Positions 1-60,462 of a DNA stretch of 60,462 nucleotides are shown in pieces. Each line of letters starts with the position of its first letter. Position 1 is the first letter of the stretch. The stretch spans positions 1 through 60,462 of the forward strand of contig JAFUGM010000019.1 in NCBI GenBank assembly GCA_017469355.1. Direction: 5' to 3'. Made by a program: the position numbers and the translations under genes. The DNA comes from Solobacterium sp. (GTDB lineage: Bacteria; Bacillota_I; Bacilli_A; Erysipelotrichales; Erysipelotrichaceae). The notes under the pieces are model-generated. The model did no database searches, was not told where the DNA came from, and saw only the letters and a program-made list of their open reading frames with translations.

Positions 1-734
1 CATTGCCTGGAACGCCCATGTGGGATCGTCAATACACGATTGAACAGCATATCGCAGATTTAAAAAATGAAGCGCAGATCTTAATGGAACTGGGATTTGA
101 TGGAGTTGTATTCGCTAATGAAGCGGATTATCCATATGTTGAAAATATCGGACCGGGTGCCTTGGCCGCCTATACACACATTGTTTCAACGGTTTCCAGG
201 GATTTAGATATTCCGTTTGGCGTTGGGGTTATGAATGATCCGATATCTGCAATCTCTGTAGCGAAAGCTGTTGGCGCCACCTTCTGCAGAGGTTTCTTCT
301 GTGGATCACAAGTTGGTAACTATGGTCCAATCGTAAAGACACCGGGTGAAATCTTCCGCTATGCCAAAACCATTGCGGCTGATGATATTGGTATTTATAC
401 CAGTTTTGAGCCACACAATGGCTCGGCTTTAGACAGCAGAACCTTTGATGAAATTGCCGGATCACTATATAAGGATGTGCCCGTAGCTGGATACTCTCTC
501 AATGGTCCGAAGAAAGGGCAGAAATTGGAAGAGTCTAATATTGCCCGCTGCAAGAAAAACAATCCTAATGTTCCAATTTCCTTCAATAACGGAGCTAATG
601 CGCAGAATATCAAAGAAATGTTGAATTATTGCGATATGGTCATTGTTGGCACAGCATTAAAGAAAGATCATTATCTATATAATCCAATCGATTACGATAA
701 TGCCAAAGAGTTCATAACAGCAGCACGACGATAA
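1..734 (+). CDS. BtpA/SgcQ-family TIM-barrel protein (5' end outside window)
   Basis: The reading frame is open from the window edge, so the start lies upstream; about 243 residues are visible. The first visible residues (LPGTPMWDR) match the 'LPGSP' strand that follows the start in BtpA/SgcQ proteins. Further family signs are GFDGVVFANEADYPYV near residue 33, a run of alternating strands and helices as in a TIM barrel, and IVGTALKKD with NPIDYDNAKEF near the C-terminus. BtpA was named for photosystem I biogenesis, while SgcQ sits in sugar gene clusters of enterobacteria; in a non-phototroph the biochemical role is unknown. A terminator follows at once, so this is the last gene of its transcript. 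Family assignment is fairly firm; function is open. Confidence 0.75.
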   Translation, partial: LPGTPMWDRQYTIEQHIADLKNEAQILMELGFDGVVFANEADYPYVENIGPGALAAYTHIVSTVSRDLDIPFGVGVMNDPISAISVAKAVGATFCRGFFCGSQVGNYGPIVKTPGEIFRYAKTIAADDIGIYTSFEPHNGSALDSRTFDEIAGSLYKDVPVAGYSLNGPKKGQKLEESNIARCKKNNPNVPISFNNGANAQNIKEMLNYCDMVIVGTALKKDHYLYNPIDYDNAKEFITAARR

Positions 735-740
735 CATTAA

Positions 741-764
741 AGCCAACTGAATAGTTGGCTTTTC
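741..764 (+). terminator. Intrinsic terminator after the BtpA-family gene
   Basis: A perfect 8-bp stem AGCCAACT/AGTTGGCT with a GAAT loop is followed by TTT and lies 6 nt past the stop codon. The T run is short, so efficiency may be modest. Confidence 0.7.
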
Positions 765-821
765 CAAAATGAGATGAGAGGGAGCGAATCACTCCCTCCT
801 ATTCAATTAAAAGGAGAGCTA

Positions 822-1611
822 ATGATCAAAGCAGCAATATTTGATATCGATGATACGCTATTTGATTTAAAAAGTAAGCGTTTCATCCCATCAGCTATCA
901 CCGCTTTAAAGATGTTAGAGGAAAAAGGCATTCTGGTCATACTTGCTACCGGCCGTCCTCCGCAGACCGCAACTGCCATCAGGGAAGAAGGGGTAAACCC
1001 CACAAATATTGTATGTACCAATGGCCATATAATACTGGATAAAGAAGGTAAAATCATCGACCAAAAAAACGTTTTCTTTCGACTTGGTACAAGATGTGTA
1101 TGATTACTGTCTTAAGAATGGCCTTGGCTTACTGTGGAAGTATCCGGATCTGACTTATGAATATATACATGCTGATATCTTCGAACAGTTTTATAACAAG
1201 ACTAAAGACTCAAGAAAGAAAGTTGTCTTTGATGATAAACTCCAGCACTATAAGAGACTTCCGAATGGCGGATGCATTGGATCCAACGCTAAAGAAGCTA
1301 ATATCTTCAATGCCGTATTTGCGAAACGCTGTGTAGCAATCAAGATTGATGATCAATCATCGGATCTGGTACTGCATGGTGTAAGCAAGCTAACTGGTGT
1401 AAAGGAAGTGTTGGCGAAGCATGATATTTCTTTAGATGAATGTGTGGGATTTGGCGATAACAATAACGACATTGAGATCCTGTCACAAGTAGGGATATCA
1501 GTTGCCGTAAGTAACGGTTCTGAACAGCTGAAAGAAAAGGTGACTATGGTGACAGATGATATCAATGATGATGGCATCTATAAAGCATTAGTGAAATTAC
1601 ATTTGATTTAA
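822..1611 (+). pseudogene. HAD-superfamily (Cof-type) sugar-phosphatase-like gene, frameshifted
   Basis: The start ATG at 822 has an AAGGAGAG ribosome site at 811-818. The first part carries HAD motif I (FDIDDTLFD) and motif II (ILATGRP). The second part, in the +1 frame, carries motif IV (GFGDNNNDIEILSQVG), typical of Cof/YidA-type phosphatases. The two frames meet at a run of seven A residues at 1063-1069. With six A residues the reading would continue smoothly as DQKTFSFDLVQDVYDY. A single inserted A, or a sequencing error, therefore splits a gene of about 262 codons. The 3' part could only be made from a weak TTG at 1084. Known Cof-type enzymes dephosphorylate sugar phosphates or cofactors; the substrate here is unknown. 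Confidence 0.75.
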
Positions 1612-1634
1612 CACAGGTTGTAAAGATATGAGTG

Positions 1635-1669
1635 AGGAGCAGAACGGATGGTGTTCAGGCTCCTTTTCT
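1635..1669 (+). terminator. Intrinsic terminator after the HAD gene
   Basis: AGGAGC at 1635-1640 pairs with GCTCCT at 1659-1664. A further GAAC/GTTC pairing lies inside, and TTTTCTT follows. The rest of the gap to 1838 holds no gene I can support. Confidence 0.6.
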
Positions 1670-1838
1670 TTGGGGCGCGTAGGGATACTTGAATGAAATG
1701 ATGGAATGACTCCTCCAACGAGGTTATAGTATTTTCACACCCGTTGTCCGCACTTGATCGATCCACCTATGCCATCCAGAACTGGTCAAGCCGATGACAA
1801 ATAAACTGCTGGAAGGGATGCGATAGAAGTCTGTACGC

Positions 1839-2720
1839 TTACTGCTGTAAGGATTGATTTACCGTATCACGAATGCGGTCAATAAACATCTGCACTGCCG
1901 GAGAGAATACCTGATACTTTTTCCAGATCAGAGTTCCGGCAGCTTTTATCTGTGTGGCAATTGGCCGCACACAAAGCGGGCTGTCACCCGTTGTATTGAT
2001 TAATCCATCAAAGCATATCGCATAGCCAAGACCATCTTCTACTAAAAGAGAAGCGTTGTAGATCAGATTATATGTTGCTGCTACATTGAGCGCGGATAGT
2101 TCTTCAGAGCCTGAGAAGTATGGCACGGCAGCTCTGGAAACAATGACGGGCAATCCAGTTAAATCGGAGATATGAATTTCTTTCTTGTCTGATAATGGGC
2201 AATCCTTTGGCATTAACAGAACGAAGTGATCTTCCAGGGGGAGTTCAATGGCTTGATAAATCGTATGATCCACATCCGTAAAGATAACCGCAAAGTCGAT
2301 CAATCCATTGTTCAGCTCATCCATCAGATCCTCCGTATCACCACTGATGATATGGAAATGGATATCCGGATGTTCTTTCGCAAGACTCGCAGCAGCCCGT
2401 GAAAGATAATGAAAGGAAAGTGATTCTCCAGCCCCAATCCGTACGGATCCGTAAATGTTGCGTTCGGCGTGAGAGATTTCTTCTTCTGTTAATCGCATCA
2501 ACCGGATCATCTCTTCTGCCCGTTTCCGGAATATCATACCTTCTTCGGTAAGGGTGATTCTGCGGTTTCCCCGCACAAACAGTGCAGTACCGAGCTCCTC
2601 CTCCAACTCTTTCATTGACCGTGAAAGGGAAGGCTGTGCGATGTGAAGCGATTGTGCTGCGGCTGAAATTGTGCCTTCTCTGACAACTGCCAGATAGTAT
2701 TGCATTGTACGAAGTTCCAT
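1839..2720 (-). CDS. LysR-family transcriptional regulator
   Basis: This 293-residue protein has the usual LysR length. An N-terminal winged helix-turn-helix (about residues 1-60, with AAAQSLHIAQPSLSRSMKEL) precedes a periplasmic-binding-like effector domain (about 90-290). The start ATG is at 2718-2720. It is divergent from the alpha/beta hydrolase at 2856, with about 135 bp between the two starts. By the usual LysR arrangement it probably controls that gene and itself; this is inferred from position only. The inducer cannot be told from sequence. Confidence 0.9.
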   Translation of the reverse strand: MELRTMQYYLAVVREGTISAAAQSLHIAQPSLSRSMKELEEELGTALFVRGNRRITLTEEGMIFRKRAEEMIRLMRLTEEEISHAERNIYGSVRIGAGESLSFHYLSRAAASLAKEHPDIHFHIISGDTEDLMDELNNGLIDFAVIFTDVDHTIYQAIELPLEDHFVLLMPKDCPLSDKKEIHISDLTGLPVIVSRAAVPYFSGSEELSALNVAATYNLIYNASLLVEDGLGYAICFDGLINTTGDSPLCVRPIATQIKAAGTLIWKKYQVFSPAVQMFIDRIRDTVNQSLQQ

Positions 2721-2855
2721 GGGGTATCCTCAGTGCTCTTCCTATACAGAAACATTATAGCAAAGTATGGATAATAGGTATTTGATTATAGGAAGATGAA
2801 CAACAATAATGAAGGTGATATAGAACGAACATTGTTATCTGAGGAGGAATTTGAC

Positions 2856-3809
2856 ATGGCAGGATATATCACTGAACTGGACGAGAACGTTGTAAGAGAA
2901 CACGTTCGATACAACAACCGCTATGGTATTGCGATTGCGGCAGACATATACAAATCAAAACAGCTGGACGAAACGAAAACGTATCCCGCATTAATCGTGG
3001 GAGCGCCGTATGGCGGCGTGAAGGAGCAGGGCCCGTGTGTATATGCCAATGAACTGGCACAGCGCGGGTTCGTAGTTCTGACGTTTGACCAGGTATACAT
3101 GGGTGAGTCTGGCGGTGAACCCAGAAACATCTCATCTCCAGAACTCTTTGCGGAGAGTTTCAGTGCGGCAGTCGATTACCTTGGCGTCAAAGTCCCTTAT
3201 GTGGACCGCGAAAAGATTGGCGTGATTGGTATCTGTGGCAGTGGCGGATTTGCGCTTTCCGCCGCATCCGTGGACCCAAGAATCAAAGCAGTCGCAACTT
3301 CCGTGATGTATGATATCAGTGGCGGTCGGATTATGTTCGGACTGCCTGCAGAAGTCATTGAACAGCAGAAAGCAAAACTGGCAAGAAAGCGGTGGTCCGA
3401 TTTTGAACAAGGCCAGCCTGAGATTATTCCGGGCTATCCGGAGGTGCCTTTTGAAACAGCAGATGACTTACCTGAAACTGACCCCTTAACAAATGAATGG
3501 AATCGCTTTTATGCGGTGAAACGTGGACACCATGTGAATGCCCGCTATGGCTTTACCACAACCTCAATGCTTTCCATGATGCAGTTTTCATGTCTGCAGT
3601 ATATTCATGAGATCTCCCCAAGACCGATTCTGTTTATTACTGGAGACAGGGCACATTCAAAAGCATTTTCTGAAAAGGCGTATGAGATGGCAACAGAACC
3701 CAAGGAATTATATGTTGTAGAGGATGCGGAACATATTGACTTATATGACCGTATTGATCGAATTCCGTTTGATAAGCTGGAGAGTTTTTTCAAGGAATCG
3801 CTTCACTGA
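2856..3809 (+). CDS. Alpha/beta hydrolase (dienelactone-hydrolase / YcjY-like)
   Basis: This is a cytoplasmic alpha/beta-hydrolase-fold protein of 317 residues. The start at 2856 is chosen because GAGGAGG at 2841-2847 sits 8 nt upstream; an in-frame ATG at 2796 lacks a comparable site. Visible landmarks are the oxyanion strand region VGAPYGG, the turn GESGG, and a nucleophile elbow G-I-C-G-S-G-G. In that elbow the expected nucleophile position holds Cys, as in dienelactone hydrolases. A late acidic region (FITGDRAHS) and the catalytic histidine in EDAEHIDLY follow. It has no signal peptide. It is divergent from a LysR gene, which suggests substrate-induced expression. The substrate is unknown; it may be an ester, lactone or small amide. 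Confidence 0.8.
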   Translation: MAGYITELDENVVREHVRYNNRYGIAIAADIYKSKQLDETKTYPALIVGAPYGGVKEQGPCVYANELAQRGFVVLTFDQVYMGESGGEPRNISSPELFAESFSAAVDYLGVKVPYVDREKIGVIGICGSGGFALSAASVDPRIKAVATSVMYDISGGRIMFGLPAEVIEQQKAKLARKRWSDFEQGQPEIIPGYPEVPFETADDLPETDPLTNEWNRFYAVKRGHHVNARYGFTTTSMLSMMQFSCLQYIHEISPRPILFITGDRAHSKAFSEKAYEMATEPKELYVVEDAEHIDLYDRIDRIPFDKLESFFKESLH

Positions 3810-3839
3810 TAAAAGTGATCTGAGTTATGTATACACGTG

Positions 3840-3868
3840 GCGACAGGAAACGTATCCTGTCGCTTTTT
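3840..3868 (+). terminator. Intrinsic terminator after the alpha/beta hydrolase
   Basis: A perfect 9-bp stem GCGACAGGA/TCCTGTCGC with an AACGTA loop is followed by TTTTT. Confidence 0.85.
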
Positions 3869-3878
3869 CGATAGACAG

Positions 3879-3902
3879 AAAAAAACCGCCATTTCTGCGG
3901 TT
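3879..3902 (-). terminator. Intrinsic terminator of the tRNA-Glu/tRNA-Trp transcript
   Basis: On the minus strand AACCGC pairs with GCGGTT around a 7-nt loop, and a run of seven T follows. It lies just downstream of tRNA-Trp and ends the two-tRNA transcript. Confidence 0.75.
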
Positions 3903-3913
3903 CATACTGAATC

Positions 3914-3984
3914 CAGGGGTGGAGAGAATCGAACTCCCATCAGCGGTTTTGGAGACCGATGTACTGCCATTGTACGACACCCCT
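3914..3984 (-). tRNA. tRNA-Trp (CCA anticodon)
   Basis: A 71-nt cloverleaf. The acceptor AGGGGTG pairs with CACCCCT and the discriminator is G. The anticodon loop CTCCAAA, closed by CGGT/ACCG, gives anticodon CCA. The T-arm contains GTTCGATT. The 3' CCA is not encoded. Confidence 0.95.
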
Positions 3985-3992
3985 AAATAAAA

Positions 3993-4069
3993 TGGTGACG
4001 CGTACGGGATTCGAACCCGTGAATGCCGCCGTGAAAGGGCGGTGTGTTAAGCCACTTCACCAACGCGCC
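3993..4069 (-). tRNA. tRNA-Glu (TTC anticodon)
   Basis: A 77-nt gene including an encoded 3' CCA. The acceptor GGCGCGT pairs with ACGCGTC (one G-T wobble). The anticodon stem CCGCC/GGCGG encloses loop CTTTCAC, giving anticodon TTC. The T-arm contains GTTCGAAT. It lies 8 nt upstream of tRNA-Trp on the same transcript. Confidence 0.95.
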
Positions 4070-4081
4070 ATCAGCCCTTTG

Positions 4082-4110
4082 ATATTAGCATAAACATTTT
4101 TGGAAAACAA
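4082..4110 (-). promoter_or_regulatory. Promoter of the tRNA-Glu/tRNA-Trp unit
   Basis: On the minus strand TTGTTT (4105-4110) is followed after 17 nt by TAATAT (4082-4087), with a TG extended -10 element directly before it. It ends 12 bp before the tRNA-Glu 5' end, a sensible distance. Confidence 0.6.
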
Positions 4111-4140
4111 CAAGAATTCAAAACATTTTTCTTCCGATTT

Positions 4141-4668
4141 TCAGGTGATATTTGATGCCAGGAAGTCAAGCATGACGCGATAGAATTCTTCCAGGGATTC
4201 CTTACAGTCATTACGGAACCACTCCATCGTCCCGTTGAGAGTAGCACCGGACGCAAAATAGAGATGATATCGTTCTACCGCATCGAACTTCACATCTCCT
4301 GCGAGTTCTATATTTGCATCATTGAACATTGTCTGTACCATTCCAATAAAGCCTGCCTCATCCAGTAATAAAAACTGCTCACGATATTTCTTCATCACAT
4401 TCAGAAAAACATTCCCATATTCTCTGGACCAGAACTGGCATTCTTCAGATAACTGACTTTTGATTTCTTCAAACACCATCTCCAGAAAGTGTTGAATGAT
4501 ATCATTCTTGCTTTCAAAGTTACGGTAGTACGCCATTCTTGAAACCCCTGCTTGTTTGGTGATCATCGAAATGGAAATCTGGTCATTCTGATATTGTTTC
4601 AGCAAGTTGAAATACCCATCTGTGATTGCCTTCTTAACTCTTAAATTTTCCAGAATTCTCTTATCCAT
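4141..4668 (-). CDS. TetR/AcrR-family transcriptional regulator
   Basis: A 175-residue protein. The N-terminal helix-turn-helix (about residues 10-60, ISISMITKQAGVSRMAYYRNF) is typical of TetR proteins. An all-helical ligand-binding region follows. It is divergent from the ADC-family/OYE operon that starts at 4843. The space between them carries overlapping dyads (see 4769-4825), so repression of that operon and of itself, relieved by a small molecule, is the likely arrangement. The ligand is unknown. Confidence 0.88.
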   Translation of the reverse strand: MDKRILENLRVKKAITDGYFNLLKQYQNDQISISMITKQAGVSRMAYYRNFESKNDIIQHFLEMVFEEIKSQLSEECQFWSREYGNVFLNVMKKYREQFLLLDEAGFIGMVQTMFNDANIELAGDVKFDAVERYHLYFASGATLNGTMEWFRNDCKESLEEFYRVMLDFLASNIT

Positions 4669-4768
4669 TCTTCCTCCTGTATTCTGCTGTTCATTCTCTG
4701 ATTCAATGCGTTACAGAAATGATGAATCTGCTACGGGATGCCGTATTGTCTATCCTGAAATGTCTGGC

Positions 4769-4825
4769 TACGATAATATCGTAACACGTTACAGCTTGCA
4801 ACGTAATATGTCAGGATATTCTGAC
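4769..4825. promoter_or_regulatory. Cluster of dyads, candidate TetR operator
   Basis: Three inverted repeats lie in the divergent intergenic space: TACGAT-N3-ATCGTA (4769-4783), GTAAC-N2-GTTAC (4781-4792) and GTCAG-N6-CTGAC (4810-4825). ACGTT (4786-4790) and AACGT (4800-4804) form a further pair. Spacing and position fit a TetR operator, but binding is inferred. Confidence 0.5.
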
Positions 4826-4842
4826 TGAAAGGACAAGAGGAT

Positions 4843-5676
4843 ATGAAAGCAAAATTAGTACTCAATCCGGAAGAGGCACTGCTTGAGCCTACGGCGATCA
4901 TGGGGGATGAAGAGGGTATCTACTTCACCTTCATGAGTGACCTGGGTGTCATCTCAAGCGTTCTGCCGGAACCACTGGAACCGGCATTCCCGCTTGTTTC
5001 AGGCTACATTGTTGAAATCAGAAAGCCTTCCTTTGGCGAATATTACCGTGAAGCGATGCTCGGTGTGTACGTCAATGTAAACGGCACCATTGGAATGTAT
5101 CCGTTAACATTCCTGCTCAGTGGCCCGGGTGCTGAAATGGCAACATATCTTGGCAGAGAGAAAACAGGTTTGCCGAAGAAACTGTGTGAGAACCTGGAGG
5201 ATATTTCCATTGAGAGAAACGGTGATGTTCTGCGCGGTACGGTTAAACGTAAGGGTTCATTATTAATGGATGTTTCGCTGAAACTCGGAGAATACAACGA
5301 TCCGGGCACCGATAATATTTACAATCATCCGGAGCCCGGCAAAGTCACCGGTGGCACAAGTTTCTACTTTCACACCATCCTGGAACCGGATGAAACCGGA
5401 ACAGCCGTATACAAAAAGGTAAATCTATTCTCTAACGAAGCGCAGTACACTTACAGATCATGGCAGCCAGGCAAAGTTTCCGTACGCCTGTACTCCAGTG
5501 AGAATGATGCCTGGGGAACATTCCCTGTCTTTTCCAACATGGGTGGTGCTTTGAGCAACAATGATCTGGAAATGAAGGAACTTTATGTTATTGCAAATCC
5601 GGATCCGGAAAAGACCATGCCTAAACTGATGTCTACACGTTTTGATAAAGCCGCTTTAGTTAAAGGAGTTGAATAA
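4843..5676 (+). CDS. Acetoacetate-decarboxylase-family protein
   Basis: A 277-residue protein of the ADC superfamily. The key lysine region is readable as REKTGLPKKLCE near residue 108, corresponding to the Schiff-base lysine segment of ADC. The flanking beta-barrel strands (YPLTFLLSGPG; TSFYFHTILEP) also fit. Classical enzymes decarboxylate acetoacetate; many family members instead act as hydratases, aldolases or decarboxylases on other oxo-acids. It is the first gene of an operon with the OYE-type flavoprotein (gap 1 nt) and lies opposite a TetR gene. An unsaturated or oxo-acid substrate is therefore likely. The specific reaction is not determinable. Confidence 0.8.
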   Translation: MKAKLVLNPEEALLEPTAIMGDEEGIYFTFMSDLGVISSVLPEPLEPAFPLVSGYIVEIRKPSFGEYYREAMLGVYVNVNGTIGMYPLTFLLSGPGAEMATYLGREKTGLPKKLCENLEDISIERNGDVLRGTVKRKGSLLMDVSLKLGEYNDPGTDNIYNHPEPGKVTGGTSFYFHTILEPDETGTAVYKKVNLFSNEAQYTYRSWQPGKVSVRLYSSENDAWGTFPVFSNMGGALSNNDLEMKELYVIANPDPEKTMPKLMSTRFDKAALVKGVE

Positions 5677-5677
5677 T

Positions 5678-7636
5678 ATGCCGTTAAACAGTCCATGCAA
5701 GGTTGGAACTATTGAAGTAAAAAACAGACTGATCATGACCGCTATGGGTGTCGGTCTGGGTGAGCACGAAGGAAAGGCAACCGATGACTTTATTGCCTTT
5801 TACGCCAGACGCGCACAGGGTGGCTGCGGTCTGATCATCACCGAGATCACAAGAGTCACGGAAGGTCATGGGATTGGTGAATATGACCAGCTCTCTCTTT
5901 CCAAGGATGAGAATATTGAATCCTTCGCCAGACTGGCAGACGCCATTCATTCGTATGACTCCAAAATCTTTGTCCAACTTCAGCATCCCGGAAGAGAAAC
6001 GTATCTTGCTTTAACAGGAACGGATGCCCTGGTATCCTCTTCTCCGATTCCTTCTGTTGCTTTCCCGCAGCCTACACGAGCTCTTGCGATCGGAGAGATC
6101 AAGGAGCTGGTGAGCCAGTTTGGTGATGCGGCATTACGCGCTAAGAAGGCGGGCATTGACGGTGTGGAAATCCATGGTGCACATGGTTATCTTGTTCAGC
6201 AGTTTCTCAGCGCCAATGACAATAAGAGAACGGACGAATATGGCGGCAGTCGGGAGAACCGAAGAAGATTCTTAATGGAAATTGTCGCAGACATACAGGA
6301 AAAGTGCGGCCGTGATTATCCGATCTCCGTCCGTCTTTCGAGCAGTGAATTCCTGGATGGCGTAGGCATCAGATCCGGTATTACCGTGGAAGAGACAATT
6401 GAAACAGCAGTTGCACTGGAACAGGCAGGTGTCGCTCTGCTGAATATCTCTGCCGGCACTTACTTCACTGGCGCAACCATCGTAGAGCCTACCTCTTACG
6501 AACAGGGATGGAAGATTCCATTCGCCTCTGAGATCCGTAAGCACGTCTCTATTCCTGTTGCGGCAACCGGTGTTATTCGTGAAGCATCTTACGCAGAACA
6601 GTTAATCGACAATGATATCGTTGACTTTGCGGCATTGGGAAGACCATGGCTATGTGATCCTGATTTTGGAAACAAGGCAATTTCAGGACATGGGGATGAT
6701 ATCCGCCAATGCATGAGTTGCGTCTATTGTTTTGATACCGCAGGAGAGACGTTAGTTACCGGCGGCGGTCACGCTAAGTGTGCAGTGAATCCGGAAATGG
6801 GCAACGAAACGATTTACAACAATCTTAAGAAAGATGGCAATCGCAGAAAGGTTGTTGTGGTTGGCGCAGGTCCCGGCGGACTGGAAGCGGCCATCACATT
6901 GGCGAGAAGAGAATTTGACGTGACGCTGTTTGAAAAGAATACCTATCTGGGTGGGCAGCTGTACCTGGCTTCTCTGCCACCGCACAAGCAGAAGATGGGC
7001 TTCTTCATTCGGTATGCTGAGAAACAGTTGAAAGATCTCGGCGTTGATTTACGCTTAGGCACTGAGGCAGACGCAGAGGAAATCAAAGCACTCAATCCAT
7101 ATGCAGTTATTCTCGCAACCGGTTCCGAACCGCTTAAACCAGGCAGGATCCCGGGCATCCACAACGACAATGTGTACACCCCAGTCGAAATCCTGCGTAA
7201 GGATGTTGTGCTGGAAAATCAGAAAGTTGCAGTGATTGGTTCTGGCCTGACCGGTATGGAAACTGCCATCACCCTGCAGACCGCAGGCAATGAAGTTACG
7301 ATTGTGGAAATGCAGGATATCTGCGGTGCAGGCGGTGGTCAGACTGTCATCATGGATGAAAGAGGCACATTGGCTGAACTTGGTGTTGTCACAATGCCAG
7401 GACACAGGCTGGTAGAAATCAGAGATCATTCTATTATCGTTGCGGATAATGCGGATTTCCAGATTGAAGTTGAATGTGACAGCGTTGTTGTATCCCTTGG
7501 CGTTAGATCCGTCAATCCGCTTGAAGAGGCACTCAACGGTTTTGAAAACATCTACGTCATCGGAGAGGCGAAACAGGCAGGCAGAAGAATCGCAGACGCA
7601 ACCCACGCTGCTTATCAGATTGCGTATAACTTATAA
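5678..7636 (+). CDS. NADH:flavin oxidoreductase, OYE/2,4-dienoyl-CoA reductase type (FMN, FAD, Fe-S)
   Basis: A protein of about 652 residues with the modular build of 2,4-dienoyl-CoA reductase and BaiCD-type enzymes. An N-terminal FMN TIM barrel (about 1-340, with EIHGAHGYLVQQFLS and the RTDEYGGSRENR segment) comes first. A cysteine cluster follows (CMSCVYC plus a fourth Cys before AVNPE, about 345-375). Then come FAD and NAD(P)H dinucleotide domains (VVVVGAGPGGLEAA; VAVIGSGLTGMETA). It reduces activated C=C bonds with electrons from NAD(P)H. The start ATG at 5678 has AAAGGAG at 5662-5668; a TTG at 5669 is rejected. The first three cysteines are C-x2-C-x2-C. Co-transcription with the ADC-like gene suggests a small catabolic or detoxifying pathway for an unsaturated acid or ketone. 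Confidence 0.88.
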   Translation: MPLNSPCKVGTIEVKNRLIMTAMGVGLGEHEGKATDDFIAFYARRAQGGCGLIITEITRVTEGHGIGEYDQLSLSKDENIESFARLADAIHSYDSKIFVQLQHPGRETYLALTGTDALVSSSPIPSVAFPQPTRALAIGEIKELVSQFGDAALRAKKAGIDGVEIHGAHGYLVQQFLSANDNKRTDEYGGSRENRRRFLMEIVADIQEKCGRDYPISVRLSSSEFLDGVGIRSGITVEETIETAVALEQAGVALLNISAGTYFTGATIVEPTSYEQGWKIPFASEIRKHVSIPVAATGVIREASYAEQLIDNDIVDFAALGRPWLCDPDFGNKAISGHGDDIRQCMSCVYCFDTAGETLVTGGGHAKCAVNPEMGNETIYNNLKKDGNRRKVVVVGAGPGGLEAAITLARREFDVTLFEKNTYLGGQLYLASLPPHKQKMGFFIRYAEKQLKDLGVDLRLGTEADAEEIKALNPYAVILATGSEPLKPGRIPGIHNDNVYTPVEILRKDVVLENQKVAVIGSGLTGMETAITLQTAGNEVTIVEMQDICGAGGGQTVIMDERGTLAELGVVTMPGHRLVEIRDHSIIVADNADFQIEVECDSVVVSLGVRSVNPLEEALNGFENIYVIGEAKQAGRRIADATHAAYQIAYNL

Positions 7637-7663
7637 GACTTCTTCTCAGGAACTGAACCACTG

Positions 7664-7694
7664 ACAGCCGGAACTGCACCGGCTGTTATTGTTT
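7664..7694 (+). terminator. Intrinsic terminator after the OYE gene
   Basis: ACAGCCGG/CCGGCTGT is a perfect 8-bp stem followed by TATTGTTT. Confidence 0.75.
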
Positions 7695-7832
7695 CGCGCC
7701 CTTTCCTTGAAAACACATAAATCTCAGCGATGTTTATTTCTTCAGCGCTTCGTATACTCGTAAATCTTAATTCTACTTAAAGAAATGCCGGATGAAGGAT
7801 TAAGGTATTCAGTTCAACTCACATCTCCGTTA

Positions 7833-7838
7833 TAATTG
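7833..7838 (+). promoter_or_regulatory. -10 element upstream of the phosphodiester glycosidase gene
   Basis: A consensus TATAAT lies about 27 bp before the ATG at 7865. The -35 (TTCAGT, 17 bp upstream) is weak. The ribosome site AAGGGGG lies between this element and the start codon. Confidence 0.45.
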
Positions 7839-7864
7839 ACTGAGATTAAGCAAGGGGGTTTTCC

Positions 7865-8860
7865 ATGGCCAAAAAGAAGAAAAAACGCGGTGGGATGAAC
7901 ATACTGGTGCTGATATTTTTATGTCTGCTCACCGCTTTGATCGGAGTTGTCGGTACAGAGTACTTTTATCTGAAGGAAAAATATGCCGGCGATGCTGTTG
8001 CCTACAGCCGTGAACAGATCCGTGATCTGGATCTGGATTCCCTGGAGTATAAAGTTGTCCGTATGTTCTATACGGATGAACAGATCAACAATATCCGGGA
8101 TAACACCGTATCAATTAATGAAACCGCCCAGACTGCGGTGACTGGGGAAGGAACGGAACTTCCTCCCGTGGAGATTGTCCCGATTTATGGAACAACCTAT
8201 GAGGGATATATGATGCTGGTACATAATCCGGAAGATATCTCGGTTGCGGTCAATCCGTATCTTGGGACCGGCTCGGCAGCACCTTCGCTGGATGAGTATG
8301 TCAATATGTATCATGCGCTTGCGGGAATCAATGGCGGCGGCTTCCAGGATGACGGCGGTCACGGAAACGGATCCATTCCTCAGGGCATCGTGATTCATGA
8401 AGGGAAACTGGTTTACGGTAATCCGAATACCTATCTTGGAATTGTTGGTATTACCAGTGACGGAAAACTCTTCTGTGCCAATGCGACGGGAAATGAATGC
8501 CTGGAATGGGGGATGACAGAAGCGGTTACTTTCGGCCCGGTCTTCATCAATAACTATCAGGTTGTCTTCCAGGAAGGAACCGATAATCTCGGTATGTTGA
8601 ATCCGCGAACCGCAATCGGTCAGAGGAGTGATGGAACGTTCATGCTGCTGGTAGTCGATGGACGTGGTCCGACCAGCTTTGGCGCATTATATGAAGATAT
8701 CATCAAGATCTTCCAGGCAAATGACGCCGTCATGGCTGCCAACCTGGACGGAGGAAACTCCTCCGCCATGATCTATGATGGTGACTATGTGAATACACCG
8801 GTATCCATGTATGGTTCCCGGAACCTGCCGACGGTATTCCTTGTGAAAGGAGACAACTGA
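7865..8860 (+). CDS. Membrane-anchored phosphodiester glycosidase (NAGPA-domain) protein
   Basis: A 331-residue protein with a lysine-rich N-terminus and one membrane helix (about 12-32), so the domain faces outside. The C-terminal two thirds match the NAGPA/phosphodiester glycosidase fold. Signs are the GINGGGF segment, GPVFINN, PRTAIGQRSDGTF and ANLDGGNSSAMIYDG. Relatives cleave GlcNAc-1-phosphodiester links or act on cell-wall glycopolymers and exopolysaccharide. The next gene begins 1 nt after the stop codon and is probably its partner at the cell surface. Substrate unknown. Confidence 0.82.
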   Translation: MAKKKKKRGGMNILVLIFLCLLTALIGVVGTEYFYLKEKYAGDAVAYSREQIRDLDLDSLEYKVVRMFYTDEQINNIRDNTVSINETAQTAVTGEGTELPPVEIVPIYGTTYEGYMMLVHNPEDISVAVNPYLGTGSAAPSLDEYVNMYHALAGINGGGFQDDGGHGNGSIPQGIVIHEGKLVYGNPNTYLGIVGITSDGKLFCANATGNECLEWGMTEAVTFGPVFINNYQVVFQEGTDNLGMLNPRTAIGQRSDGTFMLLVVDGRGPTSFGALYEDIIKIFQANDAVMAANLDGGNSSAMIYDGDYVNTPVSMYGSRNLPTVFLVKGDN

Positions 8861-8861
8861 T

Positions 8862-9929
8862 ATGCGGATTAAGACATGGCTCGGTCTCTTGATTGTGGCA
8901 CTCCTTGCGGGAGGATTCGCCTTTGGCGGAAAACGCTATGTGGATAGTGCGAAAGAAGAGTTTGCGGCGGCGGAAGAAGCACTTCCTGAATCCGCGATCT
9001 CCGCATACTTCGCCCATATCCGCGAACATGATTATGACGGCATCTATGAAGATTCGATGATTGTGAATCCTCATATCAATTCCAAGGAAGATTATATTGC
9101 GCGTCTGGAAGAAATATATGAAGGCGTGGATACCTCAAAGATTGAATATGCCGGTCTCGACAATACCGATGGTTCCCGTGATTATAAGCTCTACTATGAC
9201 CAGCAGTTTCTTGCGACGCTGAAATTGATGAAAGCAGCTGATGGCAGCTGGATGGCTTCCACCATCTTCAGTGGAGATCTCAGCTATATCATCGAAGTTC
9301 CTACCGATGTGACTATTACCGCAAATGGCGTAGCGATCGGACCGGAATATATGATTCAGGAAGAGGTTACTGCCTCCAACTTCACCGGTCTCAATGATAC
9401 GTCTTCTGCACCGAAGGTAAATGTCTATCAGCTGGATAATCTGCTGGGGGCTCCGGTGATTGAAGTGACAGGGCAAAGCGGATACGGAACCCTGACGGAT
9501 GTGCTCACCGGGCGGATCTTTGTTGGAAAAACGGTAAATGATGCGGAACTCTCCCAGACCATGATTGATGATGCGGAAATCATCGCCAAGTGGCCTGCCC
9601 AGGAGGCAAGCTTAGGTCAGGTGGCTGCGGTATCTGTAACGACCAGTGACTGGTATTCCCGGGTATCCGGTGTACAGAACCAGTGGTTTACAGCGCATGG
9701 GACCAGCAGTTTCTCGAATCAGAAGGCCTTCAACATCATCCAGCAGAGTGAGGACTCCATGGTCGGATATGTCACATTTGACTACTATGCGTCCAATGGT
9801 GAAGTTTCCCGCACATGGAATGGCGGATATCAGATGTCCTTCCTGAATGTGAATGGAACCTGGAAGATTGCAGGGATGGCGATTGACAATGAACTGAATC
9901 CAAACAAGGTAACTCCGCTTCAAAACTGA
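8862..9929 (+). CDS. Exported protein of unknown function, partner of the phosphodiester glycosidase
   Basis: A 355-residue protein with an N-terminal hydrophobic segment (about 5-23) and no lipobox, so it is membrane-anchored or secreted. The body looks like two compact domains. An N-terminal part (about 45-130) resembles small alpha/beta NTF2-like folds with YKLYYD and a GSWMAS strand. A C-terminal part (about 235-350) has the similar ending GTWKIAGMAI. I do not recognise the family. It starts 1 nt after the phosphodiester glycosidase stop and is followed by a strong terminator, so the two genes form a two-gene surface unit. Confidence 0.6.
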   Translation: MRIKTWLGLLIVALLAGGFAFGGKRYVDSAKEEFAAAEEALPESAISAYFAHIREHDYDGIYEDSMIVNPHINSKEDYIARLEEIYEGVDTSKIEYAGLDNTDGSRDYKLYYDQQFLATLKLMKAADGSWMASTIFSGDLSYIIEVPTDVTITANGVAIGPEYMIQEEVTASNFTGLNDTSSAPKVNVYQLDNLLGAPVIEVTGQSGYGTLTDVLTGRIFVGKTVNDAELSQTMIDDAEIIAKWPAQEASLGQVAAVSVTTSDWYSRVSGVQNQWFTAHGTSSFSNQKAFNIIQQSEDSMVGYVTFDYYASNGEVSRTWNGGYQMSFLNVNGTWKIAGMAIDNELNPNKVTPLQN

Positions 9930-9950
9930 GACAACTCAAGATATAAAACG

Positions 9951-9992
9951 AAACGTATGGAATTCCTGAAGGGACCATACGTTTTTTTTTTG
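9951..9992 (+). terminator. Strong intrinsic terminator
   Basis: AAACGTATGG pairs with CCATACGTTT (10 bp) around a 14-nt loop, and a run of about ten T follows. Confidence 0.9.
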
Positions 9993-10061
9993 GGGTGGTC
10001 GCCGAATAAGACTTGAGGCGTATGATACAATGAATCGGGATTTAAGGAGAAGTATATTTTC

Positions 10062-12404
10062 ATGATGAAACAACCTGTTCGAACGAATGTTTCGGACTTT
10101 ATAAAATCAACGATGGGATCACAGTTTGTGATTCCGGTCTATCAGCGGAATTACACATGGAATCCAGAAGCGGAGACTGCCCGCTTCATGAATGACATTG
10201 AAGATCTGTTAACGAACCGTACTGCATCACATTTTCTGGGAATTCTGATTTACAAGGAATTTGAACGCGGATCCATGCATAAGGAAATCCGAATTGTGGA
10301 TGGCCAGCAGCGCTTGACGACCTCCTACCTGTTTCTTGTGGCATTGAAGAAGGCCGCCGCAGAACAGAAGGATCGGGAAACATCCGGAATGATTGATGAC
10401 TTCTATCTGTATAACCGTCATGCCTCGGATGATATTAAACTGCGGCTGAAACCGACCGTGTCGGATGATGATACCTATGAGCGGCTGATCTATGGAAGCC
10501 GGAAGGATCTGACAAAAAAGAATAAAGAAAGCAATGTCTTCCGCAATTACGAATATATTGCGGAGCGCATTGAGGAAATGAATCGGAAGTATTCCTTACT
10601 GGCGATTCTCGATACTCTGAGCCGGCTGGATATTCTGGCATTTCCGTTAAGTGAGTCAGATGACTCCCAGCAGATCTTTGAGTCAATTAATTCTACCGGA
10701 GCACCCTTAACTTCTGCGGATCTGATCCGGAATTATATTCTTATGAATGATGCCAGCGATGTGCAGGAGAGAAACTATCGTCTCTATTGGCAGCCGCTGG
10801 AACGCTATTACCCTCAGAGCCGGAAACTGGAAGAGTTTTTCCGTCTGTTTCTGGCCGCGAAAACATACAGCCTGTTAAATAAACGGGATATCTATGAAGG
10901 GTTCAAATCCTTCTGGAACAGTTCGCAGTCCTCGCATGAAGAACGCCTTCAGGAAATCAATCGGTATTGCCGGTATTACTACACGATTTATAACGGTGAA
11001 TGTGAAGATGAGCAGGTGGAGAAGGTTCTGCGGGAATTCCGCAGAAATGAGTCGAGAATTCCGGCGCCATTCTTAATGGAAATGTTCCGGATGTATGATG
11101 ATGAGATCATTGACAGCCGTACCTTGTGCTCGCAGATTCGCCTCATCGATACGTATCTTACCCGGCGGGCGCTCTGCGGTATGGATAACGGCTCGTTGAG
11201 CCGCTATTTCCCGCAGTTACTGCGGTCGGTCATGAAGAGCTGGAAAAAGAAGAAGCGCAATATTCATGAAATCACCAAGGTATTCCTGATCAACTATAAC
11301 CGTGGAAAATCCATGGCGATGCCGACAGACAGTCAGCTGCGGACCCGGTTACGGGAAGTGAATGCGTATTCCATCATGTGCATCCGTCCGGTGCTGGAAC
11401 GGATTGAACACCATGGCGCAACGGCGGAGGTGGATACATCGGAGCTGAACATTGAACATATCATGCCCCAGCATCCCAATGACTGGTGGAAACGGAACAG
11501 CGGCGCCGCAGATGATGAAGAATATACGTTCTATGCTAATCTCATCGGAAATCTCACACTATGCGCAGAGTATGACAATATCCGGATGGGCAATCAGGAC
11601 TTTAAGTTCAAGAAGAGTGTATTAAGTAAGACACTGCACATCCGGATGAATACAGAACTGCTGAAACGGGAGACCTGGACCGTTCAGGATATTCTGAATC
11701 GATGCGATCGTCTGGCCCGGGAAATCATTGAGATTTACCCATATGAAGGCGGAACCGATACGGCAGCGGATGAGCGGGATGATGACATCATTCTTCTCAA
11801 TACGCCAAGCGTCAATGTACGTGCCCTTTATGTAAATCCGCAGTGTATTGAAATACTTGCCGGATCAACCATGAAGTCATACCGATCCAATGAAATGAAA
11901 TCCATGCGCAGTCTCTATCGTGATATGACTGAGAAGGGTATTCTCTTTGAAGATGAAAACGGGACCGTGCAGTTTGACAAGAACTTCCGGTTCAGTGATC
12001 TGAATACTGCGGCACAGTTCCTGCTGCACCGGGGCGGGGATAACACCTCCGCTTGGACCAGAGAAAATGGACAGGTGTTCCTGCAGAAGAAGGAACCCGC
12101 AACACCTCCGGTAAAACCATCGGATACCCCGGTGAAAAAGGATACCTCCGGGCAGCCCAGAAGAAAGAAGCGGAAGAACAACACCAACCGACGGCCGAAC
12201 GAGACGGAGAGCCGTCAGACTGCGCAAGTACAGAAACCGCGCCCACCAAAGCAGACAGAAAAAAAGACGGTTTCTTCCAATGCGGAAGTCCGTCATTACA
12301 GTCGGAAGAGTGAACCACCCAAAGAAGTGGAGAAGCCCGCAGAACCGGAAGCGCCAAAGGCACAGGGTGGGTTCTTCAAGAATCTGTTTGGCAAGAAGAG
12401 TTAA
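10062..12404 (+). CDS. DUF262/DUF1524 (GmrSD-like) nuclease with a DUF4357 region and basic tail
   Basis: A 780-residue cytoplasmic protein. Residues 1-230 form a DUF262 domain with the diagnostic IVDGQQRLTT (about 77-86). A DUF1524 HNH region carries NIEHIMPQHPNDWW near residue 461. A DUF4357-like segment (about 587-640, NPQCIEILAGSTMKSYRSNE) follows. The last 110 residues or so are a proline/lysine/arginine-rich low-complexity tail ending in GGFFKNLFGKK. DUF262 plus DUF1524 is the build of type IV restriction enzymes such as GmrSD, which attack modified phage DNA; some relatives have other roles. It stands alone under its own extended -10 (TGATACAAT, 10023-10031). Its stop codon overlaps that of mutY on the other strand. 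A defence role is inference from the family. Confidence 0.82.
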   Translation: MMKQPVRTNVSDFIKSTMGSQFVIPVYQRNYTWNPEAETARFMNDIEDLLTNRTASHFLGILIYKEFERGSMHKEIRIVDGQQRLTTSYLFLVALKKAAAEQKDRETSGMIDDFYLYNRHASDDIKLRLKPTVSDDDTYERLIYGSRKDLTKKNKESNVFRNYEYIAERIEEMNRKYSLLAILDTLSRLDILAFPLSESDDSQQIFESINSTGAPLTSADLIRNYILMNDASDVQERNYRLYWQPLERYYPQSRKLEEFFRLFLAAKTYSLLNKRDIYEGFKSFWNSSQSSHEERLQEINRYCRYYYTIYNGECEDEQVEKVLREFRRNESRIPAPFLMEMFRMYDDEIIDSRTLCSQIRLIDTYLTRRALCGMDNGSLSRYFPQLLRSVMKSWKKKKRNIHEITKVFLINYNRGKSMAMPTDSQLRTRLREVNAYSIMCIRPVLERIEHHGATAEVDTSELNIEHIMPQHPNDWWKRNSGAADDEEYTFYANLIGNLTLCAEYDNIRMGNQDFKFKKSVLSKTLHIRMNTELLKRETWTVQDILNRCDRLAREIIEIYPYEGGTDTAADERDDDIILLNTPSVNVRALYVNPQCIEILAGSTMKSYRSNEMKSMRSLYRDMTEKGILFEDENGTVQFDKNFRFSDLNTAAQFLLHRGGDNTSAWTRENGQVFLQKKEPATPPVKPSDTPVKKDTSGQPRRKKRKNNTNRRPNETESRQTAQVQKPRPPKQTEKKTVSSNAEVRHYSRKSEPPKEVEKPAEPEAPKAQGGFFKNLFGKKS

Positions 12405-13486
12405 TCATTCAGAGAATAATACGCTTTATATGCATGAAATGCGGAAGGAACTGCGAAGTGCTGCAGTTCTTTCTTTGTAAGAAGCACATAGTCTTCTCCC
12501 GGCACCTCTTCCATTGACGCTGTGCGAATCTCATATGCAATCATGTCCCACTCCACATGGGAGAAGATATGCCGGCTGGCGGGAAGGGAAGTGAGTTTGA
12601 GGACGGGAATCCCATCCGCTTCCAGCTGTTTTATTACTTCATTGCGGGATAAGTGAGACTCATAGCCAGGAAATTCATACAGCCCACCCAGTAGTCCGCC
12701 TTCCTTCCGCTTATGAAGAAGGAAGCGTTCGCCATCCCTGATAACGGTAATGGTACGGGGAAGAATGCGGCGTGCCTTCAACTTACTGCGGTAGGGGATT
12801 CGATCGGTCGTGTGGTTCTGATATGCGATGCATGTAGAGCTCCATGGGCACAGTTCACAATGAGGTTCTCCATTTGGGAGACATACAAGAGCCCCTAATT
12901 CCATAAGGGCTTGAGTAAACCGAGAGACAAACTTCGGGGTTCGCTGAATCAGGCCATCCCCCGCAAGGGTAAAGAACTGACGCAGCTCCTGCTCAAATTC
13001 CTTTCGCACGATATCTGCGCGGATATCCCGTTCTTCATGGAACAGGCGTGCTAATACCCGAAGCACATTTCCGTCAACTGCCGGCTCGGGAATCTCATAG
13101 GCAATGGACGCAATCGCTCCGGCAGTATAAGGACCAATTCCGGGAAGTCGACGCAGCTGTGCCGGGTCACTTGGCAGTGCGCCTCCATGTTGTTCCATGA
13201 GAATCTCAGCACACTTCTTAAGATTTCTTGCGCGGGAGTAATATCCCATGCCTTCCCAGAGTTTCATTAAGGTATCTTCAGGAATACAGGAAAGGGAAGG
13301 AATATCCGGTATGACTTCCTTGAAGCGGACAAAGCGCTCTTTTACGAATTCCACTCTTGTCTGTTGCAACATGATTTCACTGATCCAGACATCAAACGGA
13401 TCCCCGGTATCCCGCCATGGAAGCTCCCGATGGTTGGTCTCATACCAGGTTAAAAGCTGTTCTGCCTGTGTGGTGGTGATTGCCAT
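12401..13486 (-). CDS. mutY: A/G-specific adenine glycosylase MutY
   Basis: A 361-residue protein that removes adenine mispaired with 8-oxoguanine. The N-terminal HhH-GPD domain carries ISEIMLQQTR with the catalytic Glu, the hairpin LPGIGPYTAGAI, and AVDGNVLRVLARL with the catalytic Asp. The Fe-S cluster cysteines read C-x7-C-x2-C-x5-C; the first spacing is one longer than the usual six. The C-terminal Nudix-like domain (about 230-355) checks the 8-oxoG strand. It converges on the DUF262 gene, with the two stop codons overlapping in TTAA. Confidence 0.93.
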   Translation of the reverse strand: MAITTTQAEQLLTWYETNHRELPWRDTGDPFDVWISEIMLQQTRVEFVKERFVRFKEVIPDIPSLSCIPEDTLMKLWEGMGYYSRARNLKKCAEILMEQHGGALPSDPAQLRRLPGIGPYTAGAIASIAYEIPEPAVDGNVLRVLARLFHEERDIRADIVRKEFEQELRQFFTLAGDGLIQRTPKFVSRFTQALMELGALVCLPNGEPHCELCPWSSTCIAYQNHTTDRIPYRSKLKARRILPRTITVIRDGERFLLHKRKEGGLLGGLYEFPGYESHLSRNEVIKQLEADGIPVLKLTSLPASRHIFSHVEWDMIAYEIRTASMEEVPGEDYVLLTKKELQHFAVPSAFHAYKAYYSLND

Positions 13487-13543
13487 GGAATTATTGTATC
13501 AGTCTTCACAAAAACCCGCTTTTAGAGTATCCTTAATTCACAC

Positions 13544-13614
13544 GCGCCGGTAATTCAATGGCAGAATGTCAGCTTCCCAAGCTGAATACGCGGGTCCGAT
13601 TCCCGTTCGGCGCT
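13544..13614 (+). tRNA. tRNA-Gly (CCC anticodon)
   Basis: A 71-nt cloverleaf. The acceptor GCGCCGG pairs with TCGGCGC (one wobble). The anticodon stem CAGC/GCTG encloses TTCCCAA, giving anticodon CCC. The T-arm is GCGGG/CCCGT. CCA is not encoded. A run of T follows directly, overlapping the end of the convergent LysR gene. Confidence 0.94.
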
Positions 13615-13619
13615 CTTTT

Positions 13620-14546
13620 TTATTTTTTGGGGATGAATGACACAGGTTCAGCCAGAGGTTCAAAGAAGGGATCCTCTGGCGTTTTATATACCTGCACTGC
13701 TGTATCGATATACGCCTGAATGGACTCCGATACCGGTTCCTGGTAAATGATGCCATATTCTCTTCGCCAGGACGTGTCGAGAGGAATGACCGCAAGCTCA
13801 TGAATCTTTCGAATAAATGGATTTGCGGTCAGAAAGAGATAATCATTGTTCAGGCAGGAGAAGGCAATATCCACCTGATGATCCACATCCATGCGCTCAT
13901 GGAGTAAAGAGGGATGGAGAGAATATGCCTGTTTCAGTTCTTTAACCTGCTGTTTTTCCAGCATCATCGGGAAGATATACATATGAAAGGAGGAAAGCTC
14001 GGAAAGCGTAAGCAGGCGTTTCTCGGAAAGGGGATGATTTCGACGCACCGCAATATGAAACTTTGTTTTCACCAATGGTGTATAGCCGGTGTTCATCTGT
14101 TTCATATCGGATAAACGGAACGTTTCTCCAACATCCATGATATTTTCCTGAACCCGGTATTCGCCGCTGTGATTGGGATGAACTACGCGTGTGATATTGA
14201 TTTCCGGATAAACAGTTGAATACATGTCAGTTACCGGGTCCAGGATGACCTGGTGCTCCACATTACCGATACGTATGGTTTCACTCATTGTCGCTTTTCG
14301 GCATGCGCTGATCAGATCTGCTTCCTCTTTCAATAATTGCTTTGCGCCGTCATAGAAGATCTTTCCGGCTTCCGTAGGCCGGACTCCGGTACGCGTGCGC
14401 TCCAGCAGAATACATCCTGTCTCATCTTCCAGCTTTTTGACCTGCTTATACATTGCCTGTTTGGAAAGAAAGGAATGTTCCTGTGTTTTCGTGAAACTTC
14501 CATGATCGATAAGATCAATTAACAGTTTCATATGTTCACTGTTCAT
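13620..14546 (-). CDS. LysR-family transcriptional regulator
   Basis: A 308-residue protein. The start at 14546 is chosen because AGAGGTG lies about 6 nt upstream and it begins directly with the helix-turn-helix (MKLLIDLIDHGSFTKTQEHS). The N-terminal domain is recognisable though diverged, and a LysR substrate-binding domain follows. It is divergent from the secreted flavoprotein reductase gene at 14646, with a palindrome between them. It probably activates that reductase in response to the reductase's electron acceptor; this is inferred from the layout. Confidence 0.83.
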   Translation of the reverse strand: MNSEHMKLLIDLIDHGSFTKTQEHSFLSKQAMYKQVKKLEDETGCILLERTRTGVRPTEAGKIFYDGAKQLLKEEADLISACRKATMSETIRIGNVEHQVILDPVTDMYSTVYPEINITRVVHPNHSGEYRVQENIMDVGETFRLSDMKQMNTGYTPLVKTKFHIAVRRNHPLSEKRLLTLSELSSFHMYIFPMMLEKQQVKELKQAYSLHPSLLHERMDVDHQVDIAFSCLNNDYLFLTANPFIRKIHELAVIPLDTSWRREYGIIYQEPVSESIQAYIDTAVQVYKTPEDPFFEPLAEPVSFIPKK

Positions 14547-14561
14547 AACACCTCTTTGGTA

Positions 14562-14582
14562 ACCTGTGGTTCCCACACAGGT
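14562..14582. promoter_or_regulatory. Palindrome between LysR gene and flavoprotein reductase gene
   Basis: ACCTGTG-N7-CACAGGT is a perfect 7-bp inverted repeat in the divergent intergenic region. It is a good candidate LysR binding site. Confidence 0.55.
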
Positions 14583-14645
14583 AATGATAAGAGACTTCCC
14601 TGGAATTAACAAGCCGATAAGATGGGAGTGAAAGGAAGAAATTGT

Positions 14646-16418
14646 ATGAAAAAACTTACTGCTTTATTCATGGCGCTTGTGCTGCTGAGCGGCTGCGGAC
14701 AGTCTGCTTCTTCTCCAGAAGACACTGCTGTGCAGGGTGACGCCGAACCCTCAGGTATCTTTACACCGGGCACCTATACCGCCACTGCGGACGGAAGAAA
14801 TGGAGAGGTTGTAGTTACTGCCACATTTTCGTCAGATGCCATTGAAGATATTCAGGTGGAATCGGAAGAAACAGAAAATATCGGTGTTACTGCGATGGAA
14901 GAGCTGAAACAGCAGATCCTCGACGCACAGGCACTGGATGTGGATGTGATCAGTGGGGCTACTCTAAGCAGCCAGGCATTCCTGAGCGCATTGAAGGAAG
15001 ATGTATCTCAGGCAGGTGCAGATCCTGAATCCTTGACCGGTGCGGTCAAGGAAGAGGCTGCCACCGCCTATCAGACGGAAGCGGAGATTATCATCGTCGG
15101 AGCTGGTGCTGCCGGTATGACTGCCGCAATTACCGCATCGGAAAATGGCGCTGATGTCATTTTGCTTGAGAAATCCAGCGTGCTTGGCGGAAATACCGTA
15201 TGTGCTGCCAATGGCATCAACGGTGCCGATTCGGAAGTGCAGCTTGCGTCCGAACAGTATGTGAATGCCAATGCGTCTGTAGAAGGACTCGCAGAATTAC
15301 AGTCGAATAATGATCATGCGAGAAGTGACCTTGTCAACGCGTTTGCGGAACACAGCGGGGAGACACTGGACTGGCTTACCAGTATTGGGGCGAACTTCGA
15401 AGTGGACATTCAGGAAGATGACCGGAATGAAACGCAGAACTATTACATGGTTAAGGATGTGACAGACGGTACGACAGCGGTTACGTTAATCAATCGTGTC
15501 GCAGCGGAACTTAAGAAGGCTGGAATTACTGTTTATTACAATATGGATGCGCATGATCTGGTTCAGGATGATAATGGCGCAGTGACTGGTGTTATCGCGA
15601 CAGATGAACAGGGAGAGGAAATTACCTTCCATGGCAAAGCAGTTCTGCTTGCGACAGGCGGCTTTGGCCAGAACAGTGAGCTTGTTGGGACCTATAATGA
15701 ACATCTGGCAAACGCTGTTACCGATGAAATCGCTCCTACCACTGGTGAAGGTCTTCTGATGGCACTTTCTGTTGGAGCTGATACGGCAGATCTGGATGCG
15801 ATTCAGACGTTCCCGGCTGTCATTCCGGGATATGGAATGATTCTTCCGTTTAATCTTCCGGGTGGATTTGTGCCGGATGCGCTGTATGTGAATAACTCCG
15901 CAGAGCGATTTACCGCCGAAGCATTTGAGATCCCGGATGCGATTCTTGCGCAGGATAAAGGAGAAGTATACGCCGTTTTCGATGACAGCGGAATGAATGA
16001 TGGTCTGAAAAATCTGATGAATCTTGGATATGTTGTTTCCGGTGACTCTCCAGAAGAGCTTGCGGAACAGCTGGGTCTTGACCCGAACGTATTGCGTGAA
16101 ACGGTAGATGTGTTCAATGAAGATATTGAAGATGGGACAGATGACGCGTTTGGCAGAGAACAGAATCTCGATCCGATCGAAGGAACACTGTATGGTTATC
16201 GCTTCGGTGTCGGTGCTCATTATTTCATGGGTGGTGTTCTGATCAATGACAAAACACAGGTGCTGGATGCCGAAGGGACTCCGATTGATGGTCTCTATGC
16301 GGCAGGGGAAGTAACCGGTGGATTCCACGGGACCTTCCGTGTCGATGGATCGGGACTTGGCGATTCGTTTACCTTCGGAAGAATTGCTGGACAGGAAATC
16401 GCAGAAGCAGTCAGATAA
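14646..16418 (+). CDS. Secreted lipoprotein flavoprotein reductase (FMN-bind plus FAD_binding_2, fumarate-reductase-like)
   Basis: A 590-residue lipoprotein with lipobox LLSGC (Cys about 17). The start at 14646 is the ATG that begins the signal peptide. An FMN-bind domain (about 35-125) carries DVISGATLSS, whose Thr is the usual site for FMN linked covalently by ApbE. An FAD_binding_2 domain follows (IIIVGAGAAGMTAA about 147, ending with LYAAGEVTGGFHG and GSGLGDSFTFGRIAG), as in flavocytochrome c fumarate reductases and urocanate reductase. Such proteins use small organic molecules as terminal electron acceptors outside the membrane, taking electrons from flavin carriers. Acceptor unknown; a dedicated divergent LysR gene suggests acceptor-specific induction. 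A related but larger protein lies at 40329-42491. Confidence 0.87.
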   Translation: MKKLTALFMALVLLSGCGQSASSPEDTAVQGDAEPSGIFTPGTYTATADGRNGEVVVTATFSSDAIEDIQVESEETENIGVTAMEELKQQILDAQALDVDVISGATLSSQAFLSALKEDVSQAGADPESLTGAVKEEAATAYQTEAEIIIVGAGAAGMTAAITASENGADVILLEKSSVLGGNTVCAANGINGADSEVQLASEQYVNANASVEGLAELQSNNDHARSDLVNAFAEHSGETLDWLTSIGANFEVDIQEDDRNETQNYYMVKDVTDGTTAVTLINRVAAELKKAGITVYYNMDAHDLVQDDNGAVTGVIATDEQGEEITFHGKAVLLATGGFGQNSELVGTYNEHLANAVTDEIAPTTGEGLLMALSVGADTADLDAIQTFPAVIPGYGMILPFNLPGGFVPDALYVNNSAERFTAEAFEIPDAILAQDKGEVYAVFDDSGMNDGLKNLMNLGYVVSGDSPEELAEQLGLDPNVLRETVDVFNEDIEDGTDDAFGREQNLDPIEGTLYGYRFGVGAHYFMGGVLINDKTQVLDAEGTPIDGLYAAGEVTGGFHGTFRVDGSGLGDSFTFGRIAGQEIAEAVR

Positions 16419-16427
16419 CGATGATTG

Positions 16428-16450
16428 AGTCACCTCAGGGTGGCTCTTTC
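16428..16450 (+). terminator. Intrinsic terminator after the flavoprotein reductase
   Basis: AGTCACC/GGTGGCT (7 bp, one wobble) with a short loop is followed by CTTTCTT. Confidence 0.55.
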
Positions 16451-16527
16451 TTATTTCCAGGGCATGCGCATAGGTGAACCAGAGATAATGCGGTACACTG
16501 CAGTTATCAAAAGGAAAGGAGACCAGT

Positions 16528-17064
16528 ATGAAGGAAACCATTAAAGTGACAGAGTATGCAGGACGGATTAACGAGGCCCTTGGCAAAGGGGGAATTCTGT
16601 TGAATACGAGTGGCGAAAAGTTCAATACGATGGTGATTGGCTGGGGCCATCTCGGTATTCTATGGAATAAACCAACCTTCCATGTTTACGTACGCCAGGG
16701 GCGGTATACTAAGCCACAGTTGGATAAGACCGGTGAATTTACGATCAGCGTGCCATTAGATAACGCAGATCCACTCATCACAAAACTCTGCGGCTGGAAG
16801 TCAGGCCGGGAAATCGATAAGGTCAAGGAGGCTGGACTCGAGCTGGAAGAAGCTCGAACCATTCATACTCCCGGAATCAAGCAGTATCCCATTACCCTGG
16901 AATGTCGGATTCTCTATGCCCAGGATCAGGATCTCAGCCGGATTCCCGAGGATATCAGAGCAGCAACCTATCCACAGGATGTGGATGGCACCTGGCCTAT
17001 GGCAAATCGGGATTTCCATACCATGTATATCGGGGAGATTGTCGACGCATATATCATTCGATAG
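16528..17064 (+). CDS. Flavin reductase-like FMN-binding split-barrel protein
   Basis: A 178-residue protein with the flavin reductase-like split-barrel fold. Signs are GGILLNTSGEKFNTMVIGWG at the N-terminus, a VYVRQGRYTKPQLDKTGEFTI-type strand pair near residue 53, and LECRILYAQDQ. Relatives bind FMN and pass electrons or use NAD(P)H to reduce flavin. The start has an AAAGGAGAC site. Being next to a flavin-dependent secreted reductase may be meaningful, but a terminator separates the two. Confidence 0.78.
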   Translation: MKETIKVTEYAGRINEALGKGGILLNTSGEKFNTMVIGWGHLGILWNKPTFHVYVRQGRYTKPQLDKTGEFTISVPLDNADPLITKLCGWKSGREIDKVKEAGLELEEARTIHTPGIKQYPITLECRILYAQDQDLSRIPEDIRAATYPQDVDGTWPMANRDFHTMYIGEIVDAYIIR

Positions 17065-17093
17065 GCAGAATCTTTTAACTTAAGTGAACAGCG

Positions 17094-17119
17094 AAAAAAC
17101 GGCCGAAGCCGTTTTTTCT
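17094..17119 (+). terminator. Intrinsic terminator after the flavin reductase
   Basis: AAAAAACGGC/GCCGTTTTTT with loop CGAA is a symmetrical hairpin that could also stop transcription on the minus strand, where the beta-helix gene ends. Confidence 0.88.
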
Positions 17120-17218
17120 TGGACAATACATTCAGAACTGAGAAGGGAATGGAGTACCTCAGAACTTCAGATTGTCTGTTCTATTTATACGGCTCATATC
17201 TGAGCCGGTTCTGCTGGT

Positions 17219-18451
17219 TCAGCCACGGAATCCAGGACCCTGGAATCCACCTTGAGGTGTGCCTCCCTGGCCACGAGCGCCCTGGCCCATACCGCCCATC
17301 ATCTGATTGGTCAGCTGAGTGACGGTTTCACCATTGACGATCAGTGTTCCGCCATTATAGGTTCCTGTTCCGTCATAATCGAATGCGGACTGTGCAGTGA
17401 TATTGATTGTTCCGCCATTGATTGTAAGATCGCCATTAGAATCGATCGCATCGGTATCGCCGCTTGCCATGGTGATGGAAATGTCACCGCCGTTGATGAC
17501 AATTGCGACATCGTACGCGTTGGACTTTCTTCCGGCATTGATTCCATCATCTCCTGCAGAGATGGTTAGCTCACCATCATTGATTTCGATATAAGTCGAT
17601 TCGATTCCTTCTCCCGCATTGAGGTTGAAGGTTCCGCCGTTGATCGTGATGGTCGCGGAAGCGTGTATCGCATCATCGTTTGCCTGAATATCAAAGGTTC
17701 CGTTTTCTATCACAATCAATCCCAGTGTCGCATCATCATTGTTCTCCGCATGGAGACCATCACTTCCGGAGGTAAGATGGAATGTGCCGTCATAGATGAG
17801 AATGGAGTCGTTTGCCTCGAAGGCTTTGGAGGAAGCAGTGATGTTGTAAGTGCCTCCGGTGACTTTGAGATCATCTTTTGAGGTGATTCCATTATCGGTT
17901 GAGTTGATGTTCAGGGTTCCGACGCCATTTAATACCAGATCATCTTTGGAGTAGATGACCGCATCGGTATTATCGTTGCCGGTTTTGGAAAAGGATCCGG
18001 TGACGGAGAAAGTGTTTTCGCTGTCTGTGGTCGTGACGAATACCTTATCCGCATTGATGACATAGATAACAGGGGAACTGTCATTTGTGATGGAAAGACC
18101 ATCCAGAACCAGCTGTACCTTTTCATTGTCTTCAACATCTACACTGATCGTGACATTCTCTGCCATCCCGCTTAAGACATAGACACCTTCTTCGGTAATC
18201 GCGATATCTTCATCATCTGCGACGGTGAAATATACCGCGTCGGTAAGATCTGCGCTCTGATTGAGATCACGGTCTGTGAACAGACTGTTCTCAGTGGTGG
18301 ATGTAGATTCAGAAGAATCTGATGCGGATGTTTCAATGATATAGGTTTCGGTTCTGACCTCTTCGGCAGGTGCCTCTGCCGCTGCAGTTCCGCATCCGGC
18401 CAGACTCACCGCAAGCAGTCCCGCGGTAATCATACGAGTTACAGGTTTCAT
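17219..18451 (-). CDS. Cthe_2159-like beta-helix carbohydrate-binding lipoprotein
   Basis: A 410-residue lipoprotein with lipobox SLAGC (Cys about 20), a Ser/Thr/Glu-rich linker (to about 60), and a long right-handed beta-helix. The helix is made of near-repeats such as ITINGGTFNLNAGEGI, IVINGGDISI and LTINGGTINI. This is the pattern of Cthe_2159/DUF4353-type polygalacturonate-binding proteins. The C-terminal 25 residues or so are a Gly/Gln/Met-rich tail. The role is probably surface binding of an acidic polysaccharide or calcium. It is monocistronic and convergent with the flavin reductase. Confidence 0.8.
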   Translation of the reverse strand: MKPVTRMITAGLLAVSLAGCGTAAAEAPAEEVRTETYIIETSASDSSESTSTTENSLFTDRDLNQSADLTDAVYFTVADDEDIAITEEGVYVLSGMAENVTISVDVEDNEKVQLVLDGLSITNDSSPVIYVINADKVFVTTTDSENTFSVTGSFSKTGNDNTDAVIYSKDDLVLNGVGTLNINSTDNGITSKDDLKVTGGTYNITASSKAFEANDSILIYDGTFHLTSGSDGLHAENNDDATLGLIVIENGTFDIQANDDAIHASATITINGGTFNLNAGEGIESTYIEINDGELTISAGDDGINAGRKSNAYDVAIVINGGDISITMASGDTDAIDSNGDLTINGGTINITAQSAFDYDGTGTYNGGTLIVNGETVTQLTNQMMGGMGQGARGQGGTPQGGFQGPGFRG

Positions 18452-18615
18452 AATTGACCTCCTTCGCTGCTCTTATTCAGCGTACCTGTATCCTAACTGC
18501 CAAGTTTGAACATTATCTGAACAACGGGTGTGATCCTCATGAAGGATTCGGGAAAGATACGAGAATGAAAGAAATGTAAAAAACTGTCATTTAAGAAAAA
18601 AGTTTCAGATTTGTG

Positions 18616-18645
18616 TTGAAATCCTTTCTCGTTGTTCTATATAAT
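18616..18645 (+). promoter_or_regulatory. Promoter of the arginine operon
   Basis: TTGAAA (18616-18621) and a consensus TATAAT (18640-18645) are separated by 18 bp. The start of transcription would fall just before the T-box leader. Confidence 0.7.
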
Positions 18646-18651
18646 ATCGCT

Positions 18652-18890
18652 AAAGCGAAGAAGTGGAGTAGTACTGCCGCAACAGCTTTGAAGCGAGCCC
18701 AGTATGGTGAAAGTGGGTAAAGGAAAGCTGCAGGAACGTGCCATGGAGTGCATTCACGAAGGAAACCGAGTGAATGACGTAGAGACCGCGTTAAGGGAGA
18801 AAGAGTCCGGAAACCATGGGGTTCCGGGAAGAAAGGTGGCAACGCGCATGATTCGTCCTTTAGGCTTTATGGCTTAAAGGACGTTTTATT
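18652..18890 (+). promoter_or_regulatory. T-box riboswitch, predicted arginine specifier (CGU)
   Basis: All T-box landmarks are readable. Stem I has an AGTA box at 18667-18670. Its distal pairing is CAGCTTT/AAAGCTG with the GCGAG loop motif between. The specifier loop is GAACGTG at 18734-18740, between helix strands GCAG and CCAT, which makes CGT (18737-18739) the specifier codon, followed by the usual purine. Stem III is GGAAACC/GGTTCC. The T-box AAAGGTGGCAACGCG is at 18832-18846. The terminator CGTCCTTTA/TAAAGGACG with TTTTATTTT is at 18854-18892. Uncharged tRNA-Arg binding would favour the antiterminator and read-through into argG. Specifier assignment is inference from folding by eye. Confidence 0.88.
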
Positions 18891-18906
18891 TTCCGGAGGA
18901 ATGACA

Positions 18907-18975
18907 ATGAGACAGCGACGACGAACCATAGATCATGATACGAACATAACGAAACAATACGAATTATATAGATAA
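18907..18975 (+). CDS. Arginine-rich leader peptide (22 codons) upstream of argG
   Basis: A short ORF lies between the T-box terminator and argG. A GGAGGA ribosome site at 18895-18900 sits 6 nt before ATG 18907; an in-frame ATG at 18901 is too close to that site. The peptide starts MRQRRRT and ends with Arg: codons 2, 4, 5 and 6 are AGA, CGA, CGA, CGA, and codon 22 is AGA. Its TAA stop (18973-18975) directly abuts the argG ribosome site AAGGAAGG. The layout suggests that ribosome progress over the Arg codons is coupled to argG initiation, a second layer on top of the T-box. Its translation and role are inferred. Confidence 0.6.
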
Positions 18976-18989
18976 GGAAGGAAACTGAC

Positions 18990-20213
18990 ATGAAAAAAGA
19001 AGATATCAAAAAAGTAGTGCTCGCTTACAGCGGAGGTCTTGACACCTCCATCATCATTCCCTGGCTGAAGGAAAACTATAACAACTGTGAAGTGATTGCG
19101 GTTTCAGGAAATGTCGGACAGGCTGATGAACTGGAAGGACTGGAAGAAAAAGCAAAGAAGACTGGTGCCTCCAAGCTCTATGTCCTCGATCTTACCGATG
19201 AATATGTGAATGACTTTATTCTTCCCTGTGTAAAGGCAGGTGCCAAATATGAAGACTATCTGCTGGGAACCAGTCATGCTCGTCCGATCATCGCTAAGGG
19301 ATTGGTTGAGATCGCACTCAAGGAAGGCGCAGATGCGATCTGCCATGGATGCACGGGAAAAGGAAATGACCAGGTAAGATTCGAACTTGCGATTAAGCAT
19401 TTCGCTCCCAACATGCCGGTCATCGCACCCTGGAGAGAGTGGCCCATCAAATCCAGAGATGAGGAAATCGATTACGCAGAAGCCCATAACATTCCGCTGA
19501 AGATCTCCCGTGAGACCAACTACTCCAAGGATAAAAACCTCTGGCATCTGAGCCATGAGGGACTGGATCTTGAAGATCCGGGAAATGAACCGCTTTATGA
19601 AAAGCCGGGATTTCTGGAAATGGGTGTTTCTCCGTTAGAAGCTAAAGATGAACCGGAATATATCGAACTTGCGTTTGAACAGGGAATTCCTGTCAGCCTG
19701 AATCAGGAGAAACTGACTCCCAAGGAGATTGTGCTGAAGCTGAATGAAATCGGCGGGCGCAATGGTATTGGCCTGCTTGACATCGTGGAAAACCGGCTGG
19801 TCGGTATGAAGAGCAGAGGTGTCTATGAGACGCCGGGCGGAACCATTCTCTATGCGGCGCATGACTACCTTGAAACCATTACACTCGATAAGCTGACCGC
19901 ACATAAGAAGGCGGAACTGGCTCTGACATTTGCGGATCTTGTCTATAACGGACAGTGGTATACACCGCTTCGTGAAGCGCTCTCCGCATTTGTGGATAAG
20001 ACTCAGGAACGGGTCAGCGGAAGTGTGAAACTGAAGCTGTATAAGGGGAATATCATCAAGGCAGGTGTCTTCAGTGAGTATTCTCTTTACAGTGAGGATC
20101 TTGCGTCCTTCGGTGAGTCTGACTACGATCAGAAGGACAGCGCTGGATTCATCAACCTCTATGGCCTGCCGATCAAGGTTCAGGCTCTTGCGGATCAGAA
20201 ACATAACAAATAA
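18990..20213 (+). CDS. argG: Argininosuccinate synthase
   Basis: A 407-residue enzyme joining citrulline and aspartate with ATP to give argininosuccinate. The ATP-binding P-loop AYSGGLDTS (about 10-18) and the [13 protein letters not shown] segment (about 118-130) are diagnostic, and the length is normal. It is the first gene of the arginine operon, controlled by the upstream T-box and probably the arginine-rich leader. The ribosome site AAGGAAGG starts at the leader stop codon. argH follows after 12 nt. Confidence 0.97.
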
Positions 20214-20225
20214 CAGGAGGCTTCC

Positions 20226-21617
20226 ATGGCAAAACTGTGGGCAGGAAGAACAGACGGTGCGACCGATCAGATCGCCGATGATTTCAATTCTTCGATCCGG
20301 GTGGATCAGAGAATGTATAAGGAAGATATAACGGGATCGATCGCGCATGCGAAGATGTTAAAAAAGCAGAATATCATTCCCGTAGAAGCAGCGGATCATA
20401 TCATTTCCGGACTGGAAGGGATCCTTGCGGATATGGAGGAAGGACGCTTATTACCCGACCCGGCAAGTGAAGACATCCACATGTTTGTGGAACAGGTACT
20501 GACGGAACGGATCGGTGATGAAGGCAAGATGTTACATACCGCCCGCAGCCGCAATGATCAGGTAACACTCGATACGAGATTGTATCTGCGAGGGCAGTCC
20601 GAAGTGATCCGGGAAAAGATTCTGGATCTCATTGAGGTATTGAATGAGGGAGCGGAGCGCTATAAGGATGTGATTCTTCCTGGATATACGCATATGCAGA
20701 GGGCACAGCCCATTGTCTTTGGTCATCATCTTCTGGCTTATGTCATGATGCTCTTGAGGGATGTTGGCAGATTACAGGATTGTGAATCCAGAATGAACGA
20801 GTCTCCCATCGGTGCCTGTGCGCTGGCGGGAACCACATATGATACGGACCGGGATTATGAGGCAGCGCTGCTTGGCTTTGATTCAGTGAGTCAGAACAGC
20901 CTCGATAGTGTTTCAGACCGGGACTATTGTCTGGAATTACTCAGTGCGCTGTCCATTCTGATGATGCATCTGTCACGCTTTTCCGAAGAATTGATTCTCT
21001 GGTCAAGCTGGGAGTTTGGATTTGTTGAACTGTCAGATGCCTATACCACAGGCTCTTCCATCATGCCGCAGAAAAAGAACCCGGATATGGCAGAACTGAT
21101 CCGTGGAAAAACCGGACGGGTGTATGGTGACCTGATGGGGCTGCTTACGACCATGAAGGGAATTCCTCTTGCCTATAACAAAGACATGCAGGAAGATAAG
21201 GAACCGGTATTCGACGCGGTCGATACCGTGAAGATCTGCCTGGATGTTCTGACACCGATGGTAGATCAGATGACGGTTCATGAAGATCGCATGGCCGAAG
21301 CGGCACGCCGTGGATTCATCAATGCGACGGATGTCGCAGACTATCTTGTAAAAAAGGGAATGCCATTCCGTCAGGCATATAAGATCTCCGGCTCTCTTGT
21401 TGCACTATGCATTCAGAAGGATCTGGTGTTGGAGCGCCTTCCGTTAGAAGAATATCGGCAGTTCTCGGATCTGTTTGAAGAAGATCTCTATGAGGCGATT
21501 GACCTTCGCCATGCGGTAAATACCCGTATTTCCAAAGGCGGAACCGGTATCGCTTCTGTGGAGGCGCAGATCGACTGGGTGAAGGAACAGCTTGTGAATT
21601 TGAGGGGGAACAGATGA
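20226..21617 (+). CDS. argH: Argininosuccinate lyase
   Basis: A 463-residue member of the fumarase/aspartase superfamily that splits argininosuccinate into arginine and fumarate. Its signature GSSIMPQKKNPD is at about residue 277, with HTARSRNDQV near 107. The ribosome site AGGAGG is at 20215-20220. Its TGA overlaps the argC ATG (ATGA), which implies translational coupling. Confidence 0.97.
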   Translation: MAKLWAGRTDGATDQIADDFNSSIRVDQRMYKEDITGSIAHAKMLKKQNIIPVEAADHIISGLEGILADMEEGRLLPDPASEDIHMFVEQVLTERIGDEGKMLHTARSRNDQVTLDTRLYLRGQSEVIREKILDLIEVLNEGAERYKDVILPGYTHMQRAQPIVFGHHLLAYVMMLLRDVGRLQDCESRMNESPIGACALAGTTYDTDRDYEAALLGFDSVSQNSLDSVSDRDYCLELLSALSILMMHLSRFSEELILWSSWEFGFVELSDAYTTGSSIMPQKKNPDMAELIRGKTGRVYGDLMGLLTTMKGIPLAYNKDMQEDKEPVFDAVDTVKICLDVLTPMVDQMTVHEDRMAEAARRGFINATDVADYLVKKGMPFRQAYKISGSLVALCIQKDLVLERLPLEEYRQFSDLFEEDLYEAIDLRHAVNTRISKGGTGIASVEAQIDWVKEQLVNLRGNR

Positions 21618-22549
21618 CAACCGTATTTATTGACGGAAGTTCGGGAACGACCGGACTTCAGATTCATGAACGTCTGTCACAGCGAAGTGAATTGACATTG
21701 TTACAGGTTCCCTATGAACTGCGCCATGAGGAAGCGGTCCGCAAGGAAGCGCTGAATGCGGCGGATGTGGTGTTCCTGTGTCTGCCAGACGATGCGGCAG
21801 ATGTCTCCGCCTCCCTGGTAGAAAATGATCATACCGTAGTGATCGATACCTCTACCGGGCATCGTACTGCCCCGGGATGGGTCTATGGTCTTCCAGAACT
21901 GGATGGGCAGAAAGAACGTATTGCGGCCGCAAAGCGGATTGCCAATCCCGGATGTCATGCCAGTGGGTTCATCGCGTTGAGCGCACCGTTAGTAAAAGCT
22001 GGCGTGCTGTCACCGGAAGCGAAGCTTCACTGCACCTCATTGACCGGATATTCCGGAGGCGGAAAGAAGATGATCGCCCAATATGAACAAGCCGAACGGG
22101 ATCCATATCTCGATGCGCCGCGGATGTATGGCCTTGCGCAGACTCATAAACATCTGCGGGAGATGCAGGTGATCAGCGGACTGGTTCATGAACCGGGCTT
22201 CTGTCCGGTCGTCGCAGATTTCTATTCCGGAATGGAAACGATCATCACCTTGTTTGAAGATGAAGTATGCGGTGGAATCGAAGCGATCAAAGAGGTATAT
22301 CGTTCGGTATATCACACAGGTCTCATACGTTATGAAACCAATACCGATGAATCAGGATTCCTCTCTGCAGCAGCGTTTGCGGGGCGGGATGATATGCAGG
22401 TGAGCGTGGATGGAAATGAGAAGCGCATCCTGCTGACGGCGCGCTTTGACAACCTTGGGAAAGGGGCGTGTGGTGCAGCAATTCAGAATATGAATCTTGT
22501 GCTTGGGCTTCCCGAAGATACCGGGCTCAGAATTGGAGAAAAAGGATGA
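21614..22549 (+). CDS. argC: N-acetyl-gamma-glutamyl-phosphate reductase, short type
   Basis: A 311-residue NADPH-dependent reductase of the short ArgC form. N-terminal FIDGSSGTTGLQI is the dinucleotide site and IANPGCHASGF (about 112) holds the catalytic Cys. Together with argJ, argB and argD it makes ornithine from glutamate. It overlaps argH upstream and argJ downstream by ATGA. Confidence 0.94.
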   Translation: MTTVFIDGSSGTTGLQIHERLSQRSELTLLQVPYELRHEEAVRKEALNAADVVFLCLPDDAADVSASLVENDHTVVIDTSTGHRTAPGWVYGLPELDGQKERIAAAKRIANPGCHASGFIALSAPLVKAGVLSPEAKLHCTSLTGYSGGGKKMIAQYEQAERDPYLDAPRMYGLAQTHKHLREMQVISGLVHEPGFCPVVADFYSGMETIITLFEDEVCGGIEAIKEVYRSVYHTGLIRYETNTDESGFLSAAAFAGRDDMQVSVDGNEKRILLTARFDNLGKGACGAAIQNMNLVLGLPEDTGLRIGEKG

Positions 22550-23766
22550 AATGGATTGAAGGTGGTGTGTGTGCACCGAACGGATTTAAAGCCGGTGGAA
22601 TACATTGCGGGATTCGGAATGGAAAAGATAAAGAAGATCTCGCACTGATTTATTCAAGTGAACCCTGTGTTGGTGCCGGGTTATTTACCCGCAACCGGGT
22701 AAAGGCAGCTCCAGTGAAACTTGACCAGAAGACCATACGTAATGATTCCTTTCATGCGATTATCGCCAACTCCGGCATTGCTAATGCATGTGCTCCGCAT
22801 GATTATGAAAATGCGGTGGCAATGCAGAACGCGGCGGCCAAGGCACTTGGAATCGCACCAGAAACCGTACTGGTTGGCTCGACTGGCGTCATTGGAAAAG
22901 ATCTTGATGTCTCAAAAATTGAAGCGGGACTTCCTGCTTTGATCGAAGCGCTTAAAGCGGATGGAAGCGGGTCGGATAAAGCAGCCAAAGCCATCATGAC
23001 AACCGATACACGGAAAAAGGAACTTGCCGTGGAGGTGGAGCTGGATGGAACAACGGTTCATATCGGTGGAATCTCCAAAGGCTCCGGGATGATTCATCCC
23101 AATATGGGTACGATGCTATGTTATCTGACAACGGATGCTTCAATTAAGAAGGAACTGCTTCAGAAGGCTTTGAAGACTGTTTGTGATCGAAGCTTCAACC
23201 GGATCAGTGTTGATGGTGATACTTCTACCAATGATTCTCTGCTGATTCTTGCGAATGGCTTGGCAGGAAATCCTGAAATCAAGGAGGAATCTGAGGCTTT
23301 CGCTCGATTTACAGAAGCACTTGAAGCACTGTGCGTAGAACTGGCACGCCGCATGGCTGCGGATGGGGAAGGTGCGTCACATCTGATTACCTGTACCGTA
23401 TTCCATTGTCTTGGAGAACCTCGGGCAGAGATTCTTGCCAAGTCTGTGATCCGCTCTCCCTTAACCAAGGCAGCGATCTTTGGGACCGATGCCAACTGGG
23501 GAAGAGTGCTCTGTGCCCTTGGATATGCGGGAGAAGAGTTCGACCAGGATCAGGTGACGATTTCCTTCCGTTCGTCCTATGGAGAAATCATGGTCTGCCA
23601 GAATGGAAAAGGTCTGGAGTTTGATGAAGTGCTTGCCAAAGCGATTTTGAGTGAAGATGAAGTTGAAATTCTCGTCGATATGAATGAAGGGGAGGAAAGT
23701 GTCACCTGCTGGGGATGCGATCTGACTTATGATTATGTAAAGATCAACGGAGATTACCGGACATGA
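22546..23766 (+). CDS. argJ: Bifunctional ornithine acetyltransferase / N-acetylglutamate synthase
   Basis: A protein of about 406 residues. The start ATG at 22546 overlaps the argC stop. ArgJ recycles the acetyl group from acetylornithine to glutamate and can also acetylate glutamate from acetyl-CoA. The self-cleavage site is visible as NMGTMLCYLTTDA (about 183-195), where Thr after Gly becomes the N-terminal nucleophile. ANSGIANA (about 73) and the C-terminal KINGDYRT are also typical. No separate argA is present in the operon, consistent with the cyclic pathway. Confidence 0.95.
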   Translation: MKWIEGGVCAPNGFKAGGIHCGIRNGKDKEDLALIYSSEPCVGAGLFTRNRVKAAPVKLDQKTIRNDSFHAIIANSGIANACAPHDYENAVAMQNAAAKALGIAPETVLVGSTGVIGKDLDVSKIEAGLPALIEALKADGSGSDKAAKAIMTTDTRKKELAVEVELDGTTVHIGGISKGSGMIHPNMGTMLCYLTTDASIKKELLQKALKTVCDRSFNRISVDGDTSTNDSLLILANGLAGNPEIKEESEAFARFTEALEALCVELARRMAADGEGASHLITCTVFHCLGEPRAEILAKSVIRSPLTKAAIFGTDANWGRVLCALGYAGEEFDQDQVTISFRSSYGEIMVCQNGKGLEFDEVLAKAILSEDEVEILVDMNEGEESVTCWGCDLTYDYVKINGDYRT

Positions 23767-24629
23767 ATACAGCACATATGGATAACAGCACAAGAGCACA
23801 GGTTCTGGTACAGGCACTTCCTTACCTGGAACGCTATTATGGCAAAACCATCGTCGTAAAGTATGGCGGTAATGCCATGGTCAGTGAAGAGCTGAAGGAA
23901 CAGGTGATGGAAGATATCGTCCTGCTTTCCATGGTCGGAATCAAAGTGGTTCTGGTGCACGGCGGGGGACCGGAGATGTCGGATCTTATGAAGCGACTCG
24001 GAAAGGTTCCTGAGTTCGTGGATGGACTGCGTGTGACAGACAGTGAGACCATTGAAATCGCCGAGATGATTCTTGCGGGAAAGATCAATAAGAGTCTCGT
24101 AAATCTGCTTCAGATGAAAGGCGGAAAGGCAGCCGGGCTTTCGGGAATCGATGGCCGCATGATTGAGGCGGAGTTCAAGGATGAACGCCTTGGCTATGTA
24201 GGTAATGTCACAAAGGTCAATGCGGAGCCGATCTTCGCTTTGCTTGATAACGGTTATATTCCTGTGATTTCTACGATTGGCTGTGATGCCAATGGAAATA
24301 TCTTCAATATCAATGGGGATACCGCGGCCGGAAAGATCGCACCTGCGGTTCATGCGGAACGCTTAATCATGATGACGGACATTGAAGGAATCATGAAGGA
24401 TCGTGAAGATACGGGATCTCTGATTCCTGAGCTCAACGTGGAAGAAGCGGAACAGATGATTGCGGATGGAACTGTATCGGGTGGAATGATTCCAAAGGTA
24501 CGCTGTTGTATTGATGCGCTGAAAGCAGGGGTTAAGGCGTCGGTTATTATTGATGGAAGGGTGCCGCACGCAACCTTAATGGAGATTCTGACCAATGAGG
24601 GTGCCGGCACAATGATAAAGGAGAAGTAA
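23763..24629 (+). CDS. argB: Acetylglutamate kinase
   Basis: A 288-residue amino acid kinase. VVKYGGNAM (about 35) and VLVHGGGPEMS (about 64) form the phosphate and substrate sites, with GGMIPKV near 241. It phosphorylates N-acetylglutamate and is the usual point of arginine feedback in cyclic pathways. The start overlaps the argJ stop (ATGA). Confidence 0.96.
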   Translation: MNTAHMDNSTRAQVLVQALPYLERYYGKTIVVKYGGNAMVSEELKEQVMEDIVLLSMVGIKVVLVHGGGPEMSDLMKRLGKVPEFVDGLRVTDSETIEIAEMILAGKINKSLVNLLQMKGGKAAGLSGIDGRMIEAEFKDERLGYVGNVTKVNAEPIFALLDNGYIPVISTIGCDANGNIFNINGDTAAGKIAPAVHAERLIMMTDIEGIMKDREDTGSLIPELNVEEAEQMIADGTVSGGMIPKVRCCIDALKAGVKASVIIDGRVPHATLMEILTNEGAGTMIKEK

Positions 24630-24636
24630 GATTTTC

Positions 24637-25818
24637 ATGAGCGGAATCAAGGAACTGGATCAGTGTTATGTGGCTTCTACCTATGGGCGATTTCCGGCTG
24701 TACTTAAGGAAGGAAAAGGAAGCGAAGTATTTGATGAAGATGGAAAGCGATACATCGATATGGGATCGGGAATCGGTGTCAATCTCTTCGGATACAGTGA
24801 TGAGGTCTGGAAACAGGCAGTTGTCGAACAGCTGAATGCGCTCCAGCATACTTCCAATCTTTATTACACCGGCCCATGCGCAAAGCTGGCGGAACAGTTA
24901 TGCCGGAGGACGGGTTTGAAAAAGGTCTTTTTCTGCAACTCTGGTGCTGAAGCGAATGAATGCGCAATTAAAGCAGCACGGCGATATGCGGAAATAAATC
25001 TTGGCCCGGAATATACCACTATCATCACATTGAACAACAGTTTCCATGGGCGAACTCTTACAACCCTTGCGGCGACAGGCCAGGCAAAGTTTCATGAACT
25101 GTTTCAACCGTTAACTCCGGGATTTGTACATGCGGATGCCAATGATCTGGAAGGGCTCGAAGTATTATTGAAGGCCTATCCAACAGCAGCTGTCATGATT
25201 GAATGTGTGCAGGGAGAAGGCGGGGTCAATGTATTGGAGACATCCTATATTGAAGGCATCACAAAGCTTGCGGAAACCTATGGCTTTCTTCTGATTGATG
25301 ATGAAGTGCAGACCGGCAATGGCCGTACGGGAAAGCTGTTTGCGTATATGCATACAGATGTCGTCCCGGATATTGTGACGACTGCCAAAGGACTGGGCGG
25401 TGGTCTTCCGATTGGCGCATGCATGTTAGGGGGAAAGGTTCAGGATATCTTTCATCCCGGAGATAACGGATCTACCTTTGGCGGGAACCCGGCGGTCTGT
25501 GCCGGAGCGCTTGCGAATCTGAACCGTCTCGATGAGGCATTCCTGGAAGAGGTTAACCGGAAGTCAGCTCATATCTTTGAACGTCTTTCCAATCAGCCAG
25601 GAATCCGCTCTCTCAGTGGAAAGGGCCTGATGATCGGAATTGAACCGGAACAGGGAACCGCTGCTTCCCTTGCCCAGAAAATTCTGGAAGGTGGGGTTCT
25701 GGTATTAACTGCCGGGGGAAATAAAGTGCGCCTGTTACCGCCACTGAACATTCCCGATGAGCTTCTTGATGAAGCGCTTGATGTGATACTTCAGGCTTTT
25801 GCGTCACAGAAAGGATAA
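24637..25818 (+). CDS. argD: Acetylornithine aminotransferase
   Basis: A 393-residue class III PLP aminotransferase. [15 protein letters not shown] (about 95) is the cofactor phosphate region. [17 protein letters not shown] (about 222) and [14 protein letters not shown] (PLP lysine about 252) are diagnostic. It converts N-acetylglutamate semialdehyde to acetylornithine. The gap to argB is 7 nt. Confidence 0.95.
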
Positions 25819-25822
25819 ACGT

Positions 25823-26806
25823 ATGGATTTAAAAGGAAGAGATTTTCTGACCCTTCTGGACTTTACACCGGAAGAGATTCTCGGTCTCATCGATCTTGCG
25901 GCCGAATTAAAGCAGAAAAAGAAGGCGCATATTCCACATCGCTTATGTGAAGGAAAGAATGTTGCGTTGATATTTGAAAAAACCAGCACTAGAACGCGGT
26001 GTGCCTTTGAGGTCGCCGCCAGTGATCTTGGTATGGGAAGCACCTATCTTGGACCGACGGGTTCACAGATCGGAATCAAGGAGACGATTGCGGATACCGC
26101 AAGGGTTCTTTCCGGTATGTATGATGCGATTGAATACCGGGGATTCGAGCAGGAAATCGTGGAAGAACTAGCGGCCTATTCGGATGTACCGGTATATAAC
26201 GGCTTGACCAATGAATTCCATCCGACACAGATTCTGGCAGATATGTTGACCATACGGGAAGCCTTTGGCCGCCTGAAGGGAATTCATCTGGTTTATATGG
26301 GAGATGCCCGTTATAACATGGGACGTTCTTTAATGATCGGTTGTGCCAAGCTTGGACTGAAGTTCACCGCCTGTGCACCAGAAGGATATTACCCAGAGGA
26401 AGCACTCATGGAGACATGCCGGAAGATTGCGGAAGAAACCGGTGCAGTGATTGAACTGTGTGGAGAGCCGAAGGAAGCCGTCAAAGGGGCAGATGTCATC
26501 TATACGGATATCTGGGTCTCCATGGGAGAACCCGAGGCGGTTTGGGAAGAACGTATTCCGAAGATGCTACCATACCAGGTAAACGCAGAACTCATGCATG
26601 CTGCCGGGGAACAGTGCCGCTTCATGCATTGCCTGCCTTCCTATCATGACCTGAAAACGGAAGTAGGAAAGAAGGTTGGTGAGAAATACGGCCTTGAGGC
26701 GTTGGAGGTGACAGATGAAGTATTCGAAAGCCCGCAGTCTCTGGTATTTACAGAAGCAGAAAACCGCATGCATACCATTAAGGCGGTCATGGCTGCGACC
26801 TTATGA
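25823..26806 (+). CDS. argF: Ornithine carbamoyltransferase
   Basis: A 327-residue enzyme transferring carbamoyl phosphate to ornithine. The carbamoyl-phosphate site [12 protein letters not shown] (about 53) and the ornithine site [10 protein letters not shown] (about 272) are intact. The ATG at 25823 is chosen, 4 nt after argD, because the protein starts with the family-typical [19 protein letters not shown]. Its stop overlaps the carA start. Confidence 0.95.
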
Positions 26807-27882
26807 ATGGGGATAAGAGATTCCTGATCCTTTCCGATGGAACGGTGATGGAAGGGAAGGCCTTCGGCGCAGAACAGAGTGCGGTTGGTGAACTTGTCTT
26901 TACGACCGGAATGTGTGGTTATATTGAAACGTTGACCGACCCCAGTTATGCGGGACAAATTGTCCTTCAGACGTTCCCTCTGATCGGAAACTACGGCATC
27001 ATTCCCGAAGACTTTGAGGGAGAAAGCAGGCTCCGTGGATATGTGGTGCGGGAGTACAGTGAAACACCATCGAACTTCCGATGCGAAACAACGCTGGATT
27101 CTTATCTGAAAGCCCATGGTATTCCAGGTATCTATGGCGTCGATACCCGGGCAATCACACGCAGGATCCGTGAACATGGGGTAATGAATGCGATGATTAC
27201 GGATCATGTTGATATTGACCCCAAGGAAATTGAGGAGTATGCCGTGCGTGGTGTCGTAGCGGAAGCTTCCTGTAAGGATATAAGACAGTGCCCTGGAAAG
27301 GACCCGCGTTTTCACGTGGTATTAATGGACTTTGGGGCGAAGGAAAATATCATCCGGGAGCTTAACCAGTCTGGCTGTGATGTGACAATTGTGCCTTACG
27401 ATACTTCAGCGGAAACCATTCTTGCGATGAAACCGGATGGCGTGATGCTATCGAATGGCCCTGGCGACCCTTCTGAAGCTGTTGGTCCGATTCAGGAGAT
27501 TCGTGCGCTTCTTGGGAAGGTGCCGATGTTTGGTATCTGCTTAGGGCATCAGTTAACCGCCCTTGCGGCAGGAGGGACAACCTACAAAATGAAATACGGC
27601 CACCGTGGTGTCAACCAGCCGGTGACCGATCTTGAAAGCGGACGTACGTTCATCACAACTCAGAACCATGGGTATGCGGTGGATCTGGAGTCCGTAAAGG
27701 GGACGGGAACCGTTCGTATGGTCAATGCGAATGATGGAACGTGTGAAGGACTGGATTATCCGGGCAAATACTGTTTTACCGTGCAGTTTCATCCGGAAGC
27801 CTGCGCCGGTCCAAAGGATACCGAATTTCTGTTTGGAAGGTTCATTTCCCTGATGGAGGAGTACCGCAATGCCAAGAGATAA
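26803..27882 (+). CDS. carA: Carbamoyl-phosphate synthase small (glutaminase) subunit
   Basis: A 359-residue protein with the CPSase small-chain domain ([18 protein letters not shown] about 38) and a class I glutamine amidotransferase domain. The nucleophile lies in [14 protein letters not shown] (about 245) and the His-Glu pair in [10 protein letters not shown] (about 328). It supplies ammonia to CarB. It overlaps carB by 14 nt, so the two are tightly coupled. Confidence 0.96.
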
Positions 27883-30800
27883 TTTAATCAAGAAAATACT
27901 GGTAATCGGGTCTGGACCGATCGTCATCGGACAGGCCGCAGAATTTGACTATGCGGGTGCGCAGGCATGTGGTGTTTTGAAAGCGGAAGGAATCAATGTG
28001 GTTCTGGCAAACTCCAACCCCGCAACGATCATGACCGATCATCATCTGGCTGATGAGATATACCTGGAACCGCTGACAGTGGATACCCTGAAGCGCATTA
28101 TCGAAAAGGAACATCCGGACAGTCTTCTGGCAGGACTTGGTGGGCAGACGGGCTTGACCCTTGCGATGATGTTGTCGGAAGATGGCTGGCTGGATGCCCA
28201 TGGTGTACGGCTGCTTGGATCAGATATCGAAGCGATTCAGCGGGCAGAAGATAGGGATCTGTTCCGTCAGGCAATGCGGAAAATCGGACAGCCGGTGGTG
28301 GCATCTGGAATTGCGACGACGGAAGAAGAAGCACTTTCCTGTGCGAAAGAAATCGGATATCCGGTGATCGTCCGGCCTGCGTTTACCCTTGGTGGAAGTG
28401 GCGGAGGAATTGCGGCGAATGAAGAAGAACTGCGCCAGATCGCCCATACCGGTCTTGGGCTTTCACCGATCACGCAGGTATTGATCGAGCGCTCGATTGC
28501 CGGTTGGAAGGAAATTGAATTTGAAACCATGCGGGACAGCCTCGGCAATGTGATTGCGGTATGTTCGATGGAAAATGTCGATCCGGTGGGAATTCATACC
28601 GGTGACAGTATTGTTGTGTCTCCCTGTCTTACACTTGCGGACAGAGAATTCCAGATGCTGCGAAAAGCCTCGCTGGATATCATTACCGAACTGAATATTG
28701 TCGGTGGCTGTAATGTGCAGCTGGCATTGGATCCGGAAAGCTTTGAATATGCGGTGATTGAAGTGAATCCCCGTGTTTCCCGTTCCAGTGCGTTAGCCTC
28801 CAAGGCAACCGGTTATCCGATTGCCAAAGTGACGACGAAGATCGCTCTTGGCTATACCTTGGATGAAATACGCAATGAGGTGACGGGGAAGACCTGTTCC
28901 TGCTTTGAACCGGCACTGGATTATGTGGTGGTGAAGTATCCCAAGTGGCCGTTTGATAAGTTTGCCGGGTCAAGCAGAAGCCTTGGCACACAAATGAAGG
29001 CAACTGGAGAAGTGATGGCTATCGCCTCCTGTTTTGAGGCCGCCTTACTGAAAGCGATCCGTGGGGCGGAGATTGGCCTTGATACGCTGAATTATGCGTC
29101 TAAGGATCCCCGCTCAGTGAGAGAACGGCTTCATGACATTGATGATCATCGCCTGTTCACTGTCTTTGAGGCATTGAAGGCAGGTGTAAGCATAGAAGAA
29201 ATTCATGCTATCACAAAGATTGATGAATGGTTTCTTTTCTGCTTGAAGAATCTTGTCCGTTATGAAGAACGTATCTCTCATTCCTGGAATGAGGAACTCT
29301 ATCTTGAAGGAAAACGACTCGGCTATACCGATGAAGCACTGAAGCGGATTGCGGGAGTTTCTGACATTGAAGGACGTCCGCTTTCCTATAAGATGGTGGA
29401 CACCTGTGCCGCAGAGTTTTCTGCGGAAACACCATACTTCTACTCCAGCGCAGATGATGAATGTGAATCCCGTTCCCTGAAGCGCAGTGAGAGGGAAGTC
29501 ATCATGGTGTTGGGCTCCGGTCCGATCCGAATCGGGCAGGGAATCGAATTTGACTATTCGTCGGTTCATTGTGTATGGACACTGCGTGAGCTTGGCTATG
29601 ACGTGGTTATTGTAAACAACAATCCGGAAACGGTCTCCACAGATTTTGATACAGCGGATCGGCTTTATTTCGAACCATTATGCCCAGAGGATGTCATGCA
29701 TATCATCCGTGTGGAACAGCCGATTGGCGTTGTTGTGGCATTTGGCGGTCAGACCGCAATCAAGCTGACTTCCTTTCTGGATGCGCAGGGGATTCCGATT
29801 CTTGGAACTTCCGCGGAAAGTATTGATCTTGCGGAAGACAGAGAGCGGTTTGATGCGCTGTTAGAAGAACTTCATGTCCGCCGTCCCAAAGGGGCTGCGG
29901 TAGTGACAATGGAAGAAGCTGTCACAGCAGCGGAAGAGATTGGCTATCCGGTGCTGCTTCGTCCCTCATATGTCATTGGTGGTCAGAATATGACAATTGC
30001 CCATGCGAAAGAGGATACGGTGGAATATATGGGCAGAATTCTTGCCCAGGGAATTGAAAACCCGGTGCTTATTGACCGCTATCTCCCCGGCACGGAACTG
30101 GAAGTGGATGTGATTTCTGATGGAACCAATGTATTGATTCCCGGAATTATGGAACATATTGAACGGGCTGGAGTGCACTCTGGTGATTCCATTGCGGTTT
30201 ATCCTCCCTACAATCTCAATGACAAGGATCTAAGCCGGGTCATTGAGGTATCGGAACAGCTTACGCTGGCCATGAAGACCAGGGGGCTTGTGAATATTCA
30301 GTATCTGATGTTCGGTGGGGAGCTCTATGTCATTGAAGTGAATCCCCGTGCCAGCCGGACAGTACCGTATATTTCCAAAGTGACTGGGGTTCCGATGGTA
30401 GACCTTGCGGCGAATGTAATGCTGGGGAAGAACCTGCTGGATCTTGGATATGGTTCCGAGCTTTATAAGACGCCCCCATACAGTTGCGTTAAGGTTCCGG
30501 TATTCTCCTTTGAAAAACTGAGTGACGCCAATTCCATTCTTGGTCCGGAAATGAAATCAACCGGGGAAGTACTTGGGATCGGACGAACACTTCCAGAGGC
30601 GCTGTTTAAGGGATTGACCGCTGCCGGCTTCCGTGTGCCGCCGCTTCAGACGAGTGAAAAAGGCGGGGTTCTGATTTCTGTAGAAACCCATGATTATCAG
30701 GAGATTCTTGATGTATCGAAGAAACTTTATGATCTTGGAATGAAACTGTATGCAACTACCGGTACGGCTGAAACCATTCAATCCATGGGAATTGAAGTAA

Positions 30801-31903
30801 CTTCAGTTGCCAACGCGACGGAAAGTGATGAAATCATTTCTCTCATGGAGGAAGGGAAACTCAGCTATATCATCTATACTGGTGCGGTAAAAGACGCGAC
30901 GATGGGAGACTATACTGCGCTTCATCAGAAAGCGATGTTATTGAATATCCCGTGTCTTACCAGTGTAGATACTGCCAATGCGTTGACAGATATGTTGGCG
31001 AGTCATTATAACGCCTTCAATACTGAGCTGGTGGATATCAATCACATGCGTGCGCAGGCAGAAACCATTCCCTTTACGAAAATGCATGACTGTGGGAATG
31101 ATTATATCTTCATCGAGAACTTTGATGGAAAGATTACCAGCCCGGAATCCTTATGCGTAACGCTCTGTGCCCCGCATTATGGTATCGGTGCGGATGGAAT
31201 TGTTCTGATTGAGCATTCGGAAATCGCAGATGCGAAAATGCGAAGCTTTAATAAAGATGGCACGGAAGGAAGAATGGCCGGAAATAATCTGCGTTGTACG
31301 GCGAAGTATCTCTATGACAGAGGAATTGTGGTCGCGGATGATCTCTCCATCGAGACTGCCGAAGGTATGCGGTCGGTACGGGTGTATACCAACCACGGAA
31401 AGGTAGGCACGGCCTCGGTAAATATGGGGCGTATCGAGTATGCGTCAGAGGCAGTTCCGGTACAGCTTGAAGGAAGAAACGATGTCGTCAACGTTTCTTA
31501 TTCTCACCATGGCCGTACGGATGCGATTACGTGTCTTTCTGTAGGCAATCCGCATTGTGTCATGTTTCGGGAAGAACTCGATAATGTGAACCTCGAGGTG
31601 GAAGGGTTACAGATGGAATATGATGCGATCTTCCCCGATCGAGCGAATATAGAATTCGTTCGTGTCGTGGATCCCTGTACGCTTCGCGTGCGGGTATGGG
31701 AGCGCGGAAATGGTGCGACCCTGGCCTGTGGTACGGGTGCGTGCGCTTCGGCAGCCGCTGCGATCCGCCTTGGATATTGTAAGGAAAGCACCGACATCAC
31801 TGTGAAACTTCCCGGCGGGGATATGGTGGTGCGGATCGAAGATGGAATATGCACATTAACCGGCGGTGCCTCCGAGGTATTCCGAGGAACCTTTGTATAC
31901 TGA
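27869..31903 (+). CDS. carB: Fusion of carbamoyl-phosphate synthase large subunit and diaminopimelate epimerase
   Basis: A single frame of 1344 residues. Residues 1 to about 1059 are a full CarB: two synthetase halves, each with an ATP-grasp domain (GSGPIVIGQAAEFDYAG at the start; GSGPIRIGQGIEFDYSS near 546), and the allosteric MGS-like region (about 930-1059). Residues about 1060-1344 are a complete DapF. It begins IPFTKMHDCGNDYIFIENF, with active-site cysteines at 1143 (GNNLRC) and 1287 (LACGTGACAS). No stop, linker or ribosome site separates the parts. CarB makes carbamoyl phosphate for arginine and pyrimidines. DapF converts LL- to meso-diaminopimelate for lysine and peptidoglycan. CarB normally ends near residue 1070. 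The fusion puts a cell-wall enzyme under arginine-operon control. Confidence 0.93.
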   Translation: MPRDNLIKKILVIGSGPIVIGQAAEFDYAGAQACGVLKAEGINVVLANSNPATIMTDHHLADEIYLEPLTVDTLKRIIEKEHPDSLLAGLGGQTGLTLAMMLSEDGWLDAHGVRLLGSDIEAIQRAEDRDLFRQAMRKIGQPVVASGIATTEEEALSCAKEIGYPVIVRPAFTLGGSGGGIAANEEELRQIAHTGLGLSPITQVLIERSIAGWKEIEFETMRDSLGNVIAVCSMENVDPVGIHTGDSIVVSPCLTLADREFQMLRKASLDIITELNIVGGCNVQLALDPESFEYAVIEVNPRVSRSSALASKATGYPIAKVTTKIALGYTLDEIRNEVTGKTCSCFEPALDYVVVKYPKWPFDKFAGSSRSLGTQMKATGEVMAIASCFEAALLKAIRGAEIGLDTLNYASKDPRSVRERLHDIDDHRLFTVFEALKAGVSIEEIHAITKIDEWFLFCLKNLVRYEERISHSWNEELYLEGKRLGYTDEALKRIAGVSDIEGRPLSYKMVDTCAAEFSAETPYFYSSADDECESRSLKRSEREVIMVLGSGPIRIGQGIEFDYSSVHCVWTLRELGYDVVIVNNNPETVSTDFDTADRLYFEPLCPEDVMHIIRVEQPIGVVVAFGGQTAIKLTSFLDAQGIPILGTSAESIDLAEDRERFDALLEELHVRRPKGAAVVTMEEAVTAAEEIGYPVLLRPSYVIGGQNMTIAHAKEDTVEYMGRILAQGIENPVLIDRYLPGTELEVDVISDGTNVLIPGIMEHIERAGVHSGDSIAVYPPYNLNDKDLSRVIEVSEQLTLAMKTRGLVNIQYLMFGGELYVIEVNPRASRTVPYISKVTGVPMVDLAANVMLGKNLLDLGYGSELYKTPPYSCVKVPVFSFEKLSDANSILGPEMKSTGEVLGIGRTLPEALFKGLTAAGFRVPPLQTSEKGGVLISVETHDYQEILDVSKKLYDLGMKLYATTGTAETIQSMGIEVTSVANATESDEIISLMEEGKLSYIIYTGAVKDATMGDYTALHQKAMLLNIPCLTSVDTANALTDMLASHYNAFNTELVDINHMRAQAETIPFTKMHDCGNDYIFIENFDGKITSPESLCVTLCAPHYGIGADGIVLIEHSEIADAKMRSFNKDGTEGRMAGNNLRCTAKYLYDRGIVVADDLSIETAEGMRSVRVYTNHGKVGTASVNMGRIEYASEAVPVQLEGRNDVVNVSYSHHGRTDAITCLSVGNPHCVMFREELDNVNLEVEGLQMEYDAIFPDRANIEFVRVVDPCTLRVRVWERGNGATLACGTGACASAAAAIRLGYCKESTDITVKLPGGDMVVRIEDGICTLTGGASEVFRGTFVY

Positions 31904-31914
31904 TGTGAGCGATC

Positions 31915-31947
31915 AGGCAGCGGAATTCCGCTGCCTTTGGTCTTTTT
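31915..31947 (+). terminator. Terminator of the arginine operon
   Basis: A perfect 9-bp stem AGGCAGCGG/CCGCTGCCT with loop AATT is followed by TTGGTCTTTTT. Confidence 0.88.
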
Positions 31948-32023
31948 AGACATGATCGATGAAGTGTATGTGTGAAGATTTTCAGAGTGTTGTATTGTTA
32001 TGAATAGGTAAAGGGATAGGAAG

Positions 32024-32932
32024 ATGAAACGCGCGGTAGTATTGCTGAATGGGAAAGCCGGAAACAATTATGGAAAGCGGAATGCATTTCGAATTATCGA
32101 AAAGCTCAACGCAGAGGGTTATGCGACCCTTGTGGTGCCGGTTGGCTCAAAGAATGATGTGAATGTGGAAGAGATTCTTAAGAATCACGAGTTGACGATT
32201 GATGTTGTGGTATGTGTTGGCGGAGATGGAACTCTCCACCACACGATTAACCATGTGATTAACGGAGTCGGAGGGAAGACACCGATCCTTTATCTTCCCT
32301 GCGGTACGACCAATGACTTTGCCCGCTCCCTGGGAATTGAAGTGAGCCTGGAATCATCCAGGACTCTGGTGAGCGACAATGAACTTTATCTTGATGCAGG
32401 GTTATTCAACCAGGAATACTTCACTTATGTGGCTGGGTTTGGTGCCTTGACCGAAGTCAGCTACAGTACAAGCCAGGACGTAAAGAATGTTCTGGGATAT
32501 ACCGCCTATACCTTGAACTCCATCTCTTCGCTTCCGTCTGGTCTAAGCACAAAAATCAAAGCTGTTATTGACGGAGATGACTTCCATGAAGAAGGGGAGT
32601 ATCTATATGGCTCCGTCAGCAACTGCTATTCCATTGCGGGAATTCAGACGCCGCTTCTGAAAGACGTGGAACTTGATGACGGGTTGTTTGAAGTCGCATT
32701 GATTAAAGCCCCTAAGAATATTTCTGAACTGATGGACATTGCGCATGTATTGGTGACTGGGGAACTTAACAGTAAACAGAACCGGTTTGTCCGCATCTTC
32801 CATACCACACATGTCTCCTTTACGTTTGAAGAGAATGTGGAGTGGACACTGGATGGAGAATTCGGCGGAGAAACCACATATGCGGACATTTCCGTAAAGC
32901 AGAAACAGATTCATCTGATTCGTCCGTTATAA
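32024..32932 (+). CDS. Diacylglycerol/lipid kinase, YegS/DagK family
   Basis: A 302-residue protein with the catalytic DAGK domain: VCVGGDGTLHHTINHVING (about 64) and LPCGTTNDFARSLGI (about 91). It phosphorylates diacylglycerol or a related lipid at the inner membrane face, recycling head-group leftovers from cell-wall polymer synthesis. The ATG at 32024 has a GATAGGAAG site. It is followed closely by the tocopherol-cyclase-like gene and may be co-transcribed with it. Confidence 0.88.
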   Translation: MKRAVVLLNGKAGNNYGKRNAFRIIEKLNAEGYATLVVPVGSKNDVNVEEILKNHELTIDVVVCVGGDGTLHHTINHVINGVGGKTPILYLPCGTTNDFARSLGIEVSLESSRTLVSDNELYLDAGLFNQEYFTYVAGFGALTEVSYSTSQDVKNVLGYTAYTLNSISSLPSGLSTKIKAVIDGDDFHEEGEYLYGSVSNCYSIAGIQTPLLKDVELDDGLFEVALIKAPKNISELMDIAHVLVTGELNSKQNRFVRIFHTTHVSFTFEENVEWTLDGEFGGETTYADISVKQKQIHLIRPL

Positions 32933-32986
32933 TCTGCAGGACAGTATGGCAGATTGATGATATCTGCCTGAAATAAGGAGAAACAC

Positions 32987-34132
32987 ATGTTCAATCATCA
33001 CGACATCAGCCGGGATGCATGCATGCTGCATGGTCCCCTTGCCCGCCACGGCTACGATTGGTGGTGGCATTCTTTCACAGCCCAGGATGAACTCACCGGA
33101 GAAGATAAACCGTTCTTCATTGAGTTTTTTCTTTGTAATCCTGCCTGTTCCCAAGAGCAGCCCGTTCTAGGACAACTCCCTGAGAATCAGGCCACAGGAA
33201 CAAAACCATCCTATCTTATGATGAAGGTCGGTACCTGGGGAGAGGATGCCTGCCAGTTACATCGTTTCTTTTCCTGGAAGGATGTCAATCTTCATGGCGA
33301 AGCGCCATATCGAATTGAAGCTGGAGATTGTCTTGCGTGTGAAACTGCCCTGAAAGGCAGTGTGATCGTTACCCCACAGGACACCGATGACCATCCAGAG
33401 TGGATGTGCGATGCAGGTCAGCTTCAATGGGATCTGAGTGTAAACAAAGAGATTGCGTTTAATGTTGGCTATGGCGCAAGCAAACCTCTGCGGGAAGCGG
33501 AAGCTTTTGCGATGTATTGGCATGCGGAAGGAATGAAGAGCACCTACAGCGGAACAGTTACGTTTAATGGCAGGCGCTATATTGTGACTCCCGAACAGAG
33601 CTATGGCTATGCGGATAAGAACTGGGGACGGGATTTTACTACCCCATGGGTCTGGCTGTCTTCCAACTGCCTGACCAGCAGAAAAACAGGCAAGCAGCTT
33701 CATAACAGCGTGTTTGATATCGGCGGCGGGCGACCGAAGATTTACTTTCTGCCGTTGGACCGTCGGTTACTGGGCGTATTCTTTTACGAAGGGAAGGAAT
33801 ATGACTTCAATTTCTCTAAGCTTCATCTCCGTGTAAAAACCAGATTCTCTTTTGAAGAACAGGAGGAGGAAGTGATCTGGCATGTACGGCAGGAGAATAT
33901 TCATGCGGCAATGGAGACAGAAGTACATTGTCGGAAGAAAGACATGTTGTTGATCAACTATGAAGCTCCCGATGGCTCCCGACACCATAACCGCTTATGG
34001 AATGGCGGGAATGGCCGGGGTACTGTGAAACTGTATGACCGTCAGGATAATGGATTTGTTCTGGTAGATGAGATTGAAGCTACTCATATTGGCTGTGGGT
34101 ATGGAGAATATGATCATGCGGAGAGTTATTGA
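32987..34132 (+). CDS. Tocopherol-cyclase-like / lipocalin-like protein
   Basis: A 381-residue protein. The central stretch YWHAEGMKSTYSG, then YIVTPEQSYGYADKNWGRDF and TPWVWLSSNCLTS (about 180-235) is the hallmark of the tocopherol cyclase / AttH-like beta-barrel family. The N-terminus (WWWHSFTAQDE) fits too. It has no signal peptide. In Bacillota these proteins have no proven reaction; a lipid or hydrophobic ligand is likely. The start has AAGGAG 8-9 nt upstream. It follows the lipid kinase after 54 nt, so the pair may act on lipids together. Confidence 0.72.
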   Translation: MFNHHDISRDACMLHGPLARHGYDWWWHSFTAQDELTGEDKPFFIEFFLCNPACSQEQPVLGQLPENQATGTKPSYLMMKVGTWGEDACQLHRFFSWKDVNLHGEAPYRIEAGDCLACETALKGSVIVTPQDTDDHPEWMCDAGQLQWDLSVNKEIAFNVGYGASKPLREAEAFAMYWHAEGMKSTYSGTVTFNGRRYIVTPEQSYGYADKNWGRDFTTPWVWLSSNCLTSRKTGKQLHNSVFDIGGGRPKIYFLPLDRRLLGVFFYEGKEYDFNFSKLHLRVKTRFSFEEQEEEVIWHVRQENIHAAMETEVHCRKKDMLLINYEAPDGSRHHNRLWNGGNGRGTVKLYDRQDNGFVLVDEIEATHIGCGYGEYDHAESY

Positions 34133-34435
34133 CCGATTGTAATTTCAAATCAATCAGCAGGAGATACATTGTTTATGCATTCCTGAATGGTTTTATCGTG
34201 TGGTTTAGACGCAACTGTAAATCTCAAAGATCCATCACGCAGAGGAAACATAATTGTGATAACCTGCTTATAGACAGTGATTGTCTGTTCCTCCTTGTAT
34301 GATGTTTGCCTGTGACAAGATGAACAATATCAGGGAGGTTTTTGTTTGAAAACATCAGTCTCATAAGGTTTCCACGAACTCCAGGCATCAGAAAAGAACG
34401 AAATAAAATGCCGGGCTATCCCCGACATGGATCAA
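34133..34435. other. Intergenic stretch with a possible decayed small ORF (minus strand)
   Basis: There is no confident gene here. On the minus strand an open frame of about 59 codons runs from about 34329 to a TGA at 34150-34152. It has a plausible protein-like segment (VYKQVITIMFPLRDGSL) but no ATG at its head; an internal ATG would leave 34 codons. AAGGAGG lies inside the frame. It may be a gene remnant. The end near 34409 holds the terminator of the EamA gene. Confidence 0.3.
34398..34427 (-). terminator. Intrinsic terminator of the EamA transporter gene
   Basis: On the minus strand TGTCGGG/CCCGGCA (7 bp, one wobble) with a 5-nt loop is followed by TTTTATTTC. Confidence 0.7.
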
Positions 34436-35338
34436 TTATTCTGGCGCTTCTTCCATACTGAGAATGACAATCATGAAGAAAATCAGTATAAATCCCAGCA
34501 GATCATAGAACCCCATAGGTTGATGGAATACCAGTACGGTAAGTATGGCGGCGGTTACCGGCTCCGAGAAACCATATAGAATGGCTTTCTTTGGGCCGAT
34601 GCGCTTGACGCCAGACATATAGCAGAGAAACGCGAAGATATTCCCGATGAGTACCACAAACAGAATTCCGGCTGCGCCCGGCAGGGTGATGACGGTAGGA
34701 ATCGTCCAGATTCGAAATACGAATGAAAAGAATACCGAGCCCATCAGGAATGCCCATCCCTGAAGAATGGACAGGGGATAACGGGAAAGCAGACGCTTTG
34801 GCTGCACGTTGTATATCGTTACGCATACTGCGGAAAGCACGCCGGTAACTAGCGCATTTGATGGGATCGTCAGATGGGAAGGATCTCCATGGGTACTGAT
34901 GAAGAATACACCAGCTAATGCCAGAACAATGCAGAGAATGTCTTTTGCGGTAGGAGATTTATGTTCCAACAGACAGGTTACCCCGAGAATCATGACCGGT
35001 GACAGATCCTGAAGAATGGTAGCGATTGCCGCAGAAGAACTTTGAATGGTTCGAAAATACAGGAACTGACACATGGATACTCCCGCAAGACCATAAATCA
35101 ATAGATCCCGGGCATCGATTCGATTCTTCCATGGCCGAAGGACGTCTTTTGGCGTTCGGATGGCACAGACTCCTAATAACAGAATTCCCGCAAGTCCAAG
35201 GCGTACCGGAACCAGCCAGCGGCTGTCCATTCCCTGTACGGTAAACAGATATTGTCCGATGGATCCGGAGATTCCCCAGCAGGTTCCTCCTGCCAGTGTA
35301 AGAAGAGCTCCGATCCAGTCCTGATGTGTTTTGCGCAT
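34436..35338 (-). CDS. EamA/DMT-family transporter
   Basis: About 300 residues with ten hydrophobic segments and two EamA repeats (GGTCWGISGSIGQ near the start; PKRLLSRYPLS in the middle; GPKKAILYGFSEPVTAAIL near 245). The start at 35338 (MRKTHQDW) is chosen because it begins just before the first membrane helix; the open frame upstream to 35467 overlaps the divergent gene and looks non-coding. It is a drug/metabolite-type exporter or amino-acid/metabolite permease with unknown substrate. Confidence 0.85.
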   Translation of the reverse strand: MRKTHQDWIGALLTLAGGTCWGISGSIGQYLFTVQGMDSRWLVPVRLGLAGILLLGVCAIRTPKDVLRPWKNRIDARDLLIYGLAGVSMCQFLYFRTIQSSSAAIATILQDLSPVMILGVTCLLEHKSPTAKDILCIVLALAGVFFISTHGDPSHLTIPSNALVTGVLSAVCVTIYNVQPKRLLSRYPLSILQGWAFLMGSVFFSFVFRIWTIPTVITLPGAAGILFVVLIGNIFAFLCYMSGVKRIGPKKAILYGFSEPVTAAILTVLVFHQPMGFYDLLGFILIFFMIVILSMEEAPE

Positions 35339-35465
35339 GAGGGTATTGTAGCACTCAACTAATGTATCGTTTCGATGGTTTCTTATCTTTGGTTCAGGTG
35401 AGAGGATCTGTAAGTTGGATTCATGGAAGGAGAATGTTAAACTTCTTGGGAATAAAGGAAGTGAC

Positions 35466-36167
35466 ATGATGAAGGAAACGATTTTCTTTGACCTGGATGG
35501 GACTTTGTTGAAACTGGATCAGACCGAATTTACCAACCGGTATTTCTACCTGCTTGGACAGTATATGATTCCCTATGGATTTGAGCCGGAACAACTAATG
35601 AAAGATGTCTGGAAGGGCACATATGCGATGGTGAAAAACGACGGATCCATGACCAACGAAGCGCGTTTCTGGCAGGTATTTACCGGTCTTACCGGGCGCG
35701 GGAACCCAGAGGATCAGGAAAGCTTCCTGGAGTTTTATAAAACTGATTTCTGCATAGCTAAGGATGTGACTGCTCCGGTAGAAGGGGTGAAGGAACTCAT
35801 TGCGGAGTTGAAAGCGAAGGGATATGAGCTGGTTCTTGCGACAAATCCATTGTTTCCCCGTATCGCAACCCTGAACCGGATTGGATGGGCAGATCTTTCT
35901 CCGACTGATTTCCGCATGATTACCACCTATGAAATGATGAATACCTGTAAACCGAATCCGGAGTATTACCGGGAGATCTGCCGTAAGCTTGACCTTGACC
36001 CGAGCCATTGCCGAATGGTTGGAAATGATGCGGTAGAAGATACTGCCGCAGAAGCCGCAGGAATCCGCACCTTCCTGATTACGGATTGTCTGGAAAACGC
36101 CCCGGAAGGGGAACTGAGCGTTCCTCATGGCTCTTGGAACGAGCTTAGGAACTGGCTTGGACTCTGA
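35466..36167 (+). CDS. HAD-family hydrolase
   Basis: About 233 residues with all HAD motifs: FFDLDGTLL at the N-terminus, VLATNP (motif II), TCKPNPEYY (motif III) and MVGNDAVEDTAAEAAGI (motif IV). The helical cap lies between motifs I and II (C1 type). It probably dephosphorylates a small metabolite. The start ATG 35466 has AAGGAAG 5 nt upstream; ATG 35469 is equally possible. It is divergent from the EamA gene. Confidence 0.87.
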   Translation: MMKETIFFDLDGTLLKLDQTEFTNRYFYLLGQYMIPYGFEPEQLMKDVWKGTYAMVKNDGSMTNEARFWQVFTGLTGRGNPEDQESFLEFYKTDFCIAKDVTAPVEGVKELIAELKAKGYELVLATNPLFPRIATLNRIGWADLSPTDFRMITTYEMMNTCKPNPEYYREICRKLDLDPSHCRMVGNDAVEDTAAEAAGIRTFLITDCLENAPEGELSVPHGSWNELRNWLGL

Positions 36168-36210
36168 GAAATTGATCATCTTTTTGAAAACTGTTTCTGA
36201 AACATATTTC

Positions 36211-36239
36211 TTGACATGTCAATTTCGGGGTGGTAAAAC
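36211..36239 (+). promoter_or_regulatory. Promoter of the cysteine importer operon with a palindrome over the -35
   Basis: Consensus TTGACA (36211-36216) and TAAAAC (36234-36239) are 17 bp apart. The -35 lies inside a perfect 12-bp palindrome TTGACATGTCAA (36211-36222), which could be an operator. Confidence 0.6.
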
Positions 36240-36263
36240 TGTCGATGAAGAAAGGAAGACCGT

Positions 36264-36353
36264 ATGTTAGTGAGAAGCTCTGCAGTCTGTATCTGTCTCT
36301 GCTGTCGTATGTGTAAGTGCACATTGTTTTCTCATGCGGTCGGAAACTTCTGA
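36264..36353 (+). CDS. Cysteine-rich leader peptide (29 codons) of the cysteine importer operon
   Basis: A short ORF with ribosome site AAAGGAAG (36251-36258) 5 nt before ATG. The peptide begins MLVRSSAVCICLCCRMCKC: six Cys among codons 9-19 (9, 11, 13, 14, 17, 19). It stops at TGA 36351-36353, upstream of an intrinsic terminator and a cysteine-type ABC importer. The ORF looks like an attenuator leader: low Cys-tRNA would stall ribosomes on the Cys codons. An alternative pairing of 36317-36324 with 36388-36395, which breaks the terminator stem, is possible (8 bp, two wobbles). Translation and mechanism are inferred, but codon content, position and target agree. Confidence 0.8.
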   Translation: MLVRSSAVCICLCCRMCKCTLFSHAVGNF

Positions 36354-36379
36354 GACATAGTCAGAAAAGAAGGAAAGTG

Positions 36380-36404
36380 ACGGGCGCATGTGTGCCCGTT
36401 TTTG
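36380..36404 (+). terminator. Attenuator terminator before the cysteine importer
   Basis: ACGGGCGC/GTGCCCGT (8 bp, one wobble) with loop ATGT is followed by TTTTTG. It lies between the Cys-rich leader and the first permease gene. A smaller hairpin TTCTGA/TCAGAA (36348-36366) spans the leader stop codon. Confidence 0.85.
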
Positions 36405-36434
36405 TTTGAACTGAAAGGAAAGGAGAGAGCCGTA

Positions 36435-37094
36435 ATGAATACAGCCATATTAATAGAATATCTGCCGTTATTTGCCAAAGCAGCGGTCGTGACACTTAAG
36501 ATCAGTCTGGCCGGGATCGCGGTATCTCTGCTTGTCGGACTGTTATGCAGTTATATTCAGTATTTCAGGATTCCTGTCCTGTCTCAGATTGTACAGGTAT
36601 ATATCGAGCTCAGCCGGAATACGCCGATGCTGGTGCAGTTGTTCTTCATCTATTTCGGACTTCCCAAGATCGGTATTTCCTGGAGTCGGGAAACCTGTGC
36701 GGTTGTCGCACTGGTATTTCTCGGAGGCAGTTATATGTCGGAGGCCATTCGATCTGGCCTTGAGGCAGTGGAGCCGGTTCAGACCGAATCTGCGGTAAGC
36801 CTTGGCATGAGCCCGTTTCAGGTAATGCGCTTCGTGGTAATTCCCCAGGCAATGGCCGTATCCTTTCCGGCAGTTGTCGCAAATATTGTGTTTCTGATCA
36901 AGGAGACCTCAGTGGTTTCCGCGATCGCATTGGCAGATCTCATGTATGTGGCCAAGGATCTGATTGGGAATGACTACAATACCCAGGAGGCATTGTTCAT
37001 GTTGGTAATGTTCTACCTCATCATCCTGCTTCCGGTATCGATTCTGTCTTCTGTTGCGGAAAGGAGGATACGCTATGCCGGATTCGGGTATTAG
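36435..37094 (+). CDS. Amino acid (cysteine/cystine) ABC transporter permease 1
   Basis: A 219-residue polar-amino-acid-type permease with about five membrane helices. The EAA-loop is visible as SAVSLGMSPFQVMRFVVIPQA (about 125). The start ATG at 36435 follows AAGGAAAGGAG. It overlaps the second permease by 20 nt. Cysteine or cystine specificity is inferred from the binding protein and the Cys leader. Confidence 0.9.
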   Translation: MNTAILIEYLPLFAKAAVVTLKISLAGIAVSLLVGLLCSYIQYFRIPVLSQIVQVYIELSRNTPMLVQLFFIYFGLPKIGISWSRETCAVVALVFLGGSYMSEAIRSGLEAVEPVQTESAVSLGMSPFQVMRFVVIPQAMAVSFPAVVANIVFLIKETSVVSAIALADLMYVAKDLIGNDYNTQEALFMLVMFYLIILLPVSILSSVAERRIRYAGFGY

Positions 37095-37749
37095 CATCCT
37101 CTTCACGGGAAGTAACTTCTGGCGATTACTTCAGGGGTTATGGGTCACCATCCAGATTTCCTTGATTTCCGTGGGACTCTCATTTGTATTCGGAACGTTA
37201 TTCGGATTATTGATGACGGTGAAAAACCGGGTGGTGAAAGCCTTCTGCTGGCTGTATCTGAACTTCATTCGAATCATGCCGCAGCTGGTGCTTCTGTTTC
37301 TGGTCTACTTTGGTGTCACCAGACAATGGCGGATTAACCTCTCTGCCTGGACCAGTGCGATTCTCGTATTTACGCTCTGGGGCACGGCTGAGATGGGAGA
37401 TCTGGTACGCGGCGCATTGACTTCCATTCCGGTTCATCAGTATGAAAGTGCAGCGGCACTTGGCATGGACAGGAAGCAGACCTTCCGGTATGTCATTCTT
37501 CCGCAGACGATTCGCAGACTGATCGCACCGTCGATCAATCTGATTACGCGTATGATCAAAACCACATCTCTGGTCGAGATCATCGGTATGGTAGAGGTCC
37601 TGAAAACAGGGCAGCAGATTATAGACGCAAACCGCATGAAGTTCCCCACTGGCGCGCTGTGGGTGTACGGAGCGGTGTTCCTGCTATATTTTCTGGTTTG
37701 TTGGCCAATCTCGAGTCTGGCCAGAAAACTGGAGGAAAAACGGAGGTAA
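37075..37749 (+). CDS. Amino acid (cysteine/cystine) ABC transporter permease 2
   Basis: About 224 residues, paralogous to the preceding gene, with the EAA-loop segment SAAALGMDRKQTFRYVILPQ. The start ATG 37075 (MPDSGISILF) lies inside the end of permease 1. Two permeases, one ATPase and one binding protein make a complete importer. Confidence 0.9.
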   Translation: MPDSGISILFTGSNFWRLLQGLWVTIQISLISVGLSFVFGTLFGLLMTVKNRVVKAFCWLYLNFIRIMPQLVLLFLVYFGVTRQWRINLSAWTSAILVFTLWGTAEMGDLVRGALTSIPVHQYESAAALGMDRKQTFRYVILPQTIRRLIAPSINLITRMIKTTSLVEIIGMVEVLKTGQQIIDANRMKFPTGALWVYGAVFLLYFLVCWPISSLARKLEEKRR

Positions 37750-37752
37750 GTG

Positions 37753-38517
37753 ATGAGCAATGAAATTCAGCTTTCTGTGAAAGATCTGGTAAAGAGCTAT
37801 GAAGGAACAAGTGAAGTTCTCAATGGCGTTTCGCTGGATGTTCACAAAGGTGAAGTTGTGGTGATTCTCGGACCATCCGGCTGCGGGAAATCCACGCTGC
37901 TTCGATGTATGAACGGGCTGGAAGCCTATCAGGGAGGTTCCATCACCCTGAATGGGGAGCTCGTGACAAAAGACGGAAAAAACATGACGGCACTGCGTCA
38001 GAAGATCGGAATGGTGTTTCAGAGTTATGATCTGTTTCCTCATCTGACGATTGAGGAAAATGTCACTCTGGCTCCGATCCGGGTTCAGAAGCGATCGAAA
38101 GAAGAAGCCTCCAAAGAGGCACGCGAACTTCTGGAACGGGTAGGTCTTCTGGATAAGAAAGATGTTTACCCCCGCCAGTTATCCGGCGGGCAGAAACAGC
38201 GGGTCGCAATCGTTCGTGCCCTCGCCATGCATCCGGAAGTGATGCTGTTTGACGAGGTGACGGCGGCGCTGGACCCGGAAATGGTAAGGGAGGTTCTTGA
38301 TGTCATGCTCGGTCTGGCCGAGCAGGGTATGACCATGGTCATCGTGACACACGAGATGAACTTCGCTCGGGCAGCAGCGGATCGCGTGGTATTCATCGAT
38401 CAGGGAACGATTGTTGAGGAGGCATCTCCGGATGAATTCTTCGATCATCCTAAAACCGATCGGGCTGCGCGTTTCCTGAAAACATTCACCTTTGAATCAA
38501 AACGAACTAAGGGATAA
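37753..38517 (+). CDS. Amino acid (cysteine/cystine) ABC transporter ATP-binding protein
   Basis: A 254-residue ATPase with Walker [10 protein letters not shown] (about 40), Q-loop [12 protein letters not shown], signature LSGGQKQR, Walker [13 protein letters not shown] and the switch His in VTHEM. ATG 37753 is preferred over the GTG three bases before it because GGAGG (37742-37746) is then 6 nt away. The usual Pro after the Walker B Glu is replaced by Val. Confidence 0.94.
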
Positions 38518-38531
38518 GGAGAGAAATTATC

Positions 38532-39428
38532 ATGAAAAAACTGAACACATTAGCAGCACTTACAGCACTTTCACTTCTTGCTGGATGCGGTTCTGCAGCA
38601 TCAGAACCGGTCACACCGGATACCCCGGACGTATCCGAACCGGCTACCGAAACAACTACAGAAACAGTTGTTTACCGCACACTGGATGAAATCAAGGATT
38701 CCGGCACAATCCGTATCGGCGTATTCTCCGATAAGGCACCGTTTGGCTATGTCAATGAAAACGGCGAATATGACGGATATGATGTCTATTTCGCAGAGCG
38801 TATTGGACAGGATCTCGGCGTTGATATCGAGTATGTATCTCTCGATCCGGCAAACCGTGTAGAATTCGCTGAAACCGGTAAGGTTGATATCGTTCTTGCG
38901 AACTTCACAGTTACCGCAGAGCGTGCTGAAAAGGTTGACTTCGCACTTCCTTACATGAAGGTTCAGCTCGGCATCGTTTCTTCTGAAGCAGATCCGATCA
39001 ATGATGTCAGCGACCTTGAAGGAACAGGAAAAGAACTGATTATCGCAAAGGGAACCACCGCTGAGACATACTTTGAAAACAATCATCCGGATGTCGTTCT
39101 CCAGAAGTATGACGCATACGCAGACGCATACAATGCACTTCTTGACGGACGCGGCGCAGGCCTTTCTACCGATAACACAGAAGTTCTCGCATGGGCTGCA
39201 GTAAATCCTGGATTTGTCGTAAATGTTGCGGCACTTGGTGATGTGGATACCATCGCTCCGGCTGTATCTAAGGGCAACACCACGCTGCTTGAGTGGATCA
39301 ATGATGAAATCGTTTCTCTGGCAGATGAAGAATTCTTCCTCAATGACTATGAAGCAACACTGCGAGAGGTCTATGGTGAAGAATCCAACGCTTATGATCT
39401 GATCGTCGAAGGCGGCGTGATCGACTAA
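38532..39428 (+). CDS. Cysteine ABC transporter substrate-binding lipoprotein (CjaA-like)
   Basis: A 298-residue lipoprotein with lipobox LLAGC (Cys about 19) and a Thr/Glu/Pro linker to about 48. The solute-binding domain carries IRIGVFSDKAPFGYV (about 61), EYDGYDVYFAERIGQDLG, ANRVEFAETGKVDIVLANFT and VDFALPYMKV. This string resembles CjaA of Campylobacter, a cysteine-binding protein, and its Bacillota relatives. It agrees with the Cys-rich leader at the head of the operon. It is the last gene and is followed by a terminator. Confidence 0.88.
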   Translation: MKKLNTLAALTALSLLAGCGSAASEPVTPDTPDVSEPATETTTETVVYRTLDEIKDSGTIRIGVFSDKAPFGYVNENGEYDGYDVYFAERIGQDLGVDIEYVSLDPANRVEFAETGKVDIVLANFTVTAERAEKVDFALPYMKVQLGIVSSEADPINDVSDLEGTGKELIIAKGTTAETYFENNHPDVVLQKYDAYADAYNALLDGRGAGLSTDNTEVLAWAAVNPGFVVNVAALGDVDTIAPAVSKGNTTLLEWINDEIVSLADEEFFLNDYEATLREVYGEESNAYDLIVEGGVID

Positions 39429-39455
39429 GCTGAGTTAATCACAGGTTAAAAAATG

Positions 39456-39485
39456 AGCGGGACTCCGTATGGGCCCCGCTTTTTC
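39456..39485 (+). terminator. Terminator of the cysteine importer operon
   Basis: AGCGGG/CCCGCT with a 13-nt loop is followed by TTTTCT. Confidence 0.8.
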
Positions 39486-39510
39486 TACGCGATGATCATC
39501 TTTTGTGTCG

Positions 39511-40251
39511 TTATGATTCAACTTCAAACTCTACTACGACCACATCTTCCCTGATGTGTTCGGGGTCTCCCATGATCATTGAGACAAACGCATCCCCGCA
39601 AATCGTGTGACCAAGTGCCTCAGCCCGCTGAATAAAAGGATTTATGACACTGGAAGTGATCTCTGTATCCGGTGGAAGGGAGATCAGGAAGCGAAGAAAG
39701 GTTCCTTCCGCATAAGAGTAGGCGGGAAGGTCCGTCTTGACTGGCTTTTGAAATACCATTCCCTGTTCATTTGGGTATTCATTCATCTGCAGCGACTGAT
39801 TCTGAATCCGGAATACCGGACGCGCGCTGTGATAAGCATACAGACTTGCGAAGTGATGAAAATCTGAACGGGGATAATAGATAAACGGTCCATGGGGGAC
39901 AAGCTGATATTCGCTTCCTTCCTGAATCATACGAAACGTCTGTTCCATATAGGAGGCAGAAAACAGGCGCTGAGAAAGCCAGTTGGTTTCTTCTTCCAAC
40001 CGCATTACGGAATGATGCAGTTCATCCAGCAGAAAGACGGGGTCCTGTTTCGCCGCAAGTTCTGCGATGGTATTAAGTTCAATGCCAAGACAACTGTATT
40101 GTCTTGCGGTGACCAGAAGTAACAGATCATGCGTCGTATAGTCCCGATAGCCGTTTTCTCTGCGAGTGGGATGAATGATGCCTTTCTTCTCGTAAAACCG
40201 GATCATATCTCTTGAGATGCCGGTATATTCACTTGCCTGTTTGATATTCAT
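39511..40251 (-). CDS. MerR-family transcriptional regulator
   Basis: A 246-residue protein. The N-terminal MerR helix-turn-helix (about 1-70: IKQASEYTGISRDMIRFYEKKGII) is followed by a coiled dimerisation helix and a C-terminal effector domain of about 140 residues (GyrI-like in shape). It lies downstream of the secreted reductase gene on the same strand with a terminator between. That reductase has a MerR-type promoter dyad (42533-42547), so it is the likely target. Confidence 0.87.
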   Translation of the reverse strand: MNIKQASEYTGISRDMIRFYEKKGIIHPTRRENGYRDYTTHDLLLLVTARQYSCLGIELNTIAELAAKQDPVFLLDELHHSVMRLEEETNWLSQRLFSASYMEQTFRMIQEGSEYQLVPHGPFIYYPRSDFHHFASLYAYHSARPVFRIQNQSLQMNEYPNEQGMVFQKPVKTDLPAYSYAEGTFLRFLISLPPDTEITSSVINPFIQRAEALGHTICGDAFVSMIMGDPEHIREDVVVVEFEVES

Positions 40252-40278
40252 AAATGACTCCTAACTTCCATTATGAAG

Positions 40279-40306
40279 AAAAGCCATGAATTTCTCCATG
40301 GCTTTT
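40279..40306 (-). terminator. Terminator between the flavoprotein reductase and the MerR gene
   Basis: AAAAGCCATG/CATGGCTTTT is a 10-bp stem with an 8-nt loop, followed on the minus strand by TTCTTC. It separates the reductase transcript from the MerR gene. Confidence 0.8.
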
Positions 40307-40328
40307 CCAATCATGATCGCTGAATCAC

Positions 40329-42491
40329 TCAGTCTGCGTATTTCGCGGCTGCGTTGGCACCAGCCAGACGTCCGGAGGTAAGCGCCCATCCCTGAGCGGC
40401 ACCACCGTAGGTGACATATGCCTTGTTGGATTCATTCAGTGTTCCAAGGGAATCGTTGCCGACGATATAAACGTTTTCGATCGGTGTCCCGTCTTCCTTC
40501 AGAAGGTTCATGTTGGTATCGATGTCGAGACCACCGCAGGTGCTGTAGACATATGCGGCACCCTTAATGCAGACGATCTTTCCTTCGGTCTGACCGTGAA
40601 TGTCATCCAGGTTGATAGTGAAGCCAAGTTCCTTTTCGAGGTCTTCCTTGGAGTCAGCGATAATGACATCATTGAACGCTTCACCCATAGCCAGAATATC
40701 ATCGAGGTTTTCAACCGGTGTTCCTTCTTCATAGGTTCCGCCCTGGTTGAAGAACATCGGATAGTTGTATTCAATGAGCCCGTTTTCCTTAATGGAGTTA
40801 ATTTCGTCTTCATTGATCAGTACGTAGTAATTGGATCCGGCTTCCCAGGCATTGAACGCAATTCCAAGTCCGTTATAGTTGCCATCGAAGTCGTTGCCGT
40901 TGCTGTCGATGATCTGGTAGTTCAGATCCAGTACCAGAGAAGTGAGAAGGCTCTTATCGTCATTGCTGTAATCATCGGAACGGATGATGGTGTCAAGTGC
41001 CGCAATGTGGTCTTCTACACCTACATCTTCGTTATATAGCGCACCGCCGAGCTTGAGCGCCTCAGAGATCGCAAAGCCGTCACACTGTGTCATACCCTTG
41101 GTGTGCCAGCTGTAACCGGTATATTTCTGGGTCATTTCCGCATTACCGATATATCCGCCAGTCGAGAGAATAATGGAATCGCCATAGATTTCATAAGTGG
41201 TTCCATCATAGTATTCGCAGCGTACACCAACGACATCATCCCCATCGAGAATCAGTTCCTTGGCAGTAAGCTCGGTCATGTAGTCATTCTTTGCGTTCAG
41301 AGCCTTTGCCTGTTCAATGGAATTGTTGTAGGCAATGTCTTTGTTTGTCATGGTCTTATCATAGTAGAACGTCCATAACGGCCACTGATGCGCATCATAG
41401 AATGCTAACATCGGCATCGGGAATGCAAAGTCATAGTTGTCCTGCAGCCAATCCAGAGTTTCACCAGACTCAGTGATGAACAGGTCAACAATCTCATCCT
41501 TCGCATCACCATCGGTATATTCAATCCATGCGTCTTTGAGGTCATCCGGGTTTACCAGAAGTTCTCCATTGTTTTCTTCTACTTTGCTTGCAGGGTTGAC
41601 TGCCATCGGTCCGGCAGTATTGGTTCCGTTACCGCCGATCTTTGCGGCAGTTTCAATACCGAATACGGTTGCGCCGTTTTCAGCGGCACTGAGGTAGGAC
41701 GCAAGTCCCGATCCGCCTAGACCTACAACGATGACATCATAACCATCGAGCGTAACGGTATCGCTCTTCTTATCGATCTGGGTTTTCCATTGCGAGGAAT
41801 TACCGCCGTTTTCATCAATGATGTTAGCGAGAATTGTCTTCGCCGCATTACTGGAAACCGTCGCACCAGAGATGGAGTCTACCGCAATACTCTGGCTTTC
41901 GATAATACGAGGATAAAGATACTTTTCTACGGTTTCGTAGATGGTGCTGTATTCATCTTCATCTGCCTGAGTTGCTGAACCGGCACACAGGGTTTCGATC
42001 TTTGTGATCGCATTGTCCTTGAAGGTGACTGCCAGTTCCATTTCTTTCATGACACCAAATCCAGGTGCTTTGCCAGTATAGGTGCCATCCGCAACCGCAT
42101 CCTTGTCATCACTGGATGTTTCGATGCCCATTGCGGCGTTGATTGCCTGTTCCGCTGCTTCCTTGATTCCGGTGGAAGTGAACGTAGCTCCGGAGACACC
42201 GTCGATCTCGAAGGACTGTGCTTCCTTAATCTGTTCTGCCAGTGTTTCAAGTGCGGCACCTCCGACGGTCGGGGTTTCATCAGCGCCTTCCGCAGTGACA
42301 TCGGTGATGGAGTTTCCATCAACTGTGATCGTTACGGAAACTGTTCCGCCAAATCCCGTCGAAGTTCCGGTATACGTGCCGGCAGTGTACTTGTCCTCAG
42401 CCGCAGGTGCTGCTTCTTCCGTGCTGCCGGTTGCACATCCGGCAGAAAGAATCATGACACTGCTGAGGAGTACGGGTAATAAACGTTTCAT
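40329..42491 (-). CDS. Secreted lipoprotein flavoprotein reductase with two FMN-bind domains
   Basis: A 720-residue lipoprotein with lipobox ILSAGC (Cys about 19). Two consecutive FMN-bind domains follow: one around 35-125 with GVSGATFTST, the other around 133-225 with SISGATVSSN. Each has the SGAT motif where ApbE attaches FMN. A fumarate-reductase-like FAD domain comes next, with VIVVGLGGSGLASYLSA near 250 and the end LNESNKAYVTYGGAAQGWAL. It probably passes electrons from a membrane flavin chain through two FMN to an FAD site that reduces an extracellular organic acceptor. Two FMN domains would extend the electron relay. It is related to the gene at 14646 but is longer and has a MerR- rather than LysR-type regulator. 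Acceptor unknown. Confidence 0.88.
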   Translation of the reverse strand: MKRLLPVLLSSVMILSAGCATGSTEEAAPAAEDKYTAGTYTGTSTGFGGTVSVTITVDGNSITDVTAEGADETPTVGGAALETLAEQIKEAQSFEIDGVSGATFTSTGIKEAAEQAINAAMGIETSSDDKDAVADGTYTGKAPGFGVMKEMELAVTFKDNAITKIETLCAGSATQADEDEYSTIYETVEKYLYPRIIESQSIAVDSISGATVSSNAAKTILANIIDENGGNSSQWKTQIDKKSDTVTLDGYDVIVVGLGGSGLASYLSAAENGATVFGIETAAKIGGNGTNTAGPMAVNPASKVEENNGELLVNPDDLKDAWIEYTDGDAKDEIVDLFITESGETLDWLQDNYDFAFPMPMLAFYDAHQWPLWTFYYDKTMTNKDIAYNNSIEQAKALNAKNDYMTELTAKELILDGDDVVGVRCEYYDGTTYEIYGDSIILSTGGYIGNAEMTQKYTGYSWHTKGMTQCDGFAISEALKLGGALYNEDVGVEDHIAALDTIIRSDDYSNDDKSLLTSLVLDLNYQIIDSNGNDFDGNYNGLGIAFNAWEAGSNYYVLINEDEINSIKENGLIEYNYPMFFNQGGTYEEGTPVENLDDILAMGEAFNDVIIADSKEDLEKELGFTINLDDIHGQTEGKIVCIKGAAYVYSTCGGLDIDTNMNLLKEDGTPIENVYIVGNDSLGTLNESNKAYVTYGGAAQGWALTSGRLAGANAAAKYAD

Positions 42492-42522
42492 TTGTTCCTC
42501 CTTTTGCTTTGTGATAGTTTTA

Positions 42523-42553
42523 ACATATACATTGGAACAGTTCTAAGGTCAAT
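42523..42553 (-). promoter_or_regulatory. MerR-type promoter of the flavoprotein reductase
   Basis: On the minus strand TTGACC (42548-42553) and TATGTT (42523-42528) are 19 bp apart, the long spacing typical of MerR-controlled promoters. A 15-bp dyad TTGGAAC-A-GTTCTAA (42533-42547, one mismatched pair) fills the spacer, where MerR proteins bind. A -10 of TATATG with 17-bp spacing is an alternative reading. Confidence 0.65.
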
Positions 42554-42727
42554 GGAAAAAACGTATCTCTATATAGAAAAAACCGAGAAACAGCACACAT
42601 TTTTCCATATAGGAGTAACTGATATATGCTTGAAATGATGTGGAATGACATCCAGTTTCAGTTGGAAATGAATTGACGAAACGAGTAGGATGAAAAGGAA
42701 TTCGACAGCTGAGGAGGCGATTCAAAC

Positions 42728-43480
42728 GTGAATATTCATTAGTTTGGGAAGGGAAATACAAGAACAATTCTTTTGATTCATCCCTCGGTAGTGAAGTGGG
42801 ATTACTTTGAGCGTGTGATTCCATTATTGGAGAAGTCATATCATGTGGTCGTCCCATCACTTCCTGGATATGATTTTGAAACAGACAGTGACTTTACCAG
42901 TGTGGAAGAGATTGCCAGGGAGTTGAATTGCTGGCTAAAAGACAATGATATTAAGGAAGTAGATGCGGTATATGGTTGTTCGATGGGAGGGTCGGTTGCC
43001 TTGCTGGTTGCGCTGGGACAATCTGTGCCGATCAAGCACTGCATTATGGATGGTGGTATTACTCCATATCAATTACCCTGGATTGTGACACGTATGATTG
43101 CGTTGAAGGATTATCTTATGATGATGATTGGAAGAGCTGGCGGTGTGCGTCTTTTGGAGAAGGCATTTGCGACAGATGACTATTCCAGTGAAGATCTCCA
43201 ATATGTGGCTGAGGTTCTGAAGCACAGCAGCAGAAAAACGTTATGGCGGACCTTTGATTCCTGCAATAACTATAAGATTCCTTCCCCAATTCCATCACTT
43301 TCGCCCCACATTCATTACTGGTATGCGGATGGGGAAGAACAGGAACGGAAGGCGGATATTGCATATATGAAGAAGTTCTTTCCAAAGACAGAATTCACCG
43401 TGCTTCCAGATCTAGGACATGCCGGGCTGGTGTTATTACAGCCGGAACGGTTTACGGCGATGATCAATGAATTACAGTGA
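42728..43480 (+). pseudogene. Alpha/beta hydrolase with an in-frame amber codon at codon 5
   Basis: The natural start is GTG 42728 with GAGGAGG at 42711-42717. In that frame codon 5 (42740-42742) is TAG. The following codons (FGKGNTRTILLIHPSVVKWDYF) continue an ordinary hydrolase N-terminus, in which Glu (GAG) is expected at that place. The remainder is intact: nucleophile elbow GCSMGG (about 97), HYWYADGEE with the acidic residue, and DLGHAGL with the catalytic His. Translation could restart at TTG 42773, but that start lacks a ribosome site. Either a recent nonsense mutation, a suppressed stop, or a sequencing error. Substrate unknown. Confidence 0.7.
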
Positions 43481-43493
43481 CAATTACTATGAA

Positions 43494-43540
43494 AAAGCTC
43501 CTGATCAGTGATGTATATTCACCAGTTCAGGAGCTTTATT
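43494..43540. terminator. Bidirectional terminator
   Basis: AAAGCTCCTGA/TCAGGAGCTTT (11 bp) lies between the convergent hydrolase and the BglG-type regulator. T-rich flanks lie on both sides. Confidence 0.82.
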
Positions 43541-43556
43541 TGATTTGTACTGGCTA

Positions 43557-45461
43557 TTAGTCCAGGCAGTTAACCAGAAGATCGATAAACTGCTCACAGC
43601 TTTCGGTGGAAAGAGCAGTTTTCAGTATATCCCGGTCTGAGAGAATCATTGAGATCGGCTCAAATACTTCATTGAAGATATAACGTTCATTCCGGTTAAA
43701 ACATAACATCATGACTAACTGCACCGGTTTCTCATCCCAGTTCACCGGGCTGCGCAGAATCATGATATTCATACCGGTCTTTTTCTCATGCATTTTCATC
43801 GCATGCGGTATCGCAAACGGCCCAAAGGCGGTGGAAGACATCCGATCCCGCTCCAGGACTTCCTCTTCAAAGGTATCTGACACGTAATCCAATTGCTTCA
43901 GCTTCTCTGCCATATCATGAATCAAAGTGTTCTTGTCAGAAGCGGCCTGACGCACTTCGAACAGTTCTGGACGAATCAGATAGGAGAGATGTTCACGGAA
44001 GATGTTCTGGCGCTTTCTGCGCTGGATATCCTTGATCATGCGTTCAATATTATTGAAATCCTGCTCGGTAATAAACGGACTGATCACAAGGGTAGGCATC
44101 GATACCGCCACATTGGTATTCATGGTGGAAATCATGAAGTCTGCGGTGACCTTGTTCAGATTCTCTTCTACGGTTATAACGTTGTTGATGACAATCTGAC
44201 TGGAAAAGCGAGAGTTCAGCTTATCGGAAATCTGGGTATTCAGATTGTAGTAGTTGGGACAGAAAATACAGACATTGATCTTGGTCATAATGGTATTCTG
44301 CAGTTCCAGTGCTCCGCCGATATGGAATGCGATATAGGCGATTTCATCATCATTCAGATAGATGCCGGTCTGCTCATGAATGATCTTCGCGGCGCTGACC
44401 GAGGCATCATAAATCAACGGGCAATTCTGTTTGATGGATTCTGTCAAAGGATTCTTGGAAAAGTAATCACTGCTTGCGCGCACGAGCAGGTTTTTAATAT
44501 GCAGGGCAAATCGGACAAAGAACTCCGGCTGCGAGAGATCAATATAGAAATAGGAACTGAAGTCATCAATGATGGCCTGAGCCAGGGCGTAGACTTCTTC
44601 TCCGATATACTGTTTCAGATTCTTCGGGTTGATTTCCTCATAATCAAGATTCGATGCCCGGGAAAGTATTAACAGGGTAAATTCCGCCGTTTCGGTTTCG
44701 TTGAACTGAATACTGAACCGCTCCTCCAATTTATGAATGATTGCGGAGGCGAGCTCGTGTTCGTGAGAACGGATGACAGGAAGCAGGGTGCCGACCTCCG
44801 TGGTTGCGTAGCCATTGCGAATCCGGTCAATCGTAATCGTCACGTGAAGAATCAGGTTCTCCAGAGAATAATCATTCACAAAGTAATGAAATTCGTTAAA
44901 GGTCTGAAGGATGGTTTCCTTGATGAAATCGATATCGATACTTTCAAAGGTGGAAACCATGATTCCGTAGTTGACGAAGTTATTCCGTGATTCCTCATAC
45001 ATGATGGTACTTAACAGCTTGCGCTTGTTTTTCTCTAACCCCATCACAAACATCTGATCATTCTGTATTACTAACTGAAGATCGGAATCTGCCAGTTTCC
45101 TTCGGACTTTTACCAGTTCACTTTTCAATGTGGAATAGGAAATATACATCTCATCACAGAGATCAAATGAATCAATCGGCCCATGAGAAATAATCTGTTT
45201 GAGGATGTAGTTGATACGTTCATTGCTGGTCTGAGGAATGGTCGACTCGGAGCTCAGAAGAAGGTCAGCTGCCTTATTCGGATCAATGGTATAACCGCGC
45301 CGGGAAGAATGAATGGTTTCCGGGCTGATGCCATTAATTTCCTGGATATAGGTTTTTACGCTTCGCGGTGAAACATTCAGAGTGTTTGCGAGGGCGGATG
45401 ATGTGACCGGAGAGGTTGAGTTTTTGAGAATCCGGACCAGTTGTGCGAGTTGCGCTTTCAT
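43557..45461 (-). CDS. PRD-domain (BglG/LicR-type) PTS transcriptional regulator
   Basis: A 634-residue protein. The order of parts is an N-terminal winged helix (about 1-65, SALANTLNVSPRSVKTYI), a second helix-turn-helix (about 80-140), two PRD domains (about 175-390, with His in SHEHELASAI and HIGGALEL), an EIIB-like domain (about 395-480) and an EIIA-like domain (about 490-630, AIPHAMKMHEK). Phosphorylation by the PTS controls its activity. It is divergent from the beta-glucoside PTS operon at 45611 and presumably activates it when substrate is transported. The DNA-binding N-terminus, rather than a CAT RNA-binding domain, implies promoter control. Confidence 0.9.
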   Translation of the reverse strand: MKAQLAQLVRILKNSTSPVTSSALANTLNVSPRSVKTYIQEINGISPETIHSSRRGYTIDPNKAADLLLSSESTIPQTSNERINYILKQIISHGPIDSFDLCDEMYISYSTLKSELVKVRRKLADSDLQLVIQNDQMFVMGLEKNKRKLLSTIMYEESRNNFVNYGIMVSTFESIDIDFIKETILQTFNEFHYFVNDYSLENLILHVTITIDRIRNGYATTEVGTLLPVIRSHEHELASAIIHKLEERFSIQFNETETAEFTLLILSRASNLDYEEINPKNLKQYIGEEVYALAQAIIDDFSSYFYIDLSQPEFFVRFALHIKNLLVRASSDYFSKNPLTESIKQNCPLIYDASVSAAKIIHEQTGIYLNDDEIAYIAFHIGGALELQNTIMTKINVCIFCPNYYNLNTQISDKLNSRFSSQIVINNVITVEENLNKVTADFMISTMNTNVAVSMPTLVISPFITEQDFNNIERMIKDIQRRKRQNIFREHLSYLIRPELFEVRQAASDKNTLIHDMAEKLKQLDYVSDTFEEEVLERDRMSSTAFGPFAIPHAMKMHEKKTGMNIMILRSPVNWDEKPVQLVMMLCFNRNERYIFNEVFEPISMILSDRDILKTALSTESCEQFIDLLVNCLD

Positions 45462-45509
45462 ACAGATTAATTATGAATCAAATCATTTCCCGCCTCGGTC
45501 ATACATTTT

Positions 45510-45539
45510 CACCGTTTCGGTGCAATTTGGTGTTTGCAC
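45510..45539. promoter_or_regulatory. Inverted repeats upstream of the PTS operon (candidate operator)
   Basis: CACCG-TTT-CGGTG (45510-45522) overlaps GTGCAA-N8-TTGCAC (45520-45539) in the divergent promoter region. The hexamer GTGCAA/TTGCAC recurs at 45927-45945 within the operon. Confidence 0.5.
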
Positions 45540-45610
45540 GTTGGATGGGAAAAAGCCGGGTGGAAGGGAGATCACGCAAAAATTGATAATGCACATAGGA
45601 GGGATCGGCT

Positions 45611-45925
45611 ATGGACAGATATCGTGTACTGGTTGTCTGCGGATCCGGTGCGTCTTCCGCCTTCATGGCAATCGCATTACGAAAGGCAATTGCGGAGCGT
45701 GGTCTTCGGATTGAGGTTCGGGCGCGCAGTGAAGCGGATATCGAGAACTATGTGGATGAAATTGACGCAGTGATGGTCGGACCTCATCTGAGTGTCTACT
45801 ATGACACGCTGAAGGAGCGCTACCTGGATCAGGTTCCTGTCATTCTGATGCGGTCGGATTATTACAGCACCATGGATGGACATAAGGCCCTGGACCATCT
45901 TCTTTCCGAAACGGGATGGGAGTGA
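45611..45925 (+). CDS. PTS lactose/cellobiose-type EIIB (first copy)
   Basis: A 104-residue cytoplasmic EIIB. The phosphorylated cysteine is Cys10 in VLVVCGSGASSAFMA, and HLSVYYDTLKERY lies in the middle. It takes phosphate from EIIA and passes it to the sugar bound by EIIC. AGGAGGG precedes the start. A second, similar EIIB gene follows 90 bp later, which is unusual for one operon. Confidence 0.88.
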   Translation: MDRYRVLVVCGSGASSAFMAIALRKAIAERGLRIEVRARSEADIENYVDEIDAVMVGPHLSVYYDTLKERYLDQVPVILMRSDYYSTMDGHKALDHLLSETGWE

Positions 45926-45926
45926 A

Positions 45927-45945
45927 TTGCACACTTACGGTGCAA
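45927..45945 (+). repeat. Inverted repeat between the two EIIB genes
   Basis: TTGCAC-N7-GTGCAA lies directly after the first EIIB stop. Part of it, ACTTACGGTGC (45933-45943), is repeated at 47640-47650 after EIIC. Confidence 0.5.
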
Positions 45946-46015
45946 ACGCCAGGTGGAGCGCTGTCAGAGAAACAGCGAATAATGAAGAAGAAGTTAAACA
46001 AAGGAGAAGATAATC

Positions 46016-46330
46016 ATGACAAAACACAATGTATTACTCGTATGCGGATCCGGCGCATCCAGTGGATTCATGGCCGCCAATATCCGTAAGGCAGCTTCTG
46101 CCAGAGGGCTGGCGATTACCGTCAATGCCCGTTCTGAGGCAACCGTCGAAGACTACGTAGAAGAAATCGACTGCCTGATGATTGGGCCGCATCTCGCATC
46201 CATCCTCGAGGATATGGAAGAGATCTGTGAGGGACACGACATCAAGATTGGTATTGTCGACCGTGACGCGTATGCCCACCTCAATGGAGAGAAGGCACTC
46301 GATCAGATTCTGGCTTTATTCGGAGAATAA
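46016..46330 (+). CDS. PTS lactose/cellobiose-type EIIB (second copy)
   Basis: A 104-residue EIIB with Cys10 in VLLVCGSGASSGFMAANI and MIGPHLASILEDM. It is about half identical by eye to the copy at 45611 (shared: CGSGASS.FMA, RSEA.., HL, KALD). AAAGGAG lies upstream. Its nearness to EIIC suggests it is the main partner of that permease. Confidence 0.9.
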   Translation: MTKHNVLLVCGSGASSGFMAANIRKAASARGLAITVNARSEATVEDYVEEIDCLMIGPHLASILEDMEEICEGHDIKIGIVDRDAYAHLNGEKALDQILALFGE

Positions 46331-46372
46331 GGGAACTCCGAACAGCATAAAAGAGAGAAAGGGATAAATTGA

Positions 46373-47620
46373 ATGAAAAAATTCATGGAATGGCTCGAAA
46401 ATTCATTCGCGCCGAAACTTCAAAAGGTAACTAACCTTACCTGGATTGTTGTAATCAAAGATTCACTGATGCAGATCCTGCCGTTTATTCTCGCAGGTTC
46501 CATCTTCTGCTGCTTAGCAATTCTTAATGACTATATTCCGGGGCTGCCCAGCTTCTGGACACCGTTTGGATGGACCATGTCTAAGATTTCCCTTATGGTC
46601 GCATTCCTCATTCCGTTCAACTACTGTGAAAAGAAGCGCTTCCGTAAGCAGAGAATTCTCGCCGGTATCTCCGGTCTGATTCTCTTCATGATCTTCATCG
46701 AACCGAATATTCAGGCAGAAGGCTCGGTTGGACAGGGTCAGGCACTCTATGGTGCCAACGGTATGTTCGTCGCTATGTTCGCCGGCATCATCTCCGGTCT
46801 GATCTTCGGCGCATTCGCCAAGTTCTCCTTCTTCAAGGAAGACTCCGCGATCCCCGATTTCGTCCGTCAGTGGTTTGACGCTCTGCTTCCTATCATCATC
46901 GTTGTATGCCTTGGCTGGATTATCTCCGGAATCATTGGCTTCGACGTTGCGGGAACAATTCAGTCCATCTTCACACCGCTCGGAAAGCTCGCAAATACAT
47001 GGTATGGAATGACCATTATCTGCTTCTTCTACTGCTTCATCTATTCCATGGGTATCTCCACCTGGGTTCTGACACCTATGGCACAGCCGATCAAGCTCCA
47101 GAACATCGCAAACAACCTCGCTCTTGTGGCAGCTGGAACCGCTACAGCAGCGAATCTGTCGATCTTCACCGAGACCACAATGTATACCTGCTATCTCTGG
47201 ATCGGCGGAATCGGCGCAACATTATCGCTCGTCATTCTGATGAACCTGTCGAAGTCCACCGAGCTCAAGGCCCTTGGAAGAGCCTGCCTGGTTCCGGGTA
47301 TCTTCAATATCAATGAACCGGTTGTATTCGGTGCCATCGCATGGAACCCGCTCCTGATGGTTCCGATGTGGCTCCAGGGAATTATCCTCCCGCTCATGAC
47401 ATGGATCTTCACAAAGGTAATTCCGCTCGCTCCGATTCCTCGGATTCAGTTCGAGCTCTGGTACTGCCCGTATCCGATTTCCACCTTCATCTCCACCCAG
47501 GGATCGATCATGGGAATTCTGTTCGCAGTCGTTACGTTCATCGTATCCGGACTGATCTGGTATCCGTTCTTCAAGGCCTATGAAAACCAGAAGGTAAAGG
47601 AAGAAGCGGAAAAGGCTTAA
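46373..47620 (+). CDS. PTS lactose/cellobiose-family EIIC permease
   Basis: A 415-residue membrane protein with about ten hydrophobic segments. SFAPKLQKVTNLTWIVVIKDSLM-type N-terminus, NINEPVVFGAIAWNPLLMVP (about 307) and PIPRIQFELWYCPYPISTF place it in the lactose/cellobiose EIIC family. It imports and phosphorylates a beta-linked disaccharide or glucoside together with the EIIB and EIIA of the same operon. Confidence 0.92.
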   Translation: MKKFMEWLENSFAPKLQKVTNLTWIVVIKDSLMQILPFILAGSIFCCLAILNDYIPGLPSFWTPFGWTMSKISLMVAFLIPFNYCEKKRFRKQRILAGISGLILFMIFIEPNIQAEGSVGQGQALYGANGMFVAMFAGIISGLIFGAFAKFSFFKEDSAIPDFVRQWFDALLPIIIVVCLGWIISGIIGFDVAGTIQSIFTPLGKLANTWYGMTIICFFYCFIYSMGISTWVLTPMAQPIKLQNIANNLALVAAGTATAANLSIFTETTMYTCYLWIGGIGATLSLVILMNLSKSTELKALGRACLVPGIFNINEPVVFGAIAWNPLLMVPMWLQGIILPLMTWIFTKVIPLAPIPRIQFELWYCPYPISTFISTQGSIMGILFAVVTFIVSGLIWYPFFKAYENQKVKEEAEKA

Positions 47621-47644
47621 TATCAACTGCTGTTAAACAACTTA

Positions 47645-47678
47645 CGGTGCGGCACAATTTATGCGGCCGCACCGTTTC
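47645..47678 (+). terminator. Hairpin between EIIC and EIIA (possible partial terminator or processing site)
   Basis: CGGTGCGGC/GCCGCACCG is a perfect 9-bp GC-rich stem with a 12-nt loop. Only TTTCTC follows, so it may reduce rather than stop transcription, or stabilise mRNA ends. Confidence 0.5.
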
Positions 47679-47700
47679 TCACTGAAAGGAAGGAAACATC

Positions 47701-49523
<1,823 letters not shown>

Positions 49524-49532
49524 AGGAAATCT

Positions 49533-49955
49533 ATGGCGGAATTAACGGGAGATTATCGGAGTACCAATACGTATAAAACGGCTTCCAAGGAAGTGCGTAA
49601 ACGGATTGAAGACTATCGCAGCGCCAATGATCTTAAGGCAAATCACATGTATCTTCTGCTACTGCGGGAAGATTACCGCAGGCTCCCCAAAGAGGAAAAA
49701 CAGAAGGGTAATCGTCCGGCAGAACTGATGGTGTTCAGCGGAATTCTGGTATTTCTGGTCATGACCGCTTCGGACAACCGACAGCTGCTTCCGTTTGCGG
49801 GAATCTATATGATCATTGCGACGGCAGTCTACTTCTCTGGTATTCTGAATCCATATTCCCGTCAGCTTTCCAATATCAATAAGCTTCTCAAAAAACAGTT
49901 TCCGGAGGTTCCTGCGATCAAAGAAGTGATCGATGGACCGATGGACAAGGAATAA
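49533..49955 (+). CDS. Small membrane protein of unknown function in the PTS operon
   Basis: A 140-residue protein with a charged N-terminal half (about 1-65), two membrane helices (about 66-83 and 88-104) and a short charged tail. AAAGGAAA precedes the start, 9 nt after the GH1 stop. It is followed by a terminator, so it ends the main PTS transcript. I do not recognise the family. Confidence 0.65.
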   Translation: MAELTGDYRSTNTYKTASKEVRKRIEDYRSANDLKANHMYLLLLREDYRRLPKEEKQKGNRPAELMVFSGILVFLVMTASDNRQLLPFAGIYMIIATAVYFSGILNPYSRQLSNINKLLKKQFPEVPAIKEVIDGPMDKE

Positions 49956-49967
49956 ACCAAACCCCTG

Positions 49968-49992
49968 AAGGAGTCTGCGGACTCCTTTTATG
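49968..49992 (+). terminator. Terminator of the PTS operon
   Basis: A perfect 8-bp stem AAGGAGTC/GACTCCTT with loop TGCG is followed by TTATG. The T run is short. Confidence 0.75.
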
Positions 49993-50023
49993 TTACGATG
50001 AGTCAGATAAAAAGGAGAGTATC

Positions 50024-51517
50024 ATGGGATTTTCAAATACATTTTTCTGGGGCGGTGCGACGGCTGCCAATCAGTATGAAGGTGGAGTCTTTGAGGGTGG
50101 CGCCGGACTTTCCACCGCGGATGTCATGACCAATGGTTCTCATACCGTACGGCGGCGGGTTACCTGGAAAAAGGAGAATGGGGAAACTGGCGCAACACCG
50201 TTATGTTTTGGAAGTGCAGAACGTCATCTCCCGGAGGGGGCAGTACCGTGTCTTCTGGAAGATGATGCGTATTACTATCCTTCCCATGTGGCATCGGATT
50301 TTTACCATCACTATAAAGAAGATATTCGTCTATGCGCGGAAGAGGGATTTAACTGTCTGCGATTTTCCGTAAAGTGGTCACGATTATTTCCAAATGGGGA
50401 TGATGAAACGGTAAATGAAGACGGAATCCGCTTTTATCAGGACGTATTCCGGGAATGCCGGAAGTATGATATCGAACCGGTTGTGACCTTACTGCACTAC
50501 GAAACTCCGCTTTCTCTTTCTGCACGATATAACGGCTTTGACAGCCGTCATACCGCAATGGCATATGTGAAGTATGCGAAGACCTGTTTCAAGGCCTTTG
50601 ACGGACTGGTGCGTTATTATCTGACCTTTAATGAAATTAATTGTATTGATGCGGCACCTTATGTGACGGCAGGGTTGATTAATGCGGATCCACAGAATAT
50701 TGCCAATGCGGCATTCCATCAGTTTCTTGCGTCTGCTTTGACCGTGAAGGAAGCGCATGAAAACTATCCTGATCTGAAGATCGGGATGATGTTGGCTTAT
50801 GGCCCGGTATATGCCAAAACCGCAGACCCGCAGGATCAGGTCATTGCGCAGCAGGAGATGAATAAGACACTGTTCTATTCTGATGTGCAGATGCGCGGCT
50901 ATTATCCTCGATTCAAATTAGCTGAATATGAGCGGGAAGGCATTGTGATTCCCGCACAGGAGGGGGATCTCGAAACGATTCGTAAGTACCCCTGTGATTT
51001 TTTGAGCTTCAGTGTTTACAGTTCGCATGCCGTCACCGTTCATGAAGAAGGAGAGCAGGCAGGAGAAGGTAATGGCGGCACAAAGGCGCATATGGTGAAA
51101 AACCCTTATCTCAATACCAATGCATGGGGCTGGGCCATTGACCCGCAATGTCTTCGGGTCACGTTGAATACGTTATATGACCGCTATCAGTGTGACCTGT
51201 TCTGTGTGGAAAACGGAATCGGCTGGAATGATGTAGTTGAAGACGAAACCGTTCATGACACCTATCGTGTGGATTATATGAAAGCCAATATTCAGTCAAT
51301 GAAGGATGCGGTAGAACTGGATGGCATTCCCTTAATGGGATATCTCTATTGGGGATGTGTGGATATGGTATCCAATGGCGAAGGTGAGATGGCAAAGCGT
51401 TATGGCCAGATCTATGTCGATGCGGACAATTATGGAAAGGGCACGTTCCAGCGCTCCCTGAAGGATTCCTATCACTGGTATAAGCAGTGTATTCAATCCA
51501 ATGGCGAAGTTCTGTAA
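50024..51517 (+). CDS. GH1 6-phospho-beta-glucosidase
   Basis: A 497-residue GH1 enzyme. FFWGGATAANQYEGG at the N-terminus, acid/base Glu204 in LTFNEIN, nucleophile Glu396 in CVENGIG, and GEGEMAKRYGQIYVD at the phosphate site are all intact. It hydrolyses 6-phospho-beta-glucosides delivered by the PTS. It is paralogous to the gene at 48069 but keeps the catalytic Glu. It has an AAAGGAG site and follows a terminator, so it may have its own promoter. Confidence 0.93.
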   Translation: MGFSNTFFWGGATAANQYEGGVFEGGAGLSTADVMTNGSHTVRRRVTWKKENGETGATPLCFGSAERHLPEGAVPCLLEDDAYYYPSHVASDFYHHYKEDIRLCAEEGFNCLRFSVKWSRLFPNGDDETVNEDGIRFYQDVFRECRKYDIEPVVTLLHYETPLSLSARYNGFDSRHTAMAYVKYAKTCFKAFDGLVRYYLTFNEINCIDAAPYVTAGLINADPQNIANAAFHQFLASALTVKEAHENYPDLKIGMMLAYGPVYAKTADPQDQVIAQQEMNKTLFYSDVQMRGYYPRFKLAEYEREGIVIPAQEGDLETIRKYPCDFLSFSVYSSHAVTVHEEGEQAGEGNGGTKAHMVKNPYLNTNAWGWAIDPQCLRVTLNTLYDRYQCDLFCVENGIGWNDVVEDETVHDTYRVDYMKANIQSMKDAVELDGIPLMGYLYWGCVDMVSNGEGEMAKRYGQIYVDADNYGKGTFQRSLKDSYHWYKQCIQSNGEVL

Positions 51518-51548
51518 GATTTGAATCGATGGTGCTAAACTGTATCGC

Positions 51549-52907
51549 GTGACCATCGGACGTGTAAGAAGCGGCTTCTATCGGGAACTGTACGTTCTGG
51601 TAGTGCCGATTGTGATTCAGAATCTCATTACATCCGCTGTAACCATGGCGGATGTTTTGATGATGGGAAGGGTAAATCAGACCGCATTGTCCGCCTCATC
51701 ACTAGCGGGGCAGGTGATGTTTCTTCTGACCATGTTATATTTCGGACTGACGTCCGCCATTACCATTCTCTCCAGTCAATACTGGGGAAAGCAGGATCGG
51801 CGTACCATTTCTCATATCTTTGGAATCGGACTATTGATTTCGGTATCTGTTTCCTTTCTGACCGCATTCTTTGCGTTTGTGACACCAAGGGCGGTGATGT
51901 CCATCTGGACCGATGTTCCAGAACTTCAGGCAGAAGGGGCAATCTATCTTCGCTCCGCCGCTTTATCTTATTGTTTTCTTGGGATAACGCAGCCGTATCT
52001 TGCGGCGATGAAAAGCTGTGAACGGGTGAAATTGTCCATGCGGGTATCGATTATTGCGCTTGGATGTAATGTGATACTTAATGCGATTCTGATTTTCGGA
52101 TTGTTTGGATTTCCTGCCCTTGGCATACGCGGGGCAGCACTTGCGACAACGATTTCACGGGGAATTGAGTTGTTGATATGCCTCTATGACGCATCGCATC
52201 AGGATTGTTTCCCAGTTGGCATCCGTGATATCTTTTCCATTCCGAAGGATCTTGTGAAAGACTTTGTGCACTACTCACTCCCTGCCCTGGTGAATGATAT
52301 GTTATGGGCCTTTGCGTACAATATGAACAGTGTAATCATGGGTCATCTAGGCAGTGATATCGTAGCTGCCAACTCCGTCGTTACCGTCGCAAGAGATGTT
52401 ATTACTACGGTCGGTTTTGGAATCTCTTCTGCCGCATCCATTCTGCTTGGAAAGCAGATCGGCGCTGGCCGTATCGGCCCCGCAAGGCAGGATGCCACGG
52501 CGATCTTCCGTGTCGCATTCATTACGTCATTAATTCAGGGACTGGTGTTATTTGCGGTCAGTCCATTGATTCCAGGAACTGTACGTATTTCCGAAACTGC
52601 GGCAGGGTATCTGAGAACCATGTTGGTGATCAGCTGTTTTTATCAGGTGGGGCAGATTATCAATACGCTGTTGATCGCATCGTTTTTCCGCTGCGGCGGG
52701 GATTCGGGCTATGGGCTGAAACTGGATTTTTTCAGTATGTGGTTTGTGAGTGTGCCGTTGGCACTACTTGCGGCATTTGTATGGAAACTGCCGCCATTAC
52801 TGGTTTATGTGTTCATGTGTACGGATGAATTTGTGAAGCTTCCGTTCTCCTTGACCCACTATGTGAAAGGATCCTGGATCAAGGATCTGACCCGGGAATT
52901 TGATTAA
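51549..52907 (+). CDS. MATE-family efflux transporter
   Basis: A 452-residue membrane protein with twelve hydrophobic segments in two halves. VPIVIQNLITSAVTMADVLMMG (N-half) and LPALVNDMLWAFAYNMNSVIMG (C-half) correspond to the paired MATE repeats. It exports cationic or drug-like compounds using a Na+ or H+ gradient. GTG 51549 is taken as the start; the ribosome site is weak. It lies 31 bp after the GH1 gene and may be read from it. Confidence 0.88.
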   Translation: MTIGRVRSGFYRELYVLVVPIVIQNLITSAVTMADVLMMGRVNQTALSASSLAGQVMFLLTMLYFGLTSAITILSSQYWGKQDRRTISHIFGIGLLISVSVSFLTAFFAFVTPRAVMSIWTDVPELQAEGAIYLRSAALSYCFLGITQPYLAAMKSCERVKLSMRVSIIALGCNVILNAILIFGLFGFPALGIRGAALATTISRGIELLICLYDASHQDCFPVGIRDIFSIPKDLVKDFVHYSLPALVNDMLWAFAYNMNSVIMGHLGSDIVAANSVVTVARDVITTVGFGISSAASILLGKQIGAGRIGPARQDATAIFRVAFITSLIQGLVLFAVSPLIPGTVRISETAAGYLRTMLVISCFYQVGQIINTLLIASFFRCGGDSGYGLKLDFFSMWFVSVPLALLAAFVWKLPPLLVYVFMCTDEFVKLPFSLTHYVKGSWIKDLTREFD

Positions 52908-53024
52908 GTTCGCGGATATTTGTTTTTAGACGCTTTCCCCGGTTTGTCTGTCTTACACTAAAACGCATTTGATATGATAATCGTGTTGTTTTCAACAGAG
53001 AAAGAATGATTCTTTCAGAGGCGA

Positions 53025-53930
53025 ATGATGAAAGTTTACAGCGGTATTGACACCCTTCCTGATGGCAGAGCGAGTGATCATCTCACGAATGGATTACTTG
53101 TATTAGAAGGCGGTGCCTGGAGAGGAATGTATACGCAGGGAGCTCTGGACGCGATGATGGAAGAGGACATCAACCTGAGCGCAACGATTGGAGTCTCGGC
53201 CGGCGCGATGAGTGGATTCAGCTATGTGGCAGGGCAGATCGGACGCAGTGCCCGATTGAACCTGCGGTATCGTCATGATCGTAACTATACCGGTGCCGGG
53301 GCGGTGATTAAGGATCACGGGCCAACCGGATTTACCTACCTGTTTCATGAACTGTCCAAAGAGATTCCTCTTGATGAAGAACGGTTTTATGATCCTTCCC
53401 GTCGGTTTGTGGCAGTTGCGACTAATATCGAAACTGGCAAGGCGGAATACTTTGAAAAGGGAAAATGCACGGATATATTCAAGGCAATCCAGGCCAGCGC
53501 AACCGTTCCATATGTATCGGAACCGGTGGAAATCGATGGTTCCTATTACCTGGATGGGGGAATTGAGCAGAAGATTCCGATTGACTGGGCCCTGGAACAG
53601 CCGGAAGAAAAGATCGTATTGATTCGAACACGTGACAGAGACTACCGAAAACCGCTTCGCTCTGTTCATCGTGTCGCAAAGATCGAGTATGGCAAAACCC
53701 ATCCCGATCTTATGTATGATCTTTATGAGGAGAGTGAGCATTACAATATCCTGATCAATCGAATCGATCAATTGGAGCAGGTCGGCCGCATCTTTGTGCT
53801 GGCACCGAGCCGTCCCGTAACGATTTCGAGGTTTGAAGGTGACGTAGAGGAGCTTGGTGCATTATACTGGCTTGGGTACAACGATGCTAAAGACGCATCT
53901 TCTGCCATGAAGGAATATCTGAATCAATGA
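53025..53930 (+). CDS. Patatin-like phospholipase
   Basis: A 301-residue protein with the patatin catalytic parts: glycine-rich oxyanion loop LEGGAWRGMYTQG (about 28), nucleophile GVSAG (about 56-60) and DGG (about 175) with the catalytic Asp. It is a cytoplasmic lipid acyl hydrolase by family. Its stop overlaps the azlC start (ATGA). It lacks a signal peptide. Confidence 0.9.
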   Translation: MMKVYSGIDTLPDGRASDHLTNGLLVLEGGAWRGMYTQGALDAMMEEDINLSATIGVSAGAMSGFSYVAGQIGRSARLNLRYRHDRNYTGAGAVIKDHGPTGFTYLFHELSKEIPLDEERFYDPSRRFVAVATNIETGKAEYFEKGKCTDIFKAIQASATVPYVSEPVEIDGSYYLDGGIEQKIPIDWALEQPEEKIVLIRTRDRDYRKPLRSVHRVAKIEYGKTHPDLMYDLYEESEHYNILINRIDQLEQVGRIFVLAPSRPVTISRFEGDVEELGALYWLGYNDAKDASSAMKEYLNQ

Positions 53931-54646
53931 GTGAAGCGATAGAGCAGACAAATGCATTCAAGCGCGGTGTGAAAGATTCCATCCCGGTGGGACTGGGATA
54001 CTTCGCCGTTTCCTTCGCGCTTGGAATCACGATGAAAAATGCCGGTCTTTCGGCAATTCAGGGATTGATTATCAGTTTTCTGAATAATGCCAGTGCCGGA
54101 GAATATGCCGGTGTCACGATGATTGCGGCGCAGGCAACCTACATTGAAACCGCATTGATGGTTCTAGCAGCGAATGCCAGATACCTGTTGATGAGTACGG
54201 CATTTTCTCAGAAGTTTGATGAAAAAACACCGATGATCCATCGATGGATTGTCGGTTTTGTGCTGACCGATGAACTGTTCGCACTGGGAGTCCGTCAGAA
54301 GGGGAGTCTTGACCCGAAGTATTATTACGGCATGATGGCAATCGCGATGCCGGGATGGGCAGTTGGAACGATGCTTGGGGTGATCTTCGGCTCCATTCTT
54401 CCAGCCCGTCTTGTCAGTGCGCTTTCTGTTGCGTTATTTGGTATGTTTCTTTCCGTGATTATTCCTTCGGCCCGGGTGAATAAAGCAATCCGCGCGGTAG
54501 TGATTGCCGGTTTTATCGGCAGTTTCCTGTTTACCGTAGTTCCGGGACTGAATCAATTGTCGGAAGGTGTCCGCACCATTCTTCTTACGGTGGTGATCGC
54601 TGCGATAGCGGCTTATGTTTCACCGGTAAAGGAGGAAGATTTATGA
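53927..54646 (+). CDS. azlC: AzlC-family branched-chain amino acid exporter subunit
   Basis: A 239-residue membrane protein. KDSIPVGLGYFAVSFALG at the N-terminus and FLNNASAGEYAGV are typical of AzlC. It works with AzlD to export branched-chain or other amino acids. It is translationally coupled to the patatin gene upstream and to azlD downstream. Confidence 0.92.
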   Translation: MSEAIEQTNAFKRGVKDSIPVGLGYFAVSFALGITMKNAGLSAIQGLIISFLNNASAGEYAGVTMIAAQATYIETALMVLAANARYLLMSTAFSQKFDEKTPMIHRWIVGFVLTDELFALGVRQKGSLDPKYYYGMMAIAMPGWAVGTMLGVIFGSILPARLVSALSVALFGMFLSVIIPSARVNKAIRAVVIAGFIGSFLFTVVPGLNQLSEGVRTILLTVVIAAIAAYVSPVKEEDL

Positions 54647-54951
54647 GTCGTACTGTCATTCAGATTATCATCATGACGCTTATGACTTATGTGGTTAGAA
54701 TCATTCCTTTGACGCTGATCCGTAAGCCGATTAAAAGCCGGTTTATCCGTTCCTTTCTGTATTATGTGCCGTATGTAAGCCTTGCGGTAATGACATTCCC
54801 GACGATGATCTACGCAACCAACTCCATTTACAGCGGAATCCTTTCTTTCGCTGTAGGAGTTATTCTTACCTGGAACAATGCGAGTCTTCCTAAGACAGCA
54901 GTGTTCTGTTGTCTGACTGTATTAATCAGTGAACTGCTGTTTGTGCATTAG
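54643..54951 (+). CDS. azlD: AzlD-family branched-chain amino acid transport subunit
   Basis: A 102-residue protein with about four membrane helices. MTYVVRIIPLTLIRKPIKS at the N-terminus fits AzlD. Its ATG overlaps the azlC TGA. Confidence 0.9.
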   Translation: MSRTVIQIIIMTLMTYVVRIIPLTLIRKPIKSRFIRSFLYYVPYVSLAVMTFPTMIYATNSIYSGILSFAVGVILTWNNASLPKTAVFCCLTVLISELLFVH

Positions 54952-54962
54952 GAGGATATCGT

Positions 54963-55436
54963 ATGTCACTGGAATCTGTAAGAACACATCTGAGTCAATT
55001 CAACGCGGAAGATCGTATCATGATTTTTGAGCAGTCCAGCGCTACGGTGGACCTTGCGGCGAAAGACATTGGCTGTGATCCTGACGAGATCTGTAAGACC
55101 ATGGCGTTTGATGTGGAGGGAAGAACCGTTCTCATTTGTATGGCTGGCGCAGGTCGTGTCGATAACCATAAATACAAAGCATTTTTCCACAAGAAAGCAA
55201 AGATGTTAAAAGGGGATGAAGTGCTTGAGAGAACCGGACATCCGGCTGGCGGCGTATGTCCGTTTGGGACAAAGGATGGTGTAGAGATCTATCTTGATGA
55301 GTCGCTGAAGAAATATCATGATGTTTATCCTGCATGCGGCAGTATAGATTCTGCGATTAAAGTGACGATTGAAGAGTTGGAACGTTTTTCCGGTTCCTGC
55401 CAATGGATCGATGTGACGGTTTCGCTGGGACAATAA
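54963..55436 (+). CDS. YbaK/EbsC-family aminoacyl-tRNA deacylase
   Basis: A 157-residue protein. EICKTMAFDVEGRTVLICMAG (about 40-60) and GHPAGGVCPFGTKDGVEIYLD are the hallmark segments of the YbaK/EbsC group, which hydrolyse mischarged Cys-tRNA-Pro or similar. AGGAGG lies 6 nt before the ATG. It ends the patatin-azlCD transcript. Confidence 0.9.
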   Translation: MSLESVRTHLSQFNAEDRIMIFEQSSATVDLAAKDIGCDPDEICKTMAFDVEGRTVLICMAGAGRVDNHKYKAFFHKKAKMLKGDEVLERTGHPAGGVCPFGTKDGVEIYLDESLKKYHDVYPACGSIDSAIKVTIEELERFSGSCQWIDVTVSLGQ

Positions 55437-55508
55437 CCTGGATCTTGCGAATTCCGATCAAAACAAGGTTGTCAAGGTATTCAGTACACTGTTTGAGAGG
55501 TAATGATT

Positions 55509-55928
55509 ATGCGGGCATATCCTGAAGCATATCTATCTGATGTGGTAGAGAATCAAGGGAAACTGTTTGATTATATCGCACAGAGCTACCCTGATAAAGA
55601 TACTGAAGATTTTATCAATGCATATATGCACAGTAAAACTCGGAAGTGTATCGATAATGCGCAGGCATATGTAGCTACTATGGATGCGAGGGAGCTTTGG
55701 CAGTATTTTTTGAAAACAGAGAATTATTCTCTGAAGCCCGGAGAGGGCATTAAGGGATTTATTCCTGACTGGATTGGTGAGTTTTATTCATACTATCAGT
55801 GGTATTACAACCTGCCAAGTTCTGAAATCATTGAAACGGTTCCTGTGAAATTTCTTAAGAAAGCGTACTTCGGATTACATGATCTGGATCTGGAACTTGC
55901 GGTAAAAAAAGTAGGTGAAGTTAGATGA
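55509..55928 (+). CDS. Unknown protein coupled to a NADAR gene
   Basis: About 139 residues, mostly helical, starting MRAYPEAYLSDVVENQGKLF; a second half rich in aromatics (FYSYYQWYYN) follows. ATG 55509 is preferred over 55503 because GAGAGG lies 8 nt upstream. I do not recognise the family. Its stop overlaps the next gene's start (ATGA), so the two proteins are made together. Given the NADAR partner, a toxin-antitoxin or ADP-ribosylation module is a reasonable guess only. Confidence 0.6.
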   Translation: MRAYPEAYLSDVVENQGKLFDYIAQSYPDKDTEDFINAYMHSKTRKCIDNAQAYVATMDARELWQYFLKTENYSLKPGEGIKGFIPDWIGEFYSYYQWYYNLPSSEIIETVPVKFLKKAYFGLHDLDLELAVKKVGEVR

Positions 55929-56404
55929 AAGTGATATGTTTTCATAATCCTGATGAGGAGAATGGTATTTTCAGCAACTGGTACCCTTCAACATTCGTTA
56001 TTAACGGCAAAGTCTTCTCCTCAATGGAGCAATATATGATGTATCAGAAAGCCGCCTGTTTTCATGATGCGATGATTTCTGAGAAGATCATGGCTACAGA
56101 TAATGTCGCAGAAATCAAGGCCCTTGGTCGACAGGTGGCAAATTACAACGATCATATATGGAGCGGAATACGCCAGGTTATTGTGTACGAGGGGTTATTA
56201 GCCAAGTTCTCACAGAACAAAGAACTTAAAGCTCAATTGCTGGAAACGGGAGATGCGCTCTTAGCAGAGTGTGCTGTCCATGATCGAATCTGGGGAATTG
56301 GCTTGGCAATGAAAGACCCGAATCGACTGAATATAGAAACTTGGAATGGACAGAATCTGCTTGGATATGCCCTGATGATGGTTAGAGATAAACTTGGCAA
56401 TTGA
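55925..56404 (+). CDS. NADAR (YbiA-like) family protein
   Basis: A 159-residue protein. NGIFSNWYPSTFVINGKVFSS, then EQYMMYQKAACF, KALGRQV, and WGIGLAMKDP with NLLGYALMMVRDKL make a clear NADAR/COG3236 pattern. NADAR proteins include N-glycosidases of riboflavin intermediates (YbiA) and hydrolases that remove ADP-ribose from guanine bases, the latter as antitoxins. It overlaps the unknown gene before it, which favours an operon-encoded module over a housekeeping role. Confidence 0.85.
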   Translation: MKVICFHNPDEENGIFSNWYPSTFVINGKVFSSMEQYMMYQKAACFHDAMISEKIMATDNVAEIKALGRQVANYNDHIWSGIRQVIVYEGLLAKFSQNKELKAQLLETGDALLAECAVHDRIWGIGLAMKDPNRLNIETWNGQNLLGYALMMVRDKLGN

Positions 56405-56730
56405 TTCCCTGATATTAACGGGTAATAAATGAGATGTGCATCCTGTTACACATACGCGTGAGGGGACAACGAAAACTATAATTGCGCTGATTAGAAATCT
56501 GGAATTGAACGTTATCGTGGTGGTTGATCATACTCCTGAACTTCAAGGAAAGAAGTGATTGTTGTCCGCATTTGCCTTAGTGCCCACGAAGAGCAAATGG
56601 TTAGTCTGGGGTCCAAGATATTTCTAATACAATGGTGGTTGGCTGAACGACATCTGAAAGTGACTGGGAGTTTAATTCTATAGGAACATACGGTTACAAA
56701 CAGCAACACATAATACCAAGGAGAATGCTT
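56405..56730. other. Intergenic stretch with a possible gene remnant
   Basis: No firm gene. A plus-strand frame from GTG 56435 to about 56557 reads as a plausible 40-residue tail (TREGTTKTIIALIRNLELN), which could be the end of a lost gene. The following 170 bp show no structure that I can support. The last bases hold the ribosome site AAGGAG (56718-56723) of the next gene. Confidence 0.3.
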
Positions 56731-57447
56731 ATGTTTGAAACAAAGAAAACCCTCATTGTTGTTTACAAAGATGAGATGCTGATGAATCAGCTGAAAAAGA
56801 TGGTTGAAACGCACGATGATAGCGAAGATGGCATTATCGGCACCAGGGATGATTCCATTAATATCGTGTATTGGACGGAAAAAGTGTGGCTTGAGAATAA
56901 GAAAGCTGGAAATATTCAGGGCAAAATCCTTTTCTTGGATGAAATAAAAGGCACAGATAAACTGATTCCCGTTTTAGACGTGAAATTTGCTGAATGTGGC
57001 GTCAAGTTTGGCTGGGCTGGTAATCAGGCGGTCGTATATGCTGATCCAAAAGTTCTGACTACCCGTGAGGACTACGATGCATTCTTGGAAAAGCTCTCTG
57101 CGTTGCCTGTTCCGAATTTCCTTAAGGCTATGAAGGAAAATATCGCTAGCCTAGTTACAGATCAGGAAACTGAAGTTGCATTCGAGCAGCCTACAGAAGA
57201 TGTTCTTGAAAATGCAAACTCTGACCCTGTTGGAGTATATGAGAAAAAACATAAAAAAGTCGATATCCTTATAGGCGCAAAAAAGGCGTTCTTAACAGGT
57301 GCAGATGCTATTGGAAAAGTTGGCACACATTTAGCTTCAAAAACCGAAGAGGTCTTCAGAAACAAGTCGTTGATGAAGCGGCAAATGCTTTTCTATGGAG
57401 TGGTTAGCCTCTATAATGATTGGCTTGAAAAATTCATGAATAATTAA
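56731..57447 (+). CDS. Unknown protein, first of a two-gene unit
   Basis: About 238 residues. ATG 56731 is 7 nt after AAGGAG; an ATG at 56725 is too close. The N-terminal 130 residues look like one alpha/beta domain (KTLIVVYKDEMLMNQLKKMV; KILFLDEIKGTDKLIPVLD; AGNQAVVYADPKVL). An acidic linker (about 150-170) and a C-terminal helical part with GADAIGKVGTHLASKTEEVF follow. No signal peptide. I do not recognise it. The next gene starts 10 nt later. Neighbours (NADAR pair, IS) mark this as accessory DNA. Confidence 0.6.
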   Translation: MFETKKTLIVVYKDEMLMNQLKKMVETHDDSEDGIIGTRDDSINIVYWTEKVWLENKKAGNIQGKILFLDEIKGTDKLIPVLDVKFAECGVKFGWAGNQAVVYADPKVLTTREDYDAFLEKLSALPVPNFLKAMKENIASLVTDQETEVAFEQPTEDVLENANSDPVGVYEKKHKKVDILIGAKKAFLTGADAIGKVGTHLASKTEEVFRNKSLMKRQMLFYGVVSLYNDWLEKFMNN

Positions 57448-57457
57448 GGTGTAGCCT

Positions 57458-58603
57458 ATGCAATCTAAAACTGAGATACAACAAGGATGGGAATTTGCTG
57501 CACAGATAATGGGTTCTGAGATTGCTGCTCGTATGGGGCAGGAATATGTGAGCGCAGTTGAGGAAGCGATTAAACAGCTTGAAGAAAACATAAATAACCA
57601 CCAGTACAGAAATCTCGGAATCGGACAGCTCCAAGGTTATATGCTTGAAGAATGGGGAGCCGGAACATTCAATGTGAATGCGGTTGCTATTGATTCGGCA
57701 GATCGCGCCGCTGTTCTTCACAGCACTTTGAAGGATTCTGTAGATATTCAATTGGACTCTGGTGAGGCTTATAGTGCGAAGTCCTATGTTACGGCAGAGA
57801 AAACCGCAAAGGCGCAGGCGAGATTCAGCCCAGAATCCGGTCATGCAAGTTATCATAATCAGGGAAGACTCGTTCCTTCCGATCAGCTTTCTGATGCCAA
57901 GGCGATTGCTCATCGTGAGGCATTGAGAAATCAGCCGATTCGTTCCAATGTTTCCGATGCCTATGCTGAAACCGAATCCAATCTGACAGACACAATAGGG
58001 AACGAGGAAGGGGTTAGTTCTAAACGTGTGTCAAGAAAAGAATTAGAGGACATTGCTCGCGAAAGCAAAGATCAGAAATTTAAGGCTGAGGAGCATGGCG
58101 TTACCACAGCTAGCGCAATCAATACGGAATATATGCTAAAGCAGGCACTGAAAGCAGGTTACACTACTGCGGCAGTTACTGTTACATTTCAGCTTGCTCC
58201 CGAAATCTATAAAGCGATAGATTTTCTTATCAAACACGGTGAAATCGACATTCAACAGATTAAAAAGATGGGAATTAAAGGGATCTCCGCAGGAGCAGAA
58301 GGTTTTCTTCGCGGTTCAATCTCTTCTTCTCTGTTGATAATGTGCGAAAAAGGAGTCCTTGGTGAGGCGTTCAAAGGTATCAATCCTACCGTACTCGGTA
58401 CGGTGGTTGCTTTGATTATGCAGACTGTAAAGAATAGCATACTTGTTGCTGCCGGAAAGATGAGTGCGCAGCAGATGGGTGATGCTTTTGCGGATACCGT
58501 TGTTATTTCAGGTGGTTATCTGTTCGGCGCACACATCGGAAGCATTATTGGTCAGACTCTTGGATTTGAATTGCCGGTTATGGGATATTTGTTAACTTCC
58601 TAA
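57458..58603 (+). CDS. Unknown protein with a hydrophobic Gly-rich C-terminal half, second of a two-gene unit
   Basis: A 381-residue protein. An N-terminal helical region (TEIQQGWEFAAQIMGSEIAA) leads to a polar middle (about 110-215, with ESGHASYHNQGRLVPSDQL). The C-terminal half (about 220-381) holds several long hydrophobic, glycine- and alanine-rich helices (GISAGAEGFLRGSISSSLLI; GGYLFGAHIGSIIGQTLGF), suggesting membrane insertion. I do not recognise the family. TTAAGGTG lies before the start. It may form an effector with the preceding gene, but this is speculation from layout. Confidence 0.58.
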   Translation: MQSKTEIQQGWEFAAQIMGSEIAARMGQEYVSAVEEAIKQLEENINNHQYRNLGIGQLQGYMLEEWGAGTFNVNAVAIDSADRAAVLHSTLKDSVDIQLDSGEAYSAKSYVTAEKTAKAQARFSPESGHASYHNQGRLVPSDQLSDAKAIAHREALRNQPIRSNVSDAYAETESNLTDTIGNEEGVSSKRVSRKELEDIARESKDQKFKAEEHGVTTASAINTEYMLKQALKAGYTTAAVTVTFQLAPEIYKAIDFLIKHGEIDIQQIKKMGIKGISAGAEGFLRGSISSSLLIMCEKGVLGEAFKGINPTVLGTVVALIMQTVKNSILVAAGKMSAQQMGDAFADTVVISGGYLFGAHIGSIIGQTLGFELPVMGYLLTS

Positions 58604-58607
58604 AGAA

Positions 58608-58724
58608 TTGACACTCAAACAGACAAAAGAAAACAAACAACCGCTAAACTCCCATGAATACTAGCGATTCATGGGGTTTGGTGGTTGTTTTTGATTTGGG
58701 GATAGGATATAATTTGAGTGTCAA
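58608..58724. repeat. MITE-like left end of the IS: terminal repeats around a long hairpin
   Basis: TTGACACTCAAA (58608-58619) and an inverted internal copy TTTGAGTGTCAA (58713-58724) bound 117 bp. Between them a near-perfect hairpin (58635-58690) has 15 and 9 bp of stem split by one bulged T, with a 7-nt loop, followed by TTTTTGATTT. It could stop read-through transcription into the IS. The unit has the form of a miniature element that the same transposase might move. Confidence 0.65.
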
Positions 58725-58750
58725 TGAATCTTAGCGGAGGGCCTCGTTTT

Positions 58751-60406
58751 ATGTATTTTGACACTTATGTAGATGTACCGAATGTTCCAGGTAAGATTAC
58801 CGTCAAAATGAAGAAATATGTCATGTTTGAGATCGGAAGAATTTATCTTCCTGAAAAGAAATACAACAGACCCGAACGGGTATGTATAGGTATCCTAAAA
58901 GAAGACGATGATACAAAGATGAAACCTAATGAGACCTTTCGGATCCACTTTCCTGATGTGCAGCTGGATGAAGTGCGTGACTCGAAAAGAAGCTCCTGCC
59001 TTAGGATCGGTGATTATCTGATCATTGATAAGATCGTAAGAGAATACCAGTTGGATGAACTATTAAAGGCTAACTTCGATGAGGATACAGGGCTCCTTCT
59101 GGATCTTGTGGCTTACTCTCTTATTACAGAAGATAATGCCGGGCAGTATTATCCGGATTATGCATATAATCATCCGTTGTTTTCAAAAGATATGACGATC
59201 TATTCCGATTCAAAAATATCCGACTTTCTCAATGATATGGATGATGACCAGAGGATCGGATTCCTTAATGCGTGGAACACGATCCATAGATCAGAGAAAA
59301 TCTATATCTCTTATGATTCCACGAATAAGAACTGCCAGGCGATGGATATTGAATTATGCGAATACGGGCATAGTAAGGACGATGCGAATAAACCGATTAT
59401 TAATACAGCAGTATCTTATGACGTGGATAATAAGATACCACTGTTCTATGAAGAGTATCCCGGAAGTATCGTGGATATCTCGGAATTGGATACGATGATA
59501 GAAAAGGCAGTGGGATATGGATATAAAGATATTGGCTTTATATTGGATCGAGGATACTTCTCAAAAGCGAATATACGTCATCTCGATGAATTGAATTATG
59601 ACTTCTTGATCGCTGCGAAAGGAACTGCGAAATTCATCCGGAAGTTTATTGATGAAGCGAAAGGCGGATTTGAATCAGAACATAAAACAAGGAATCGCCG
59701 ATATCAGGTATATGGGAAGACGGTAAAGATGCCGGTATTCTCCGATGATAAAGACCGATATGTTCATGTGTTCTATAACGATCTGAAAGCTGCCATTGAC
59801 AGAGAGAACTTTGAAAATGATCTGTCTCGTATGGAAATGGTCATGGATAAAGGGTTAGGCACGAAGAAAGACTATTCTTCATTCAAGAAATTCTATAACG
59901 TCCACTACGATACAGACGGAATATTCACAGACTATACGCCAAGATATAAGATCATCGAAAAAGAGAAATCATATTGTGGGTACTTTGTGCTGATCTCTTC
60001 AAATATTGAAAATGCGAATAAAGCGTTGATGTTATACAAGTCGCGGGATGTATCAGAGAAACTGTTTCGAGCAGATAAATCGTACCTTGGCAATCGGGCG
60101 TATAGAGTGCAGTCGGTTTCTTCTGTTAAATCGAAGACATTCATTGCGTTTATCGCATTGATCATCAGAAACAGGATATTCACTTATTTATCCGAAGAAG
60201 GAATGAAGTATTCATCTAAACCGAACTATATGGATGTGCCTGCGGCGTTGAAAGAATTGGAGAAGATCGAGATGATCAAGGGAAGTGATGATATCTACAG
60301 ATTGGATCACGCGGTAAGTGCAACACAGAAAAAGATTCTTAAGGCGTTCAACATGAATGCGAGCAGCGTAGTGGATAAAGCAAACAAGATAAAGAAGAGA
60401 CTTTAG
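58751..60406 (+). CDS. IS1634-like DDE transposase
   Basis: About 551 residues. The start ATG 58751 has GGAGG about 10 nt upstream; a GTG at 58718 inside the repeat is rejected. Catalytic landmarks of the DDE fold are visible: IYISYDSTNK (first Asp), FILDRGYFSKANI (second Asp) and the C-terminal Y-x2-R-x3-E/K-like region SRDVSEKLFRADKS with the Glu. The frame is intact, so the element may be active. Confidence 0.87.
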   Translation: MYFDTYVDVPNVPGKITVKMKKYVMFEIGRIYLPEKKYNRPERVCIGILKEDDDTKMKPNETFRIHFPDVQLDEVRDSKRSSCLRIGDYLIIDKIVREYQLDELLKANFDEDTGLLLDLVAYSLITEDNAGQYYPDYAYNHPLFSKDMTIYSDSKISDFLNDMDDDQRIGFLNAWNTIHRSEKIYISYDSTNKNCQAMDIELCEYGHSKDDANKPIINTAVSYDVDNKIPLFYEEYPGSIVDISELDTMIEKAVGYGYKDIGFILDRGYFSKANIRHLDELNYDFLIAAKGTAKFIRKFIDEAKGGFESEHKTRNRRYQVYGKTVKMPVFSDDKDRYVHVFYNDLKAAIDRENFENDLSRMEMVMDKGLGTKKDYSSFKKFYNVHYDTDGIFTDYTPRYKIIEKEKSYCGYFVLISSNIENANKALMLYKSRDVSEKLFRADKSYLGNRAYRVQSVSSVKSKTFIAFIALIIRNRIFTYLSEEGMKYSSKPNYMDVPAALKELEKIEMIKGSDDIYRLDHAVSATQKKILKAFNMNASSVVDKANKIKKRL

Positions 60407-60462
60407 AAGCTGATCGGAATTGAATCAGACGATTTGAGTGTCAAAATCGCTGGAAGTTAACA

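Follow-up and report, generated by a model that had tools for sequence, protein, structure and literature searches.

The window, that is, the whole stretch of DNA analysed here, comprises 60,462 nucleotides of a Solobacterium sp. contig. A four-gene importer operon (permease, permease, ATPase and binding protein) is located at 36435-39428 and is preceded by a short cysteine-rich ORF and a hairpin. The features of the locus are the following.

36211..36239, + strand: promoter, TTGACA (36211-36216), a 17-nt spacer and a TG-extended TAAAAC (36234-36239), assigned from its recurrence in relatives
36253..36258, + strand: leader ribosome-binding site AGGAAG, assigned from sequence; GGGAG or GGAAG in relatives
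36258..36266, + strand: region 1, GACCGTATG, overlapping the ribosome site and start codon; predicted to pair with region 2; identical in five genus members
36264..36353, + strand: leader peptide ORF with six Cys codons at 36288, 36294, 36300, 36303, 36312 and 36318
36317..36324, + strand: GTGCACAT, a segment named in the first-pass annotation; possible antiterminator extension in this species only
36333..36341, + strand: region 2, CATGCGGTC, at the end of the leader ORF; predicted partner of region 1 or region 3; invariant in the alignment
36379..36404, + strand: intrinsic terminator (3:4 hairpin and T tract), assigned from a terminator scan, folding and its presence after related leaders
36385..36390, + strand: region 3, CGCATG, in the terminator 5' arm and loop; predicted antiterminator partner of region 2; kept in relatives
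36435..37094, + strand: amino-acid ABC transporter permease 1
37075..37749, + strand: amino-acid ABC transporter permease 2
37753..38517, + strand: ABC transporter ATPase (GlnQ/TcyN type)
38532..39428, + strand: substrate-binding lipoprotein, nearest solved structures 1xt8 and 2yjp

The leader ORF has 29 codons and translates to MLVRSSAVCICLCCRMCKCTLFSHAVGNF, with Cys at positions 9, 11, 13, 14, 17 and 19. Its length, ribosome site and Cys positions had been given in the first-pass annotation and were confirmed by translation and by the AGGAAG at 36253-36258. The importer is thus preceded by a short ORF that combines a ribosome site with a run of codons for a single amino acid, as expected of an attenuator. 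An alternative start in another frame, the ATG at 36245, was rejected because relatives lack that ATG. No second ORF of this kind was present in the 60-kb window when ORFs of 10-60 codons on both strands were searched for at least five Cys in 11 codons, and at least five Cys in 10 codons was reached by 2 of 3000 base-shuffles of the leader region. A strict consensus promoter scan of the leader region reported no promoter; in four close relatives, TTGACA and TGN-TAAAAC, or near forms of them, occupy the same place, separated by 17-18 nt.

The best solved-structure matches of the binding protein were 1xt8 (4e-69), the cysteine-binding CjaA of Campylobacter, and 2yjp (1e-67), a cysteine-binding protein of Neisseria. 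The resemblance to CjaA noticed earlier is therefore borne out. Since the binding protein did not reach the NCBIfam equivalog cut-offs, the two structural matches and the leader itself are the basis on which we infer cysteine as the importer substrate. Rfam gave no family match over 36180-36440 up to an E value of 1. A Cys T-box riboswitch was rejected as an explanation of the leader, as there was no match to RF00230, and a SAM or other sulfur riboswitch was rejected for lack of any Rfam riboswitch match. Elsewhere in the window, a T-box leader (RF00230, 100 bits) is located at 18649-18863 on the + strand, before argininosuccinate synthase- and lyase-like genes (argG and argH) at 18990-21617.

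The intrinsic terminator that had been noted between the leader and the first structural gene was found both by the terminator scan and by folding. Its stem has nine pairs at 36379-36400, followed by the T tract, and its folding energy is -15.2 kcal/mol. Two further pairings compete for region 2. In the 1:2 pairing, GACCGTATG (36258-36266) pairs with CATGCGGTC (36333-36341), and in the 2:3 pairing, CATGCG within CATGCGGTC pairs with CGCATG (36385-36390). The leader RNA was folded in both ribosome states. With the RNA free from 36315 (ribosome stalled at Cys13) and the terminator 3' arm incomplete, folding predicted 2:3; once the ribosome was placed at the stop codon, the terminator alone remained. 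With the full 3' arm, the stalled-state RNA at equilibrium still favoured the terminator by about 1 kcal/mol (-24.4 versus -23.2 for the antiterminator), so the switch must be kinetic. As modelled, this kinetic switch resembles known attenuators. The window's own 2:3 duplex was not significant (shuffle p 0.075, swap percentile 0.195), which counts against the attenuator reading.

Importer homologues at E 1e-50 or better were found in 10 of 70 genomes of the genus. Five genus members, the window included, have GACCGTATG and CATGCGGTC at fixed spacing; in the genus search this element occurred in one copy per genome and always upstream of the importer. The four close relatives L093, L095, L096 and L097, whose importers are 78-82% identical, have the promoter, leader, GACCGTATG, CATGCGGTC and terminator in common. 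The open frame and the Cys cluster are maintained in these four and in L088, L089 and L092, so that the check on Cys codons in homologous leaders, now run, came out positive in seven genus relatives. The leaders of the more diverged L088, L089 and L092 are different Cys-rich leaders, also with terminators. Genus member L090 has no Cys leader and L091 has only two Cys, which counts against the attenuator reading.

In the alignment of the five members (mean identity 71%), CATGCGGTCGGAA forms 13 consecutive invariant columns, fourfold-degenerate codon positions included. Site-by-site covariation cannot be shown because the paired bases are invariant among the close relatives. The ACGGG-GCATG of the terminator is retained in the genus alignment, and region 3 is CGCATG or TGCATG in all close relatives. 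In L096 the terminator stem is rearranged, with most of GCATG outside the stem, and GCATG is still present, which argues for a second partner of this segment.

The first-pass annotation had proposed an alternative pairing between GTGCACAT at 36317 and ATGTGTGC at 36388, the latter placed in the terminator 3' arm. The two segments are complementary, but the conserved antiterminator segment is CATGCGGTC, with CGCATG or GACCGTATG as its partner. As a general switch GTGCACAT:ATGTGTGC was rejected as not conserved: L093, L095 and L097 lack it, and in L096 it is broken, with GTGCAC retained but TGTGC lost from the terminator. ATGTGTGC is part of the 3' arm but also extends over the hairpin loop. The idea that a ribosome at the stop codon covers GTGCACAT did not hold. 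Usual ribosome footprints would place a ribosome at the stop codon (36351) over roughly 36333-36365 rather than over 36317-36324, which fits region 2 and not GTGCACAT. The fold with a forced antiterminator holds the conserved 2:3 pairs plus GCACA:TGTGC, and these additional pairs may lengthen the conserved antiterminator helix in this species.

To place the leader in a wider context, 75 distinct homologous importer loci from genomes were sampled and their upstream ORFs scored for Cys in 10 codons. At least four Cys were found upstream of 19 of the 75 importers (shuffle mean 0.96, maximum 3) and at least five upstream of 13 (shuffle mean 0.08). Among 253 control regions upstream of other genes in the same loci, the corresponding numbers were 2 and 0. 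Examples of these leaders are MTFRSNRNMNTCCCCCCCMACHRASLMCVEFHPGR (L079), MRANSSTANMNQACCCCCCCMDIHIAALACR (L041), MKKFLMSCCCGCCCEMYDGTSLCSALIRRN (L089) and MMNILVNKNMCCCSCCSIFAYKYIYMCPPVQLITA (L033). An intrinsic terminator follows about 20-70 nt past the stop codon in nearly all homologous Cys leaders. One exception is the leader MQYVQGFEAQRNCCCCAPCCACCCLCV of a Bifidobacteriaceae MAG (L076), which is located upstream of a homologous importer and, like the Actinobacterial Cys leaders described earlier, has no clear intrinsic terminator. At most of the distant importers, about 50 of the 75, no Cys leader is detectable; this counts against the attenuator reading and indicates that regulation varies among lineages. 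For 28 homologous loci lacking a clear Cys leader, Rfam gave neither a T-box nor a riboswitch upstream of the importer.

The pattern SD-ATG-CysCysCysCys was searched for, with no gene specified, in 273 genomes from the same family, and many in-frame short leaders were obtained. Twenty in-frame-looking ones, chosen by eye, were retrieved, and cysteine synthase (cysK) was located downstream of 18. Of the other two, one precedes an unrelated membrane protein and the other (L172) is not this kind of leader. Because these 20 had been picked by eye, the test was repeated on 55 automatically chosen loci, which contained 12 short Cys-run ORFs; cysteine synthase follows eight of the 12, and the importer follows one (L111). 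The recovery of cysteine synthase in 18 of 20 and 8 of 12 cases indicates, at the level of sequence, that the regulatory codons predict the function of the downstream gene. The genes behind these leaders thus make the amino acid of the regulatory codons or, by prediction, import it. This genome's own cysK-like genes showed no Cys leader, which counts against the attenuator reading. In a phylum-wide scan with the pattern, mostly out-of-frame Val/Leu/Ala runs were obtained, and inspection by eye revealed no in-frame Cys leader beyond the family.

The cysK loci of the family (L154-L171) carry Cys-run leader peptides with terminators upstream of cysteine synthase, and the tail of the leader, often CCCGGA, pairs with both the leader's ribosome-site region and the terminator 5' arm. 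At G217:C64 (L153, L127), a Cys leader and terminator resembling those of cysK are followed by a membrane-protein-like frame near the contig end, not by cysK. In two related genomes (L120, L121), a 10-codon ORF, MQPLCCCCSS, has an AGGA resembling a ribosome site; it is followed by an ORF other than a cysteine gene and may be due to chance.

The pairings were also evaluated over 40 leaders in 28 sequence clusters, by comparing each leader's own duplexes with duplexes whose partners were swapped between clusters. The 2:3 duplex was better than with swapped partners (KS p 7e-8), and so was the 1:2 duplex (KS p 5e-5); these values are approximate, as the KS test assumes independent clusters and uniform pooled percentiles under the null. 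The control 1:3 duplex was no better than with swapped partners over the 28 clusters (p 0.2). Against shuffles, p for 2:3 was 0.05 or lower in 19 of the 40 leaders that had been placed in the importer or cysK group. The 1:2 and 2:3 pairings are thus conserved in five genus members and better than swapped over 28 clusters, as an attenuator would require, and the same 1:2:3 logic with different sequences is statistically supported across the leader clusters.

These results indicate that the locus is very probably a transcription attenuator of the trp/his type with Cys regulatory codons upstream of the importer. Cysteine-responsive leader-peptide attenuation, as first suggested for this locus, is supported by Cys-rich leaders above chance, conserved pairings and the terminator. 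Sequence comparison brings out the leader and its Cys enrichment, the terminator, the conservation of the 1:2:3:4 complementarity and the association with cysteine genes, and from these we infer ribosome positions, kinetics and the response to cysteine. Transcription probably starts just downstream of 36239. When Cys-tRNA is ample, the ribosome would run to the stop codon and cover region 2 (36333-36341), the terminator (36379-36404) would form and the importer would remain untranscribed. When Cys-tRNA is scarce, the ribosome would stall in the Cys cluster (36288-36320), covering region 1 and leaving region 2 free. Region 2 could then pair with region 3 (36385-36390) before the terminator 3' arm is made, and with 2:3 formed RNA polymerase would read into the importer operon. 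In an untranslated leader, 1:2 would form and the terminator would win. The leader and RNA switch thus probably turn the importer on under cysteine shortage.

The hairpin could instead be a mere terminator of the upstream HAD-hydrolase gene, which ends at 36167, with the Cys-rich ORF as a chance frame, and by reading no clear terminator is located between that gene and the leader. However, the conserved TTGACA/TAAAAC promoter sits between the two, the silent sites of the leader tail are invariant, and Cys-rich leaders with unrelated sequences recur upstream of homologous importers and cysK, all of which make this explanation extremely unlikely. Conservation of the leader tail bears also on whether the nascent peptide, as an arrest peptide or a metal- or thiol-binding peptide, senses cysteine or redox state rather than the Cys-tRNA supply. 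The His-Ala-Val-Gly tail, which is conserved in the close relatives, would fit such a role. The conserved stretch is nevertheless invariant at fourfold-degenerate third positions as well and is complementary to regions 1 and 3, and apart from Cys no peptide motif is common to the other Cys leaders, so that sensing by the peptide is judged highly improbable.

Actinobacterial Cys leaders have been proposed to act mainly via translation initiation or Rho; terminator hairpins are missing from the Mycobacterium leaders, for which a Rho-dependent mode has been considered (PMC1262725). If the leader worked in this way, the hairpin would be secondary. In the loci studied here, however, almost all leaders are followed by a strong hairpin and T tract, and the leader tail is complementary to the 5' arm of that hairpin. 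We regard this mode as very unlikely here and retain the trp/his-type attenuator as the preferred reading.

Taken together, the data suggest that Bacillota probably have a cysteine-specific leader-peptide regulon, in which importer and cysteine synthase genes of Erysipelotrichaceae each have their own attenuator and importers in Clostridia lineages have similar leaders. The leader sequences are too unlike each other to point to simple descent, so this switch probably originated or was rebuilt repeatedly in the absence of other cysteine controls (T-box, CymR). By sequence, many other gut and rumen Bacillota have related leaders upstream of cysteine genes. The literature search, with most subscription papers outside its reach, found no Cys leader attenuator described in Bacillota, in agreement with the earlier impression of little or no previous description. 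The Cys attenuator is thus a known type of control in a phylum and before genes for which no description was found, and the evidence for a small regulon is good. In Bacillota, where T-boxes are the usual assumption, cysteine thereby joins the amino acids sensed by ribosome-mediated attenuation. Such leaders also allow one to predict, among uncharacterised amino-acid ABC importers and cysK copies in gut and rumen bacteria, those that cysteine limitation induces, and they offer a sequence-only route to importer substrates, in that the leader names the amino acid.

The trp and his attenuators of E. coli consist of four segments with 1:2, 2:3 and 3:4 logic and regulatory codons in the leader. The leader described here has the same logic and placement of codons but differs in that region 1 overlaps its own ribosome site and start codon, and in its amino acid and import gene. 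Within the order Erysipelotrichales, to which this Solobacterium also belongs, His-leader attenuators were proposed in six species; those of his operons are described for Erysipelotrichales, Peptostreptococcaceae and the Bacillus cereus group (PMC9413887). They are likewise leader-peptide attenuators with terminator and antiterminator, but have His codons before a biosynthesis operon, and the main text does not mention cysteine. The His leader of hisS/hisZ in Bacilli (PMC2965389) is also an ordinary amino-acid leader peptide that in Firmicutes stands in for a T-box, but it serves genes of the aminoacyl-tRNA synthetase family.

For cysteine, ribosome-mediated attenuation was proposed for the uORFC-8-2 motif before cysS in Rhodobacterales (PMC8632094). 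This motif shares a short ORF with tandem Cys codons and a following intrinsic terminator, but it is alphaproteobacterial, precedes an aminoacyl-tRNA synthetase gene, has two Cys codons and is unrelated in structure. Polycysteine leaders, mostly without terminators, were proposed in Actinobacteria for the cys operon (Mycobacterium, P. acnes) and cbs (B. longum) (PMC1262725), and judging from its title, the study of Canestrari et al. 2020 (cited in PMC13236596) found mycobacterial Cys leaders to respond to cysteine. These leaders likewise have runs of Cys codons upstream of cysteine genes. The mycobacterial ones are described as leaderless, without a ribosome site, and have no terminator hairpin, whereas the leader in the window has both a ribosome site (36253-36258) and a terminator (36379-36404), and its assignment to the leaderless polycysteine type was rejected for this reason.
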